Virus record (IMG/VR): IMGVR_UViG_3300013126_003045
Coordinates: 1-49,478 of that record
Length of the DNA stretch: 49,478 nucleotides
DNA from: a virus
Direction: 5' to 3' (one strand)
This document shows, piece by piece, positions 1 through 49,478 of this stretch; the stretch's first letter is position 1; each line of letters opens with the position of its first letter. Position numbers and translations under genes: made by a program. Under the pieces are notes generated by a model. The model saw only the letters and a program-made list of their open reading frames with translations, searched no databases and was not told the DNA's origin.

Positions 1-158
1 ACAATGGATTCATGGATCCCCCTCAGTGTATGCCTGATCAATTTAAATTGGAGAATACTATAGAAGCATATAAAAATTTCTATATTCAAGATAAAGTAAA
101 AGTTAAACGATTAGATTGGAAAAAATTAAACAATAAACCAGAATGGATAAACGAATAG
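1..158 (+). CDS. C-terminal end of an unrecognised phage protein (5' truncated)
   Basis: An open frame enters from the left edge (first complete codon at base 3) and stops with TAG at 156-158, leaving 51 residues. The visible part is rich in Lys, Asn and aromatics and ends in a W-x(10)-PEWINE-like tail. It carries the segment PPQCMPDQF near its start. I have an impression that similar tails occur in other T4-type phage proteins but cannot name the family. The following 52 nt hold only the promoter-like element of the next gene. It has the same strand and codon style as its neighbours, so it is probably real. Confidence 0.6.
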   Translation, partial: NGFMDPPQCMPDQFKLENTIEAYKNFYIQDKVKVKRLDWKKLNNKPEWINE

Positions 159-192
159 TTGAATAGGGGGTTGGTCTGATGGAACTTTATAA

Positions 193-206
193 TATGTATA
201 ATAAAA
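193..206 (+). promoter_or_regulatory. Late-promoter-like element ahead of GIY-YIG gene
   Basis: TATGTATAATAAAA, with the octamer TATAATAA at 197-204. Six nt separate the octamer from the ATG at 211. This is the G variant of the recurrent element; the element and start context are nearly the same as at the HNH gene (13050-13069). Confidence 0.5.
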
Positions 207-210
207 CGAT

Positions 211-828
211 ATGGTTAAAATTTATGTATTAGAGAAAAATGACATTCCATTTTATATCGGAAAAGCAAAAGATTCAACTAGAAGAAAACATGCCCATAGA
301 AGAATATTTGGTTTAGATATTCAATCTTACATTATAGATGAAGTGGAAGATTGGAAATTTTGGGAAAGTTATTGGATAGAACAATTTAAATGTTGGGGCT
401 TCAAATTAGAAAACAAAAATAATGGTGGTGGAGGTCCTTCAAGTTATACTGAAGAACAAAAACAAAAAATGAGAGGTCCACGCCCTGGAACTGGAAATAA
501 AATAAGCAAAACATTAAAAGAAAGAAATCATTCACAATATTACACAGAAGAAGTTAAAAATAAAATTAGCCAAGGTACCAAAGGAAAACCAAAACCATTC
601 TCAGATACACATAAAACAGCAATGGGTATAGCAAAACGTAAACAAGCTAAAACAGTTTTGCAATGTGATTTAGATGGTAATATTGTTAAAGAATGGGAGA
701 GTAAAGGTCAAGCGGCTTTATGGATAAAAGAACAAACAGGTAAAACAAGTAATTTGACTTCTCAAATAAAAGATTGTATATTGGGAAGACAAAAAACAGC
801 TTTTGGATATAAATGGAAATATAAATGA
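211..828 (+). CDS. GIY-YIG homing endonuclease with NUMOD-type DNA-binding tail
   Basis: A 205-residue free-standing homing endonuclease. The GIY-YIG module is at the N-terminus: the first motif reads IYVLE (residues 4-8) and the second FYIGKAKDSTRR (about 14-25), giving the catalytic Tyr and Arg expected of the family. An acidic region, WIEQF, near residue 57 can supply the metal-binding Glu. The middle (about 75-145) is Lys/Gly-rich with NUMOD3-like SDTHK/SQGTKGKPK segments. The C-terminus (about 148-205) has the NUMOD1-like pattern LQCDLDGNIVKEW followed by FGYKWKYK. Such enzymes cut phage DNA lacking the insertion and spread by repair. It sits between an unknown gene and the FAD oxidoreductase, with its own promoter-like element. 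A second GIY-YIG gene at 24904 has the same domain order. Confidence 0.9.
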   Translation: MVKIYVLEKNDIPFYIGKAKDSTRRKHAHRRIFGLDIQSYIIDEVEDWKFWESYWIEQFKCWGFKLENKNNGGGGPSSYTEEQKQKMRGPRPGTGNKISKTLKERNHSQYYTEEVKNKISQGTKGKPKPFSDTHKTAMGIAKRKQAKTVLQCDLDGNIVKEWESKGQAALWIKEQTGKTSNLTSQIKDCILGRQKTAFGYKWKYK

Positions 829-829
829 T

Positions 830-2143
830 ATGAATAAATACGATAAAAAAATTGTAATTGTAGGAAGTGGAGTTGCTGGTATTAGTGCAGCTACTAAATT
901 GGTAGATAACGGCTACCCTGGGGGACTTATAACCATAATCGATATGGGTAAAGATCCATACAATAGAAAACCTGAAGAAGTAATGACAGGCTTCGCAGGA
1001 GCTGGAGGATTTTCAGATGGAAAATTAACATATCATACTTCTATTGGAGGACAACTATCTAAATATTGCGGAGAAGACAAAGCATATGATCTAATGGATC
1101 AAGCTATCGATATGTGGAAACGCTTCCATCCAGACCCATCTAAAATCATGTACTCAAACCCAGAAGCTGAACCAGATTTTATTAAACCTTATTTTGGTCT
1201 TCGCTTATTCCCAGTATGGCATGTTGGCACTGACTACTTACACGAAATAGGAAAAAGATGGTACGATTATTTAGTTGATAAAGGTGTACAATTTATTTGG
1301 GAAACTAAAGTACATGCTATTGATTTTGAAAATTGCAGAGTATTAGGTAAATCTTTAATTGAAAATTTAGAATACGAACGTATATATGACAAACTCATTT
1401 TTGCAGTAGGTAAATCAGGTATTGATTTTGCCCAAGAATTAGCAAACGAATATGAACTTCCAGATGAACCTAAATCAGTACAAATTGGGGTTCGATTTGA
1501 AGCACCACAAAAACACTTCCAAAATCTAATTGACATTTCATATGACTTTAAGTTATATAGAAAATTTGATGATGAAGGTGTTTCATTACGTTCATTCTGT
1601 ACAAACAACAATGCTGCTTATGTTGCTGTAGAAGAAACATATGGAGATCATTCATATAATGGACATGCTAAGAAAGATGAAGCATATAGAAACAATATGA
1701 CTAACTTTGGTATCTTGATGGAAATTAATGGTATTGAAGACCCATTTACTTGGTCACGTAACGTTGTAAATAAATTACAATTCAATGGCACCGGTTTATA
1801 TTATAGCCCAACACGTACACCTTCAACAACATCTGAAGGTAATAATGTAACAGCATATCAAATTGAATTTTTGGATGGTGTAAGAGAGGTAATGGGTGGT
1901 TATTTTCAATATGTAGAGGATTTTATTGAAGATATGAAAAAAGTATTCCCAACATTACAAGATGACTGGGGGATCTATATACCCGAGGTAAAATATCTTT
2001 CACCAGAACCATTAGTAGATTATAAAGATCTTAGTTTAACTAAGTATTCTAACATACATTTCGTGGGTGATGCTTTAAGCGCTCGTGGTATTACAGTATC
2101 AGGTGCACAAGCAATTTATGTAGCAGAAAATTTATTAAAATAA
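830..2143 (+). CDS. FAD-dependent oxidoreductase (COG2509-like)
   Basis: A 437-residue flavoprotein. I take the ATG at 830, one nt after the stop of the endonuclease; a TTG at 803 is in frame but lies inside the preceding gene. The N-terminus has the Rossmann dinucleotide-binding motif IVIVGSGVAGISAA (about residues 8-21). A second nucleotide-fold strand, KLIFAVGKSG, occurs mid-protein, and the C-terminus has the FAD-closing pattern HFVGDALSARGITVSGAQA. Overall order and length resemble the uncharacterised FAD-dependent dehydrogenases of COG2509. No signal peptide is seen, so it acts in the cytoplasm. The substrate is unknown. Its place next to a secreted protein and virion genes gives no clear pathway; a redox role in host takeover is only a guess. 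Confidence 0.8.
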   Translation: MNKYDKKIVIVGSGVAGISAATKLVDNGYPGGLITIIDMGKDPYNRKPEEVMTGFAGAGGFSDGKLTYHTSIGGQLSKYCGEDKAYDLMDQAIDMWKRFHPDPSKIMYSNPEAEPDFIKPYFGLRLFPVWHVGTDYLHEIGKRWYDYLVDKGVQFIWETKVHAIDFENCRVLGKSLIENLEYERIYDKLIFAVGKSGIDFAQELANEYELPDEPKSVQIGVRFEAPQKHFQNLIDISYDFKLYRKFDDEGVSLRSFCTNNNAAYVAVEETYGDHSYNGHAKKDEAYRNNMTNFGILMEINGIEDPFTWSRNVVNKLQFNGTGLYYSPTRTPSTTSEGNNVTAYQIEFLDGVREVMGGYFQYVEDFIEDMKKVFPTLQDDWGIYIPEVKYLSPEPLVDYKDLSLTKYSNIHFVGDALSARGITVSGAQAIYVAENLLK

Positions 2144-2149
2144 AATATT

Positions 2150-3382
2150 ATGAAATCGTTATTATTTATATTTTTATTTATTCCTTTATCACTCATAGCA
2201 GGATTAACTAAATTAAGACCATCGCAGTGTAATGATACATTACCAGGATTAAACACCCCAATATATGCTAAAACTGTAACAGGAGCCCAGGCATATAAAT
2301 TTCAAATATATAATCCTAATAATGGAGACTTAGTTGAATATGAAAAAAATAGTGGAACAACATATGCTATTACATTCGGATACCTAGAATTGATTCCGTA
2401 CGCATACTATGCTACAACATATGAAGTTAGAGTCAAGGTTAAGGTCAATGATGTGTGGGAAGCAGATTACGGAGACATGTGTTATTTAACTACCCCCGCA
2501 GGATCAAAGGTAAGAGAGCAAGATAATGGTAAAACTGTTAATTATATGCACTATGAAAGAATATTCCTTGACCCATGTAACACCCCAGGAACCCAAGATT
2601 ATCAAATTAGATATAGAATAAATGGAACAACAACATATTACACAGCAACATTTGGGACTGAATTAACTCCATCACCATCTGATATTGAGTTTGAATTAGC
2701 TGATTTTAATAATATATCTTTATACGGAAAAACTTTAAGAGTATCTGTTAGAGTATTAATAAATGGTAATTGGACTCCTTGGGGGAATGAAAAGATAATA
2801 AAAATAGTTTCAAATCCACAAACTAGACTATGTGATGGAACATATTTAACAAGCATAGGTTATATAGATCATTGCGGAACATTTAGTGATCCATACATAA
2901 TTTCATCTACATCAACAATATTAAGTTCATATAATTTATTTGGTTTTTTGTTTTCAACATTTGAGGTTTCTAAATTAGATAATTTTGGTAATACTATCCA
3001 AACTGAAACATTAACTCGACAATTTTCTCAATACGGTGCTTTAGCTCGTTCTTTTAGGTTAAATATGATTTTACCATATTCATCTGGTGTTAATAATACT
3101 ACATTTAAAATTAAAGTTAAAACTAATTTAGGAGATTATGGTAATGAGTGTTATGTTAGAGTTCAAAATTCCATTGATCCTTCCCCCATAACAGCAACAC
3201 CAAACCCATTTTCAACTAAATTTTCCCTAAATGTTCAACCTGATTCCCTTATTAACATTTATGATATGAATGGCCAATTAGTCGAATCAAATTTATCCTC
3301 AGAAAATTTAGGAGAAAACTTGCCTAAAGGAGTATATTTTATTATATTAAACAAAAAAACAATAAAAGTTATAAAATTATGA
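2150..3382 (+). CDS. Secreted protein with T9SS type A (Por) C-terminal sorting domain
   Basis: A 410-residue exported protein. It opens with a clear signal peptide, MKSLLFIFLFIPLSLIAG. The mature part holds repeated beta-rich units of about 100 residues, each with a Cys and a pattern like LRPSQCNDTLP...IYAKTVTGA (about 22-115, 130-225 and 228-340), a layout common in Bacteroidota surface proteins. The last 65 residues match the T9SS type A sorting domain (Por_Secre_tail, TIGR04183): ATPNPFSTKF, then LINIYDMNGQLV, then LPKGVYFIILN and a basic end, VIKL. This domain directs proteins across the outer membrane of Bacteroidota and is then removed. It is unusual in a phage. The stop overlaps the next start as ATGA. 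Likely role: secreted or surface-attached effector made during infection; binding target unknown. Confidence 0.85.
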   Translation: MKSLLFIFLFIPLSLIAGLTKLRPSQCNDTLPGLNTPIYAKTVTGAQAYKFQIYNPNNGDLVEYEKNSGTTYAITFGYLELIPYAYYATTYEVRVKVKVNDVWEADYGDMCYLTTPAGSKVREQDNGKTVNYMHYERIFLDPCNTPGTQDYQIRYRINGTTTYYTATFGTELTPSPSDIEFELADFNNISLYGKTLRVSVRVLINGNWTPWGNEKIIKIVSNPQTRLCDGTYLTSIGYIDHCGTFSDPYIISSTSTILSSYNLFGFLFSTFEVSKLDNFGNTIQTETLTRQFSQYGALARSFRLNMILPYSSGVNNTTFKIKVKTNLGDYGNECYVRVQNSIDPSPITATPNPFSTKFSLNVQPDSLINIYDMNGQLVESNLSSENLGENLPKGVYFIILNKKTIKVIKL

Positions 3383-3909
3383 AAATAGGATTTTGTGGAA
3401 CAATGTCTGTAGGTAAAACTACACTAGTTAATGCTTTAAGAGAACTACCAGAATTTAAAGAATATGAATTTAAAACAGAACGTTCAAAATATTTACGTGA
3501 TTTAGGCATCCCATTAAATACAGATTCAACATTAAAAGGTCAATTTGTATTTTTAGCTGAACGTGCCTCTGAATTATTTCATAGTAATATCATTACTGAT
3601 AGAACAGTTGTAGATGTTATGGCTTTTACACGTTTAGCTGAATCAATACCATATTACATAGCAGATGAAATTTGTCAAGCAGCATCACATTTAATTAAAG
3701 AATACGATTACATATTTTATATTTCACCTAAAGGAGTTGAAATAGAGGATAATGGTGTTAGAACAACAGATGCAGAATATAGAAAAGATGTTGACAAAGA
3801 AATTAAAAATTTATTAAATAAATATGGTCATAAAAATCAAAGAATAGTTAAATTAACGGGTAGTGTTGAGGAAAGAGTACAGAAAGTTAAACAGACGTTA
3901 TTTTCGTAA
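3379..3909 (+). CDS. P-loop NTPase, AAA_28 / nucleotide-kinase-like
   Basis: A 176-residue cytoplasmic protein. The Walker A motif GTMSVGKTT lies at residues 7-15. A kinase-like DR motif sits at 74-75 (IITDRTVVDV), and the C-terminal half contains YDYIFYISP, a typical core strand before the lid region. This pattern fits the NadR/AAA_28-like ATPase group seen in many T4-type phages, or a deoxynucleoside or NMN kinase. Size is normal for such single-domain kinases. The start overlaps the stop of the upstream secreted-protein gene by 4 nt, indicating translational coupling. A promoter-like element follows its stop. The substrate cannot be told from the sequence. Confidence 0.7.
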   Translation: MKIGFCGTMSVGKTTLVNALRELPEFKEYEFKTERSKYLRDLGIPLNTDSTLKGQFVFLAERASELFHSNIITDRTVVDVMAFTRLAESIPYYIADEICQAASHLIKEYDYIFYISPKGVEIEDNGVRTTDAEYRKDVDKEIKNLLNKYGHKNQRIVKLTGSVEERVQKVKQTLFS

Positions 3910-3921
3910 TATTTATAAATA
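3910..3921 (+). promoter_or_regulatory. Late-promoter-like element (exact TATAAATA)
   Basis: The octamer TATAAATA at 3914-3921, inside ATATTTATAAATAAA, is identical to the T4 late promoter core. Twelve nt separate it from the ATG at 3934. Confidence 0.6.
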
Positions 3922-3933
3922 AACTATACTAAA

Positions 3934-4890
3934 ATGAAAAAAACCCGTTTACTCGAAATAGTACGTGAAGAAATCGCTTCTGCGTTAAATGAAAAACTAT
4001 TAAACGAAAAACCTAATATTGATGGCCCATTAGATTTTACTCTTAAATCTCCAAATAAACCCATTACTCCAGATAATATTAATCAAGGAGCTTTACAGAA
4101 AGCTATAGATAATGCGGTTGAAACTATTAAAAAAGAGTACCCTGAGTATAATTCAAATAAATTATCTAACCTTATAATGAAGGTCAACGGTAAAAAAGAA
4201 CTTAAAGCTGATAGTTTTTCACCTGAGATTTTAAAAGCTTTAAAAACTGTAAAAGATACTATTGAACAACAATATGATGTTTTTGGAGATCACCCTGAAG
4301 CAAAAGCTAAATTAACTCAATTTATAAAAGATTATAAAACTGAAATTAATCCTGAAGCTAAATCTCAACTAGAAAAATTTGCTTCTGGTGATAAAAAGTT
4401 TACGGATACTATAGGATATAATCAAACAGAAACAGCAACAGAAAAATCTTTGGGAATTAAACCTAAAAAAGCAGCTGATATCCTATCAACCAATTCTTCA
4501 ACTGAAAAAAAATCCCCCTCAGATAAACCTAAAAAAGAAAAACCAGAATCAACAGGTAAAAAAGGAAGACCAGCAGGAACTAAAACAGCTACTCGCACAC
4601 CAGGAGATGATGGATTTGATGATGTGTCATATTCAGATGAAGAAGTAGAAGACACCTACTATAAAGATGAAGATGAATTTACATCACCTAGTGAAGAAGG
4701 ACCTTCATCTGCAGAAATTACAGGTGATAAAACCGCAAAAGAATTAGGAGCTAAAGCAGAAAAAATGGCACAACTTCAAAAATTTATGAAGAAAATGAAA
4801 GATGAAGGTGTTGTGGGAGGTGATAATAAAATTTTAAATAAAGAAAAATATAAAGAAGAATTTGATAAGTTTAAAGCAGAATTAAAATAA
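3934..4890 (+). CDS. Hypothetical Lys/Glu-rich virion-region protein with N-terminal amphipathic helix
   Basis: 318 residues, not recognised by function. The N-terminus TRLLEIVREEIASALNE is an amphipathic helix followed by two LNE tripeptides, matching the (L/I)xE sites cut by T4-type prohead protease; related starts occur at 10013 and 43715. The middle is highly charged and probably disordered. It includes an AT-hook-like KKGRPAGTK near residue 210 and an acidic run around 225-260. The C-terminus is a Lys-rich helix. Composition and the N-terminal helix suggest an internal head or DNA-associated protein, but this is inference. It is a possible candidate for the missing small terminase only by position; nothing in its motifs shows that. 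Confidence 0.7.
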   Translation: MKKTRLLEIVREEIASALNEKLLNEKPNIDGPLDFTLKSPNKPITPDNINQGALQKAIDNAVETIKKEYPEYNSNKLSNLIMKVNGKKELKADSFSPEILKALKTVKDTIEQQYDVFGDHPEAKAKLTQFIKDYKTEINPEAKSQLEKFASGDKKFTDTIGYNQTETATEKSLGIKPKKAADILSTNSSTEKKSPSDKPKKEKPESTGKKGRPAGTKTATRTPGDDGFDDVSYSDEEVEDTYYKDEDEFTSPSEEGPSSAEITGDKTAKELGAKAEKMAQLQKFMKKMKDEGVVGGDNKILNKEKYKEEFDKFKAELK

Positions 4891-4917
4891 TTTAAAATTT
4901 AAACAAGTTAATATTTA

Positions 4918-5274
4918 ATGGTAAAAGATAAATCTATAACTTTAAATGTATCGCACCTAATTTTAGGTGCGATCATTTTACTCCTGTTATGGTTATTACT
5001 TAAACCAACTAAAGTAGATTTATCAAAATATGATAAACAAAAACAAGAAATTGATAGTTTAAATAATGTATTGGTAAATTTACAAAAACACCAACTTGAA
5101 TTAGATAAATCCATTTTATTTCATCAAAATAGAATAGATTCACTAAACAATGAAATAAGCAATACAAACCAGGAAATAACAGATATACGTGCTTATTATG
5201 ATAAGAAAATTAAAGACATTGGTAATTACACTCCTTCTCAGCTCAACGACTTTTTCGCAAAAAGATACAAGTAA
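4918..5274 (+). CDS. Membrane-anchored coiled-coil protein, candidate inner-membrane spanin
   Basis: 118 residues. One membrane helix near the N-terminus (HLILGAIILLLLWLLLKP, about 13-30) is followed by a long predicted coiled coil with LDSLNN-type heptads (about 35-95), and it ends in FFAKRYK. This topology (N-in, periplasmic helix) is that of an Rz-like inner-membrane spanin. The next gene starts inside its 3' end in another frame, as in the Rz/Rz1 pairs of other phages. The pair lies just upstream of the terminase gene. No endolysin or holin is in the window to confirm a lysis cassette. A perfect 24-base palindrome lies inside its first codons. Confidence 0.6.
   Translation: MVKDKSITLNVSHLILGAIILLLLWLLLKPTKVDLSKYDKQKQEIDSLNNVLVNLQKHQLELDKSILFHQNRIDSLNNEISNTNQEITDIRAYYDKKIKDIGNYTPSQLNDFFAKRYK
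4950..4973 (+). repeat. Perfect inverted repeat (hairpin) within coding sequence
   Basis: ATCGCACCTAA at 4950-4960 and its exact reverse complement TTAGGTGCGAT at 4963-4973, with two T between. It lies about 30 nt inside the spanin-like gene. The GC-rich ends contrast with the surrounding AT-rich DNA. Confidence 0.7.
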
Positions 5275-5626
5275 AATTTGTTTCGATTACAAAACTGCCC
5301 AAAAGATCGCTACTGATTTAACTAAAGGAGACGCTGCAATAAAAGAGTTAGAAAAAACTCAAAAATTGGTTTTGCAACTAAATGAGACTATAGTTGAAAA
5401 AGATAGTGTCATAAATGATTATATTAAAAAAGATAGTACTTGTGTAAAACAAGTAGCTACTTTTAATGAACTAAAACAAAAACAAACCAATATAATTACT
5501 GGTTTAGAAAAAGATGTTGAAAGCCTTAAAAGAGAAAACGAAAATCTAAAAACCGGAATTAAATGGGTTGGTGGAGGATTCGTGGGAGTATTAATCTCTT
5601 TACTTACATTATCATTAGTTAAGTAA
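5198..5626 (+). CDS. Exported coiled-coil protein with C-terminal membrane helix, candidate spanin partner
   Basis: 142 residues from the ATG at 5198; a GTG nine nt upstream (5189) is in the same frame. It has a signal-like N-terminus, MIRKLKTLVITLLLSSTTFS, then a polar coiled-coil region with two Cys (KICFDY and DSTCVKQ), and ends with a membrane helix (WVGGGFVGVLISLLTLSLV). It overlaps the preceding gene by 77 nt in a different frame. The export signal, coiled coil and overlap suggest that it works with that protein, as in two-component spanins. It lacks an obvious lipobox, and the C-terminal helix is not typical of outer-membrane Rz1, so another envelope function is possible. Confidence 0.6.
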   Translation: MIRKLKTLVITLLLSSTTFSQKDTSKICFDYKTAQKIATDLTKGDAAIKELEKTQKLVLQLNETIVEKDSVINDYIKKDSTCVKQVATFNELKQKQTNIITGLEKDVESLKRENENLKTGIKWVGGGFVGVLISLLTLSLVK

Positions 5627-5627
5627 T

Positions 5628-7220
5628 ATGGCTAACGAACTGAAACAAGCAATACGAGAAGAATATGTTAAATGTGCTGCATCACCAGCATATTTTATGA
5701 AAAAATATTGCTACATTCAGCATCCAAAACGTGGTCGAATTCAATTTAACTTATACCCATTTCAAGAACGTGTTTTAACATTATTTCAAGAAAATCCATA
5801 TTCAATTGTTTTAAAATCTAGACAGTTAGGTATTTCTACATTATCTGCAGGATATTCTTTATGGTTGATGATGTTCCATCAAGACAAAAACGTACTTTGT
5901 ATTGCAACTAAACAGGATACTGCTAAAAATATGGTTACAAAGGTTAAGTTTATGTACGAAAACTTACCTTCATGGTTAAAATTTCCAACCAAACCCGATG
6001 AAGCAAATAAGCTAACACTTCGACTACCAAATGGATCCCAAATTAAAGCAACTTCAGCATCAAGTGATGCAGGTCGTTCAGAAGCAGTTTCTTTGCTACT
6101 AATAGATGAAGCAGCATTTATCTATAATATAGGTGAGATATGGGCCTCAGCTCAACAAACCTTAGCTACTGGTGGAGGTTGTATTGCACTATCTACACCT
6201 TATGGTACAGGTAACTGGTTCCATAAGACATGGATTGCATCAGAAATGGGTGAAAATAGCTTTTTACCTATTCGTTTACCTTGGAGTGTACACCCTGAAA
6301 GAGACCAAGCATGGAGAGATCAACAAGATGCTGATTTAGGACCTAAAATGGCAGCACAAGAATGTGATTGTGATTTTAACACATCAGGTGATACTGTATT
6401 TTTAGCTGATGAAATTGATTTTTACGAAAAAACATATATAGCTGAACCACTTGAAAAACGTGGGATTGATCAAAATCTATGGATTTGGGAACCTGCGGAT
6501 TACTCGCGTAACTATTTAATTACAGCTGACGTTGCTAGAGGTGATGGAGCCGATTATTCTACATTTCATATAATTGATATTGAGACATATAAACAAGTAG
6601 GTGAATATAAAGGGCAAATTAGTACTAAAGATTTTGGTCATTTATTGGTAGCAATAGCAACTGAATACAATAATGCTTTACTTGCCCCAGAAAATTCTAG
6701 TATAGCTTGGTCAACTATTCAAACTATCCTTGATAGAGGGTATCATAATTTGTATTATTCACCTAAAGGAAATGCTTTAACAGTGGATAGCTATTTTGAC
6801 CCATATATGGACCATAGTAAAATGACCCCCGGATTTACAATGTCTTCTGCTACTCGTCCAATATCAATTGGGAAGTTTCAAGAAGCTATTAGAGATAGAG
6901 GAGCAATTATTCAGTCTGCTAGACTAATAGAGGAAATGAAAGTATTTATATGGAGAAATGGTAGACCAGAAGCACAATCTGGATACAATGATGATTTAAT
7001 TATGGGATTTTCTATAGCAGCATTTTTAAGAGAAACAGCATTTAAGCTAAGACAAAGTGGTATGGAAATGACCAAAAGTATGCTTAACAGTATAAGTACT
7101 AATCACCACGGATATTCTGGAGGATATTCATCACAACAACCAAATAAATATAACAATAACCCATTTAAAATAGATAACCCTTACTCAGATGGTCAAGAGG
7201 ATATCTCATGGTTAATATAA
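5628..7220 (+). CDS. terL: Terminase large subunit (T4 gp17-like)
   Basis: A 530-residue packaging motor that hydrolyses ATP to drive DNA through the portal and cuts the concatemer. The ATPase domain has Walker A KSRQLGIST (63-71), Walker B LLLIDEAAF (156-164, catalytic Glu at 161) and the coupling motif STPYGTGN (189-196). The nuclease domain shows the RNase H-like acidic triad: D301 in ITADVARGDGADYS, E355 in LLAPENSS and D455/456 in GYNDDLIMG, in the positions expected from D401, E458 and D542 of T4 gp17. It is about 80 residues shorter than gp17 and is followed 6 nt later by the portal gene. No small terminase subunit is recognisable in the window. Confidence 0.97.
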   Translation: MANELKQAIREEYVKCAASPAYFMKKYCYIQHPKRGRIQFNLYPFQERVLTLFQENPYSIVLKSRQLGISTLSAGYSLWLMMFHQDKNVLCIATKQDTAKNMVTKVKFMYENLPSWLKFPTKPDEANKLTLRLPNGSQIKATSASSDAGRSEAVSLLLIDEAAFIYNIGEIWASAQQTLATGGGCIALSTPYGTGNWFHKTWIASEMGENSFLPIRLPWSVHPERDQAWRDQQDADLGPKMAAQECDCDFNTSGDTVFLADEIDFYEKTYIAEPLEKRGIDQNLWIWEPADYSRNYLITADVARGDGADYSTFHIIDIETYKQVGEYKGQISTKDFGHLLVAIATEYNNALLAPENSSIAWSTIQTILDRGYHNLYYSPKGNALTVDSYFDPYMDHSKMTPGFTMSSATRPISIGKFQEAIRDRGAIIQSARLIEEMKVFIWRNGRPEAQSGYNDDLIMGFSIAAFLRETAFKLRQSGMEMTKSMLNSISTNHHGYSGGYSSQQPNKYNNNPFKIDNPYSDGQEDISWLI

Positions 7221-7226
7221 ATCGAT

Positions 7227-9125
7227 ATGGCAGATACTAGATTATTTTCAAGATTAAAACGACTATTTTCAACAGATGTAATTATTCGTAATGAAGGTGG
7301 ATCTCAACTTAAAGTAGTTGATATAAATAAAATCCAAGTTTCGGGTGAATATGAAACAAATGCTCTAGTAGATAGATTTAATAGAATTTATACCAATTCA
7401 CACACATCAATATATGGATATCAAAGTAGTTTCAATTATCAAACATTACGCCCTACGCTTTATTCTGAATATGACTCAATGGATACAGATGCTATTGTCG
7501 CCTCTGCTTTAGACATTATAGCTGATGAAAGTACTTTACGTAATGATATGGGTGAAGTATTACAAATTCGTAGTTCGGATGAGGATGTACAAAAAATTCT
7601 ATATAATCTATTTTATGATGTATTAAACGTAGAATTTAATTTATGGCCTTGGGTTCGCAATATGTTGAAATATGGTGATTTCTTTTTAAAACTAGAAATT
7701 GCTGAAAAATTTGGTGTGTATAATGTTATACCATACAATGCATTCCATATTGAAAGACAAGATGGGTACGATAAAGATCACCCTATGTCTGTAAGATTTA
7801 GATTTGACCCAGATGGTATTTCATCTCCTTCAGATTATGGTTATTACAATGTACCTAACTCAGGAAATCAAGCAAAAGCTATTTTCTTTGACAATTACGA
7901 AATGGCTCATTTCCGTTTGTTAACGGATACTAACTTTTTACCTTATGGTAGATCATATTTAGAACCTGCTCGTAAGTTGTTTAAACAATACACGATGATG
8001 GAAGATGCAATGTTAATCCATCGTATAGTTAGAGCGCCTGAAAAACGTATATTTTACATTAATGTTGGAAATATTGCACCTGCTGAAGTAGAAAACTTTA
8101 TGCAGAAGACAATTTCCAAAATGAAACGTACCCCGTACATTGATCAACAAACAGGTGATTATAACTTAAAATACAACATGCAAAACTTACTTGAGGATTT
8201 TTACATCCCAGTAAGAGGTAATGATCAAGCAACCAAAATAGACAATTTAGGTGGTTTACAATACGATGGTATTCAAGATGTTGAATATTTAAGAGATAAA
8301 TTATTTGCTGCCCTTAAGGTTCCAAAAGCATTTATGGGCTATGAAAAAGATTTAACTGGTAAAGCAACATTAGCAGCTGAAGATATCAGATTTGCTCGCA
8401 CAATTGAACGCATCCAACGTATTATAATTTCAGAATTAACTAAAATTGCTTTGGTTCATTTATATGCTCAAGGTTACACTGATGAGAGTTTAACAAATTT
8501 TGAAATTTCATTAACTACTCCTTCAATAATATATGATCAAGAAAGATTAGCATTAATGAAAGAAAAAGTAGAAGTAGCAAATGCTATGATTGAAGCTAAA
8601 ATATTCCCTACTGACTTTATATATGAAAAATTATTCCATATGAGTGAGGATCAATATGATGAATACAGAGACTTAGTTCTTCAAGATGCTAAACGTAAAT
8701 TCCGTTTAACCCAAGTTGAAAATGAAGGAAACGATCCACTTGAAACAGGTAAATCTTATGGTACACCACATGATTTAGCCTCTTTATATGGAAGACAAAG
8801 ATATGAAAGTGGAGAAGTACCTGAAGGATATGATGAAAAAGAACCTCTAGGAAGACCAAAAGAAAATGTAACTGATAGAAATACACAAGACAATGCTTTT
8901 GGAAAAGATAGAATTGGTACAGCAGGTGTAACCCAAGACAACGATGAATCAGATTCTATCAAACCTCAATACAAAGGTGGATCTCCTTTAGCATTAGAAA
9001 CTAAAACAAAACGAAACAAAAATGCATATGCTTTCAATAATATTAAAAATCAAAAGAAACAAATGATTTTTGAATCGGATATTAAAGGAAATTCATTATT
9101 AGATGAATCACAAATACGAGAGTAA
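7227..9125 (+). CDS. 20: Portal protein (T4 gp20-like)
   Basis: A 632-residue portal vertex protein, forming the dodecameric ring through which DNA enters and leaves. Recognisable gp20 features are YDSMDTDAIVASALDIIADE near residues 85-104, the wing and stem region with KYGDFFLKLE, the RIVRAPEKRIFYINVGN segment, and the KVPKAFMGYEKDLTGKATLA region that matches the conserved gp20 core. The C-terminal 120 residues are polar and low-complexity, extending the protein beyond T4 gp20 (524 residues). It lies directly after terL, as in many T4-type genomes. Confidence 0.95.
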   Translation: MADTRLFSRLKRLFSTDVIIRNEGGSQLKVVDINKIQVSGEYETNALVDRFNRIYTNSHTSIYGYQSSFNYQTLRPTLYSEYDSMDTDAIVASALDIIADESTLRNDMGEVLQIRSSDEDVQKILYNLFYDVLNVEFNLWPWVRNMLKYGDFFLKLEIAEKFGVYNVIPYNAFHIERQDGYDKDHPMSVRFRFDPDGISSPSDYGYYNVPNSGNQAKAIFFDNYEMAHFRLLTDTNFLPYGRSYLEPARKLFKQYTMMEDAMLIHRIVRAPEKRIFYINVGNIAPAEVENFMQKTISKMKRTPYIDQQTGDYNLKYNMQNLLEDFYIPVRGNDQATKIDNLGGLQYDGIQDVEYLRDKLFAALKVPKAFMGYEKDLTGKATLAAEDIRFARTIERIQRIIISELTKIALVHLYAQGYTDESLTNFEISLTTPSIIYDQERLALMKEKVEVANAMIEAKIFPTDFIYEKLFHMSEDQYDEYRDLVLQDAKRKFRLTQVENEGNDPLETGKSYGTPHDLASLYGRQRYESGEVPEGYDEKEPLGRPKENVTDRNTQDNAFGKDRIGTAGVTQDNDESDSIKPQYKGGSPLALETKTKRNKNAYAFNNIKNQKKQMIFESDIKGNSLLDESQIRE

Positions 9126-9137
9126 TAATTTTTCATA

Positions 9138-9149
9138 TATTTATAAATA
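9138..9149 (+). promoter_or_regulatory. Late-promoter-like element (exact TATAAATA)
   Basis: TATAAATA at 9142-9149 within ATATTTATAAATAAAC; 13 nt before the ATG at 9163. It marks the start of the prohead core/protease block. Confidence 0.6.
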
Positions 9150-9162
9150 AACAAATATTAGA

Positions 9163-10020
9163 ATGCAAGTAAAACATTCAAAGTATAAAAACACTGGTAT
9201 ACTTTTTGAACTTTTAGTTCGCCAAATCACTACAGATACGCTAGAAGGGAAAGATTCTCCAGCAAAAGATATACTTAAAAAATATTTCGTTAAAACGGAA
9301 TTAGGTCGTGAGTATAAGTTATACGAGACATTGTTGAAGAAAACTACATTGACTGAGGCAAAAGCTAATATTGTAGTTTCAACATTAGTAGATTCTTCTA
9401 AAACATTAAATAGAGGAGTACTCAAGAGACAAAAATATAATCTAATTAATGAGATACAGAAAAATTATGATTTAAATACATTTTTTAATCATAAGTTACC
9501 TAACTATAAAGTATATGCTGCTTTTTATACATTGTTAGAAATAACCCACTCTCAATCTCCAATAAACCCAGAACAAACTATTGCAAATAAAGTTACTATA
9601 CTTGAACATTTAACAGCTGCTCAAATTAAAGAAAATGCTGTAAGAGATGAAGTATTGGAAGAAATAGAAAATGCAGATAGAGATGTTAAATTCCTTACAT
9701 ATAAAATATTAATGGAGAAATTTAACAACAAATATGATGATTTAAATATAAATCAAAAACTTATTTTAAAAGAATACATCAATTCAGTAGATAATACACC
9801 TCGTTTAAAGGAATTTTATACTAATAAAATAAATGAAATTAAAACTGAATTGAAAACTTTAAATAAAAAGACCCAAAATCCGGTTACCAAAATTAAAATT
9901 AACGAAATTATATCTGTAATTAACCCACCAGCAAAAAATGCTAAAATAACAGATAATGATTTAGTTGATTTGTTACAGTATTGTGATTTAATCAATGAAT
10001 TAGAAACTGTAAATGGATAA
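9163..10020 (+). CDS. Conserved head-region protein between portal and protease genes
   Basis: 285 residues, largely helical and charged, with no signal peptide or membrane segment. The opening HSKYKNTGILFELLVRQIT and following GREYKLYETLLKK resemble a conserved protein found next to the portal gene in several T4-type phages of marine bacteria; I cannot attach a biochemical role. In T4 the matching interval holds prohead core genes 67 and 68, so a core or head-assembly role is possible by position only. Its stop overlaps the start of the next gene by 8 nt. Confidence 0.75.
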   Translation: MQVKHSKYKNTGILFELLVRQITTDTLEGKDSPAKDILKKYFVKTELGREYKLYETLLKKTTLTEAKANIVVSTLVDSSKTLNRGVLKRQKYNLINEIQKNYDLNTFFNHKLPNYKVYAAFYTLLEITHSQSPINPEQTIANKVTILEHLTAAQIKENAVRDEVLEEIENADRDVKFLTYKILMEKFNNKYDDLNINQKLILKEYINSVDNTPRLKEFYTNKINEIKTELKTLNKKTQNPVTKIKINEIISVINPPAKNAKITDNDLVDLLQYCDLINELETVNG

Positions 10021-10468
10021 GTTAAAAGAAATAATTCGTAAAAAACTCAAAGAAATGAGTGCCACCAATGCTGGTGGTGCTTCTTTCAATGCTGGTCAAG
10101 GAGAGGGTTATGCTACACCGGCTGCTTTTGCTTCTAAAACGAATGCTAAAGGAGCTAAAAATATTTATTACTATAAGTTAGGATTTAAACCTATTCCTGA
10201 CATTAAACCTAAATCTTACGATATTAAAAAATTGTGGGAAGAGGAAAAAGAAAAAACTGGAGCAGATAAATTTCAAGATGATAGAGTTAAAGAATTTGAA
10301 CAAATTGAAAGTTTACTTAAACAATTATCTCCACTTATATCAAACGCAAAAAACGAAACTATAGAATATTACGCTGCTAACCCGGGATCGTATGATATCT
10401 ATAAACCGTCTTCAATGGTTTTAGCATATATTCAAAAAGCAGTAGATTTATTAAAACAAAAACAATGA
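10013..10468 (+). CDS. Small head protein with putative cleaved propeptide and capsid-like motif
   Basis: 151 residues. The N-terminus DKLKEIIRKKLKE is a basic amphipathic helix ending in LKE, a T4-type (L/I)xE protease site. Immediately after comes SATNAGGASFNAGQGE (about 16-31), almost the same as STNVGGATFNVGQGE just after the presumed cleavage point of the major capsid protein. The rest is helical with a Tyr-rich stretch (IYYYKLGF). Frame and spacing are tight: 8 nt overlap with the gene before and 4 nt (ATGA) with the gene after. I infer a prohead protein processed by gp21; its exact role is unknown. Confidence 0.75.
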   Translation: MDKLKEIIRKKLKEMSATNAGGASFNAGQGEGYATPAAFASKTNAKGAKNIYYYKLGFKPIPDIKPKSYDIKKLWEEEKEKTGADKFQDDRVKEFEQIESLLKQLSPLISNAKNETIEYYAANPGSYDIYKPSSMVLAYIQKAVDLLKQKQ

Positions 10469-12384
10469 AAAAAACATTACAAGATCAGTATCTATTAATT
10501 AAAGAAGGTAAAGGACATAAAGGTGTTTTCCTTGCAGATGCTAAACGTGACTTCCCTCATATTGTACCAAATTCTGCTACATTTGAGGAAGCTGCTGCTT
10601 CTCTTAAAACCAAAAACATTATCTCAGAAAATGTAATTGGTTTAACTGCTGTTGCTGGATATGAACCAAGAAAAAAAGAATCTTACGAAACTGCATTTGA
10701 AGCATTTTTGGCTGAAGCTAGAAAAGCAAAAGAAAATGAAGACGAGAAAGTAAAAGCAGAAGAGAAAAAAGTTTCTAAACCTGTAGAAAAAGATCTTGAA
10801 AAACAATACGATAAAACAGACGATAAAACCCCAGATAATTTGATATTTGATCAAATCATGATGGGATATTACGCTGAAATGAAAGATCCTAAAAATGCTG
10901 ATAAAACAATGCAACAATTAAAAGATATTGTATTGAAAAATTTAGCAAAAGATCCAATTCACTATACAAAAGATGGCCAATTTGGTGTTAAAGATTTAGG
11001 ATATGTAACTGAACATCCTGGTTTAGGTACTCCAAAAGAGCCAAAAGGAAAATATGCTTCATCTGGGTATGGTAATTTGAATGAAAGTCAAGAAGAAAGA
11101 GATGAAATCCTAAACAGTCTTAAAAATCAAATTAAAGAACCTTTAAGTAAAACTAAAGATAAAACACCTGAAGAAGATGAAACAGCTGAAGAAAAGGAAA
11201 AAAGAATTGAAGCAAAATTAAATCAATTATATCCTAGACGCGCTAAAAGAAAAAAAGATACTCCTGAAGAATCTAAATTACGTGAAGTTATTCGTGAAAT
11301 GATTGATGCTGAATTAGAAGAAGCAGGTAGAGGTTTTGCTACTATGGGAACTATTAATCTTAGTGGTGATGGTGATGGGAAATTATTCATTCCTAAATAT
11401 TATATTTTACCCCCTATAGCCAGAAAAAAACTTAATTTATTAAATCCTGGGGAAAATGCTCCAACATATAATGAATCTTTAATGATTCCTCATATAAAAG
11501 TTTTACCTGATAATACTATTTTATTTTCAAATTACCTTATCCTTGCCCTAGATAATCCATCAGATAATAGAAATCCTCTTAATAGTATTTTAAAAAGTCT
11601 TGATTCAAATTTTCATTGGAACCAGTTTAAAACATATGTTAAAAAGTTTATTGGCACCAACACATTAAAATATCCTATTAAAGGAAAAGATGTTATATAT
11701 CAAGCTCTTGAATTTCCTAGTGATTTTGAAGTATCAAAATTAAAAGATTGGGTTGAAAATGAACTTTCAAAACAATACGCTAAACTTCAAAAAGCTGAAT
11801 CTGGTGTAGTAGGAAGAGGACGCCCAGTTAATATTGAAAGTTTAAAGAAATTTATAGCTAATTTAGAAGTTCTTAATCAAGATCCTGAAGGTGGAATGGT
11901 AGTTGTTTTACCTCAAATGTTTGAAGAATCATATGATGCAGAATCTTTACGTGAAGGTGTTGAAAAAGATTTAGCTGATATTAACAAAGAAGCAGAACAT
12001 GAAGTTCTACAATCTAAACTAGATAAAATTGATGCTTTAATTGATCACAGACGTTCTAAACTTAGTAAACTAGACGAGGATGAAGATATGAAAGCTTTAA
12101 CTGACAAGAAAAAAGTTAAAGAACTTGAAAAAGATATTAAAGCTTTAGAAAAAGCAAAATCTAAGGTTGAAAAAATGCTTAGCAAAACTAAAGGTAAGAA
12201 AAAAGAAATCATCGATGAAGATGAACCAATTGAAGAAGCTGAATTAAATGAAGAACCTGTTTCTACTGTTACTGATGATAAAACTGTTAAAAATGCTAAA
12301 GAAATAGCAGACTTGTTTAAAGATATAGATAAACTTCAATTTAAAAATCTTGAAGAAGAATCTGAAGAAGATGAAGAATATTAA
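10465..12384 (+). CDS. Large charged head-associated protein
   Basis: 639 residues. The N-terminus (LIKEGKGHKGVFLADAKRDF, then ATFEEAAASLKTKNIISE, about 11-55) resembles a protein family seen beside gp21 in marine T4-type phages. Long Lys/Glu-rich coiled-coil stretches occupy about 75-110, 215-265 and 505-585. An internal helix, ESKLREVIREMIDAELEEA (about 269-287), is like the propeptide helices of neighbouring genes and ends in an LEE site. A more globular block (about 290-480) follows, ending with an AT-hook-like GRGRPVN. The C-terminus is strongly acidic. It is probably a prohead core or internal protein; function is inferred from place and composition only. Confidence 0.7.
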   Translation: MKKTLQDQYLLIKEGKGHKGVFLADAKRDFPHIVPNSATFEEAAASLKTKNIISENVIGLTAVAGYEPRKKESYETAFEAFLAEARKAKENEDEKVKAEEKKVSKPVEKDLEKQYDKTDDKTPDNLIFDQIMMGYYAEMKDPKNADKTMQQLKDIVLKNLAKDPIHYTKDGQFGVKDLGYVTEHPGLGTPKEPKGKYASSGYGNLNESQEERDEILNSLKNQIKEPLSKTKDKTPEEDETAEEKEKRIEAKLNQLYPRRAKRKKDTPEESKLREVIREMIDAELEEAGRGFATMGTINLSGDGDGKLFIPKYYILPPIARKKLNLLNPGENAPTYNESLMIPHIKVLPDNTILFSNYLILALDNPSDNRNPLNSILKSLDSNFHWNQFKTYVKKFIGTNTLKYPIKGKDVIYQALEFPSDFEVSKLKDWVENELSKQYAKLQKAESGVVGRGRPVNIESLKKFIANLEVLNQDPEGGMVVVLPQMFEESYDAESLREGVEKDLADINKEAEHEVLQSKLDKIDALIDHRRSKLSKLDEDEDMKALTDKKKVKELEKDIKALEKAKSKVEKMLSKTKGKKKEIIDEDEPIEEAELNEEPVSTVTDDKTVKNAKEIADLFKDIDKLQFKNLEEESEEDEEY

Positions 12385-12387
12385 ACC

Positions 12388-13020
12388 ATGAATAAGCAAC
12401 TCTTAATAGAAACCAGACATTTTGTTCCCCAACCTGTTCGCCTTTTAGAAGGGTTAAAAGGTAATGGAAATATCTTTGTTGAAGGTATTTTAGCTACCGT
12501 GGAGGTTAAAAACGGTAACGGAAGATACTACAAACGTGAGTTGTGGGAACGTGAAATTGACAATTTCCAACAAAAAATAAACCAAAAAACAACAGAAACA
12601 TGCGGTGAATTAGACCACCCAGATTCTCAAGTTATAAATTTAAAAAATGCATCTCATACTATTAGAAAAATGTGGTGGGATGGAGATGAAATATGGGGAA
12701 CAGTTGAAATCTTTTCAGACCCAGGACCAAAAGGAACAGTATCTGGTCGTATAGCAGGTGCTTTAGTTAACAATGGTTTAACAATTGGTATTTCTTCTCG
12801 TGGAATGGGCTCATTAAAACAAATGGGTGAGGTAATGGAAGTACAAGATGATTTCGAATTGTTGACATTTGATTTAGTTTCAAACCCTTCAAACCCTGAC
12901 TCTTGGATGCGTAATGGACAGTTAAATGAGTCAAGAACAACATACTTGGATCCATACGCACGCACTAACTCAATATTAACAGAAATCCTTTGCGCAAAAG
13001 GATCTTGCCCTATATTTTAA
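12388..13020 (+). CDS. 21: Prohead maturation protease (T4 gp21-like)
   Basis: A 210-residue serine protease of the herpesvirus-assemblin/gp21 fold. It cleaves scaffold, capsid and core proteins at (L/I)xE during head maturation. Conserved blocks are RYYKRELWEREI (about 47-58), the His-containing GELDHPDS (73-80, His 77) and the nucleophile loop GISSRGMG (134-141, Ser 136 or 137). These match the family's His/Ser dyad regions, and length is close to T4 gp21. It lies between core-type genes and the scaffold, as in T4, but an HNH endonuclease gene and two small genes separate it from gp22. Confidence 0.95.
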   Translation: MNKQLLIETRHFVPQPVRLLEGLKGNGNIFVEGILATVEVKNGNGRYYKRELWEREIDNFQQKINQKTTETCGELDHPDSQVINLKNASHTIRKMWWDGDEIWGTVEIFSDPGPKGTVSGRIAGALVNNGLTIGISSRGMGSLKQMGEVMEVQDDFELLTFDLVSNPSNPDSWMRNGQLNESRTTYLDPYARTNSILTEILCAKGSCPIF

Positions 13021-13049
13021 TCCAAATTAACTTTTCAAAGTCTTTACCA

Positions 13050-13061
13050 TATGTATAATAA
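13050..13061 (+). promoter_or_regulatory. Late-promoter-like element ahead of HNH gene
   Basis: TATGTATAATAA, octamer TATAATAA at 13054-13061; five nt before the ATG at 13067. Closely matches the element at 193-206. Confidence 0.5.
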
Positions 13062-13066
13062 AACGT

Positions 13067-13744
13067 ATGGTAAAACTTTGTCCTACTTGTAAAACAGAAA
13101 AATCAATTGATGATTACGGAAAAAACAAAACCCGTAAAGATGGTCTTCAAAGAGAATGCAAACAATGTTGTTATTCTCACCATAATAAACATTATCATTC
13201 AAAAAAATCCCCTCGTTTAAATAACATTATCCCTGAAGGATATAAAACTTGTACTTGTTGTAATAAAACATTAGTATTAAATGAATTTAAACCGCAAAAA
13301 AATGGTAGATTTGGGGTTACTAGTTTATGTAAAGCATGTTTTAATGTTAAATGGAACCAATACCAACAACAAACAGGTCAACAAAATAATCGCAATAAAA
13401 TTAGACGCCAAATAGATCCACAATATAAAATAAAACAAATCTTAAGAGGAAGATATTTAGATGCTATTAAGAGACATACAGCTGGAGGAAAAGTAAATAA
13501 ATTTCACTCTGCTATTGATTTAATAGGATGCGATATTGAATTTTATAAACAACATATTGAACAACAATTTAAACCTGATATGACATGGGAAAATCATGGA
13601 ATATTATGGGAAATAGACCATATTAAACCATGTGCTTCTTTCAATTTAACAGACCCTAACCAACAAAAAGAATGTTTCCATTATCTAAATACCCAACCTT
13701 TATACTACTCAGATAATAGAAGTAAAGGAAGTAAATATTTATAA
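13067..13744 (+). CDS. HNH homing endonuclease with two zinc-ribbon motifs
   Basis: 225 residues. Two Cys4 zinc-binding units occur at the N-terminus: CPTC (5-8) with CKQC (31-34), and CTCC (62-65) with CKAC (88-91). The C-terminus carries an HNH nuclease core: WEIDHIKPCASFNL (about 181-194), then a spaced Asn/His region, FHYLNTQPLYYSDNRSKG. This layout matches free-standing phage HNH homing endonucleases, which nick or cut DNA near their insertion site. It is inserted between gp21 and the small genes before gp22, with its own promoter-like element. Its stop overlaps the next promoter-like element. Confidence 0.9.
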   Translation: MVKLCPTCKTEKSIDDYGKNKTRKDGLQRECKQCCYSHHNKHYHSKKSPRLNNIIPEGYKTCTCCNKTLVLNEFKPQKNGRFGVTSLCKACFNVKWNQYQQQTGQQNNRNKIRRQIDPQYKIKQILRGRYLDAIKRHTAGGKVNKFHSAIDLIGCDIEFYKQHIEQQFKPDMTWENHGILWEIDHIKPCASFNLTDPNQQKECFHYLNTQPLYYSDNRSKGSKYL

Positions 13745-13747
13745 ATA
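13737..13747 (+). promoter_or_regulatory. Late-promoter-like element (exact TATAAATA)
   Basis: TATAAATA at 13740-13747, overlapping the TAA of the HNH gene; seven nt before the ATG at 13755. Confidence 0.5.
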
Positions 13748-13754
13748 AAATTAA

Positions 13755-14147
13755 ATGGAAAAATACCAAGTAATATTCTATGATGATTATGAAGATGTTC
13801 CTTACACAGAACAATATTTTAATTCAAAAATAGAAGCAGAAAAATGGGCTGAAGAACAAGAATTTGATGAACAAGATATAAAATATAACCCAACAACAAT
13901 GGATGATGAATATTATACTAAATATTCCTACTATAACCCAGAAGATAAACAAACTTACTCAGGATATGAAATAAAACTAGTAAATGAACTAAACGAAGAA
14001 TTTCTCTATATGCAAAAACTTGCAGGATTAATTACTGAAGAAGAATTTAAAGCTAGATTGTGGTACAAGCAATATTCTGAAAATATATCTAAAGCCTTAA
14101 ATGATTTAAAACAAACATTAAAAGATGAAGGATATAACAATAAATGA
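13755..14147 (+). CDS. Hypothetical acidic protein with MQKLAGLITEEE motif
   Basis: 130 residues, very rich in Asp, Glu and Tyr in the first 75 residues (for example FYDDYEDVPYTEQYF). Near residue 90 it contains YMQKLAGLITEEEF; the MQKLAGI part is also the last part of the scaffold protein two genes downstream. ITE fits the T4-type protease consensus. No domain is recognised. Its position between protease and scaffold suggests head assembly. It overlaps the next gene by 23 nt. Confidence 0.65.
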   Translation: MEKYQVIFYDDYEDVPYTEQYFNSKIEAEKWAEEQEFDEQDIKYNPTTMDDEYYTKYSYYNPEDKQTYSGYEIKLVNELNEEFLYMQKLAGLITEEEFKARLWYKQYSENISKALNDLKQTLKDEGYNNK

Positions 14148-14382
14148 AGATAATAAATCAATTTTAGATTTAATAAATTATATAGATTCTAAAATTGTAA
14201 CTCTTCGTAAAAATAATAAATTCTCTAAAAATTCTTTAAATAGTTTATCTAATTTATATAATAATACTGTTGGAGATTGGATGAGTAAAAATTATTTATT
14301 TAATGTTGAACCTAGTTCTAGTGAGGAAGAAGAAATAAAAAACAAACTTTTAGAAATAATTACATTTTTAAATGAACTTTAA
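14125..14382 (+). CDS. Small hypothetical protein
   Basis: 85 residues, Asn/Ser/Leu-rich and probably helical, starting inside the end of the previous gene in another frame. It ends in an acidic, Leu-rich helix (SSEEEEIKNKLLEIITFL). No family recognised. A strong intrinsic terminator follows 44 nt after its stop, so it is likely the last gene of the protease-region transcript. Confidence 0.55.
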   Translation: MKDITINEDNKSILDLINYIDSKIVTLRKNNKFSKNSLNSLSNLYNNTVGDWMSKNYLFNVEPSSSEEEEIKNKLLEIITFLNEL

Positions 14383-14425
14383 CTATTAAAAGATATTTTA
14401 AAATGTGCAAACCGGTGACTAAATT

Positions 14426-14458
14426 AGCCCTCTTTTTGAGGGCTTTTTTATTTTTTGC
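14426..14458 (+). terminator. Rho-independent terminator
   Basis: AGCCCTC (14426-14432), loop TTTTT, GAGGGCT (14438-14444), then a T-rich tract. It separates the gp21-region genes from scaffold and capsid genes. Confidence 0.9.
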
Positions 14459-14550
14459 GACTTTAACAAAAAACACACATACATATAACAGAATATATCG
14501 CCCCCCTCACACTTTATGCGATATTATATTAATTGAATTCTATTACGTTT

Positions 14551-14558
14551 GATAAATA
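14551..14558 (+). promoter_or_regulatory. Possible late-promoter-like element ahead of scaffold gene
   Basis: GATAAATA, one mismatch to TATAAATA, 35 nt before the ATG at 14594. It is weaker than the other copies but is the only candidate between the terminator and the scaffold-capsid pair. Confidence 0.35.
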
Positions 14559-14593
14559 AACGTACTTTCCCAACAAAATTAAATTTAGGAAAA

Positions 14594-15829
14594 ATGGCAA
14601 AAAACAGAGAAATGCTCAAAGAAGCAATCGCTGAGGCTAAAGCTGTTAAAGAAGCAGCAATAGCAAACGCAAAAGCAGCTCTAGAAGAAGCCTTCACACC
14701 TCAACTTAAGTCAATGTTATCTTTAAAACTTCACGAAATGGAACTTGAAGAAGATCTTTATGAAAAAGAAGAAGATATTAAAGAATATGCAGAAGAACAT
14801 GAAGATGAAACTGGAAGAAAAATAACAGCTAAAGATGTTACAGAAACAGAAAAAGACACAATGGAAGTTGATTTGGAAGAGCTTTTAGCAGAGCTAGAAT
14901 TAGAAGAAGAAGACACCTTAAACGAAGCTGAAGAAGAAGGCGAAGAAGAAGGTGAAGAAGAAGAAGGCGAAGAAGGTGACATGGAAATGGAAGACCTTTC
15001 AGACGATGAAATTAAGGAAATGATTGAAGACGTAATCGCACAAATGATTAAAGACGGTGAGTTAGAAGCAGGACCTGAATTCGGAGGTGAAGAAGAAGGT
15101 GAAGAAATGGAAATGGGCGCTGAAGAAGAGGAAGAAGTAGATTTAGCAGAACTTTTAAGAGAAATTGAAGAAATGGAAAAGAAAGAAACATATGAAGAAG
15201 CTGAAGAACCAATTAATGAATATTGGTATGGAGGCGCTTCAGTTGATCCAGTATTAGGTGGCTGGGTATTAGGAATTTTTGGAGCTGCATTATCTACAGC
15301 TATAGCAGCAGTTTATCGTAGTTATAAAAACGATGAAAAGTTAAAATCAATGAAAGATGTTGAAGTAGCTCAATTAGCAGCATCCGATAAAGAATTCCAA
15401 AAATCTCCAGAAGCTGTTAATGCTCTTAAAGATGAAGCTGCTGAATTGGCATCTGATGCTAAACAAAATGTTCAAGAAAGAGCAGAACTTGGAGAAGCTT
15501 ACAAAACAATTAATGCTCTTCGTTCTGAACTTAACGAAATCAATTTATTGAACGCTAAGTTGCTTTACTCAAACAAAATCTTCAAAGCTAAAAACTTAAA
15601 CGAAAATCAAAAGGTAAAAGTATTAAGTTCATTTGACAAAGCTAAAAACGTAGGTGAAGTAAAAATGGTATACGAAACTTTAAACGAGGGTATTAAAGTT
15701 GCTAAAACTACTATTAAAGAAAACCTAGGTAGAGCTTCAAAATCAACTGTTACTCCTACCGCAAAACAACCAATCGTAGAGTCAAACGATGTATTTAAAA
15801 GAATGCAAAAATTGGCTGGAATTATTTAA
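14594..15829 (+). CDS. 22: Prohead core scaffold protein (T4 gp22-like)
   Basis: 411 residues from the ATG at 14594; a TTG 45 nt upstream is in frame but unlikely. The N-terminus is a long Ala/Lys/Glu helix (MLKEAIAEAKAVKEAAIANA, then ALEEAFTPQLKSMLSLKL). A very acidic central run of Glu with Gly and Met covers about 75-200. A short hydrophobic Gly/Ala patch is near 220 (VLGGWVLGIFGAALSTAIAA), followed by a helical coiled-coil C-terminus ending in FKRMQKLAGII. The acidic helical character and position directly before gp23 identify the scaffold, although it is clearly longer than T4 gp22 (269). The hydrophobic patch is unusual for a scaffold. Confidence 0.85.
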   Translation: MAKNREMLKEAIAEAKAVKEAAIANAKAALEEAFTPQLKSMLSLKLHEMELEEDLYEKEEDIKEYAEEHEDETGRKITAKDVTETEKDTMEVDLEELLAELELEEEDTLNEAEEEGEEEGEEEEGEEGDMEMEDLSDDEIKEMIEDVIAQMIKDGELEAGPEFGGEEEGEEMEMGAEEEEEVDLAELLREIEEMEKKETYEEAEEPINEYWYGGASVDPVLGGWVLGIFGAALSTAIAAVYRSYKNDEKLKSMKDVEVAQLAASDKEFQKSPEAVNALKDEAAELASDAKQNVQERAELGEAYKTINALRSELNEINLLNAKLLYSNKIFKAKNLNENQKVKVLSSFDKAKNVGEVKMVYETLNEGIKVAKTTIKENLGRASKSTVTPTAKQPIVESNDVFKRMQKLAGII

Positions 15830-15855
15830 TTTATTAATTTAAAACAAAACAAAAA

Positions 15856-17571
15856 ATGTCAAGTATTAATTCTCTTTTAGAAAGCTCAGCCAACGGATGG
15901 AGAAACATGCAGAGTGATGCTGCACGTATGGCTAGCAAATGGTCTAAAACAGGCCTATTAGAAGGATTAGGAAGCGAAGTTGAAAAAAACAACATGGCTT
16001 TGATCCTCGAAAACCAAGCAAAACAATTAGTTGTTGAGCAATCTTCAACAAACGTAGGTGGTGCTACTTTTAATGTAGGACAAGGTGAGCAATGGGCTGG
16101 TGTAGCTCTTCCATTGGTACGTAAAGTATTTGGTTCTTTATCAACTAAAGAATTCATGTCAGTACAACCAATGAACTTACCTTCAGGTCTAGTATTTTTC
16201 TTAGATTTCCAATATGGTGGCCCTTCAGCTAAAGCTGCTCCTGTTGGCCCATTTGGCCCAGGTGGTGATACTTATGCCGCTAATTCATCTATGTATGGTA
16301 ACACGAATCCAGGTGCGGATGCAGATCCTTCACAAGGTCTTTATGGTGCTGGTAGATTTGCTTACTCAATTAACCAATTTTCTGCATCTTGTACTGCAGT
16401 TGCAACTACTGCATCATGGGCTGATGTTGATTACAACTCAGAATTATCTGCATCCATCTTTGCTAACCAGTATACTAAAATCACTGTTACAATGCCTCTA
16501 ACAGTAGGAAGAGTTCCTGATTATAAAGGTGTTCGTGCATTTGTATTAGCTTCAGGTTCAGTTACTGCTCCAACTAATGATACTTTAGCTCGTTTATTAC
16601 CTCAGTACACAACTACTAACGGTACTTCAACAGTTACATTTATCTTTTCAGGATCAATGAGTGGTGCTAATACAGTTAATCCAATTCCTTCTACAGGATC
16701 TTTAGAAAGTACTGTATTCTTTAATGTTCAACCAGCTGACCATTACAGAGGTGATTTCGAAGATAATTCAGGTGCTGGTTATCCAAACGCTGAATCTACT
16801 TCTGCTGATGCATTAGCTATTCCACAGATTAACATTCAAATGAAATCTGAAGCTATTGTTGCTAAAACAAGAAAATTGAAAGCACAATGGACACCAGAAT
16901 TTGCTCAAGATTTGAATGCTTACCAATCTCTTGACGCTGAAGCTGAATTAACTTCAATTATGTCTGAGTATATCGCTCTAGAAATTGATCTAGAAAACTT
17001 AGATATGTTGATCCAAGATGCTTCTGCATGGGATGAATATTGGTATGCTACAAACAACAGAGCATTGAATGCTGCTAAGACAGGGTACGATGACTTGAAT
17101 TTCTTCAATACTCAAGGTCAGTGGTTCCAAACTTTAGGAACTAAAATGCAGAAAGTTTCTAACAAAATTCACCAAAAGACATTACGTGGTGGTGCAAACT
17201 TCCTAGTATGTTCTCCAAGTGTAGCAACTATCCTTGAATCAATCCCAGGATTTGCTTCAACTTCTGATGGTGATGTAACAAAAGCAAGCTACGCATTTGG
17301 TATCCAAAAATCAGGTAACTTGAACAACCGTTATACAGTATACAAAAACCCTTACATGACTGAAAATGTAATCTTGATGGGTTATAGAGGATCTCAATTC
17401 CTTGAAACAGGTGCTGTATTCGCTCCATATGTTCCACTTATCATGACTCCATTAGTGTACGATCCAGAAACCTTCACACCAAGAAAAGGTTTATTGACTC
17501 GTTACGCTAAGAAAATGATCCGTCCTGAATTCTTCGGTCGTATCTTTGTTAATGATTTGAACACTCTATAA
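15856..17571 (+). CDS. 23: Major capsid protein (T4 gp23-like)
   Basis: 571 residues forming the hexamers of the head. The N-terminal 61 residues look like the gp23 propeptide (LLEGLGSEVEKNNMALILEN), with a likely gp21 cut after LVVE at E61, followed by QSSTNVGGATFNVGQGEQWA. The body shows HK97-type gp23 patterns such as LPLVRKVFGSL, FMSVQPMNLPSGLVFFLDFQ and MKSEAIVAKTRKLKAQWTPE, and the C-terminal FTPRKGLLTRYAKKM. It is slightly longer than T4 gp23 (521). It starts behind an A-rich leader, AAAACAAAACAAAAAATG, and is followed at once by a terminator, as suits a highly expressed gene. Confidence 0.97.
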   Translation: MSSINSLLESSANGWRNMQSDAARMASKWSKTGLLEGLGSEVEKNNMALILENQAKQLVVEQSSTNVGGATFNVGQGEQWAGVALPLVRKVFGSLSTKEFMSVQPMNLPSGLVFFLDFQYGGPSAKAAPVGPFGPGGDTYAANSSMYGNTNPGADADPSQGLYGAGRFAYSINQFSASCTAVATTASWADVDYNSELSASIFANQYTKITVTMPLTVGRVPDYKGVRAFVLASGSVTAPTNDTLARLLPQYTTTNGTSTVTFIFSGSMSGANTVNPIPSTGSLESTVFFNVQPADHYRGDFEDNSGAGYPNAESTSADALAIPQINIQMKSEAIVAKTRKLKAQWTPEFAQDLNAYQSLDAEAELTSIMSEYIALEIDLENLDMLIQDASAWDEYWYATNNRALNAAKTGYDDLNFFNTQGQWFQTLGTKMQKVSNKIHQKTLRGGANFLVCSPSVATILESIPGFASTSDGDVTKASYAFGIQKSGNLNNRYTVYKNPYMTENVILMGYRGSQFLETGAVFAPYVPLIMTPLVYDPETFTPRKGLLTRYAKKMIRPEFFGRIFVNDLNTL

Positions 17572-17596
17572 GAGTAACGGTTAACCGAAAATAAAG

Positions 17597-17628
17597 AGCC
17601 TCGCTAAAAGCGGGGCTTTTTTAATTTT
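17597..17628 (+). terminator. Rho-independent terminator after capsid gene
   Basis: AGCCTCGC (17597-17604), loop TAAAA, GCGGGGCT (17610-17617; one G-T pair), followed by a T-rich tract. A short palindrome, CGGTTAACCG (17578-17587), precedes it. Confidence 0.9.
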
Positions 17629-17657
17629 TGTTCATATTTATTATCAAATATAGTTAT

Positions 17658-18356
17658 ATGAGTGATTACAATCGCACCCCCGAAGCACAAGATGCTTTTA
17701 AAGCAAAAAGAAAACCAAAAGGTCCTATTAAGTTTAATATTTCATTAAATGAAGAACAAAAGGTTGCTAAAGCCAAAATTTTAAATGATGTAGTAACCAT
17801 ATTACGTGGTAAAGCAGGTTCTGGAAAATCATTACTAGCGGCTAATGTTGCTTTAGATTTATTGTTTAATAGAGATATAGAAAAAATAATAATTACTAGA
17901 CCAACTGTAGTAGCAGGACAAGATATTGGTTTTTTACCTGGTGATGTTAATGAAAAGTTAGCTCCATTTACTGCCCCTGTATACGAAAACATGCATCGTT
18001 TATACAATAAGGAAAAAATTGAAAAATGTATAGCAGATGGTGAAATAGAAATTGTACCTGTATCATTTATGCGTGGTAGAAACTTTACAAATTGTTTAGT
18101 TGTAGTAGATGAAGCACAGAACTTAACAGATAACCAAACTGAACTTCTTTTAACCCGCATATGTTCAGGTAGTAAAATGATATTTTGTGGAGATGGTGCT
18201 CAAATTGATTTGAGAGACAAGAAAACTTCTGGATTTGATGTAATATGTAAACATATGAAAGAAGTACCTGGATTTAACGTAATTACATTAGAAAAAAATC
18301 ATAGACACCCAATAGTAGACGATATTCTTGAAGTTTACAAATCATTTAGAGGTTAG
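17658..18356 (+). CDS. phoH: PhoH-like ATPase
   Basis: 232 residues from the ATG at 17658; an upstream in-frame start at 17628 falls in the terminator tail and is rejected. Walker A is GKAGSGKS (51-58), Walker B is CLVVVDEAQN (146-155), and the family pattern ITRPTVVAGQDIGFLPGD lies at about 79-96. Arg/His motifs in the C-terminus (LEKNHRHP) complete the helicase-like fold. PhoH proteins are RNA-binding ATPases common in marine phages, often near the capsid gene; the role in infection is not settled. It lies alone between a terminator and the next promoter-like element, preceded by a weak TATTTATTATCA element. Confidence 0.95.
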   Translation: MSDYNRTPEAQDAFKAKRKPKGPIKFNISLNEEQKVAKAKILNDVVTILRGKAGSGKSLLAANVALDLLFNRDIEKIIITRPTVVAGQDIGFLPGDVNEKLAPFTAPVYENMHRLYNKEKIEKCIADGEIEIVPVSFMRGRNFTNCLVVVDEAQNLTDNQTELLLTRICSGSKMIFCGDGAQIDLRDKKTSGFDVICKHMKEVPGFNVITLEKNHRHPIVDDILEVYKSFRG

Positions 18357-18359
18357 CCA

Positions 18360-18371
18360 TATTTATAATAA
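18360..18371 (+). promoter_or_regulatory. Late-promoter-like element
   Basis: TATTTATAATAA context with octamer TATAATAA at 18364-18371; five nt before the ATG at 18377. Confidence 0.55.
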
Positions 18372-18376
18372 AAATA

Positions 18377-18778
18377 ATGGCTGCAGGAAGATACTCTTTT
18401 GTAATTGAACAAGGTGCTACAGTTAATTTTCAAATAGCTTACACAGACTCTAATGGAACTCCAGTTGATTTAACAGGATATCAAGCTAGAATGCAAATTA
18501 GACCTACCATAGATTCAAGCACGGTTTATATTACTTTATCATCTAGTTTAGACCCGTGTGGAACTGGTTTAAATCTAAGTGGATCTAATTCAATTAACCC
18601 ACCTACATCAGGAACAATTGGAGTCTACATTTCAGCCGTATCTTCTTCTCAACTTGATTTTACACAAGGTGTATATGACTTAGAACTTGCTACAGGAAGT
18701 GGAGATTGCTATGTTGTAACAAGATTGTTGGAGGGAGAAGTAAGATTATCTAAAAATGTAACTTTAGGAAGCTTCTAA
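18377..18778 (+). CDS. Beta-rich virion protein, BppU-N-like
   Basis: 133 residues. The N-terminus RYSFVIEQGATVNFQIAY, followed by the GTPVDLTGYQARMQIR pattern, is seen in small beta-sandwich proteins of phage baseplates and fibre attachments (BppU N-terminal-like). There is no signal or membrane helix. Its stop overlaps the next start (TAATG), linking it with the collagen-motif protein, so the two probably form one structural unit. Assignment is by pattern; I am unsure of the exact virion position. Confidence 0.65.
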   Translation: MAAGRYSFVIEQGATVNFQIAYTDSNGTPVDLTGYQARMQIRPTIDSSTVYITLSSSLDPCGTGLNLSGSNSINPPTSGTIGVYISAVSSSQLDFTQGVYDLELATGSGDCYVVTRLLEGEVRLSKNVTLGSF

Positions 18779-19269
18779 TGGCTAATACTATAAATATTAA
18801 CCAAAATAACAATGATGTATCCCTGCAAGATAACAATAGAAAAATTATTGTTACCGATAATAGAGCAGGAACAACGGTTGATGTAACCCAACCTGTTACA
18901 AGTATTGTTACTGTATCTGCTCTTGGACCACAGGGACCAATCGGACCTCAAGGTCCTCCTGGAGATTTAGATAGTATATTTAGAATCCTTTCAGGAAGTG
19001 TAACTGCTAGTGTTAATATAGGGCCTACTATATTTTTAATCAATTCAGGAAGTTCAGAATTCTTTTCCATAAACAATCAAGGATCTACTATTATTTCAAG
19101 TAGTGCTAATGATGTATTTTTAATTAAAAATTTAAATGGAAATTCAATTCTAACAGTATCCCAAAGTGGAATCATAGTTTTATCAACCCAATCAATAGAA
19201 TTAACAAACCCAGCACCCAATGGTGGAATTTATTTTACTTCTTCATCGTTTTTTGTTGGTCTTGATTAA
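18778..19269 (+). CDS. Fibre-like protein with short collagen motif
   Basis: 163 residues. A short Gly-x-y repeat, GPQGPIGPQGPPGD (about 50-63), separates an N-terminal beta domain from a Ser/Asn/Ile-rich beta-helix-like C-terminus. Collagen repeats trimerise and are common in phage fibres and tail tips. Coupled to the gene before it through TAATG, so probably baseplate- or fibre-attached. Confidence 0.7.
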   Translation: MANTININQNNNDVSLQDNNRKIIVTDNRAGTTVDVTQPVTSIVTVSALGPQGPIGPQGPPGDLDSIFRILSGSVTASVNIGPTIFLINSGSSEFFSINNQGSTIISSSANDVFLIKNLNGNSILTVSQSGIIVLSTQSIELTNPAPNGGIYFTSSSFFVGLD

Positions 19270-19276
19270 GGTATAA

Positions 19277-19288
19277 TATGTATAATAA
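19277..19288 (+). promoter_or_regulatory. Late-promoter-like element
   Basis: TATGTATAATAA, octamer TATAATAA at 19281-19288; six nt before the ATG at 19295. Confidence 0.5.
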
Positions 19289-19294
19289 AATAAA

Positions 19295-20266
19295 ATGGCA
19301 GAATGGAAAAAAGTCGTTGTCTCGGGTAGCAACGTATCTCAATTAAATAATGACGCTAATTACATAGCAAATGGAGACTCAGGAGTTTCCTTAACCGGAT
19401 CATTTACTGGCTCATTTACTGGGGATGGTAGTGGTTTAACTGGAGTAACAGCAGTAGTAGGAAATGCACTAACATCTGGTGAAGGTATTTCTACATTTTC
19501 ATATGATGGAGCGGCAGCAGTATCCGTAGCAGTATCAGGAGCAGCACAATTATCTGACAACGCGGTAACAAAATGGAATGATACAGATGGCAAATTTGTT
19601 AATTCCTCATTAACAGATAACGGTACTACAATTACAGGTACAACTTCAATCCAATTATCAGGAGCTAATTCATCTTTAACAGGATCATTTACAGGATCAT
19701 TTACTGGTGATGGATCTGGATTAACAGGATTAGTAACTACATTGAGTGGTAGTACAGATTCGGGTAATTTTGAAGTTGATTTACTAACTCAAACATTAAC
19801 AGTACAAGGTACTGCAAACGAAATTGAAACTGCAGCATCTGGACAAACTATTACTATTGGTTTACCGAATGATGTTACAATATCAAACGACCTAACAGTT
19901 AATGGAGACTTAGTTGTCAATGGTACGGCATCATTTCAAAATACAGAAAATTTATTAGTAGCAGATAGATTCGTTTTATTTGCATCAGGTTCCGTTGCAA
20001 CAGGAGATGGTGGTATTGTTGTTCAACAAGGTACACAAAATGTAGGCGAATTATTTGGATATGATTCAACAGCAACGCGTTGGGGATTCACTTCATCATT
20101 TAACGCATCAACTTCAACATTTACTCCATCTGTATATGTAGGTGCAGTTCAAACAGGAACAGGTCAAACAGCAGGAAGTGCAGCCCCAATTTATGGAGGT
20201 GCTACATTTGGTTTAGGTACAATTCATGTTGATACTGATGATAGTGAAATTTGGATTTATGCCTAA
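19295..20266 (+). CDS. Tail fibre/adhesin protein with GSFTGDGSGLTG repeats
   Basis: 323 residues. The N-terminus AEWKKVVVSGS is shared with the 788-residue fibre at 20732 (PNWKKVIVSGS), pointing to a common attachment peptide. The unit SLTGSFTGSFTGDGSGLTG occurs twice (about 33-51 and 128-146), flanking beta-rich Ser/Thr/Gly sequence. A beta-helix-like segment follows (NDLTVNGDLVVNGTASFQN), and the C-terminus ends in IHVDTDDSEIWIYA, which looks like a fibre tip or intramolecular cap. Typical of T4-type phage fibres from Bacteroidota; the receptor is unknown. Confidence 0.75.
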   Translation: MAEWKKVVVSGSNVSQLNNDANYIANGDSGVSLTGSFTGSFTGDGSGLTGVTAVVGNALTSGEGISTFSYDGAAAVSVAVSGAAQLSDNAVTKWNDTDGKFVNSSLTDNGTTITGTTSIQLSGANSSLTGSFTGSFTGDGSGLTGLVTTLSGSTDSGNFEVDLLTQTLTVQGTANEIETAASGQTITIGLPNDVTISNDLTVNGDLVVNGTASFQNTENLLVADRFVLFASGSVATGDGGIVVQQGTQNVGELFGYDSTATRWGFTSSFNASTSTFTPSVYVGAVQTGTGQTAGSAAPIYGGATFGLGTIHVDTDDSEIWIYA

Positions 20267-20285
20267 TTAAATTAAAAAAATAGTT

Positions 20286-20468
20286 ATGAGTTTATTAGAT
20301 AAGATAAAAAATATATCCCCTTCCTCAAAAGAAGGGGATTTTTCCTTGGAAAAACATGAAATAGAATTTATATTATTGTTAATAAAAGAATCTACATTTA
20401 GAGGAGAATATATAGAAACCCTTTACAATATAGCTTATAAATTACAACAACAATATTTAAATAAATAA
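20286..20468 (+). CDS. Small conserved-looking phage protein with embedded hairpin
   Basis: 60 residues: SLLDKIKNI at the start, then LEKHEIEFILLLIKESTF and IETLYNIAYKLQQQYL. The second half looks like a small helical protein seen in many tailed phages near fibre genes, which supports coding. A terminator-like hairpin covers codons 10-18. It lies between two fibre genes and is followed 2 nt later by another small gene. Confidence 0.6.
   Translation: MSLLDKIKNISPSSKEGDFSLEKHEIEFILLLIKESTFRGEYIETLYNIAYKLQQQYLNK
20315..20343 (+). terminator. Terminator-like hairpin inside a coding sequence
   Basis: ATCCCCTTC (20315-20323), loop CTCAAAA, GAAGGGGAT (20331-20339), then TTTT. Perfect 9-bp stem with a short U-tract; it may attenuate transcription into the downstream fibre gene. 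Confidence 0.6.
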
Positions 20469-20470
20469 CC

Positions 20471-20632
20471 ATGTATAATCTCCCAGAACTTCAATTAATC
20501 CGTGCAGGATTAGATGCTATTACTATTAAAGGAGCAGATGCTCAATTTTTAGCCCAACTTCAACTTAAAATTGAGCAGCAATTAACTAAATTAGCTCATA
20601 CCCCTGAAGAAAAACCTAAACAAGAAAAATAA
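20471..20632 (+). CDS. Small helical protein
   Basis: 53 residues, starting ATG 2 nt after the preceding stop. The sequence LPELQLIRAGLDAITIKGAD, followed by AQFLAQLQLKIEQQL, suggests two helices with heptad spacing, then a Lys/Glu tail. It is too short for a family call. The coupling to the gene before and amphipathic pattern support real coding. Confidence 0.5.
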   Translation: MYNLPELQLIRAGLDAITIKGADAQFLAQLQLKIEQQLTKLAHTPEEKPKQEK

Positions 20633-20731
20633 ATTTTATATTTATAATTGAATATATTGTTGGCCGCAAGGAAGTAGGCATATACACGGCATAAGTGTAT
20701 GTATCTAACCACAATAAAATAAAAATATAAT
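20633..20731 (+). promoter_or_regulatory. Long leader of the 788-residue fibre gene
   Basis: A 99-nt gap. A partial late-like element, TATATTTATAATTG, lies at 20638-20651, then a small hairpin ATACAC (20682-20687) / GTGTAT (20695-20700), then an A-rich stretch before the ATG at 20732. It is one of the longer leaders in the window; most elements sit within 20 nt of their start. Confidence 0.4.
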
Positions 20732-23098
20732 ATGCCAAACTGGAAAAAAGTCATAGTATCTGGCTCAGATGCTGCGTTAAACTCACTCAACATAACGACC
20801 GCACTAACGGCTAGCGGTATCTTATACCCAACCGCAGATAACGGCGAAGAATCGTTTATACAAACTGACGGAAACGGTACATTATCTTTTCAATACGTAA
20901 AAACAATATATGAAGAAATTGTAAACGGAGAATCTACACAACTTATAAAAGGTACACCGGTTTACGTTTCTGGAAGCCAAGGAGCTGCATCAATTGTATA
21001 TAGAGCAGATGCTGGAAATCCTGCAAAAATGCCCGTTATTTACATAGCAGCAGATACTATAGCTGCTGGAGAATCTGGTAGAGGTATCGCATTAGGTTTA
21101 ATTAAAGGTGTAGATACAACAGGATACCCTGCAGGAACAGAAATATATATTGGTGTTGGTGGTGGGTGGACAGATATACGCCCAACAGGATCAGCCATTG
21201 TACAAACTTTAGGTTATGTAACTAAAGAAGGAAGTGGTGGACAAGGAGTAGTACTCAATCCAGGACCAAATTCATTACCTAATTTACCATCTGGTTCAGT
21301 TTGGGTTGGAAACTCAGATAGCATACCAACAGCTGTTGCAACATCAAGTTTAAGTGTTGCAAGTGCATCATTTGCTTTAACAGCATCTTATGTTGCCTAT
21401 GCTTCAAGTTTTCCATTTACAGGATCTGCATTAATTACAGGTTCATTAGGTGTAACTGGATCTACAAATATTCTAGGAAATTTTATAGTTAACGAAAATA
21501 CTACCGATGAGGTCATAAACTCGGTTACTAGAACTTTAAAAGGAGTAGGAGGAACCCCCTCAGTAGATTGGGATAACAAAGAATTATATGATACTAGTCA
21601 ACAAGCTTCAATTGATTGGGAAAATAAAACACTAGAAGAAGGAGGTTTAGTTCATCTAAATTGGTCTCTTAGAGAAGCTTATGATAACCTATCTGCATTA
21701 TCAATTAATTGGAATGATAGACTACTATTCGATGATAGTGGTACAAATCAATCAGTTAATTGGAACAATAGAGTACTATATGATTCATCTGGTGGTGATG
21801 TTTTAGATTGGCAAAATCGACAATTTAATGGAACATCATCATTTGCTAGTACTGCATCGTATGTTAATCCTTTAATTCAAAATGTATTAATTACTGGATC
21901 TTTCAATATAACCGGATCTACCCAGTTAAATGGTGAATTAAACATAGACAATAAGTATTATTTTATAAACACACTTTCAGATTTACCAACCCCAGTTAGT
22001 ACCGTCATAACTCTTGCTGACAACGCAACATATGTTTTTACAACAACTGTAGATTTATTAGGCAATCGTTTAGTGTGTGGTCAGAATACAACAATATTAG
22101 GCGGTTCATCTGAAAACTGTAGAATCAAGTCAACAGGTTTGACAGGAATACCATTAATATCTTCAAGCTATAGTTTACCAATGCGAGGTATTACTATTGA
22201 AGCAGATGTAGCGTTAGAACTTAATGCATCAGGTTCTACTCAAGCTATTGACTGGTTTGGTGTTAACTTCACCGATTGCCCAACAGTAGGTTTAATTAAA
22301 AACTATAGCAACGTTATTATGACAGACTGTGCCTTTTTAGAGGCAGCAAATTGTACGTTTGATGGAACTATAGGAACTGTAGGATTTATAACATGCTTAT
22401 TTAATGGTAGATCTGGTCAAACAATAATGAGTGTTAGTCCAACCGGATCAATCACTAGAAGATTTCGACCTATCTATTCGTCGTTTATTGCGTTATCTGG
22501 TGAAACAGCGTTGAGTATTCCAACTAGCTCTATAGCAAACGCAGAAGGATTTATACTAGATACCTGCAATTTTTCCGGGGGAGGAACATATATCACCGGT
22601 GCAAACACAGGAAGCTTAAAATCACTATTTGTTAATAACGTAGGAATCGCTAACACAACAAACGTGGGTCATTACTTCATGATTAACAACACAACCAACA
22701 CAACAATTGGTATACCAAATGTTAATGTTTGGCGAAAAGTAGCAGGAACTACTACTATTGGTATAGGTAATTCTCCAAAATGGGTAGCCAGCGGTAGCAA
22801 CCGAATCGATTATTCTGGAAGTATTGCACAAGACTTCAAATTCACAGCAGTGGGAACAGTACAGTCTGCTGCATCCAACCAAGTCATATCAGTAGGTCTA
22901 GCAAAGAATGGAACAATCCAAACTGAATCAGAGGTCACGGTCAGAACTGCAACTGCTAACCAACCATACCCATTTGCGATACAAGATTTAACTCCTATAG
23001 TTGCAGGAGATTATATTGAAGTTTTTGTACTTAATACAAATTCGACGGATGTACGAGTTGGAGATTTAAACGTAATTATAGATAAAATAGGTTCATAA
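20732..23098 (+). CDS. Large tail fibre/adhesin with DWxNR repeats
   Basis: 788 residues. The N-terminus PNWKKVIVSGS matches the fibre at 19295. A globular region (about 50-185) precedes a SASFALTASYVAYASS linker and FPFTGSALITGSLGVTGS (about 227-244), a patch shared with the fibre at 34693. Then six imperfect units of about 16 residues of the type DWxNRxLYDSSG follow (about 275-372), a repeat found in other phage fibres. The C-terminal 400 residues are beta-rich, with parallel beta-helix character and a sandwich-like end (FKFTAVGTVQSAASNQVISV). There is no enzymatic motif I can identify. It is probably a receptor-binding or side-fibre subunit. Confidence 0.75.
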   Translation: MPNWKKVIVSGSDAALNSLNITTALTASGILYPTADNGEESFIQTDGNGTLSFQYVKTIYEEIVNGESTQLIKGTPVYVSGSQGAASIVYRADAGNPAKMPVIYIAADTIAAGESGRGIALGLIKGVDTTGYPAGTEIYIGVGGGWTDIRPTGSAIVQTLGYVTKEGSGGQGVVLNPGPNSLPNLPSGSVWVGNSDSIPTAVATSSLSVASASFALTASYVAYASSFPFTGSALITGSLGVTGSTNILGNFIVNENTTDEVINSVTRTLKGVGGTPSVDWDNKELYDTSQQASIDWENKTLEEGGLVHLNWSLREAYDNLSALSINWNDRLLFDDSGTNQSVNWNNRVLYDSSGGDVLDWQNRQFNGTSSFASTASYVNPLIQNVLITGSFNITGSTQLNGELNIDNKYYFINTLSDLPTPVSTVITLADNATYVFTTTVDLLGNRLVCGQNTTILGGSSENCRIKSTGLTGIPLISSSYSLPMRGITIEADVALELNASGSTQAIDWFGVNFTDCPTVGLIKNYSNVIMTDCAFLEAANCTFDGTIGTVGFITCLFNGRSGQTIMSVSPTGSITRRFRPIYSSFIALSGETALSIPTSSIANAEGFILDTCNFSGGGTYITGANTGSLKSLFVNNVGIANTTNVGHYFMINNTTNTTIGIPNVNVWRKVAGTTTIGIGNSPKWVASGSNRIDYSGSIAQDFKFTAVGTVQSAASNQVISVGLAKNGTIQTESEVTVRTATANQPYPFAIQDLTPIVAGDYIEVFVLNTNSTDVRVGDLNVIIDKIGS

Positions 23099-23099
23099 C

Positions 23100-23732
23100 A
23101 TGAAGTTACAAGCATATAAAATAAACGGACAAACAATCAATGTCGACATATTTAATTGGTCAACTAATCAACTAAATGGAAACCAACCTTGGATAGTGCA
23201 AGACACGGTACCCACAAACTACGCAGATGTATCATCCATCATGCGTTGGTATGAAATTGGATTTGGTATTAAGGATTATTTATATGTTCGTGAACGTATA
23301 CGAGAGTTATATACTCAAATAGGATTTGCAAATTTATCCGAACAAGAAAAAGTGATAGTTTGTCAACTTTTTATTGCCACAAAAGCAGAACGCGACTCTA
23401 TCTTTGCAGAAGAATATCAAAAAGAGTATTGGAATATGTTAGTAGAACAATCTCAAGATTGCAGGTTCAAACGATGGGAATCAGCTAAAAAATACATATC
23501 CTACAAGCTGACTCCTATTGATTCATCAAATCTAGCAAATGATACAAGTACACTCTGCAACAATTACATAAATTACAATATAACCGACCTTGCTAAGGAC
23601 GGAATAGATGGGCTATTTGATTATCTGCAAGGTACCGGAAGTTACATATCAACAGGATATCCTTCAAAAGGATATTGGACTCAAACAGATCAAAATAATA
23701 TGATAGATATTCTGCAGAATGGGAGTTATTAA
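23100..23732 (+). CDS. Hypothetical protein between fibre and neck genes
   Basis: 210 residues, soluble and mixed helix/strand, rich in Tyr and Trp. Starts one nt after the fibre gene stop. Segments such as SIMRWYEIGFGIKDYLYVRE and LSEQEKVIVCQLFIATKAER have no function known to me. Tight coupling to the large fibre could mean an assembly chaperone or adaptor for it, but nothing in the sequence proves this. Confidence 0.6.
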   Translation: MKLQAYKINGQTINVDIFNWSTNQLNGNQPWIVQDTVPTNYADVSSIMRWYEIGFGIKDYLYVRERIRELYTQIGFANLSEQEKVIVCQLFIATKAERDSIFAEEYQKEYWNMLVEQSQDCRFKRWESAKKYISYKLTPIDSSNLANDTSTLCNNYINYNITDLAKDGIDGLFDYLQGTGSYISTGYPSKGYWTQTDQNNMIDILQNGSY

Positions 23733-23746
23733 TATATTTATAACAA
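23733..23746 (+). promoter_or_regulatory. Late-promoter-like element
   Basis: TATATTTATAACAA; the octamer variant TATAACAA at 23739-23746 is nine nt before the ATG at 23756. Confidence 0.45.
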
Positions 23747-23755
23747 AATATTCAA

Positions 23756-24901
23756 ATGGCAAATATCCCTATCTGGCCCGGTTCAAGTAGCTTCTTTCCT
23801 GGCGACACACCTTTTGGCTTCTATGATAATGAATATCAATTCCAACAAGATGCTGATAAATTTGCACGATTTGCAGCGCAACGTTTGGGATACCCATTAG
23901 TGGAAGTTGAATTACAAGATATAAATTTCTATACTGCATTAGAAGATGCCATAACAACTTATGGAAACGAAGTATATGCTTACCAAGTAGCAGATAATTT
24001 ATTAACTTTTCAAGGAAATCCATTAACTATTGCTGCTCCAAACAATAAACTTGTTCAAGAAACATTGTCCAATGTTGTTTTACTTTCAAATCAATATGGA
24101 ACAGAAGCAGGTGTAGGAGGAAAAGTAACTTACTACTCAGGCTCAATTGATCTTATACCAGATCAACAAAACTATGACATGAATACTTGGGCAATTTCTC
24201 AAAGTATTTCAGGTGGTATTGAAATTAAAAGAATATATTACGAGGCACCACCAGCAATTACAAGATATTTTGACCCATATGCAGGAACTGGTACTGGTAT
24301 GATGCAAATGTTAGATAGTTTTGGGTGGGGTTCATATTCACCTGCTATTAACTTTATGTTAATGCCTATAAATTACGATTTGCAAAAAATACAAGCAATT
24401 GAATTTAACGATCAAATTAGAAAATCACAATATACTTTTGAACTTGTTAACAACCAATTAAAATTATTTCCAATCCCACGTAATGCCTATAAACTTTGGT
24501 TTCAATATGTTAAATTAAGTGAAACTAGACAACCATATGCTGATATAAGTGGTAGTGTGATAACAAATGTAGCGGATGTTCCATATGAAAATCCAACTTA
24601 CAGTAATATAAATTCAATTGGTCGTTCTTGGATATTTGAATATGCTTTAGCTATCTCAAAAGAAATGCTTGGCTATATTAGAGGAAAATATTCACCCATA
24701 CCAATTCCAGGATCTGAAGTAACCTTAAACCAATCTGATTTGATATCAGCAGCTACAAGTGAAAAAACAGCTTTAATTGAGCGTTTAAGAGCATATTTAG
24801 ATACAACTTCACGTAAAGCTTTACTTGAAAAGAAAGCACTTGAAGCAGAAAGTCAACAAAAGACAATTAATTACGTACCAATGACAATTTTTATAGGATA
24901 A
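23756..24901 (+). CDS. 13: Neck protein (T4 gp13-like)
   Basis: A 381-residue head-completion protein that, with gp14, seals the portal and forms the neck. Conserved patterns are the start NIPIWPGSSSFFPGDTPFGFYD, split here as a family-like opening of about 22 residues, ARFAAQRLGYPLVEVELQ (about 38-55), the YGNEVYAYQVADNLL segment, and the C-terminal IFEYALAISKEMLGYIRGKY (about 296-315). It is longer than T4 gp13 (309). It is followed by an endonuclease gene and then gp14; in T4 the two neck genes are adjacent. Confidence 0.85.
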   Translation: MANIPIWPGSSSFFPGDTPFGFYDNEYQFQQDADKFARFAAQRLGYPLVEVELQDINFYTALEDAITTYGNEVYAYQVADNLLTFQGNPLTIAAPNNKLVQETLSNVVLLSNQYGTEAGVGGKVTYYSGSIDLIPDQQNYDMNTWAISQSISGGIEIKRIYYEAPPAITRYFDPYAGTGTGMMQMLDSFGWGSYSPAINFMLMPINYDLQKIQAIEFNDQIRKSQYTFELVNNQLKLFPIPRNAYKLWFQYVKLSETRQPYADISGSVITNVADVPYENPTYSNINSIGRSWIFEYALAISKEMLGYIRGKYSPIPIPGSEVTLNQSDLISAATSEKTALIERLRAYLDTTSRKALLEKKALEAESQQKTINYVPMTIFIG

Positions 24902-24903
24902 TT

Positions 24904-25560
24904 ATGATAGGAATATATAAAATAACTAATCCAAACGGGAAAATTTATATAGGTCAAACTACTAATCATATAGTTAGATGGAAAAAATATGAAAAAATGC
25001 ATTGTAAAGACCAACCTAGCCTATATAATTCATTAAAAAAATACGGCCCTGAAAAACATATATTTGAGGTAATAGAAGAATGCCATGTAGAGCAACTTGA
25101 TGAAAGGGAAATTTTTTGGGGGGAACATTATAATGTTCTTTCGAATAAACATTTAAATAATCGTTTGGGTAGAGGATATGGCTCATACGATAGTGAAGAA
25201 ACTAAACTTAAAAAATCCCTTTGTCATAAGGGTAGATCAAATTACTGGTTTAAAGGAAAATCTTTATCTCAAGAGCAACGTGATAAGATATCTAAATCTA
25301 AAACAGGAATAAAACAAAACAGAACAAAACCTAGAAAAGATAAAGGAATACCAAAAAATAATCATATAAATGCTGTTATTAAAGCCAAATCAAAACCAGT
25401 ACTGCAATATACTTTAGAAGGCATATTTATTAAAGAATGGAGTAGTGGAGCAATGGCTGCTAAAGAATTAAAACTTTATCAACCTAATATAAATTTATGT
25501 TGTAATGGCAAAACATCATTTTATAAAGGATATAAATGGGAATTTAAAAAATTAAATTAA
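24904..25560 (+). CDS. GIY-YIG homing endonuclease with NUMOD repeats
   Basis: 218 residues. The nuclease module opens with GIYKITNPNGKIYIGQT (3-19), containing both the GIY and YIG motifs. An Arg follows at about 25, and the catalytic Glu is likely in LDEREIFWGEHY. NUMOD3-like KGKSLSQEQRDKISKSKTG (about 117-135) and a NUMOD1-like C-terminus, LQYTLEGIFIKEWSSG with GYKWEFKKLN, give sequence-specific DNA contact. Domain order matches the enzyme at 211. It is inserted between neck genes 13 and 14, two nt on each side, and lacks its own promoter-like element, so it probably depends on read-through from gp13. Confidence 0.92.
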   Translation: MIGIYKITNPNGKIYIGQTTNHIVRWKKYEKMHCKDQPSLYNSLKKYGPEKHIFEVIEECHVEQLDEREIFWGEHYNVLSNKHLNNRLGRGYGSYDSEETKLKKSLCHKGRSNYWFKGKSLSQEQRDKISKSKTGIKQNRTKPRKDKGIPKNNHINAVIKAKSKPVLQYTLEGIFIKEWSSGAMAAKELKLYQPNINLCCNGKTSFYKGYKWEFKKLN

Positions 25561-25562
25561 AT

Positions 25563-26075
25563 ATGTGCGCATTATTTGGTACACAACGCGATATTTCATT
25601 ATTTAGACACCTTAATAGAGAGTTGTTATGGGATGTTATTACTCAACAATGTGTATTTTATCAACTTAAAACAGCTGAAACTAAAGTAAACATATATGGT
25701 GAAGCATCAGGTGCTAGATTTTATGCTGACCCTGTTCTTTTAAACGTATTAATTGAAAGAGGAGATGCCTCTCAACCAATTACAGATTTTGGTGTTGACT
25801 ATGAAAGACCAATGACATTTAGATTCCTACGCGATGATCTAATTGATGCTAATGTATTACCTGAGACAGGAGATATAGTCATGTGGTATGAAGCATATTG
25901 GGAAATCAGTAATGTTAACGACAACCAACTTGTAGTTGGAAAAGATCCAGCTTACCCATACAATACAAACCCTTTAAACCCAGGATTAGAAGGATTTGGT
26001 TCAAATTGGTCTATAATTTGTACAGCACATTATGTTCCTGCAGATAAAGTAGGTATAACCAGAGAAAGAATTTAA
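25563..26075 (+). CDS. 14: Neck protein (T4 gp14-like)
   Basis: 170 residues, shorter than T4 gp14 (256). The N-terminal region is the best match: RDISLFRHLNRELLWDVITQ (about 9-28), then YQLKTAETKVNIYGEASG (about 33-50). FRFLRDDLIDANVLPETGDI (about 88-107) is a pattern common in marine gp14-type proteins. It binds gp13 at the head exit and receives the tail. Position after gp13 and before gp15 agrees with T4 order, apart from the inserted endonuclease. Confidence 0.82.
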   Translation: MCALFGTQRDISLFRHLNRELLWDVITQQCVFYQLKTAETKVNIYGEASGARFYADPVLLNVLIERGDASQPITDFGVDYERPMTFRFLRDDLIDANVLPETGDIVMWYEAYWEISNVNDNQLVVGKDPAYPYNTNPLNPGLEGFGSNWSIICTAHYVPADKVGITRERI

Positions 26076-26078
26076 CGT

Positions 26079-27347
26079 ATGCCTAGAACTAGAAAACCCA
26101 ATCCAAAATCTCAAAAGCAAATTTCAAATGATTTGATAAATCCGTATGTAAATCCGGATAATGGGGATTCATACGGTAATCCAAATATACCTTCAAATTT
26201 TGATCAATTTACAGCAAATGAACAAAATGGTGTTGGATTTAATCGTTCAAATCAACTTTCATTTAAAGGAGATACAACAAAACCATTTACAATTGGGTTT
26301 GAAGATATAGATGAGGCAATTCACTATTACTTTTCCAATGTAATTAGACCCTCAGTTGTACAAAATGGAGATAGAATTGCAGTACCTGTAATTTACGGTT
26401 CACCTGAAAGATGGAAATCAACTCAAAAAGACGGATATTACAAAGATAAAAATGGTGCTATAATGGCTCCAATAATCATGTTTAAACGTGATAGCATAGA
26501 TAAAGTACGTTCATTAGGTAATAAATTAGACGCAAATAGTCCAAATCTATACACATCTTGGAAAAAAGTATATAATACAAAAAATGCATATTCAAATTTT
26601 AACATATTAAATAATAGAATACCAACAGAACAATTTATAGTTAATGTAATACCGGATTATGTTAAAATAACCTATTCATGTGCTGTACAAACATATTATG
26701 TATCTCAATTAAATAAAATAGTTGAAGCTATAAACTATGCCTCTGATTCATATTGGGGAAATCCTGAACGTTTTAAATTTATGGCTACAATTGATTCATA
26801 TTCAACCCCAATTGAAATCTCAGACAATACAGAAAGAATAGTAAAAGCTACATTTACTTTAAATATTAAAGGATATATCATTCCAGACAATATTCAAAAA
26901 CAACTTACCGCTATTAAAAAATATAACAGCAAATCTCAGGTTATTATTGGATTAGAGGTTGAAGGAGTAGGAGCTGAATTTTTAACTACCCAAGCTAAAA
27001 GACCACCAGTTATATTTCCGGGTAATCCAAGTGAAGCAGTTGCTGCTAGTCCTGTAAATCAAGCTACTATAACCTATTTAAATTCAAATACAACTTTAAG
27101 TGGAACTTATGTGTCTTCTAATACAGCAACATTTGCAGCAGGTTGGTTAACTGCTCCTGCAGGTTTACCGGCTACATCATTGTCTGATTTTGTATTTTAT
27201 ATTAATGGTGTGTTAGTAGATAATTCAAATGTTATATCATTTACACAAAGTGGAGGTGTTTCTACTTTAGTTTTAGACACTGTAGCTTTAGGCTATAATT
27301 TAGAAGCTACAGATGTTATTACTTCAATTGGAAAATTTAGTGTTTAA
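26079..27347 (+). CDS. 15: Tail terminator / sheath stabiliser (T4 gp15-like) with extra C-terminal domain
   Basis: 422 residues. Three blocks align with T4 gp15: NGDRIAVPVIYGSPERW (about 97-113; T4 has a similar DKFIRVPITYAS block), DYVKITYSCAVQTYYVSQ with LNKIVEAINY (about 193-221), and ERIVKATFTLNIKGYIIP (about 254-271). gp15 caps tube and sheath and joins tail to neck. T4 gp15 is 272 residues; the extra length here is an N-terminal Asn/Pro-rich tail and a beta-rich C-terminal domain (about 320-422, with SDFVFYINGVLVDNSN). Position after gp14 supports the call. Confidence 0.82.
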   Translation: MPRTRKPNPKSQKQISNDLINPYVNPDNGDSYGNPNIPSNFDQFTANEQNGVGFNRSNQLSFKGDTTKPFTIGFEDIDEAIHYYFSNVIRPSVVQNGDRIAVPVIYGSPERWKSTQKDGYYKDKNGAIMAPIIMFKRDSIDKVRSLGNKLDANSPNLYTSWKKVYNTKNAYSNFNILNNRIPTEQFIVNVIPDYVKITYSCAVQTYYVSQLNKIVEAINYASDSYWGNPERFKFMATIDSYSTPIEISDNTERIVKATFTLNIKGYIIPDNIQKQLTAIKKYNSKSQVIIGLEVEGVGAEFLTTQAKRPPVIFPGNPSEAVAASPVNQATITYLNSNTTLSGTYVSSNTATFAAGWLTAPAGLPATSLSDFVFYINGVLVDNSNVISFTQSGGVSTLVLDTVALGYNLEATDVITSIGKFSV

Positions 27348-27351
27348 TTTA

Positions 27352-27363
27352 TATTTATAATAA
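27352..27363 (+). promoter_or_regulatory. Late-promoter-like element
   Basis: TATTTATAATAA context with octamer TATAATAA at 27356-27363, only one nt before the ATG at 27365. At this spacing a T4-like start of transcription would fall at or inside the start codon. Confidence 0.45.
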
Positions 27364-27364
27364 A

Positions 27365-27508
27365 ATGGCAAAAGCAAAGCTACAATCAGCAGTTTCATTT
27401 GTAAGAAAACCACGTAAAAGACGTCCGGGAGTTCATGCAAAATCTAAAACAAGTAAAAACAAAACAAGTAAAAACTACTTTAAACCATATACAGCACAAG
27501 GTAAGTAA
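27365..27508 (+). CDS. Small basic protein, RRPGVHAKSKTSKNKTSKNY type
   Basis: 47 residues, extremely Lys/Arg-rich. It has the pattern KRRPGVHAKSKTSKNKTS and ends NYFKPYTAQGK. I recognise this as a small basic protein type recurring in phages of this group, although its role is unknown; nucleic-acid binding is a fair guess. Its TAA overlaps the ATG of the giant fibre gene (TAATG), so the two are probably co-translated. Confidence 0.7.
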   Translation: MAKAKLQSAVSFVRKPRKRRPGVHAKSKTSKNKTSKNYFKPYTAQGK

Positions 27509-30500
27509 TGTCATTAATTCAACCAAAACAATTAGCAGGTCAATTTTATAACATAACAGGATCTTTTACAGGATCTTTTGAAGGAGATGGTTCTGGTTTA
27601 ACTAATGTTCCTGGAACTGGAGGAGGATATGCCCAATTAACTATTACAACTACCTCTTCATTTAATACAAGTGATTTAATAGGTGGTATATCTCAAAATG
27701 GTAAACATGTAGTAGTAAATAACGGTTCATCTAATATAACAATTACTGTAGACAATGCTGTAAATTCATTTTACCAAATGATAGGAACTGGAAATATTAC
27801 ATTTGTTTCTGGTTCTGGAAGAACATTGACTGCTCCCAACGGTTCAACTATTTCTGCTCAATATAACGGAGCTAGTTTATCTTTTAATGGTACTGAAAAT
27901 ATTTTAGTATTAAGTAACGCTGGTTTTTTTTTTGATAGCTCTCCCGAATTAAGATTAGGAGATTATAGAATAGCAGAACAAATAAATGACCCTAGATTTC
28001 CACCATTAACTCCCTTAAATTCATCTTCTGGTGATTATCTTATAGTAAATACGAGTAATTATCTAGCTAGAACCCAAGACACATGGTTTGATTTAGCACT
28101 AGACTTATCATACCTCCCAGGAAATGTAACAGATTACACATTTTATGCAAAACGAATAGTACCTGGGTATTCTGATTTAGCAATTGGATTACAATTCACT
28201 TCATCAGTTACACATTCATACATTCAAACTAATGCTAGATATCCATTATCTAATGGTATAGTACCTAGTTCTAAAACTATGGCTGTTGAAATTACAGCTA
28301 AATCTGGTTCACAATATGTTGATTCTGTAGTTTACAAATTTCAAGTTGAACCTACTGCTTCATTAACTTCTGGTAGTATTATCCCATTAATTATAGATGT
28401 TGATCAATCTTCTTCAAACTCACCTTCCTCTTCACTTGTGTTTGGTGTTCCTTTTGCACCTGGACAATTATGGGATGAAAATAGAGTAACAATGCAGTAT
28501 GTTGGAGGAGCCCCAATTGAATATCAACGCGAAGTAACTGGAAACTGGATTACAAGTGGTTCAATTCAGTGGGTGCAATTAAGAACAGTAGCACCATCAG
28601 GCAGTCAATTAGAAGTAGCTATTGATGGAACCAATCAACCTTCAACAGGATCTAATTTAGTTACTAATCTAGGTGGAGGTCAATACCAAATGATAGCTGG
28701 TGATTATACTTTAACACTTGCAAAAGAACATTCACCCATTAAAACAATTAAAAAAGGAGCAACTACTATAACAAATAATACCGGTGCTAAAGGTTTATAT
28801 CTTCTAGTTAGTAATACTGCTTTAACAGCAAGTGGTGAATTAGCTCAATCTTCAACAGATGTTGATATAACAATTGAATCAGCTGGACCTGTTTCTTCTT
28901 GTGTTAAAATAGAAGGAGATTATATCACCTCAGGAGGAACAAGAGTAGCTAAACATATAACACGTTTAGAAAGTCATAAAGGTATAGATGGTGTAAATAT
29001 ATCACATACATTAGTACTTTCAAATTCAACAAATAATATTTGGTTTAGTGAAATGGGGTGGGAATTTTCAACAAACCCATCTACTGCTACCTCTGTTACT
29101 GCTTTATTTAATATTACCTCAAGTAATTTAGAAAACATAACAGAAATACCATTATCTAGTCTAACCACAGCCAGTATTTTACAAAATAGTTACCCAACAT
29201 TTGGAAGATCAGGAGCAGTACCACCAACCCAACCTAATTTTTCTATTTCAACTAATGGAATAATCTCAGCATCTTATGTTTCGGGATCAATGGGTGAATG
29301 GTTTGGATATAAAAGTGACAATAATGGTTTAGTTTGGGGTATTCAAGATACTGCTAGGCAAGCTCCAAAAGAAATTGTTGTAACTAGAGATAAAATTAAT
29401 TTAATGTTATTTTCTCCAAATGGAGGGGATGAAATAGATTTTAGAAACCCAACAATATATAATCGTTGGAATCTAGCAAATATATTACCTTACCAAGGAA
29501 CCACTTCAGCTTCTTTTGCTGCAGCACCAAGTGATGCTTATGGATGGTCTAAAACAACTAATCTTTTACTTTTACCAATTGATACAACCCCAAATACATC
29601 TTCAATTGCCCAAGAAGCAAATAAACTCCTTTACCCAGATTATGGATATGTAGATGCTAATTGGATGTATCAATCAGATGCTATGGGTCCTTTATACCCA
29701 TATGATTCTGCTAGTTTTGATTTAGCTGAAAAAGTTATAGATGGTAATATATCCCAATACACAAGTAGTGTACCTGGAGTAGCATATAACACATTTTTTG
29801 ACTATTATAATGGGCCCGCTTATTTTTACAATCAACGTTATCGTTTAACATATACTTTAATACATGATTCATGGCTTTTAACAGCTAGAAATGCAAACAG
29901 AAATGAAAATATTCGAAGACAAACCAGAAAATTTTCAGAAAATACTGCAAGAGCTTTTAGAGATAGTTACATTTGCCATTTAGATGAACCTGTAGGTACT
30001 CCTAATCGTAAATTTAAAGGTTTATTTATAGAAGGAAATGGAATTGCTGGTGATTTTCCTATGTACTGGGAAAGAGATCCTGGATATAACTTAGCAACCT
30101 CCGGTGATATACTTAATTTTATATGGGACTACCAAATTTCAGGTAACAGAAGATCTAAAGATGTTGCTATTGATTATGGAAATGGATTTAAAAATAATTT
30201 TAGTTATACTACAAGACAATTTAGAACCTTACCTAATATAAAACACATAGCACATGCCTATCAGTTTTCAGGTGATTATGAAATGTTGTTAGCTGTTGAA
30301 AAATTAAAAAATAGCTACAGTTCAATTGTAAACCAATCTGGTCCTTTAGTATACGATAAGGATGGTGCCCTTTTACTTTCAAAAATTAAAGCATACGAAA
30401 GTACAACATATAAAACCAATACAGATGTTGGTTCCATAATCGAAGCTTGGAAAGTAACAGGTTCAGATGTATTTAAACAAATGGCTCTTCGTTTAGCAAA

Positions 30501-32334
30501 TTATTGGAGAAATGCTAAAATGGGAAAAGATGCATTAACTAGAATATATGGTCAATATGATACTTTTTTATATTACAATACAGGATTGCTTTCTCAAGGT
30601 CAAATTATAGATTTTAACTTCAGAGGAAAAAATTTAAAATATAATACAACAACAGGAGTTACTTTAAATGTTGGTTTTTCTACATTTGATACTGTTTTAG
30701 GAGGAATGCCCTATCAGATGGATGTAATCTCTAAAACAAGTGCAAGTTTGCAACCTATATCTTCATTTGTTGCTTTTAGAGACTATCAAAACAATAACCC
30801 TATTTTCATTAAAAAGAACAACAATGGAAAAGGAATAGTAACTTATTTACAACCCGCATCTTCCACTGAAGAATCTGAAGATGAAGCGGATGATGAAGAA
30901 ATCACAGAAGATACTACACAAGGAGGGCTTACCTTTAAAATCCTTAAAAACCCAGCTACTTCACAAACATGGTCAGGTAATGATCCTATCCCTGTAGTTC
31001 AAAATGGAGTTAATCCTGGTACTGCAATACAATTAGAAATATCAAGAGATTTAGGTGCAAATAATTTAACACGTGATTTTGTATATAAATTCCAACCAAC
31101 TGTTAATGGAAACCAGTTTTTAGTAACAGATTCAACAGCATCCATAGTATTTAGAAATGATGGGTATTGGATGCCAAGAACAGTAAGACCTAATTACACA
31201 TATTATTTTAATGTTACCTCATCTGATTCTTCTCCCACAGCATTTTTTGAATATCCTACTAATTTATATGATCCAACAGGAAGTCTCTATACAGGAACAT
31301 CAGTATCTAAAAGTGTAAGCTTACCTTCAACGGGTTTATGGTCATTTCAACCAATTGACTACCCTTGTTTAGTATCAAGTTCGGGAATGCCTCCATATTT
31401 TACTATTAATAGTGGAAGTTTCTGGTTTAATCCTTTAACTACTATTGAAGCTGATGAAAATGATAGTGTGTATAGTGATATTGAAGTCCAACCCCAATAT
31501 TACCCAGATCTAGGAACAATTTCCGGTTCTTTAATTAGTGGTAGTTTAACAGGAGGAGGATCTGGTATCTTACAAATAGCATCATCATCAGGTGATACAG
31601 AATTATTTAGTAACGTATCTGGTACATTAGAATTTTATTTCAAACCAGATAACTGGGATACTTTTACTATGTCCGATTTATCTTCTTTAGCAATACCTGT
31701 AGATAGAACTATTAACTATGATTCTTCCCCTGTACGTTTATATAGAAAATGGATGATGCAAATAATAACAGCTAGAGTTTCAGGATCTGCACCACTTACA
31801 GGAAGTTCTACAACCGGAAATAGATCATGGGCTATAGATTATTGGTTACTTCCCCAAGGTTCTAGAGGAAGCACAGCATATCCTTCAATAGAACCAACTC
31901 ATGCTTTTTACTCTGTCTTTTCATATTATAATGAAACAGGATCAGGAGCTACAGGAGTAGCAAATAATATATGGGCACAACAAGAAATTATACTACAAGA
32001 TAAATGGCATCATATGGCTATTACTTGGAACGAAAATACTGCCCCTGCATTTTACATTAATGGAAGAAAAACATCCGGAAATGATGTGTCAGCGGGATAT
32101 TACAACCCAGAAAAACCATGGTATATAAATTTCCCTGAATATTTAAAAGGATACATTACACAATTAAGAGTATCAACAGACGTAATTTATACAAGTAATT
32201 TTACCCCTCCACAAGGAGAAAATCCATATGGGTTCGTTTCTGGCTCAACATTATTTTATGTCCCCTTATCTGCAAGTGGAGATACATCATATATTACTTC
32301 AGGAAGTAAAACAATAAACGTGTCTTATATTTAA
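27508..32334 (+). CDS. Giant tail fibre with lyase-like depolymerase region and LamG-like end
   Basis: 1608 residues. The N-terminus contains GSFTGSFEGDGSGLTN, the attachment-type repeat also in the fibre at 19295. A beta domain (about 45-140) follows. Around 305-380, LVFGVPFAPGQLWDENRV and the region ending SIQWVQLRTVAPSGS resemble the N-terminal domain of PcRGLX/YetA-type exo-rhamnogalacturonan lyases (PL26). About 760-1095 is a Trp/Tyr/Arg-rich helical part (FPMYWERDPGYNLATSGD) consistent with the alpha/alpha toroid of such lyases. An acidic linker (about 1118-1138) and a LamG/concanavalin-like domain (about 1355-1560, WHHMAITWNENTAPAFYING) complete it. Probable role: bind and cut host surface polysaccharide. 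Enzyme family is inferred; catalytic residues were not assigned. Confidence 0.72.
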   Translation: MSLIQPKQLAGQFYNITGSFTGSFEGDGSGLTNVPGTGGGYAQLTITTTSSFNTSDLIGGISQNGKHVVVNNGSSNITITVDNAVNSFYQMIGTGNITFVSGSGRTLTAPNGSTISAQYNGASLSFNGTENILVLSNAGFFFDSSPELRLGDYRIAEQINDPRFPPLTPLNSSSGDYLIVNTSNYLARTQDTWFDLALDLSYLPGNVTDYTFYAKRIVPGYSDLAIGLQFTSSVTHSYIQTNARYPLSNGIVPSSKTMAVEITAKSGSQYVDSVVYKFQVEPTASLTSGSIIPLIIDVDQSSSNSPSSSLVFGVPFAPGQLWDENRVTMQYVGGAPIEYQREVTGNWITSGSIQWVQLRTVAPSGSQLEVAIDGTNQPSTGSNLVTNLGGGQYQMIAGDYTLTLAKEHSPIKTIKKGATTITNNTGAKGLYLLVSNTALTASGELAQSSTDVDITIESAGPVSSCVKIEGDYITSGGTRVAKHITRLESHKGIDGVNISHTLVLSNSTNNIWFSEMGWEFSTNPSTATSVTALFNITSSNLENITEIPLSSLTTASILQNSYPTFGRSGAVPPTQPNFSISTNGIISASYVSGSMGEWFGYKSDNNGLVWGIQDTARQAPKEIVVTRDKINLMLFSPNGGDEIDFRNPTIYNRWNLANILPYQGTTSASFAAAPSDAYGWSKTTNLLLLPIDTTPNTSSIAQEANKLLYPDYGYVDANWMYQSDAMGPLYPYDSASFDLAEKVIDGNISQYTSSVPGVAYNTFFDYYNGPAYFYNQRYRLTYTLIHDSWLLTARNANRNENIRRQTRKFSENTARAFRDSYICHLDEPVGTPNRKFKGLFIEGNGIAGDFPMYWERDPGYNLATSGDILNFIWDYQISGNRRSKDVAIDYGNGFKNNFSYTTRQFRTLPNIKHIAHAYQFSGDYEMLLAVEKLKNSYSSIVNQSGPLVYDKDGALLLSKIKAYESTTYKTNTDVGSIIEAWKVTGSDVFKQMALRLANYWRNAKMGKDALTRIYGQYDTFLYYNTGLLSQGQIIDFNFRGKNLKYNTTTGVTLNVGFSTFDTVLGGMPYQMDVISKTSASLQPISSFVAFRDYQNNNPIFIKKNNNGKGIVTYLQPASSTEESEDEADDEEITEDTTQGGLTFKILKNPATSQTWSGNDPIPVVQNGVNPGTAIQLEISRDLGANNLTRDFVYKFQPTVNGNQFLVTDSTASIVFRNDGYWMPRTVRPNYTYYFNVTSSDSSPTAFFEYPTNLYDPTGSLYTGTSVSKSVSLPSTGLWSFQPIDYPCLVSSSGMPPYFTINSGSFWFNPLTTIEADENDSVYSDIEVQPQYYPDLGTISGSLISGSLTGGGSGILQIASSSGDTELFSNVSGTLEFYFKPDNWDTFTMSDLSSLAIPVDRTINYDSSPVRLYRKWMMQIITARVSGSAPLTGSSTTGNRSWAIDYWLLPQGSRGSTAYPSIEPTHAFYSVFSYYNETGSGATGVANNIWAQQEIILQDKWHHMAITWNENTAPAFYINGRKTSGNDVSAGYYNPEKPWYINFPEYLKGYITQLRVSTDVIYTSNFTPPQGENPYGFVSGSTLFYVPLSASGDTSYITSGSKTINVSYI

Positions 32335-32335
32335 T

Positions 32336-32348
32336 ATATTTATAATAA
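32336..32348 (+). promoter_or_regulatory. Late-promoter-like element
   Basis: Octamer TATAATAA at 32341-32348, preceded by ATATATT; eight nt before the ATG at 32357. Confidence 0.55.
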
Positions 32349-32356
32349 AATACTAA

Positions 32357-34435
32357 ATGGCAAACCAATTATCGAAAACAGGCATAACCTCTCTCGGAAC
32401 CATTAGACCAGGACATGTTTCTCAATCAATAGATGCTTTTACAGGAATAGAGGCATACGATATTTCACTTTCGGGTTCATTTAATATGACAGGTTCTATA
32501 AATGGACAGCCTGGAGTTGTGAATAATTTAACAGCATCTTATGCTTTAACATCTTCATATGCTGAAAATGCTGGAACAACTATAGATACTGGTTCATTTA
32601 TTACAACATCTTCATTTAATTCATTTACAGGCTCTTCAGATAGTCAATTTGCAGGTACAGCTTCATATGCATTAACTGCTTCATATGCTGTAAGTGCTTC
32701 ATATGAAATAAATTATGAAACTTCAAGTTCATATGCCGAAACAGCTTCTGTTGCATTAAATGCCCAAACTGCTTCTTATGTAACAATTGCTCAAACCGCT
32801 TCATATATAGAAACAGCACAAACTGCTTCGTATGTAGCAAATGCAGTTAGTTCATCATATGCTTTAAGCGCCTCCTATGTGCCTGGTATCCCATCATTTA
32901 ATTTAGTTAATACAATATTTGTTTCACCTAGTGGCAGTGATGTAACCGGAACTATTGGAGATATAAGTAAACCTTATCAAAATCTTTATACTGCTAGAAA
33001 TGCAGCTTCATCCGGATCACTAATATATGTGTTTCCGGGTACATGGTCATATGATAATACAAATGCTGCTGGTAACCCTTATAATGGGCAGATAGATTCT
33101 TTAGTTAACCTATGGAAGGACAATACCTACTATTATTTTAGCCCAGGATCAAAAATATTTTTTTACAACCAAACAGTTACAGGTAATGATATGTACTTAT
33201 TTAAATCACCAGGTAGTGGAAGTACATGTATAGTTAGAGGTGATTTAGAGTTTAGCGGAAGTTCTACAGGAGCTGACAGTTTTGGGGGTGCTGTTGTATT
33301 CTATGAGCCGGGTATTGGCGATGGATGTACTTTTGATTGTGAAGTTAAATCTCTAACTTCTAAATCTCATTTAATTGGTACTAGAGGTAACACTATTACA
33401 GGTTCAACTTCTATCATAAAAATAACAGCTGATGAAATAAATTATACACATACTGGTAATAATGTTGGTCAATCAGGCATAGGTGCACCAATTGTAATCA
33501 GATCAACTTCTGATGCACAATATTACATAAATGCTAGAAAAGTTAGATCAACATATTATCGAGCAATACAAATTAGGGATTTAACAACTAGCAGCATTGC
33601 TGTTTTAAATATCAATTGTATTCAAAATTTAGGTAGTAATGATGCAATTGTTTGTGAAGTAAATGCATGTCCTAATATTATAGCAAATATAGATAGATGT
33701 GAATATGTTGGGCGACCATATGAAACATCCGCAAATTTGTCAACTTTTAAATTTATTGGTAATATTAATTGGTATGAGGTTGGTGATGTAGGAATTGCAA
33801 GTAAATTTACATTTGGAGGAAGTTCTCAAGGAACAACAATATTAAACGGATATTATAATTTTAAATATAATAGATTACCTTTTTCAAGTACCACATCAGA
33901 AAAAATATATGTTAACGGAACAATTAATTTTGAAACAGCAAATTTTACTAATGTTATTTTTCAAAATGCCGGTTCTGGAGAAATTAACTTTAATGGTAAT
34001 ATAACAGGTAATTTCCAAGGAGTCGTTGCTAGACCTAGAACAGGAAAAATTATTTTTAATGATAGTAATATTATACCAAGCATAACAGGTGGGTTATTTA
34101 TTAGCAATGATACAACAACTACTGGAACATTAAATCTAAAAAATACATATGCATTATTTAATTCTACATCAGATATAATTAATGGGCAATATGTAAATCT
34201 TAATCTACTTAACTCACAAATAAAAAATTTAGGAACATCTAGTATAATTGTAAATACAACTCCTTCTGGAAGCATACAGTTGCATAATTCACTTCTTATA
34301 ACCTCAGGAAGCAGCACAATTAATATTACAGGTGTAGCCCCATTAGTAGTTTCAAATACAACATCAAATACAGCTATAACAGCATCTGTAATATACGGAA
34401 CAATTACAGAATTAACAGAAGCAAATATATCATGA
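32357..34435 (+). CDS. Tail fibre with TASY repeats and beta-helix domain
   Basis: 692 residues. After a short N-terminal head, about 10-12 degenerate repeats of the type QTASYVETA / SYALTASYA (about 58-175) form a probable trimeric coiled or beta-spiral stalk. It is followed by VSPSGSDVTGTIGDISKPYQ (about 191-210), the usual start of a right-handed parallel beta-helix in receptor-binding or depolymerising phage proteins. The remainder is rung-like, rich in Ile, Asn, Gly and Ser. No catalytic residues are identifiable. It overlaps the next start as ATGA. Confidence 0.75.
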   Translation: MANQLSKTGITSLGTIRPGHVSQSIDAFTGIEAYDISLSGSFNMTGSINGQPGVVNNLTASYALTSSYAENAGTTIDTGSFITTSSFNSFTGSSDSQFAGTASYALTASYAVSASYEINYETSSSYAETASVALNAQTASYVTIAQTASYIETAQTASYVANAVSSSYALSASYVPGIPSFNLVNTIFVSPSGSDVTGTIGDISKPYQNLYTARNAASSGSLIYVFPGTWSYDNTNAAGNPYNGQIDSLVNLWKDNTYYYFSPGSKIFFYNQTVTGNDMYLFKSPGSGSTCIVRGDLEFSGSSTGADSFGGAVVFYEPGIGDGCTFDCEVKSLTSKSHLIGTRGNTITGSTSIIKITADEINYTHTGNNVGQSGIGAPIVIRSTSDAQYYINARKVRSTYYRAIQIRDLTTSSIAVLNINCIQNLGSNDAIVCEVNACPNIIANIDRCEYVGRPYETSANLSTFKFIGNINWYEVGDVGIASKFTFGGSSQGTTILNGYYNFKYNRLPFSSTTSEKIYVNGTINFETANFTNVIFQNAGSGEINFNGNITGNFQGVVARPRTGKIIFNDSNIIPSITGGLFISNDTTTTGTLNLKNTYALFNSTSDIINGQYVNLNLLNSQIKNLGTSSIIVNTTPSGSIQLHNSLLITSGSSTINITGVAPLVVSNTTSNTAITASVIYGTITELTEANIS
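32541..32885 (+). repeat. Degenerate tandem repeats encoding TASY units
   Basis: Repeated GCTTCATATG-like segments encode TASYxxxAQTASYVETA units; a related array lies at 34767-34960. Codon-level repetition makes these likely recombination points between fibre genes. Confidence 0.75.
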
Positions 34436-34689
34436 CTTTAGCAGCATTACCAAAATTTAATACTATACAAGAAGGAGTAGATTATATGTCCACTTTTTTA
34501 TATCCTTGTGCATTTCAAGTAGGAATAGATAATTATGACTTTTTAGGAAATGGCATAACTATACTAGAAACTATTATAGAAATCCCTATAGATAACATGT
34601 ATATGATAACAGGATATGGAAATTCAGATACTACTGAAGGAGTTTTATATGTAGAGGATGGTGTTTGTAAATGTAATAAAATAGGATAA
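34432..34689 (+). CDS. Small protein between fibre genes
   Basis: 85 residues, starting within the stop of the fibre before it (ATGA). Segments FNTIQEGVDYMSTFLYP and DNMYMITGYGNS are followed by a Cys-containing end, EDGVCKCNKIG. No family is recognised. The tight coupling on both sides suggests a fibre accessory or trimming/attachment factor, not proven. Confidence 0.55.
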   Translation: MTLAALPKFNTIQEGVDYMSTFLYPCAFQVGIDNYDFLGNGITILETIIEIPIDNMYMITGYGNSDTTEGVLYVEDGVCKCNKIG

Positions 34690-34692
34690 AAA

Positions 34693-36156
34693 ATGTCAAC
34701 AAAAAGTAAAATATTTGGTTCGCTTAATGTAACTGAAGGTATAACAGGAAGTTTATTTGGTACATCATCTTGGGCAGAAAATACTCAAACCTCTTCATAT
34801 GTAGAAACGGCTCAAACAGCATCTTATATATTAAATGCTGTTAGTTCTTCATATGCTTTAACAGCTTCATATGTTGAAACTGCCCAAACCGCTTCATATG
34901 TTTTAAGTAGTTCCTACGCTTTAAGTAGTTCATTTTCAACCTCCTCTTCATTCGCAATGAGTGCAAGTTGGGCACCTTCCCTTCCTATATTTCCATTTAC
35001 CGGATCTGCATTAATTACAGGTTCCTTAATAGTAACCGGATCTGGAATTTTTGAGGAGAACACTACTACAGAAATACTTAGAATAACTCAATTAGGCACT
35101 GGCGATGCATTACGTGTTGAGGATTCTACTAACCCTGATGCAACACCAACAGTTATTACTGCTGACGGTACCATATTAATTGGGACTGGTTCTAGTGGGG
35201 CTAATACAAAGTTATACGTTAAAAAAGGTTCTGCTGGAAGTATAACATACCCAGTAGAAACAACTGCAGTTATAGAAAATAGTACAACTAATTACATAGG
35301 ATTTTTTACTCCCGATGATTCTAATTCTGGAATATATATGGGTAGCCCTAGTGATAGTTTTGGTGCAGTAGTGCGTTGGGGATTTAATCAAGGACATTTA
35401 TTAATAGGTACTCAACAATCAGGCCATGGTATTAGATTTACAGTATCGAATAAAATAAGTTCATCTTTATCATTAACACCAACAGTTAATATCTTAACTG
35501 ACCCAAATGCGATTTTAACATTAACTGGCAGTTTAGTAGTTAGTAGCTCCGGAGCAACTATAACAGGCGATTCAAGAATTACAGGTTCATTAGGAGTAAC
35601 ACAAAACATAACCTCTTCCAGAGCATTTATATCAGCATCTGATGGAACAATAAGTGGTTCAACCCTTACAGTTTATGGCTCAGGTTCAACTCAACCAGTA
35701 TTTACTATACAAGGTTCAAGTGGTGAATTATTTTCTATTACAGATAATTTAAGCGGGAGTTTATTTAGAGTTAATGATATTTCTAGTTTACCTATACTAA
35801 ATGTATCCTCAGATAATACAATACTATGGGGTTCCTTTCAATCCCCATCTTTAAACACAACCGTAAAAAATACACTCACCAACTCAGGATCATTTACAGT
35901 TTATAGTCTACCTACATCATCATATGATGGAGCATGGTTTGAATACATAGCACGTTCAGGTTCAAATACTAGAGCCGGTCAAATAATGGCATTATGGAGT
36001 GCTTCTTCTGTTAATTTTACAGAAATTACAGCATCTCAATTTGGAGATACAAGTGGTCTTTCGTTTATTGTGACAATAACAGGAAGTAATTTTGCTTTAA
36101 CAGGTAGTGTTTCCACATCAAATTGGACAATAAAAACAATAGTAAGAAGTATATAA
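34693..36156 (+). CDS. Tail fibre with TASY repeats
   Basis: 487 residues. The first 90 residues hold TASY-type repeats (SYVETAQTASYILNAVSSSY and similar). IFPFTGSALITGSLIVTGSG (about 98-117) corresponds to the patch in the 788-residue fibre at 20732. The rest alternates Ser/Gly/Thr beta repeats with VYGSGSTQPVFTIQGSSGEL and a compact C-terminal domain. The arrangement suggests a stalk plus tip, receptor unknown. The next gene begins immediately after the stop. Confidence 0.72.
   Translation: MSTKSKIFGSLNVTEGITGSLFGTSSWAENTQTSSYVETAQTASYILNAVSSSYALTASYVETAQTASYVLSSSYALSSSFSTSSSFAMSASWAPSLPIFPFTGSALITGSLIVTGSGIFEENTTTEILRITQLGTGDALRVEDSTNPDATPTVITADGTILIGTGSSGANTKLYVKKGSAGSITYPVETTAVIENSTTNYIGFFTPDDSNSGIYMGSPSDSFGAVVRWGFNQGHLLIGTQQSGHGIRFTVSNKISSSLSLTPTVNILTDPNAILTLTGSLVVSSSGATITGDSRITGSLGVTQNITSSRAFISASDGTISGSTLTVYGSGSTQPVFTIQGSSGELFSITDNLSGSLFRVNDISSLPILNVSSDNTILWGSFQSPSLNTTVKNTLTNSGSFTVYSLPTSSYDGAWFEYIARSGSNTRAGQIMALWSASSVNFTEITASQFGDTSGLSFIVTITGSNFALTGSVSTSNWTIKTIVRSI
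34767..34960 (+). repeat. Second array of TASY-encoding repeats
   Basis: Degenerate TCATATG/GCTTCATATG units in the 34693 fibre, homologous in protein sequence to those at 32541-32885. Confidence 0.7.
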
Positions 36157-36906
36157 ATGAGTATCACTATATCAGGTAGTACTAGTATTTTTTCAAATAT
36201 ATCAACAGATAGTTTAATTTATTATGTTGATGCTGCTAATCCTTATTCTTATGTTAGTGGATCAACATTATGGAATGATTTAACTTCAAATAAAAATGTT
36301 GGGAATCTAATAAATGGACCATTATTTGATCCTTCAAATGCAGGAAGCATTTTATATGATGGAACAAACGATCTAGTTGAAGCAACTGGTATTAACAATT
36401 TAACCTCATTTTCAATTTCAGTATGGTTTAAAATGACAGGACCTGGAAGTACAGGAGGAGCAACAAACACATATTATAATTCATTATTTGGAACCAATTC
36501 AGTTACTAGTCCTACAACTAGAAGAATATTAGTTTCAACTTCAACTAATCCATCAATTACCGAAGGAAGAATTTTAGTACAAATGGGTGGATCTAACTAT
36601 TTTAGTAATAATGATTCTACAGGAATTACTACTACAAATTTATGGAATAATGTAGTATACACATTTACTCCTAATACTGCTAGATTATATGTTAATAGTG
36701 TTGCACAAACATCTCAATCAAATTCTTCTGTTACATTTCCATTTATAAGTGATTCAAAAATATATGTTGGTGCGTATAGTAATCCAATAATAGCATACGC
36801 CATGAAAGGAAATATTGCCCAATGTTTAATCTATAATAAGATTCTTTCCCAATCTGAAATCAACCAGAATTATAAAGCTATGAAAGTAAGATTTGGTATA
36901 AGTTAA
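36157..36906 (+). CDS. LamG/concanavalin-like carbohydrate-binding structural protein
   Basis: 249 residues. The pattern LIYYVDAANPYSYVSGSTLW, followed by SNAGSILYDGTNDLVEATG and SFSISVWFKM, then LWNNVVYTFTPNTARLYVN and a closing KGNIAQCLIYNKILSQSEIN, is the concanavalin A-like/LamG-type jelly-roll seen in phage tail adhesins. It begins directly after the fibre stop and is likely part of the same adhesin assembly, binding a host glycan. Confidence 0.78.
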   Translation: MSITISGSTSIFSNISTDSLIYYVDAANPYSYVSGSTLWNDLTSNKNVGNLINGPLFDPSNAGSILYDGTNDLVEATGINNLTSFSISVWFKMTGPGSTGGATNTYYNSLFGTNSVTSPTTRRILVSTSTNPSITEGRILVQMGGSNYFSNNDSTGITTTNLWNNVVYTFTPNTARLYVNSVAQTSQSNSSVTFPFISDSKIYVGAYSNPIIAYAMKGNIAQCLIYNKILSQSEINQNYKAMKVRFGIS

Positions 36907-36916
36907 TATTTAAATA

Positions 36917-37171
36917 ATGCAAAATTACGAACAAAGACAATTCATGATATTCAATGTATCTGAATTAGATAAAATTGATTTTACCCAAGTATGTGAAACA
37001 TCTGCAGACACCGTAAGACGTAGCATAAATGGAACAAAAACATTTGTAAAATGGGATGGAGAAACACCAGAATGTATCGTCACATTAGAAACAAAAGAAG
37101 GACCATACACGTACGAGGAAATACTAGACATTTTATCAACACCTGAATGGACCATTAATGATGTAATATAA
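36917..37171 (+). CDS. Small hypothetical protein
   Basis: 84 residues, mixed alpha/beta, with FMIFNVSELDKIDFTQVCE near the start, then TFVKWDGETPECIVTLETKE and the closing YTYEEILDILSTPEWTINDV. There is no export signal. I recall a similar small protein in other T4-type phages but no function. The gene is preceded by ATATTTAAATA, a weak version of the recurrent element. Confidence 0.6.
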   Translation: MQNYEQRQFMIFNVSELDKIDFTQVCETSADTVRRSINGTKTFVKWDGETPECIVTLETKEGPYTYEEILDILSTPEWTINDVI

Positions 37172-37189
37172 TAAACAAATAAATAAAAA

Positions 37190-37453
37190 ATGGAAACAGT
37201 TACAGAAAAACAGTTTTTAACCGAAGAAGAGTTAAACAATTTAAAACAAATTCAAAACCAAACACAATCACTAGTATTAGAGTTAGGTGAAATTGAAATG
37301 ATCAAAATTCAAATTGAAGCACGTTATCAAAATGCTAAAGAATTTTTAGCTGAAGTTTCAAATTTAGAAAAAGATTTTACAAAATCAGTATTTGATAAAT
37401 ACGGTAAGGTAAATATTGATCCAAGAACAGGTGAAATTACTAAATTAGATTAA
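37190..37453 (+). CDS. Small coiled-coil protein upstream of tail sheath
   Basis: 87 residues. Helical heptads run through about 10-60 (EEELNNLKQIQNQTQSLVLE), with a tail, FDKYGKVNIDPRTGEITKLD, containing a YGxxxIxxxTGEI pattern. It resembles small phage proteins found next to tail genes; chaperone or virion component is not decided. It ends 45 nt before the sheath gene, with a promoter-like element between. Confidence 0.6.
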   Translation: METVTEKQFLTEEELNNLKQIQNQTQSLVLELGEIEMIKIQIEARYQNAKEFLAEVSNLEKDFTKSVFDKYGKVNIDPRTGEITKLD

Positions 37454-37471
37454 TCTAGGTTAAAATACACC

Positions 37472-37484
37472 ATATTTATAATAA
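37472..37484 (+). promoter_or_regulatory. Late-promoter-like element ahead of sheath gene
   Basis: ATATTTATAATAA, octamer TATAATAA at 37477-37484; 14 nt before the ATG at 37499. Confidence 0.6.
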
Positions 37485-37498
37485 AATAATTTATTACA

Positions 37499-39601
37499 AT
37501 GGCAGAAACAATTGTATCACCTGGTGTATTAGCTATAGAAAACGATCAATCATTTATTACTCAAGGACCTGTACAAGCAGGTGCTGCTATTATTGGTCCA
37601 ACTGTAAAAGGAAAAGTAGGAATCCCTGTATTGTGCACAACATACAGTGATTATTTAAATAAATTTGGCTCTACATTTTTAAGTGGGAGCCAAACTTATT
37701 CCTATCTTACTTCAATTTCAGCTTATAATTATTTCAATAATGGTGGAACATCATTACTTGTAACTAGAGTAGTAAGTGGATCATTTACTCCCGCTACTTC
37801 TTCAGTTATTCCAACCTCAATAGCATCTACTTCAGCTTCTTTAACTTTAGATTTAGCCTATGTTTCTGCTAGTGTAGCTGCTGTAGGTTCAAGTTCATTT
37901 GGAGTAAATGGAATTACATTTTATTTCACTGGATCAACTGTAGCAAATACTTCAACTATAATTTATATTAATACTAGTTCATTTAGTGATTCAACAACAG
38001 CAGATTATGTTGTTTCCTCCTCAGCTATATTTGATTCTAATAGTTTAGTAGCACCATATAGTGCTTCTTTATCTAATATATCATCTTCTTATAATGATCC
38101 GGATATAACATTTACTTATATTGGATCAAATGGTTTACTTGGGAATTTACAATATGTTACTTCTGGAAGTACAACAACTTATTTTTCTGGAGGTACAAAT
38201 ACTGAAGCATTTGTATTAGAAACATTATCTGAGGGTGAAATGATGAACAGTTCAGGTTCATTATATGCTAATGGTACTTTATCAAGTGGAACAGCAGATA
38301 ATTTTAGATGGCAGATTGTTTCACCAAATGTAAATAACGGAACATTTACTTTAATAATTCGACAAGGTAATGATTCAACAATTTCACCTTCAATTTTAGA
38401 AACATGGTCTAATTTATCTTTAGATCCATTTGCTTCAAATTATATTGAAAAAGTAATTGGAAATCAATATGAAACTGTTGCAAATGACAACGGTGAATAT
38501 TATGTTCAATTAAATGGTGAATATGCTAATAAATCACGTTATGTACGTGTTAAACAAGTAAATTACACTACCCCAGATTATTTTGATAACACAGGAAATC
38601 CAAAACCACAATATACTGGTTCTCTTCCAACATCTTCTTTAGGTGTATTTGATGGAGCAACAGGAAAAAATTTACCAACAGGAGTAGCAGGAGCATATTA
38701 TAATAGTATTTCAAATACAAATATTCAAGGTTTACCTGCTTCTGCCTATACAGAATCTATTTCACTTTTATCTAATCAAGATGCTTATAGATATAATTTA
38801 ATTACTGCTCCTGGTTTAATAGCGGATGAAATAAATTTCCCATCCCATGTTTCAGTAGTATCTCAACTAATCAATACAGTGCAAAATAGAGGAGATGCAA
38901 TGACAGTAATTGATTTAGTAGGATACGGCTCAAATATACTCCCAGTAACTACAAATGCTATAACATATGATACATCGTATGCTGCAGCCTATTGGCCTTG
39001 GGTTTTAACTATTGACCCTAACTCAGGAAGACAAGTTTGGGTTCCTGCTTCAACTATGATTCCTGGAGTATATGCATTTAACGATAGTGTTTCTGCTCCA
39101 TGGTTTGCACCTGCTGGTATTAATAGAGGTGTGATGTCTAATGTTGTTAGAGCAGAACGTAACTTAACTCAAGGTAATAGAGATTTACTTTATGAATCAA
39201 ATGTAAATTCAATTGCAACTTTCCCTAATACTGGTGTAGCAGTATTTGGACAAAAAACACTACAGAAAAAAAGAAGTGCTCTTGACCGTGTAAATGTAAG
39301 GCGTTTATTAATTGAATTAAAAAGTTATATATCTCAAGTAGCAGATACTTTAGTATTCGAACAAAACACTGTTGTAACACGTAATAACTTTTTAGCTCAA
39401 GTTAATCCATATTTAGCTTCTGTTCAACAACAACAAGGTTTAACAGCATTTAGAGTAGTAATGGATGAATCAAATAACACACCTGAAGTAATAGATAATA
39501 ACCAGTTAGTAGGTCAAATATATTTACAACCTACAAGAACAGCCGAATTCATTATATTAGACTTTAATGTTTTACCTACAGGTGCAACTTTTCCAACCTA
39601 G
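37499..39601 (+). CDS. 18: Tail sheath protein, paralogue 1 (T4 gp18-like)
   Basis: 700 residues (T4 gp18 is 659). It forms the contractile sheath. The N-terminal TIVSPGVLAIENDQSFIT and PVQAGAAIIGPTVKGKVG (about 4-42) and the C-terminal core ALDRVNVRRLLIELKSYISQ with LQPTRTAEFIILDFNVLPTG identify the family. PWFAPAGINRG lies at about 538-548. Compared with the next gene it has an extra Ser/Thr-rich block of about 130 residues (about 105-236), probably an outward-facing domain. Strong promoter-like element upstream. Confidence 0.95.
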   Translation: MAETIVSPGVLAIENDQSFITQGPVQAGAAIIGPTVKGKVGIPVLCTTYSDYLNKFGSTFLSGSQTYSYLTSISAYNYFNNGGTSLLVTRVVSGSFTPATSSVIPTSIASTSASLTLDLAYVSASVAAVGSSSFGVNGITFYFTGSTVANTSTIIYINTSSFSDSTTADYVVSSSAIFDSNSLVAPYSASLSNISSSYNDPDITFTYIGSNGLLGNLQYVTSGSTTTYFSGGTNTEAFVLETLSEGEMMNSSGSLYANGTLSSGTADNFRWQIVSPNVNNGTFTLIIRQGNDSTISPSILETWSNLSLDPFASNYIEKVIGNQYETVANDNGEYYVQLNGEYANKSRYVRVKQVNYTTPDYFDNTGNPKPQYTGSLPTSSLGVFDGATGKNLPTGVAGAYYNSISNTNIQGLPASAYTESISLLSNQDAYRYNLITAPGLIADEINFPSHVSVVSQLINTVQNRGDAMTVIDLVGYGSNILPVTTNAITYDTSYAAAYWPWVLTIDPNSGRQVWVPASTMIPGVYAFNDSVSAPWFAPAGINRGVMSNVVRAERNLTQGNRDLLYESNVNSIATFPNTGVAVFGQKTLQKKRSALDRVNVRRLLIELKSYISQVADTLVFEQNTVVTRNNFLAQVNPYLASVQQQQGLTAFRVVMDESNNTPEVIDNNQLVGQIYLQPTRTAEFIILDFNVLPTGATFPT

Positions 39602-39624
39602 TTAGGTTTTTAAAAAAGAAATTA

Positions 39625-39637
39625 ATATTTATAATAA
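39625..39637 (+). promoter_or_regulatory. Late-promoter-like element ahead of second sheath gene
   Basis: ATATTTATAATAA, octamer at 39630-39637; nine nt before the ATG at 39647. Confidence 0.6.
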
Positions 39638-39646
39638 AAAAACACA

Positions 39647-41344
39647 ATGGCAAAATTTACAGTTTCTCCTGGAGTAGCAATTAGCGAAATAGATAACACA
39701 TTTTTAACAGGCCAACCTGTTCAAGCAGGTGCTACTATTATAGGCCCTACAGTAAAAGGTCCTGTAGAAGCCCCAATACTAGTAACTTCATATTCTGATT
39801 TTCAAAATAGATTTGGAGATTCTTTTATTAGTGGTGGAAATGCTTATTCATATTTCACTTCAATTGCTGCTTACAATTATTTCAACTACGGTGGTACTTC
39901 ATTACTTGTAACCCGTGTTGTAACAGGTTCATATACTTCTGCAACTAGTTCAGCTGCAGTTAATGGATTTACTTCATCATCATTTGCTTTAGAAACCATT
40001 TCTGAAGGTGTTATCATGAATAATGCAGGTACTGAAGGAACAAATAATGTTATTTCTACGGGAACAAATGATAATTTAAGATGGGAAATTACAGGTGCTA
40101 ATACAGGTTCAGGTACATTTAACGTATTAGTTAGAAGAGGAAATGATGCTTCAAATAAAAAAGTAGTATTAGAATCTTGGAACGGTGTAAATTTAGATCC
40201 AAATTCTCCAAAATATATTGCTAAAGTAATTGGAGATCAAGTTTTAGATTATGATTCTACCAATAACCAAATGAATGTTACTGGTTCATATCCAAATAAC
40301 TCACGTTACATACGAGTTAAATCAGTAAACTACCCAACACCAAATTATTTTGATGGAAATGGAATAGCTAAAGCCCAATTTACCGGCTCAGTTCCATTAA
40401 ATCAAAGTGGTTCATTTAGTGGTGCTACAGGTGATATAAAAGGTGGAGCTAATTTTTACGACGCTATCACAGCAAATAACACACAAGGATTAGAAGGTGC
40501 TAATTATAATAACATGATTAACTTACTTTCGAATACTGATGCTTACCAATTCAACGTATTATTTGCTCCTGGTTTAACAAATGATTTACATACAACTCAA
40601 ATTACTAATATTATCACAAATACTATTTCAAGAGGTGATAATATGTTTGTACTTGATTTGGGATCATATGGAACTTCAGTATCTGAAATCATAACTGAAG
40701 CTCAATCAAGAGATACTTCATATGCTGCTGCATATTTTCCTTGGGTTAGAATAATTGATCCAGGAACAGGAAAACATGTATGGGTTCCAGCTTCAACAGT
40801 AATACCAGGTGTATATGCATTTAACGATAAAGTAGCTGCTCCATGGTTTGCCCCAGCAGGTATAAACAGAGGTGGTTTAAATACAGTATTGGCAGCAGAA
40901 TACAGATTATCTCAAGGACAAAAAGATGATTTATATGAAGCAAATATTAACCCATTAGCTACATTACCTAGAGAAGGTGTAGTAGTATTTGGTCAGAAAA
41001 CATTACAAAAAGAAGCATCTGCACTTGATAGAGTAAATGTAAGACGTTTATTAATTGAAATGAAAGGATATATCCGTCAGATTGCAGATACAATAGTATT
41101 TGAACAAAATACCATTGCTACAAGAAATTCATTTATTGCTAGAGTTACTCCATATCTAGAAACAATCCAACAAAAACAAGGTTTATATGCCTTTAAAGTA
41201 GTAATGGATGAATCAAATAATGGACCAGATGTAATAGACAGAAATCAATTAATTGGACAAATTTACATTCAGCCTACTAGAACAGCAGAATTTATTTCCC
41301 TAGATTTCATTTTATTACCAACTGGAGCAGAATTTCCAGCATAA
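39647..41344 (+). CDS. 18: Tail sheath protein, paralogue 2 (T4 gp18-like)
   Basis: 565 residues. Same N-terminal plan as paralogue 1 (FTVSPGVAISEIDNTFLT, then PVQAGATIIGPTVKGPVE) and the same C-terminal core (ALDRVNVRRLLIEMKGYIRQ; QPTRTAEFISLDFILLPTG), without the Ser/Thr-rich insertion. Both share PWFAPAGINRG and FGQKTLQK. All core blocks are present, so it should polymerise. Its own promoter-like element allows separate expression. The two may form mixed or regional sheaths, or one may serve a special ring. Confidence 0.95.
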   Translation: MAKFTVSPGVAISEIDNTFLTGQPVQAGATIIGPTVKGPVEAPILVTSYSDFQNRFGDSFISGGNAYSYFTSIAAYNYFNYGGTSLLVTRVVTGSYTSATSSAAVNGFTSSSFALETISEGVIMNNAGTEGTNNVISTGTNDNLRWEITGANTGSGTFNVLVRRGNDASNKKVVLESWNGVNLDPNSPKYIAKVIGDQVLDYDSTNNQMNVTGSYPNNSRYIRVKSVNYPTPNYFDGNGIAKAQFTGSVPLNQSGSFSGATGDIKGGANFYDAITANNTQGLEGANYNNMINLLSNTDAYQFNVLFAPGLTNDLHTTQITNIITNTISRGDNMFVLDLGSYGTSVSEIITEAQSRDTSYAAAYFPWVRIIDPGTGKHVWVPASTVIPGVYAFNDKVAAPWFAPAGINRGGLNTVLAAEYRLSQGQKDDLYEANINPLATLPREGVVVFGQKTLQKEASALDRVNVRRLLIEMKGYIRQIADTIVFEQNTIATRNSFIARVTPYLETIQQKQGLYAFKVVMDESNNGPDVIDRNQLIGQIYIQPTRTAEFISLDFILLPTGAEFPA

Positions 41345-41359
41345 AAATTTAAAGACGGA

Positions 41360-41372
41360 ATATTTATAATAA
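41360..41372 (+). promoter_or_regulatory. Late-promoter-like element ahead of tail tube gene
   Basis: ATATTTATAATAA, octamer at 41365-41372; 20 nt before the ATG at 41393, with an A-rich leader. Confidence 0.6.
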
Positions 41373-41392
41373 AGAAATAAAACAAAAACAAA

Positions 41393-41881
41393 ATGGCAAT
41401 TTTAAATCCTAACGAAATTTTTTACACAGCGTTTGAACCAAAACAAACCAACCGCTTTATCCTTTATATGGATGGTATCCCTTCATTTTTAGTAAAAGGG
41501 GTAGGTGCTGTATCTTTAACTCAAACCGCTGTTGCCCTTAATCATATTAACGTACAACGTTATGTAAAAGGAAAAACTGTATGGGGTACAATTTCTTTTA
41601 CATTATATGAAGCAATCACCCCAAGTGGCGCTCAAGCAGTAATGGAATGGGTACGTTTAGGCCACGAATCAGTAACAGGTAGAGATGGATACTCTGATTT
41701 CTATAAAAAAGATATCACATTTAATGTCTTAGGCCCAGTAGGTGATGTAGTTTCTGAATGGATAATTAAAGGAGCTATGATTACAAGTGCTAATTTCGGT
41801 GATTACAACTGGGATGATGATGGAACTATTGTAAATGCTACTGTTGAAGTCCAACCAGATTACTGTATCTTGAATTACTAA
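41393..41881 (+). CDS. 19: Tail tube protein (T4 gp19-like)
   Basis: 162 residues, essentially the same length as T4 gp19 (163). Stacks as hexamers to form the inner tube. Typical patterns are FEPKQTNRFILYMDGIPSFL (about 15-34), VALNHINVQRYVKGKTVWGT, and the close SANFGDYNWDDDGTIVNATV. It lies directly after the sheath genes as in T4, with an intrinsic terminator 27 nt after its stop. Confidence 0.95.
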   Translation: MAILNPNEIFYTAFEPKQTNRFILYMDGIPSFLVKGVGAVSLTQTAVALNHINVQRYVKGKTVWGTISFTLYEAITPSGAQAVMEWVRLGHESVTGRDGYSDFYKKDITFNVLGPVGDVVSEWIIKGAMITSANFGDYNWDDDGTIVNATVEVQPDYCILNY

Positions 41882-41908
41882 TATTTTAATTAATATGTAT
41901 TGTATAGA

Positions 41909-41933
41909 AGCTCCAATTTATTGGGGCTTTTTT
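41909..41933 (+). terminator. Rho-independent terminator after tail tube gene
   Basis: AGCTCCAA (41909-41916), loop TTTA, TTGGGGCT (41921-41928; one T-G pair), followed by TTTTT. It isolates the tube gene from the secreted-protein trio. Confidence 0.88.
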
Positions 41934-41965
41934 ACTTTCCCTTGTTTTATTAAATTTTTATTGCT

Positions 41966-41977
41966 ATATTTATAACC
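41966..41977 (+). promoter_or_regulatory. Late-promoter-like element ahead of secreted trio
   Basis: TATATTTATAACC directly adjoining the ATG at 41978; the octamer position reads TATAACCA and runs into the start codon. Besides a late promoter it could be a host-type promoter, since TATATTTA resembles the Bacteroidota TAnnTTTG -7 element. Confidence 0.4.
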
Positions 41978-42571
41978 ATGAAAATAATTAATGTTATATT
42001 ATTTGTTATTTTAACTTATTTTAGTTATAGCCAATGTAATGGAACCCAATCTTTTACTTTAACCCCACCACCTTCAGGAGGAACTTACAATCCAGGACAA
42101 GTAGTAACAATGTGTTATACTATGAATGGGTATTCACAAGCAGGAACTAATTGGATAGAAGGATTTGATTTAGACTTAGGTCCAGGATGGGCATCAGTTG
42201 CGCCGCAGACCGCACCCGCTAATTGTGGAGGAAACAACACTGGAGGTCAATGGTTATGGGTGACATCCGTTACTGCAACAACCCCACCTGGATTAACTGT
42301 TGGACCCGGATATTTCTTTGATTTGAACACGGATGGTAATCCGGGTAATGACTTCGGAGATGCTGGGTCTTGTACTTGGACTTTTTGTGTTACGCTAACA
42401 GTAGCAAACACGTGCACGCCACAAAATTTATTAATTCGCGTGACAGCTGGACCCGATGGATTGTGGGGAAGTTATAACAACAATGTATGTGATAATGTAA
42501 CACCAAACACAGTTTTTAATGGAACAATTAACACCACGCCACCGGTATTAGGGGCAATACAACATAATTAA
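41978..42571 (+). CDS. Secreted Bacteroidota-type surface protein, first of T9SS-linked trio
   Basis: 197 residues with a clear signal peptide, MKIINVILFVILTYFSYSQ, followed by Cys. The mature domain is Gly/Asn/Thr/Cys-rich (PGQVVTMCYTMNGYSQAGTN, GPGWASVAPQ, NPGNDFGDAGSCTWTFCVTL). I recognise this arrangement from the N-terminal parts of large flavobacterial proteins that end in CHU_C sorting domains. It has no sorting domain itself and ends PPVLGAIQHN. Base composition is richer in GC than neighbouring phage genes, especially around 42181-42240. The next gene follows after 10 nt. Probable role: part of an exported surface complex; function unknown. Confidence 0.78.
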   Translation: MKIINVILFVILTYFSYSQCNGTQSFTLTPPPSGGTYNPGQVVTMCYTMNGYSQAGTNWIEGFDLDLGPGWASVAPQTAPANCGGNNTGGQWLWVTSVTATTPPGLTVGPGYFFDLNTDGNPGNDFGDAGSCTWTFCVTLTVANTCTPQNLLIRVTAGPDGLWGSYNNNVCDNVTPNTVFNGTINTTPPVLGAIQHN

Positions 42572-42581
42572 AACAACAACT

Positions 42582-43139
42582 ATGAAACGATTACTCTTAT
42601 TTACTTTTATGCTGATCTCAGGAATAGCATCATCTCAATTAACAACAACAAACCCAGACACAGTTTGTTATCAAACAACTGCCTTATCTACTTACCAAGT
42701 ACCATCTGCAGGAACTGGAACATATACTTGGACGATCCCACCATGTGCTACTTTAATATCAGGTCAAGGAACTAATTCAATACAAGTAAACTGGTCAGCT
42801 TGCCCTGCAGGATTAATTAATAATGCAATTACCGTAGCATTTACAAGTACATCAGGATGTTCTGCTACCCCAGTAACACTTAATGTATTAATTTATCAAG
42901 TTGTACCAACAATTACCCCAGTAGGTCCTTTTTGTGCTGGAGACCCATGTGTAACTTTAACAGCAACCCCTACAGGTGGTGTATTTAGTGGTACTGGTGT
43001 AACTGGAAATCAATTTTGCCCAGGAGCAACTAACTCACTTATTACCTACACTTATACTAATGGAGGATGTACATTTACAGCTGTAACAGGAGCTGTAGTT
43101 AATCCAACACCAGTATTATCACCTATTCAACATAATTAA
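42582..43139 (+). CDS. Secreted PKD/Ig-like protein, second of T9SS-linked trio
   Basis: 185 residues. Signal peptide MKRLLLFTFMLISGIASSQ. Then a PKD-like domain (GTYTWTIPPCATLISGQGTN, about 46-65, with IQVNWSACP) and a second Ig-like unit with paired Cys (GPFCAGDPCVTLTATPTGG, about 113-131, through YTYTNGGCTFTAV). These units are typical of gliding-associated and T9SS cargo proteins of Bacteroidota. The C-terminus, TPVLSPIQHN, nearly repeats that of the upstream protein. No sorting domain is present. Its stop shares one base with the ATG of the next gene (TAATG), so translation is coupled. Confidence 0.8.
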   Translation: MKRLLLFTFMLISGIASSQLTTTNPDTVCYQTTALSTYQVPSAGTGTYTWTIPPCATLISGQGTNSIQVNWSACPAGLINNAITVAFTSTSGCSATPVTLNVLIYQVVPTITPVGPFCAGDPCVTLTATPTGGVFSGTGVTGNQFCPGATNSLITYTYTNGGCTFTAVTGAVVNPTPVLSPIQHN

Positions 43140-43696
43140 TGAGGTATTTAATATTCATATTATTTCCTTTTATTTGTTTATCTCAACAAACAGTAGAGAT
43201 ATGTGATAATTCCCAAACATTTAACTATTTTACCACTTCAACTGAAGGTGGAAATGTTGAATGGGAGGTAAATGGGTTATATTACTATGGAGATGAAATT
43301 ACTTTAACGTGGGATGAAGCAGGAACATATAATATAACAGCAACTGCTATATCTAATGGATGCCCTAGTTTACCTCAAACATACACAGTAACAGTTATTG
43401 AATGTGACCCTTTAATTTATTGGTTTCCTAACTGTTTTACCCCAGATGGAAATGAATTTAATCAAACTTGGGGACCTGTATTTACAAGTGGATATTCAAT
43501 TGATCACTTTGAATTATATGTTGTAAATAGATGGGGAAATTTAATTTGGCAAGCATATGATCCGGCTGCTAGATGGGATGGAACATATGATGGAAAAAAA
43601 TGTTTAGATGGAGTTTATACTTGGGTAGTAAAATTTGATTTACTTAACACAGATGAACGAAGAGTAGATCATGGACACGTGACTATAATTAGATAG
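43139..43696 (+). CDS. Secreted protein with T9SS type B (CHU_C) sorting domain
   Basis: 185 residues. Signal peptide MRYLIFILFPFICLSQQ, then a PKD-like unit (GGNVEWEVNGLYYYGDEITL and GTYNITATAI, about 37-80). The C-terminal 90 residues are a full CHU_C / gliding motility-associated domain (TIGR04131): FPNCFTPDGNEFNQTW, VVNRWGNLIWQA, WDGTYDGK, LDGVYTWVVKF and a final GHVTIIR. This domain targets cargo to T9SS, and type B cargo usually needs a host PorP/SprF-like partner, none of which is in this window. It may carry or anchor the two upstream proteins. Such a domain is unexpected in phage DNA. Confidence 0.9.
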   Translation: MRYLIFILFPFICLSQQTVEICDNSQTFNYFTTSTEGGNVEWEVNGLYYYGDEITLTWDEAGTYNITATAISNGCPSLPQTYTVTVIECDPLIYWFPNCFTPDGNEFNQTWGPVFTSGYSIDHFELYVVNRWGNLIWQAYDPAARWDGTYDGKKCLDGVYTWVVKFDLLNTDERRVDHGHVTIIR

Positions 43697-43700
43697 TACA

Positions 43701-43713
43701 ATATTTATAAACA
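43701..43713 (+). promoter_or_regulatory. Late-promoter-like element
   Basis: ATATTTATAAACA, octamer variant TATAAACA at 43706-43713; one nt before the ATG at 43715. Confidence 0.45.
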
Positions 43714-43714
43714 T

Positions 43715-44086
43715 ATGAAATTAACTGCTTTACGTACTTTAGTGAAAGAGGAACTTAAAAGAACTTTAAGTGAAGACTATCAAGATAAATTTAAAATGGT
43801 AGGAACATTAGTTACAAATATTGAACAACGACCTCAAAAAGAAATTTATTCAGACATTCGTTCAATTACTGGAGTATCAGTTATTTCATCAAAAGAACCA
43901 CTTGAATATAGTGAACAAGATACTACTAAATTTCAATCAATATTGACAGTTAAAGTAGATGGTTACCCATTTATTACAAAAGGAGGATTTAGCAGAGATA
44001 AAATGACAGAAATAGCTGCCCAAATTAGAAAAGTACCAGGAGTTATTGCTTTTAATTTTAATCCTGATAATATTTCTCCTCTTTAA
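43715..44086 (+). CDS. Conserved small phage protein with N-terminal amphipathic helix
   Basis: 123 residues. The N-terminus LTALRTLVKEELKRTLSE has the same helix-plus-LxE style as the genes at 3934 and 10013. The rest is an alpha/beta domain: VGTLVTNIEQRPQKEIYSDI, then RSITGVSVISSKEP and IRKVPGVIAFNFNPDNI. The two IxGV-type strands and spacing suggest a ferredoxin-like fold. It resembles proteins in other marine T4-type phages, function unknown to me. Located between the T9SS trio and tail assembly genes. Confidence 0.7.
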   Translation: MKLTALRTLVKEELKRTLSEDYQDKFKMVGTLVTNIEQRPQKEIYSDIRSITGVSVISSKEPLEYSEQDTTKFQSILTVKVDGYPFITKGGFSRDKMTEIAAQIRKVPGVIAFNFNPDNISPL

Positions 44087-44128
44087 TATATGTATATAAG
44101 ACAATAAAGTTATAACAAAATAAAAATT

Positions 44129-44857
44129 ATGAGTGAATTTAAAATGCCTACCGAAGAGGTAGAACTTCCATCAAAAGGTCTATTGTATCCTGAAGGATCT
44201 GAATTAGCAAAAGGTGTTGTTGAAATGAAATACATGACTGCTAAAGAAGAAGATATTCTAACTAATCAAGCATATATCAAAAATGGTACTGTTTTAGATA
44301 GATTAATAAAATCATTGATTGTATCTCCTATCGATTATGATGAATTACTTGTTGGTGATAAAAACGCTATAATGGTAGCAGCTCGCATTTTAGGATATGG
44401 AAATGAATATTCATTTGATTATTTAGGAGAAAGACAATCACTTGATTTATCTCAATTAGAAAGTAAACCTATAGATGAAGATTTATTTAAAAATCGTGTT
44501 AATAATTTTGAATTTGTCCTCCCACATTCACAAAATAAAATTACATTTAAACTTTTAAATGGAAAAGATGAAAAAAATATAAACCGTGAATTAGAAGGTC
44601 TAAAAAAGATTAATAAAGATGCTTCCCCAGAAATCTCAACCCGTTTAAAATATATGATTACTTCAGTGGAGGGAAGAACAGAAACAAAAGATATTCGAGA
44701 ATTTGTAGATAATTATCTCTTAGCCAAAGACTCCAGAGCATTAAGAGAATATGTTCGAGAGATTCAACCAGATGTTGATCTAACTTTTTTTCCCGAAGGA
44801 CGTGAAGATAGAGTCAATATCCCAATTGGGGTTAGCTTTTTTTGGCCTGAGTTCTGA
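44129..44857 (+). CDS. 26: Baseplate hub assembly protein (T4 gp26-like) / tail assembly chaperone 1
   Basis: 242 residues. It shows the pattern of the T4_baseplate family (gp26, PF12322): VELPSKGLLYPEGSELAKGV (about 11-30), VEMKYMTAKEEDILTNQAYI, LIKSLIVSPIDYDELLVGDK, and the closing VSFFWPEF. T4 gp26 is 208 residues. The next frame overlaps its end, and the tape measure gene follows that, which is the classic place of tail assembly chaperones. A run of seven T (44837-44843) in the overlap could let ribosomes change frame. The weak element TATGTATATAAG lies about 30 nt upstream of the start. Confidence 0.78.
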   Translation: MSEFKMPTEEVELPSKGLLYPEGSELAKGVVEMKYMTAKEEDILTNQAYIKNGTVLDRLIKSLIVSPIDYDELLVGDKNAIMVAARILGYGNEYSFDYLGERQSLDLSQLESKPIDEDLFKNRVNNFEFVLPHSQNKITFKLLNGKDEKNINRELEGLKKINKDASPEISTRLKYMITSVEGRTETKDIREFVDNYLLAKDSRALREYVREIQPDVDLTFFPEGREDRVNIPIGVSFFWPEF

Positions 44858-45143
44858 TATAATACCTCAAGCTAGAGCGGCTGTATTTAGACAAATTCAC
44901 CAAATAGTATTTCATGGAAAAGGTGGATATGATTGGGATACTATATATAATATGCCTATATGGTTACGTCGTTTTACTTTTAGTGAAATCCAACAATATT
45001 ATGAAGAAGAAAAAAGTAGTTATGAAAATTCATCAAAATCAAATTCTAAAACTGTAATAGATTCTAGTGGTAAAATAAAAGCTCCTGAATTTTTATCAAA
45101 AACTAATCCAAATCCACCTAAAAAAACGATAAGTTATAAATAA
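44802..45143 (+). CDS. Tail assembly chaperone 2-like, overlapping frame before tape measure
   Basis: 113 residues counted from the GTG at 44802, overlapping the gp26-like gene by 56 nt. No ATG exists before the conserved-looking body (RAAVFRQIHQIVFHGKGGYD, then YNMPIWLRRFTFSEIQQYY); the first in-frame ATG is at 44951, in the middle of that body. It is therefore expressed from GTG, or more likely as an extension of the gp26-like protein by frameshift at the T run (+1 or -2). The fusion would read VSFFGLSSD. The C-terminus is a Ser/Lys/Pro-rich tail. The MPIWLRRF pattern is familiar from short proteins after gp26-type genes in other phages. Confidence 0.65.
   Translation: MKIESISQLGLAFFGLSSDIIPQARAAVFRQIHQIVFHGKGGYDWDTIYNMPIWLRRFTFSEIQQYYEEEKSSYENSSKSNSKTVIDSSGKIKAPEFLSKTNPNPPKKTISYK
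44837..44843 (+). other. Candidate ribosomal frameshift site
   Basis: Seven consecutive T in AGCTTTTTTTGGCC, in the overlap of the gp26-like frame (TTT TTT TGG) and the following frame (TTT TTT GGC). A +1 or -2 slip joins the two frames. The upstream frame stops 12 nt after the run (TGA at 44855-44857). Confidence 0.5.
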
Positions 45144-45157
45144 ATTTATACTTTTAA

Positions 45158-45169
45158 TATTTATAACAA
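45158..45169 (+). promoter_or_regulatory. Late-promoter-like element ahead of tape measure
   Basis: TATTTATAACAA, octamer variant TATAACAA at 45162-45169; 13 nt before the ATG at 45183. An exact TATAAATA also lies at 45135-45142, over the stop of the previous gene. Confidence 0.5.
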
Positions 45170-45182
45170 ATAATTTGATATA

Positions 45183-47855
45183 ATGAGTATAAATCAAAAT
45201 CTTGATGATGCTAAAAAGAAACTCGAAGATTTAAGGAAGGAGTATGAAAAACTTACCCTCCTAAAAGCCCCCAAATTTGATATAGGAGAACCAGAAAATA
45301 TAGAACAAATCAATGCTGCTATTAAAATAATGAATGACAGCCTTGAAAAAGCCAAAAAACAAGCCGAAGAATTAGAAGCTGGATGGGGAGGAATCACAAG
45401 AGCTATCCAAACAGCCCTTGAAGAAATAAATAAATCAGAAAAAGCAACTAACCGCGCTAATAAAGCTATGCGGGGTATTAGAAATATTGCTCAAGAATTA
45501 AAAGAAGATCAACAAGGGTTAAGAGATTTAAGTTTAAAAGAATTAAAAGCTAAACAAGATAAATTAAAACTCCTTGCTCAAGAGGCTAGAGAACAAGCAT
45601 CTGCTATTAAATCTCAAGTTGAACAATATACTATTGATAAAAATGGAAATCAACTTTCTGGAGCTGCATTAGAATCTAAATTAAAAAGACTTAGAGCTGA
45701 AGGAAAAATTACAGAAGAACAAGAAGCTTATTATCGAGCTTCTAAAGAAGGAATATCCATTTTAGATGAAGCTAACGATGCTTTAGACGAAAGAATAAAA
45801 AAAGAAAAAGAAATTTTAAATAAAACTGGATTAGCTTCAGCTGCTTTAAAGTCCTTATCTGGTTTTCTCTCTAAAGCAGGAATGAGTGCAATTTCAGAAA
45901 CTTTAGGCTTGGATGACGCTGTTAAAAAAATGAGAGAACTTGCTAAAGATGGAGCAAGTTCATTCGCTATTTTAAAAGGAGGGTTATCTTCAATAGGAGG
46001 AAGCATTAAAGAAAGTTTATCAAATCCTTTAACTGCTGTTATAGGATTATTTGGGTTTTTATACAAAAATGCCATGGATGCCGATAAATATATTGGTGAT
46101 ATGGCTAAAGGACTATCTGTAACTTATGATCAAGCCCAACAGTTAAATAATGAATTTGCCCATTTTGCTGCAATGTCTAATGATGTTGGAATTACTCAAA
46201 AGGGAATGTCTGAAGCTTTAACTCAAGTTAATGCTGAATTAGGATTATCTGCTAAAATATCTAACGAACAGTTAGGTACTATGGAAAAGTTAAATAGGTA
46301 TGCTGGTTTAAACTATAAACAACAAGCTGAAATATTAAGAACTTCTGTAGCTACTGGGGAAAACTATGAAGATTATATAAAAAACGTTCAAGGAACTATT
46401 AAACTTAAAAAATTTGAACAAGGTTTAGCATTAAATGAAAAAAAAGTAATGTTAGACATTAATGCTGCTTCTGATAGAATAAAACTTTCAATAAAAGGTG
46501 GTGGTGAAGGGTTAGCAAATGCAGCAGTTGAAGCTGCAAAGTTGGGTGTTAGTTTAGGAGATGTTGAAAAAATAGCAGATAGTTTATTAAACTTTGAACA
46601 ATCTATTGAAAAAGAACTAAATGCTGAATTATTAACCGGAAAAGATCTTAATTTAGAAAAAGCTAGATCAGCAGCATTGAATAACGATATGGCTACTGTA
46701 GCCGAAGAAATTACTAAACAAGCAGGATCAGCTGCTGAATTTAGTAAAATGAACCGTATCCAACAAGAAGCAATGGCTGAAGCTGTAGGCATGACAGCTG
46801 ACCAGTTAGCTTCTGCTTTAGTAGAGCAAGAAGCGTTAAAATCTGTTGGAGGACAATTATCTGAACAAGAAAAAGAAGCATACGAAGCATATAAAAAACA
46901 ATATGGAGCAGCAGAAGCAGCTAAAAAGTTAAAAGAAGATGGTATAGAAACATTAATGGAAGAAAAATCTTTAGCAGATGAACGACAAGCTCAACAAGAA
47001 AAGTTTCAAGCTGCTATTCAAGGGTTAGCAGCAGCAATGCTTCCATTTTTTGAAATGTTATCTGAAGTAGCTAATGTATTAATCCCCCTAATATCAATTG
47101 CTTTAGAACCTATTAGAATGACCTTTGAAGGAATCTCAGGTATCCTTTCAGGAAACATTGGAGAATTAAGTACCATGTCAAAAATATTAGGAACAATTGC
47201 TCTTTCATTAGGAGGAGCTTATGCTATGTATAGAAGTATAGTAGCCATACAACAAACAATAAATTTATTAAAAGGAAAAGAAATATCATTAGGAGCTAGA
47301 TCAGGAATTATAAAAGCTGCTCAATTTGCAAAAGATAAAGCTTCAGCTGCTGTAAATATAATTAAAACATCATGGGCTACTTTTAGTCCAATTCCATTAG
47401 CTGGAGCGGCAATGGCAGCAGCTGCTATTGCTGCAGGTATTGCTTATCTGAATTCTCAAGCTAGTAAAGGAAATGACGTTTTTTCACCTGCTCCTGGAGG
47501 TAGTGGCTATGGTAAACGTACATTGCTAGGACCTGAAGGTGCAATTCAATTAAACAATAAAGATACTATTATAGCAGGTACCAATTTATTTGGTAATGAT
47601 GTCAAATCAGAACCAGGAAAACCCACTAAAATGGGTTCTGAAGGAGAAATTAAAATTAAAACTGAAGGTGGAAAAGGAATGGATATGTCATCTGTAGTAA
47701 ATGCCATTAATGCTTTAGGAGCAAAAGTTGAGGCATTAGCTAACAGACCAATTAATGTTAATGCTGATGGTAAGAAAATTATTGAAGCTACAACAAACGC
47801 TCGACCTATTGAATCTGGGGAAGCCGCAGCAAAAAATAGCTATAAAATCCAATAA
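45183..47855 (+). CDS. 29: Tape measure protein
   Basis: 890 residues (T4 gp29 is 590), implying a longer tail if the usual length relation holds. The N-terminal 200 residues are coiled coil (DDAKKKLEDLRKEYEKLTLL). A hydrophobic segment, PLTAVIGLFGFLYKN, lies at about 281-295. A helical middle follows (GITQKGMSEALTQVNAELGL). Two hydrophobic stretches come later (MLPFFEMLSEVANVLIPLIS, about 620-639; ILGTIALSLGGAYAMY, about 667-682), and an Ala-rich segment (AGAAMAAAAIAAGIAYL, about 740-756). The C-terminus is Lys/Gly-rich. It sits directly after the chaperone pair, as tape measures do. Confidence 0.88.
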   Translation: MSINQNLDDAKKKLEDLRKEYEKLTLLKAPKFDIGEPENIEQINAAIKIMNDSLEKAKKQAEELEAGWGGITRAIQTALEEINKSEKATNRANKAMRGIRNIAQELKEDQQGLRDLSLKELKAKQDKLKLLAQEAREQASAIKSQVEQYTIDKNGNQLSGAALESKLKRLRAEGKITEEQEAYYRASKEGISILDEANDALDERIKKEKEILNKTGLASAALKSLSGFLSKAGMSAISETLGLDDAVKKMRELAKDGASSFAILKGGLSSIGGSIKESLSNPLTAVIGLFGFLYKNAMDADKYIGDMAKGLSVTYDQAQQLNNEFAHFAAMSNDVGITQKGMSEALTQVNAELGLSAKISNEQLGTMEKLNRYAGLNYKQQAEILRTSVATGENYEDYIKNVQGTIKLKKFEQGLALNEKKVMLDINAASDRIKLSIKGGGEGLANAAVEAAKLGVSLGDVEKIADSLLNFEQSIEKELNAELLTGKDLNLEKARSAALNNDMATVAEEITKQAGSAAEFSKMNRIQQEAMAEAVGMTADQLASALVEQEALKSVGGQLSEQEKEAYEAYKKQYGAAEAAKKLKEDGIETLMEEKSLADERQAQQEKFQAAIQGLAAAMLPFFEMLSEVANVLIPLISIALEPIRMTFEGISGILSGNIGELSTMSKILGTIALSLGGAYAMYRSIVAIQQTINLLKGKEISLGARSGIIKAAQFAKDKASAAVNIIKTSWATFSPIPLAGAAMAAAAIAAGIAYLNSQASKGNDVFSPAPGGSGYGKRTLLGPEGAIQLNNKDTIIAGTNLFGNDVKSEPGKPTKMGSEGEIKIKTEGGKGMDMSSVVNAINALGAKVEALANRPINVNADGKKIIEATTNARPIESGEAAAKNSYKIQ

Positions 47856-47861
47856 TATCTA

Positions 47862-47874
47862 ATATTTATAATAA
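47862..47874 (+). promoter_or_regulatory. Late-promoter-like element
   Basis: ATATTTATAATAA, octamer TATAATAA at 47867-47874; 11 nt before the ATG at 47886. Confidence 0.58.
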
Positions 47875-47885
47875 AATAATTAACC

Positions 47886-48101
47886 ATGGGACTATTAGAC
47901 AGATTAACAACAGAAGGCTCACAATTAAGTCAATTTGACGGCCAAACACCCCCACCATCAAATATAGATGTACAAGGATCTACTTTACATGACCAATACT
48001 CTATTAATGGTACTCCAAACATGACAGGATTTCCAACCCCTTCACAATTGGATTTAAATGGTGTTACTCCAACAAAATATTTAGATAACCTACCAGGATA
48101 A
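47886..48101 (+). CDS. Small structural-region protein, GLLDRLTTEGSQLS type
   Basis: 71 residues, Pro/Ser/Asn-rich and probably extended. Patterns GLLDRLTTEGSQLSQFDGQT, GSTLHDQYSINGTP and LDLNGVTPTKYLDNLPG are ones I recognise from small proteins next to tape measure/baseplate genes in phages of this group. No enzymatic features. Likely a baseplate or tail-tip peptide; function not known. Confidence 0.7.
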   Translation: MGLLDRLTTEGSQLSQFDGQTPPPSNIDVQGSTLHDQYSINGTPNMTGFPTPSQLDLNGVTPTKYLDNLPG

Positions 48102-48110
48102 ACTATTTAG

Positions 48111-49478
48111 ATGGGCCTTTTAATAAAATTAAAAAACGGTGATACCGCATTGAAATCTCTCAAGTATGGTAATGATAGACCTGATGGAGGGAATAGTGGA
48201 CAGCCTTACATTAAAAGTCCAATTGATCAACCTTCTTCAATATCTGATGAAGATACAATTTTACGAGGTGGTTTAAAGGCACCTTCTTCTGCACTTGAAG
48301 ATGTTTCACGTTTAACTAAGTATTTTTTTGATTTTAAAAACCCTGATGGGTTACTTTTTGTTGCAAAACAAAATATATTATCTAGAATATCACCAAAAAC
48401 AGAAGCTTCTTTTGGTTTAGCTTATGGTGGGCTTTCTAAAAATATAGATCTTAAAACAGGTGCTACTAGTGTAAATCAAAGTAATGGGTTTTTTAATGAT
48501 GGTATTTATACACCTCTTTCAACTTTAGCCCAAGCCGGAGTTGGATATTTAGGAAACCATTTAAATAAACAAGGGATTGACCCAACAGAAACATCTTCTA
48601 CATTAAGTATTAACAAATACCAAGATGTAGCCTATAAAAACAATCTCCCAGAAAATAATGCTTATAGTGGAGAAGTTCCTTTATCTTTAGTAAGAAAGTC
48701 TCAAAGGGCATCTGATAAAGCAGGAAGAAAACTTTTAGCTAGAAACAAACAACTAGAAAAAACAGCCAATACAGTTTCCTCCAACCCAAAAAGAACAGAA
48801 ATTTTTACACGTGCTATTAATCCTCTTAATAATCTTTCAAATGTTACTTTAGCTGGAGTTAATTTATCTTTTTTAGGTACTGCTGGTACTAAAGGTGCTC
48901 TTGCACTTGAACAACAAAGAGCAGCATTTTTTGAAAAATGGGATCTGTATGTGGATAATGTTTCTCAAAGAAGATTTAACAGAAAAGATAACGCTTCTGA
49001 AAGGGCTTTCACCAAACAAACTAATTTATATAACCAAGTATTAAAAGAAGAATCTAAAGTAAGGTATGATAATAGATTGCTTAATTTATGGAATGCTAAT
49101 TACCTAAACCGAGATAATCCTAAATATTTTCAAGACGGATTTTTCGATGGATATGAATCTAGCCCAATATTATATTCATATAGTGGTGGCCCTAATTCTA
49201 TTTTAGGTGTAGGAAAAACTAATATTAAATTTGCTACTAAAAATGATGGTTTAACCCCATTAAGAACTATAGATGGGTTCTTTTATCCACAAAAAGATTA
49301 TACTAGACTAATAAAATATAGTACTGTTAATATATTTGGAGGTACTGGTTATAGAAAAAATGAAAATAATAGTGTTTCTTTTAAGTATTTTCTTGAACCA
49401 TCAAGTTCTATATCCCATGAAGAAATATTTGGAAATTTTAGACCAGATATTAATGATAATACTACTGACTCTGATTTA
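48111..49478 (+). CDS. Large structural protein, probably baseplate-region (3' truncated)
   Basis: 456 codons are open from the ATG at 48111 to the window end, with no stop. It has the segments RGGLKAPSSALEDVSRLTKY (about 47-66), FDFKNPDGLLFVAKQNILSR (about 68-87) and SNVTLAGVNLSFLGTAGTKG (about 243-262), followed by a helical, charged region and Tyr/Gly-rich sequence. I believe similar large proteins follow the tape measure in related phages and are counted as structural, but I cannot equate it with a T4 baseplate gene. It is separated by nine nt from the small gene before. Confidence 0.75.
   Translation, partial: MGLLIKLKNGDTALKSLKYGNDRPDGGNSGQPYIKSPIDQPSSISDEDTILRGGLKAPSSALEDVSRLTKYFFDFKNPDGLLFVAKQNILSRISPKTEASFGLAYGGLSKNIDLKTGATSVNQSNGFFNDGIYTPLSTLAQAGVGYLGNHLNKQGIDPTETSSTLSINKYQDVAYKNNLPENNAYSGEVPLSLVRKSQRASDKAGRKLLARNKQLEKTANTVSSNPKRTEIFTRAINPLNNLSNVTLAGVNLSFLGTAGTKGALALEQQRAAFFEKWDLYVDNVSQRRFNRKDNASERAFTKQTNLYNQVLKEESKVRYDNRLLNLWNANYLNRDNPKYFQDGFFDGYESSPILYSYSGGPNSILGVGKTNIKFATKNDGLTPLRTIDGFFYPQKDYTRLIKYSTVNIFGGTGYRKNENNSVSFKYFLEPSSSISHEEIFGNFRPDINDNTTDSDL

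Follow-up and report, generated by a model that had tools for sequence, protein, structure and literature searches.

The viral DNA analysed here, a stretch of 49,478 nucleotides that we call the window (IMG/VR record IMGVR_UViG_3300013126_003045), carries three consecutive genes, A, B and C, which we read as a surface protein of host type cut into three pieces. Each piece would be exported by Sec, the pieces would dock on one another in a donor-strand-like manner, and C alone would take them out of the cell by the type IX secretion system (T9SS); we give this reading slightly better than an even chance. The original prediction for this segment had missed a C-terminal tag common to A and B and the fission point to which it belongs, which may explain how the pieces cooperate.

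Genes, domains and expression signals of the trio

Gene A (41978-42571, + strand, 197 aa; signal peptide 1-18, mature protein from Q19) encodes an exported passenger made of one Cys-rich beta domain. Gene B (42582-43139, + strand, 185 aa; signal peptide 1-18) encodes an exported connector of two Ig-like units and gene C (43139-43696, + strand, 185 aa; signal peptide 1-15) an exported PKD-like domain followed by a T9SS type B sorting domain, the stop of B and the start of C overlapping by one base at TAATG. The signal peptides were called from sequence and alignment: a hydrophobic N-terminal stretch precedes a Gln (Q19 in A, Q19 in B, Q16 in C) that is invariant in alignments of 28-30 homologues of each protein. 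Gln at the mature N-terminus is the Q-rule of Bacteroidetes signal peptidase I substrates (PMC5837995), and the three open reading frames with their signal peptides thus stand as originally predicted.

So does the CHU_C type B domain announced for the end of the third protein. Located at 43424-43693 on the + strand and listed at 42.5 bits, above the cut-off, it brings C to 41.6 bits against TIGR04131 (curated cut-off 35) and 50.8 bits against PF13585 (cut-off 27), and it is conserved in all cassette copies. It is also the sole T9SS signal in the trio: searches of Pfam and NCBIfam gave neither A nor B a type A or type B sorting domain of its own, so that the idea of a three-gene T9SS unit holds for the signal on C and not for its two partners. 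Bacteroidota surface domains had been proposed for both of these. B matches PKD_6 (PF19408, 35.4 bits, cut-off 25, 1.3e-8, residues 21-100), its second Ig-like unit being visible in the alignment without a family match; A matched no named family, though large Bacteroidia surface proteins contain a domain homologous to it. B and C are also homologous to each other in their N-terminal halves (hhalign 97.8%, the match lying partly in the signal peptides), and the two could therefore take up the same kind of strand.

Upstream of the trio lie two tail sheath genes (37499 and 39647) and a tail tube gene (41393); downstream come a 123-aa gene without assignment and a baseplate-hub-like gene (phrog_150). 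The proposed position between tail tube and tail chaperone is therefore correct on the upstream side and finds no support for a chaperone on the other. Judged by the tail sheath, the nearest relative in culture is Flavobacterium phage immuto (51% identity), where no trio separates the tail tube gene from the baseplate hub gene. Several neighbouring genes are worth recording in their own right. The sheath genes stand in tandem, the longer at 37499-39601 and the other at 39647-41344, and are doubled in related contigs too, immuto having a single one at the corresponding site. Further upstream, a protein with many SSYALTASY-like repeats (34693-36156) is directly followed by a lectin-like Laminin_G_3 protein (36157-36906); the two are possible tail fibre and receptor-binding genes.

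The gap between the tail tube gene and the trio contains the expected terminator, an intrinsic-terminator-like hairpin at 41906-41931 on the + strand (11-pair stem, 4-base loop, T tail). The promoter-like element required a different reading. Sigma-70-like matches in the window are at shuffle level (47 found, 45.2 expected), and what recurs instead is the element TATTTATAA, a putative phage promoter present before the trio at 41967-41975 on the + strand. The window holds 15 copies on the + strand, from 3910 to 47863, and 4 on the - strand; 13 of the 15, the trio's among them, sit 11-32 nt before gene starts, including those of both sheath genes, the tube gene and a large gene at 45183. For the related pattern WATTTATAA the window has 22 occurrences where 10.8 are expected, and none of 100 shuffles reached that count. 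Neither B nor C is preceded by TATTTATAA, and the following gene has the next copy (43702-43710, + strand), at the start of the following unit. With a terminator upstream, the element before A and none before B or C, the trio reads as one expression unit under putative phage-type signals, and its expression would be late. At other loci with quite different neighbours, a TATTTAT element was often seen by eye just before the first gene; a script pattern for this type of element counted it at 29 of 62 loci.

Distribution of the cassette and its shared C-terminal tag

Scans of IMG/VR, run with each of the three proteins and with an alignment of C, yielded 62 distinct trios in viral contigs, all in the order passenger-B-C on one strand. 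Given this conserved synteny in dozens of independent viral contigs, we reject a misassembly of host DNA into the phage contig, the doubt attached to the original prediction. The cassette occupies at least ten gene neighbourhoods (counted by eye) on contigs of up to 436 kb. It lies among tail genes in the window's lineage, and elsewhere next to thymidylate synthase and RNA ligase, DnaJ, a GH16 enzyme or many unknown genes. Its placement in the tail cluster thus turned out to be incidental, and a tail-specific function is rejected. On a tree of B plus C, 4 changes are required for the tail site and 4-5 for the passenger type. As far as sequence tells, then, the cassette has been passed from phage to phage or replaced, and different passengers have come to occupy its first position. 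Values of dN/dS between 0.06 and 0.18 for all three genes in the pairs examined indicate purifying selection on A, B and C.

Some cassettes have further company. In four loci a large exported protein lies directly before the passenger (L030 2473-4932, L031 2484-4934, L034 2277-4493, L295 189-2348); these proteins have type-A-like T9SS ends, with a weak Por_Secre_tail match in L030, and the loci look like T9SS cargo islands of large phages. Five phages with split trios (G202, G204, G205, G217, G220) encode a further CHU_C protein, of 730-817 aa, and in one lineage a GH16-family glycoside hydrolase gene directly follows the cassette (L110 4544-5260).

The passenger and B finish on the same short tag, GAIQHN in A (42551-42568, + strand) and SPIQHN in B (43119-43136, + strand). 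A C-terminus of the form [ILV].H[ND] is found in 62/62 passengers and 62/62 B proteins, in none of the 62 C proteins, and in 9 of 882 other ORFs; eight of these nine are passengers directly upstream of B and the last is an exported protein directly after C. The latter, L066 6995-8440, is a second tagged exported PKD protein in its locus. Where A is missing, the gene before B encodes another signal-peptide protein that is identically tagged and carries an SprB repeat, an ALK/LTK glycine-rich domain, a PKD domain or no recognised family. All aligned B homologues, down to about 47% identity, keep the Ile and the His of the tag. Among ORFs near 79 bacterial CHU_C genes, the ending appeared in one only, an unrelated match on the antisense side. 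The resemblance to the His-Asn end of an intein was set aside, as there is nothing downstream of the tag to splice.

Unsplit relatives and the probable fission point

In bacteria the domains of the trio belong to long single chains, as had been predicted from their usual occurrence in one large protein. The closest bacterial CHU_C relatives of C come mostly from Crocinitomicaceae (Fluviicola, Taishania, Brumimicrobium) and are mostly the ends of long proteins, a list that may be biased by the scan pattern used. Crocinitomicaceae and Fluviicola-like bacteria are accordingly the candidate hosts. B-like units in six bacterial genomes all fall in frames of about 550 aa or more and never in a stand-alone frame, which speaks against a bacterial stand-alone operon as the template of the phage trio. 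A genome-wide scan with B found no relative, and a scan of 240 genomes at E 1e-22 gave no match, an uninformative outcome with 13 candidates scored per genome and no positive control. Domains like A were detected in 30 of 200 genomes of one family and in 62 of 395 of the class to which it belongs. Almost all of them are part of long frames; those short frames that were inspected end at the edge of a stretch or contig, or look broken. Some of these bacterial chains have a signal peptide and A at the start and CHU_C at the end, as in the phage protein.

Unsplit forms also exist in phages: ten proteins join passenger, B and C in one chain, one of them in the 634-kb phage LR745206. Split and fused phage forms are on opposite sides of one branch of the tree (100/99), which fits a single split event, as judged from these sequences. 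The bacterial row, on a very long branch in the first tree, was left out of the second, and the direction from unsplit to split is taken from the bacterial form being a single chain.

Comparison of the junctions places the tag. In split pairs, the linker from the last GC of B to the first Cys of the C domain measures 22 + 7 = 29 residues in 53 of 59 pairs; of the other six, four have 48-49 residues, probably from an early start codon chosen for C. By hand count, five of eight printed fused linkers have 29 residues, and the remaining three have 28, 33 and 34. Side by side, the B-C junction reads ..VTVNPTPTLSPISHN / QQTIEIC in the split form and ..VTVNPQPIILPITPSDEFFELC in the fused one: the fused linker, too, has the tag's conserved Ile, which there leads on to the next domain, while the final HN is seen in the split form alone. 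Similarly, at the A-B junction the passenger end ..PPQIVLGPISHN aligns with fused ..PPQIFITPISGEDTIC, with mature B about 7 residues longer than its fused counterpart. Since linker lengths and the Ile match between split and fused forms, the alignments strongly suggest that the tag is the counterpart of the strand with which the next Ig/PKD domain begins.

Structure prediction gave a compatible picture. A alone is predicted as beta-rich (pTM 0.67) with a tag of low confidence, and a fold search with it returned generic beta-sandwiches only (cohesin, pilin and adhesin domains, best E 8e-4) and no function. At one locus (L040) the three genes share a frame, and a read-through chain could be given to AlphaFold, with TAA taken as Gly for modelling only. 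This artificially linked model is weak overall (pTM 0.34), with fair B and C domains; both tags reach pLDDT above 50 beside lower stretches and form two-residue bridges at x-H. Its residues 383-485, which comprise the B tag, the signal peptide and the first domain of C, align with complete single PKD domains (4r5o, 1l0q, 4tn9; Z 9.0-10.1, rmsd 2.3-2.5), the alignment being known by its end points alone. Weak as it is, the model is consistent with the tag as a first strand.

Proposed docking, export and benefit to the phage

According to the proposed mechanism, A, B and C would each cross the inner membrane by Sec thanks to signal peptides of the signal peptidase I type. Each tag, left at the fission point, would be the first beta strand of the next piece's Ig/PKD domain, and in the periplasm strand complementation in trans would join A to B and B to C. 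C would then carry the complex out via the host T9SS and a host PorP/SprF-like shuttle, and the passenger would be displayed on, or shed from, the infected cell. Because any tagged protein could dock, passengers would be exchangeable before a constant B-C pair. The general form of this route, in which the ending ..I.HN lets a protein dock on B, which in turn docks on C, the one piece that exports the folded complex, so that exchangeable cargo lacking a T9SS signal leaves in trans, is put forward tentatively, as a possibility well short of even. That the T9SS would export a complex we infer; our literature searches, with small coverage of subscription papers, found no documented T9SS export of a complex through one signal and no donor-strand work on T9SS.

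For its export, type B cargo depends on a PorP/SprF shuttle, which is scarce and stoichiometric in F. johnsoniae (PMC12618676), and type B proteins have been found bound to PorP/SprF-like proteins (PMC9143113). No match to this family (PF11751) was obtained on 22 cassette-bearing viral records including the window, which may be fragments with a shuttle gene lying outside them; the identical search gave 16-20 matches in each of three bacterial genomes. On this evidence the phage probably borrows the host shuttle. Orphan type B substrates exist (PMC12618676), so the absence of a shuttle gene does not exclude C from this class.

The tag could be understood differently, as a sorting, anchoring or processing signal by which a host or phage factor recognises A and B separately, each being exported or anchored alone. 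Its being short, invariant and strictly C-terminal on unrelated proteins would suit such a signal, as would the restriction of HN to the split form. Yet, HN apart, the tag agrees in both position and length with the interdomain strand of unsplit chains, the surroundings of the 79 bacterial CHU_C genes are free of it apart from the antisense-side match, and tagged proteins always adjoin B and C; we regard this explanation as unlikely. The tag might also be a functionless relic, fission by itself accounting for the resemblance of the B end to an interdomain strand. A relic would drift, however, whereas Ile and His are kept across the divergent B homologues and unrelated passengers share the ending, which makes this the least probable of the readings considered.

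Other explanations concern the place of action. The pieces might stay in the periplasm or act separately, the trio serving lysis or the envelope rather than surface display. A putative promoter common to the structural genes and a T9SS signal on C alone would agree with this, but the type B domain exceeds both curated cut-offs and is kept in every copy, the bacterial relatives are surface proteins of T9SS type, and no lysis domain was found, so that we judge it improbable. Ig-like domains are known in phage structural proteins. Together with the location of the window cassette among tail genes, this would favour A, B and C as virion parts, decoration or fibres, one of the roles originally suggested. 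The signal peptides on all three proteins speak against it, as do the cassette copies far from tail genes and the lack of the trio at the corresponding site of immuto, and we consider it very improbable.

Under the docking model that we prefer, the benefit to the phage is the least certain part of the explanation. The complex could keep other phages out, the superinfection block of the original prediction being a guess, or it could alter adhesion; one of the host's own adhesins may be deprived of its shuttle. The role that we rank first, while holding it rather doubtful, is the masking or displacement of T9SS-dependent adhesins, which are possible phage receptors, either directly or via shuttle depletion. 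The putative promoter suggests co-expression with structural genes, which argues against receptor exclusion, a function expected early.

Chaperone-usher pilins offer the nearest mechanical parallel: in donor-strand complementation, a terminal peptide fills the missing strand of the next Ig-like subunit. The trio would work on the same principle. The pilin donor, however, is an N-terminal extension that replaces the G strand and works with a chaperone and an usher, whereas here a C-terminal tag would provide the first strand, with T9SS export and a predicted docking. Among T9SS substrates, the trio is close to SprB-like adhesins with type B C-terminal domains, which share TIGR04131, Ig/PKD/SprB-type surface domains and a signal peptide (PMC12618676, PMC9143113); those are single large bacterial chains, often with their own shuttle gene, whereas the trio is in three pieces with no shuttle gene found. 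Q-rule proteins of Porphyromonas gingivalis phages are likewise fitted to Bacteroidota Sec/SPI export, in a report that mentions neither T9SS nor a trio or tag (PMC10367356). Phage-encoded T9SS cargo as such is already known from ‘Cryophage’, whose genes similarly have T9SS sorting domains, variable cargo and a presumed use of the host system; in the accessible part of that report the cargo has type A domains in a single chain (endoglucanase, GH39, PA14), and no split trio or tag is described there (PMC7468147). Our literature searches found no report of the trio or of a split, tagged T9SS protein.

Should the docking model hold, these phages would provide a natural case of T9SS cargo exported in trans through a short C-terminal tag, which would bear on the export of preassembled complexes by this system and could furnish a display tool. 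The signature of a tagged passenger followed by B and C is a sharp means to find more such phages and their hosts, and how these phages handle T9SS-exported receptors becomes directly testable. More generally, the distribution of the cassette suggests that T9SS-based remodelling of the host surface is a widespread and conserved trait of uncultured Bacteroidota phages.
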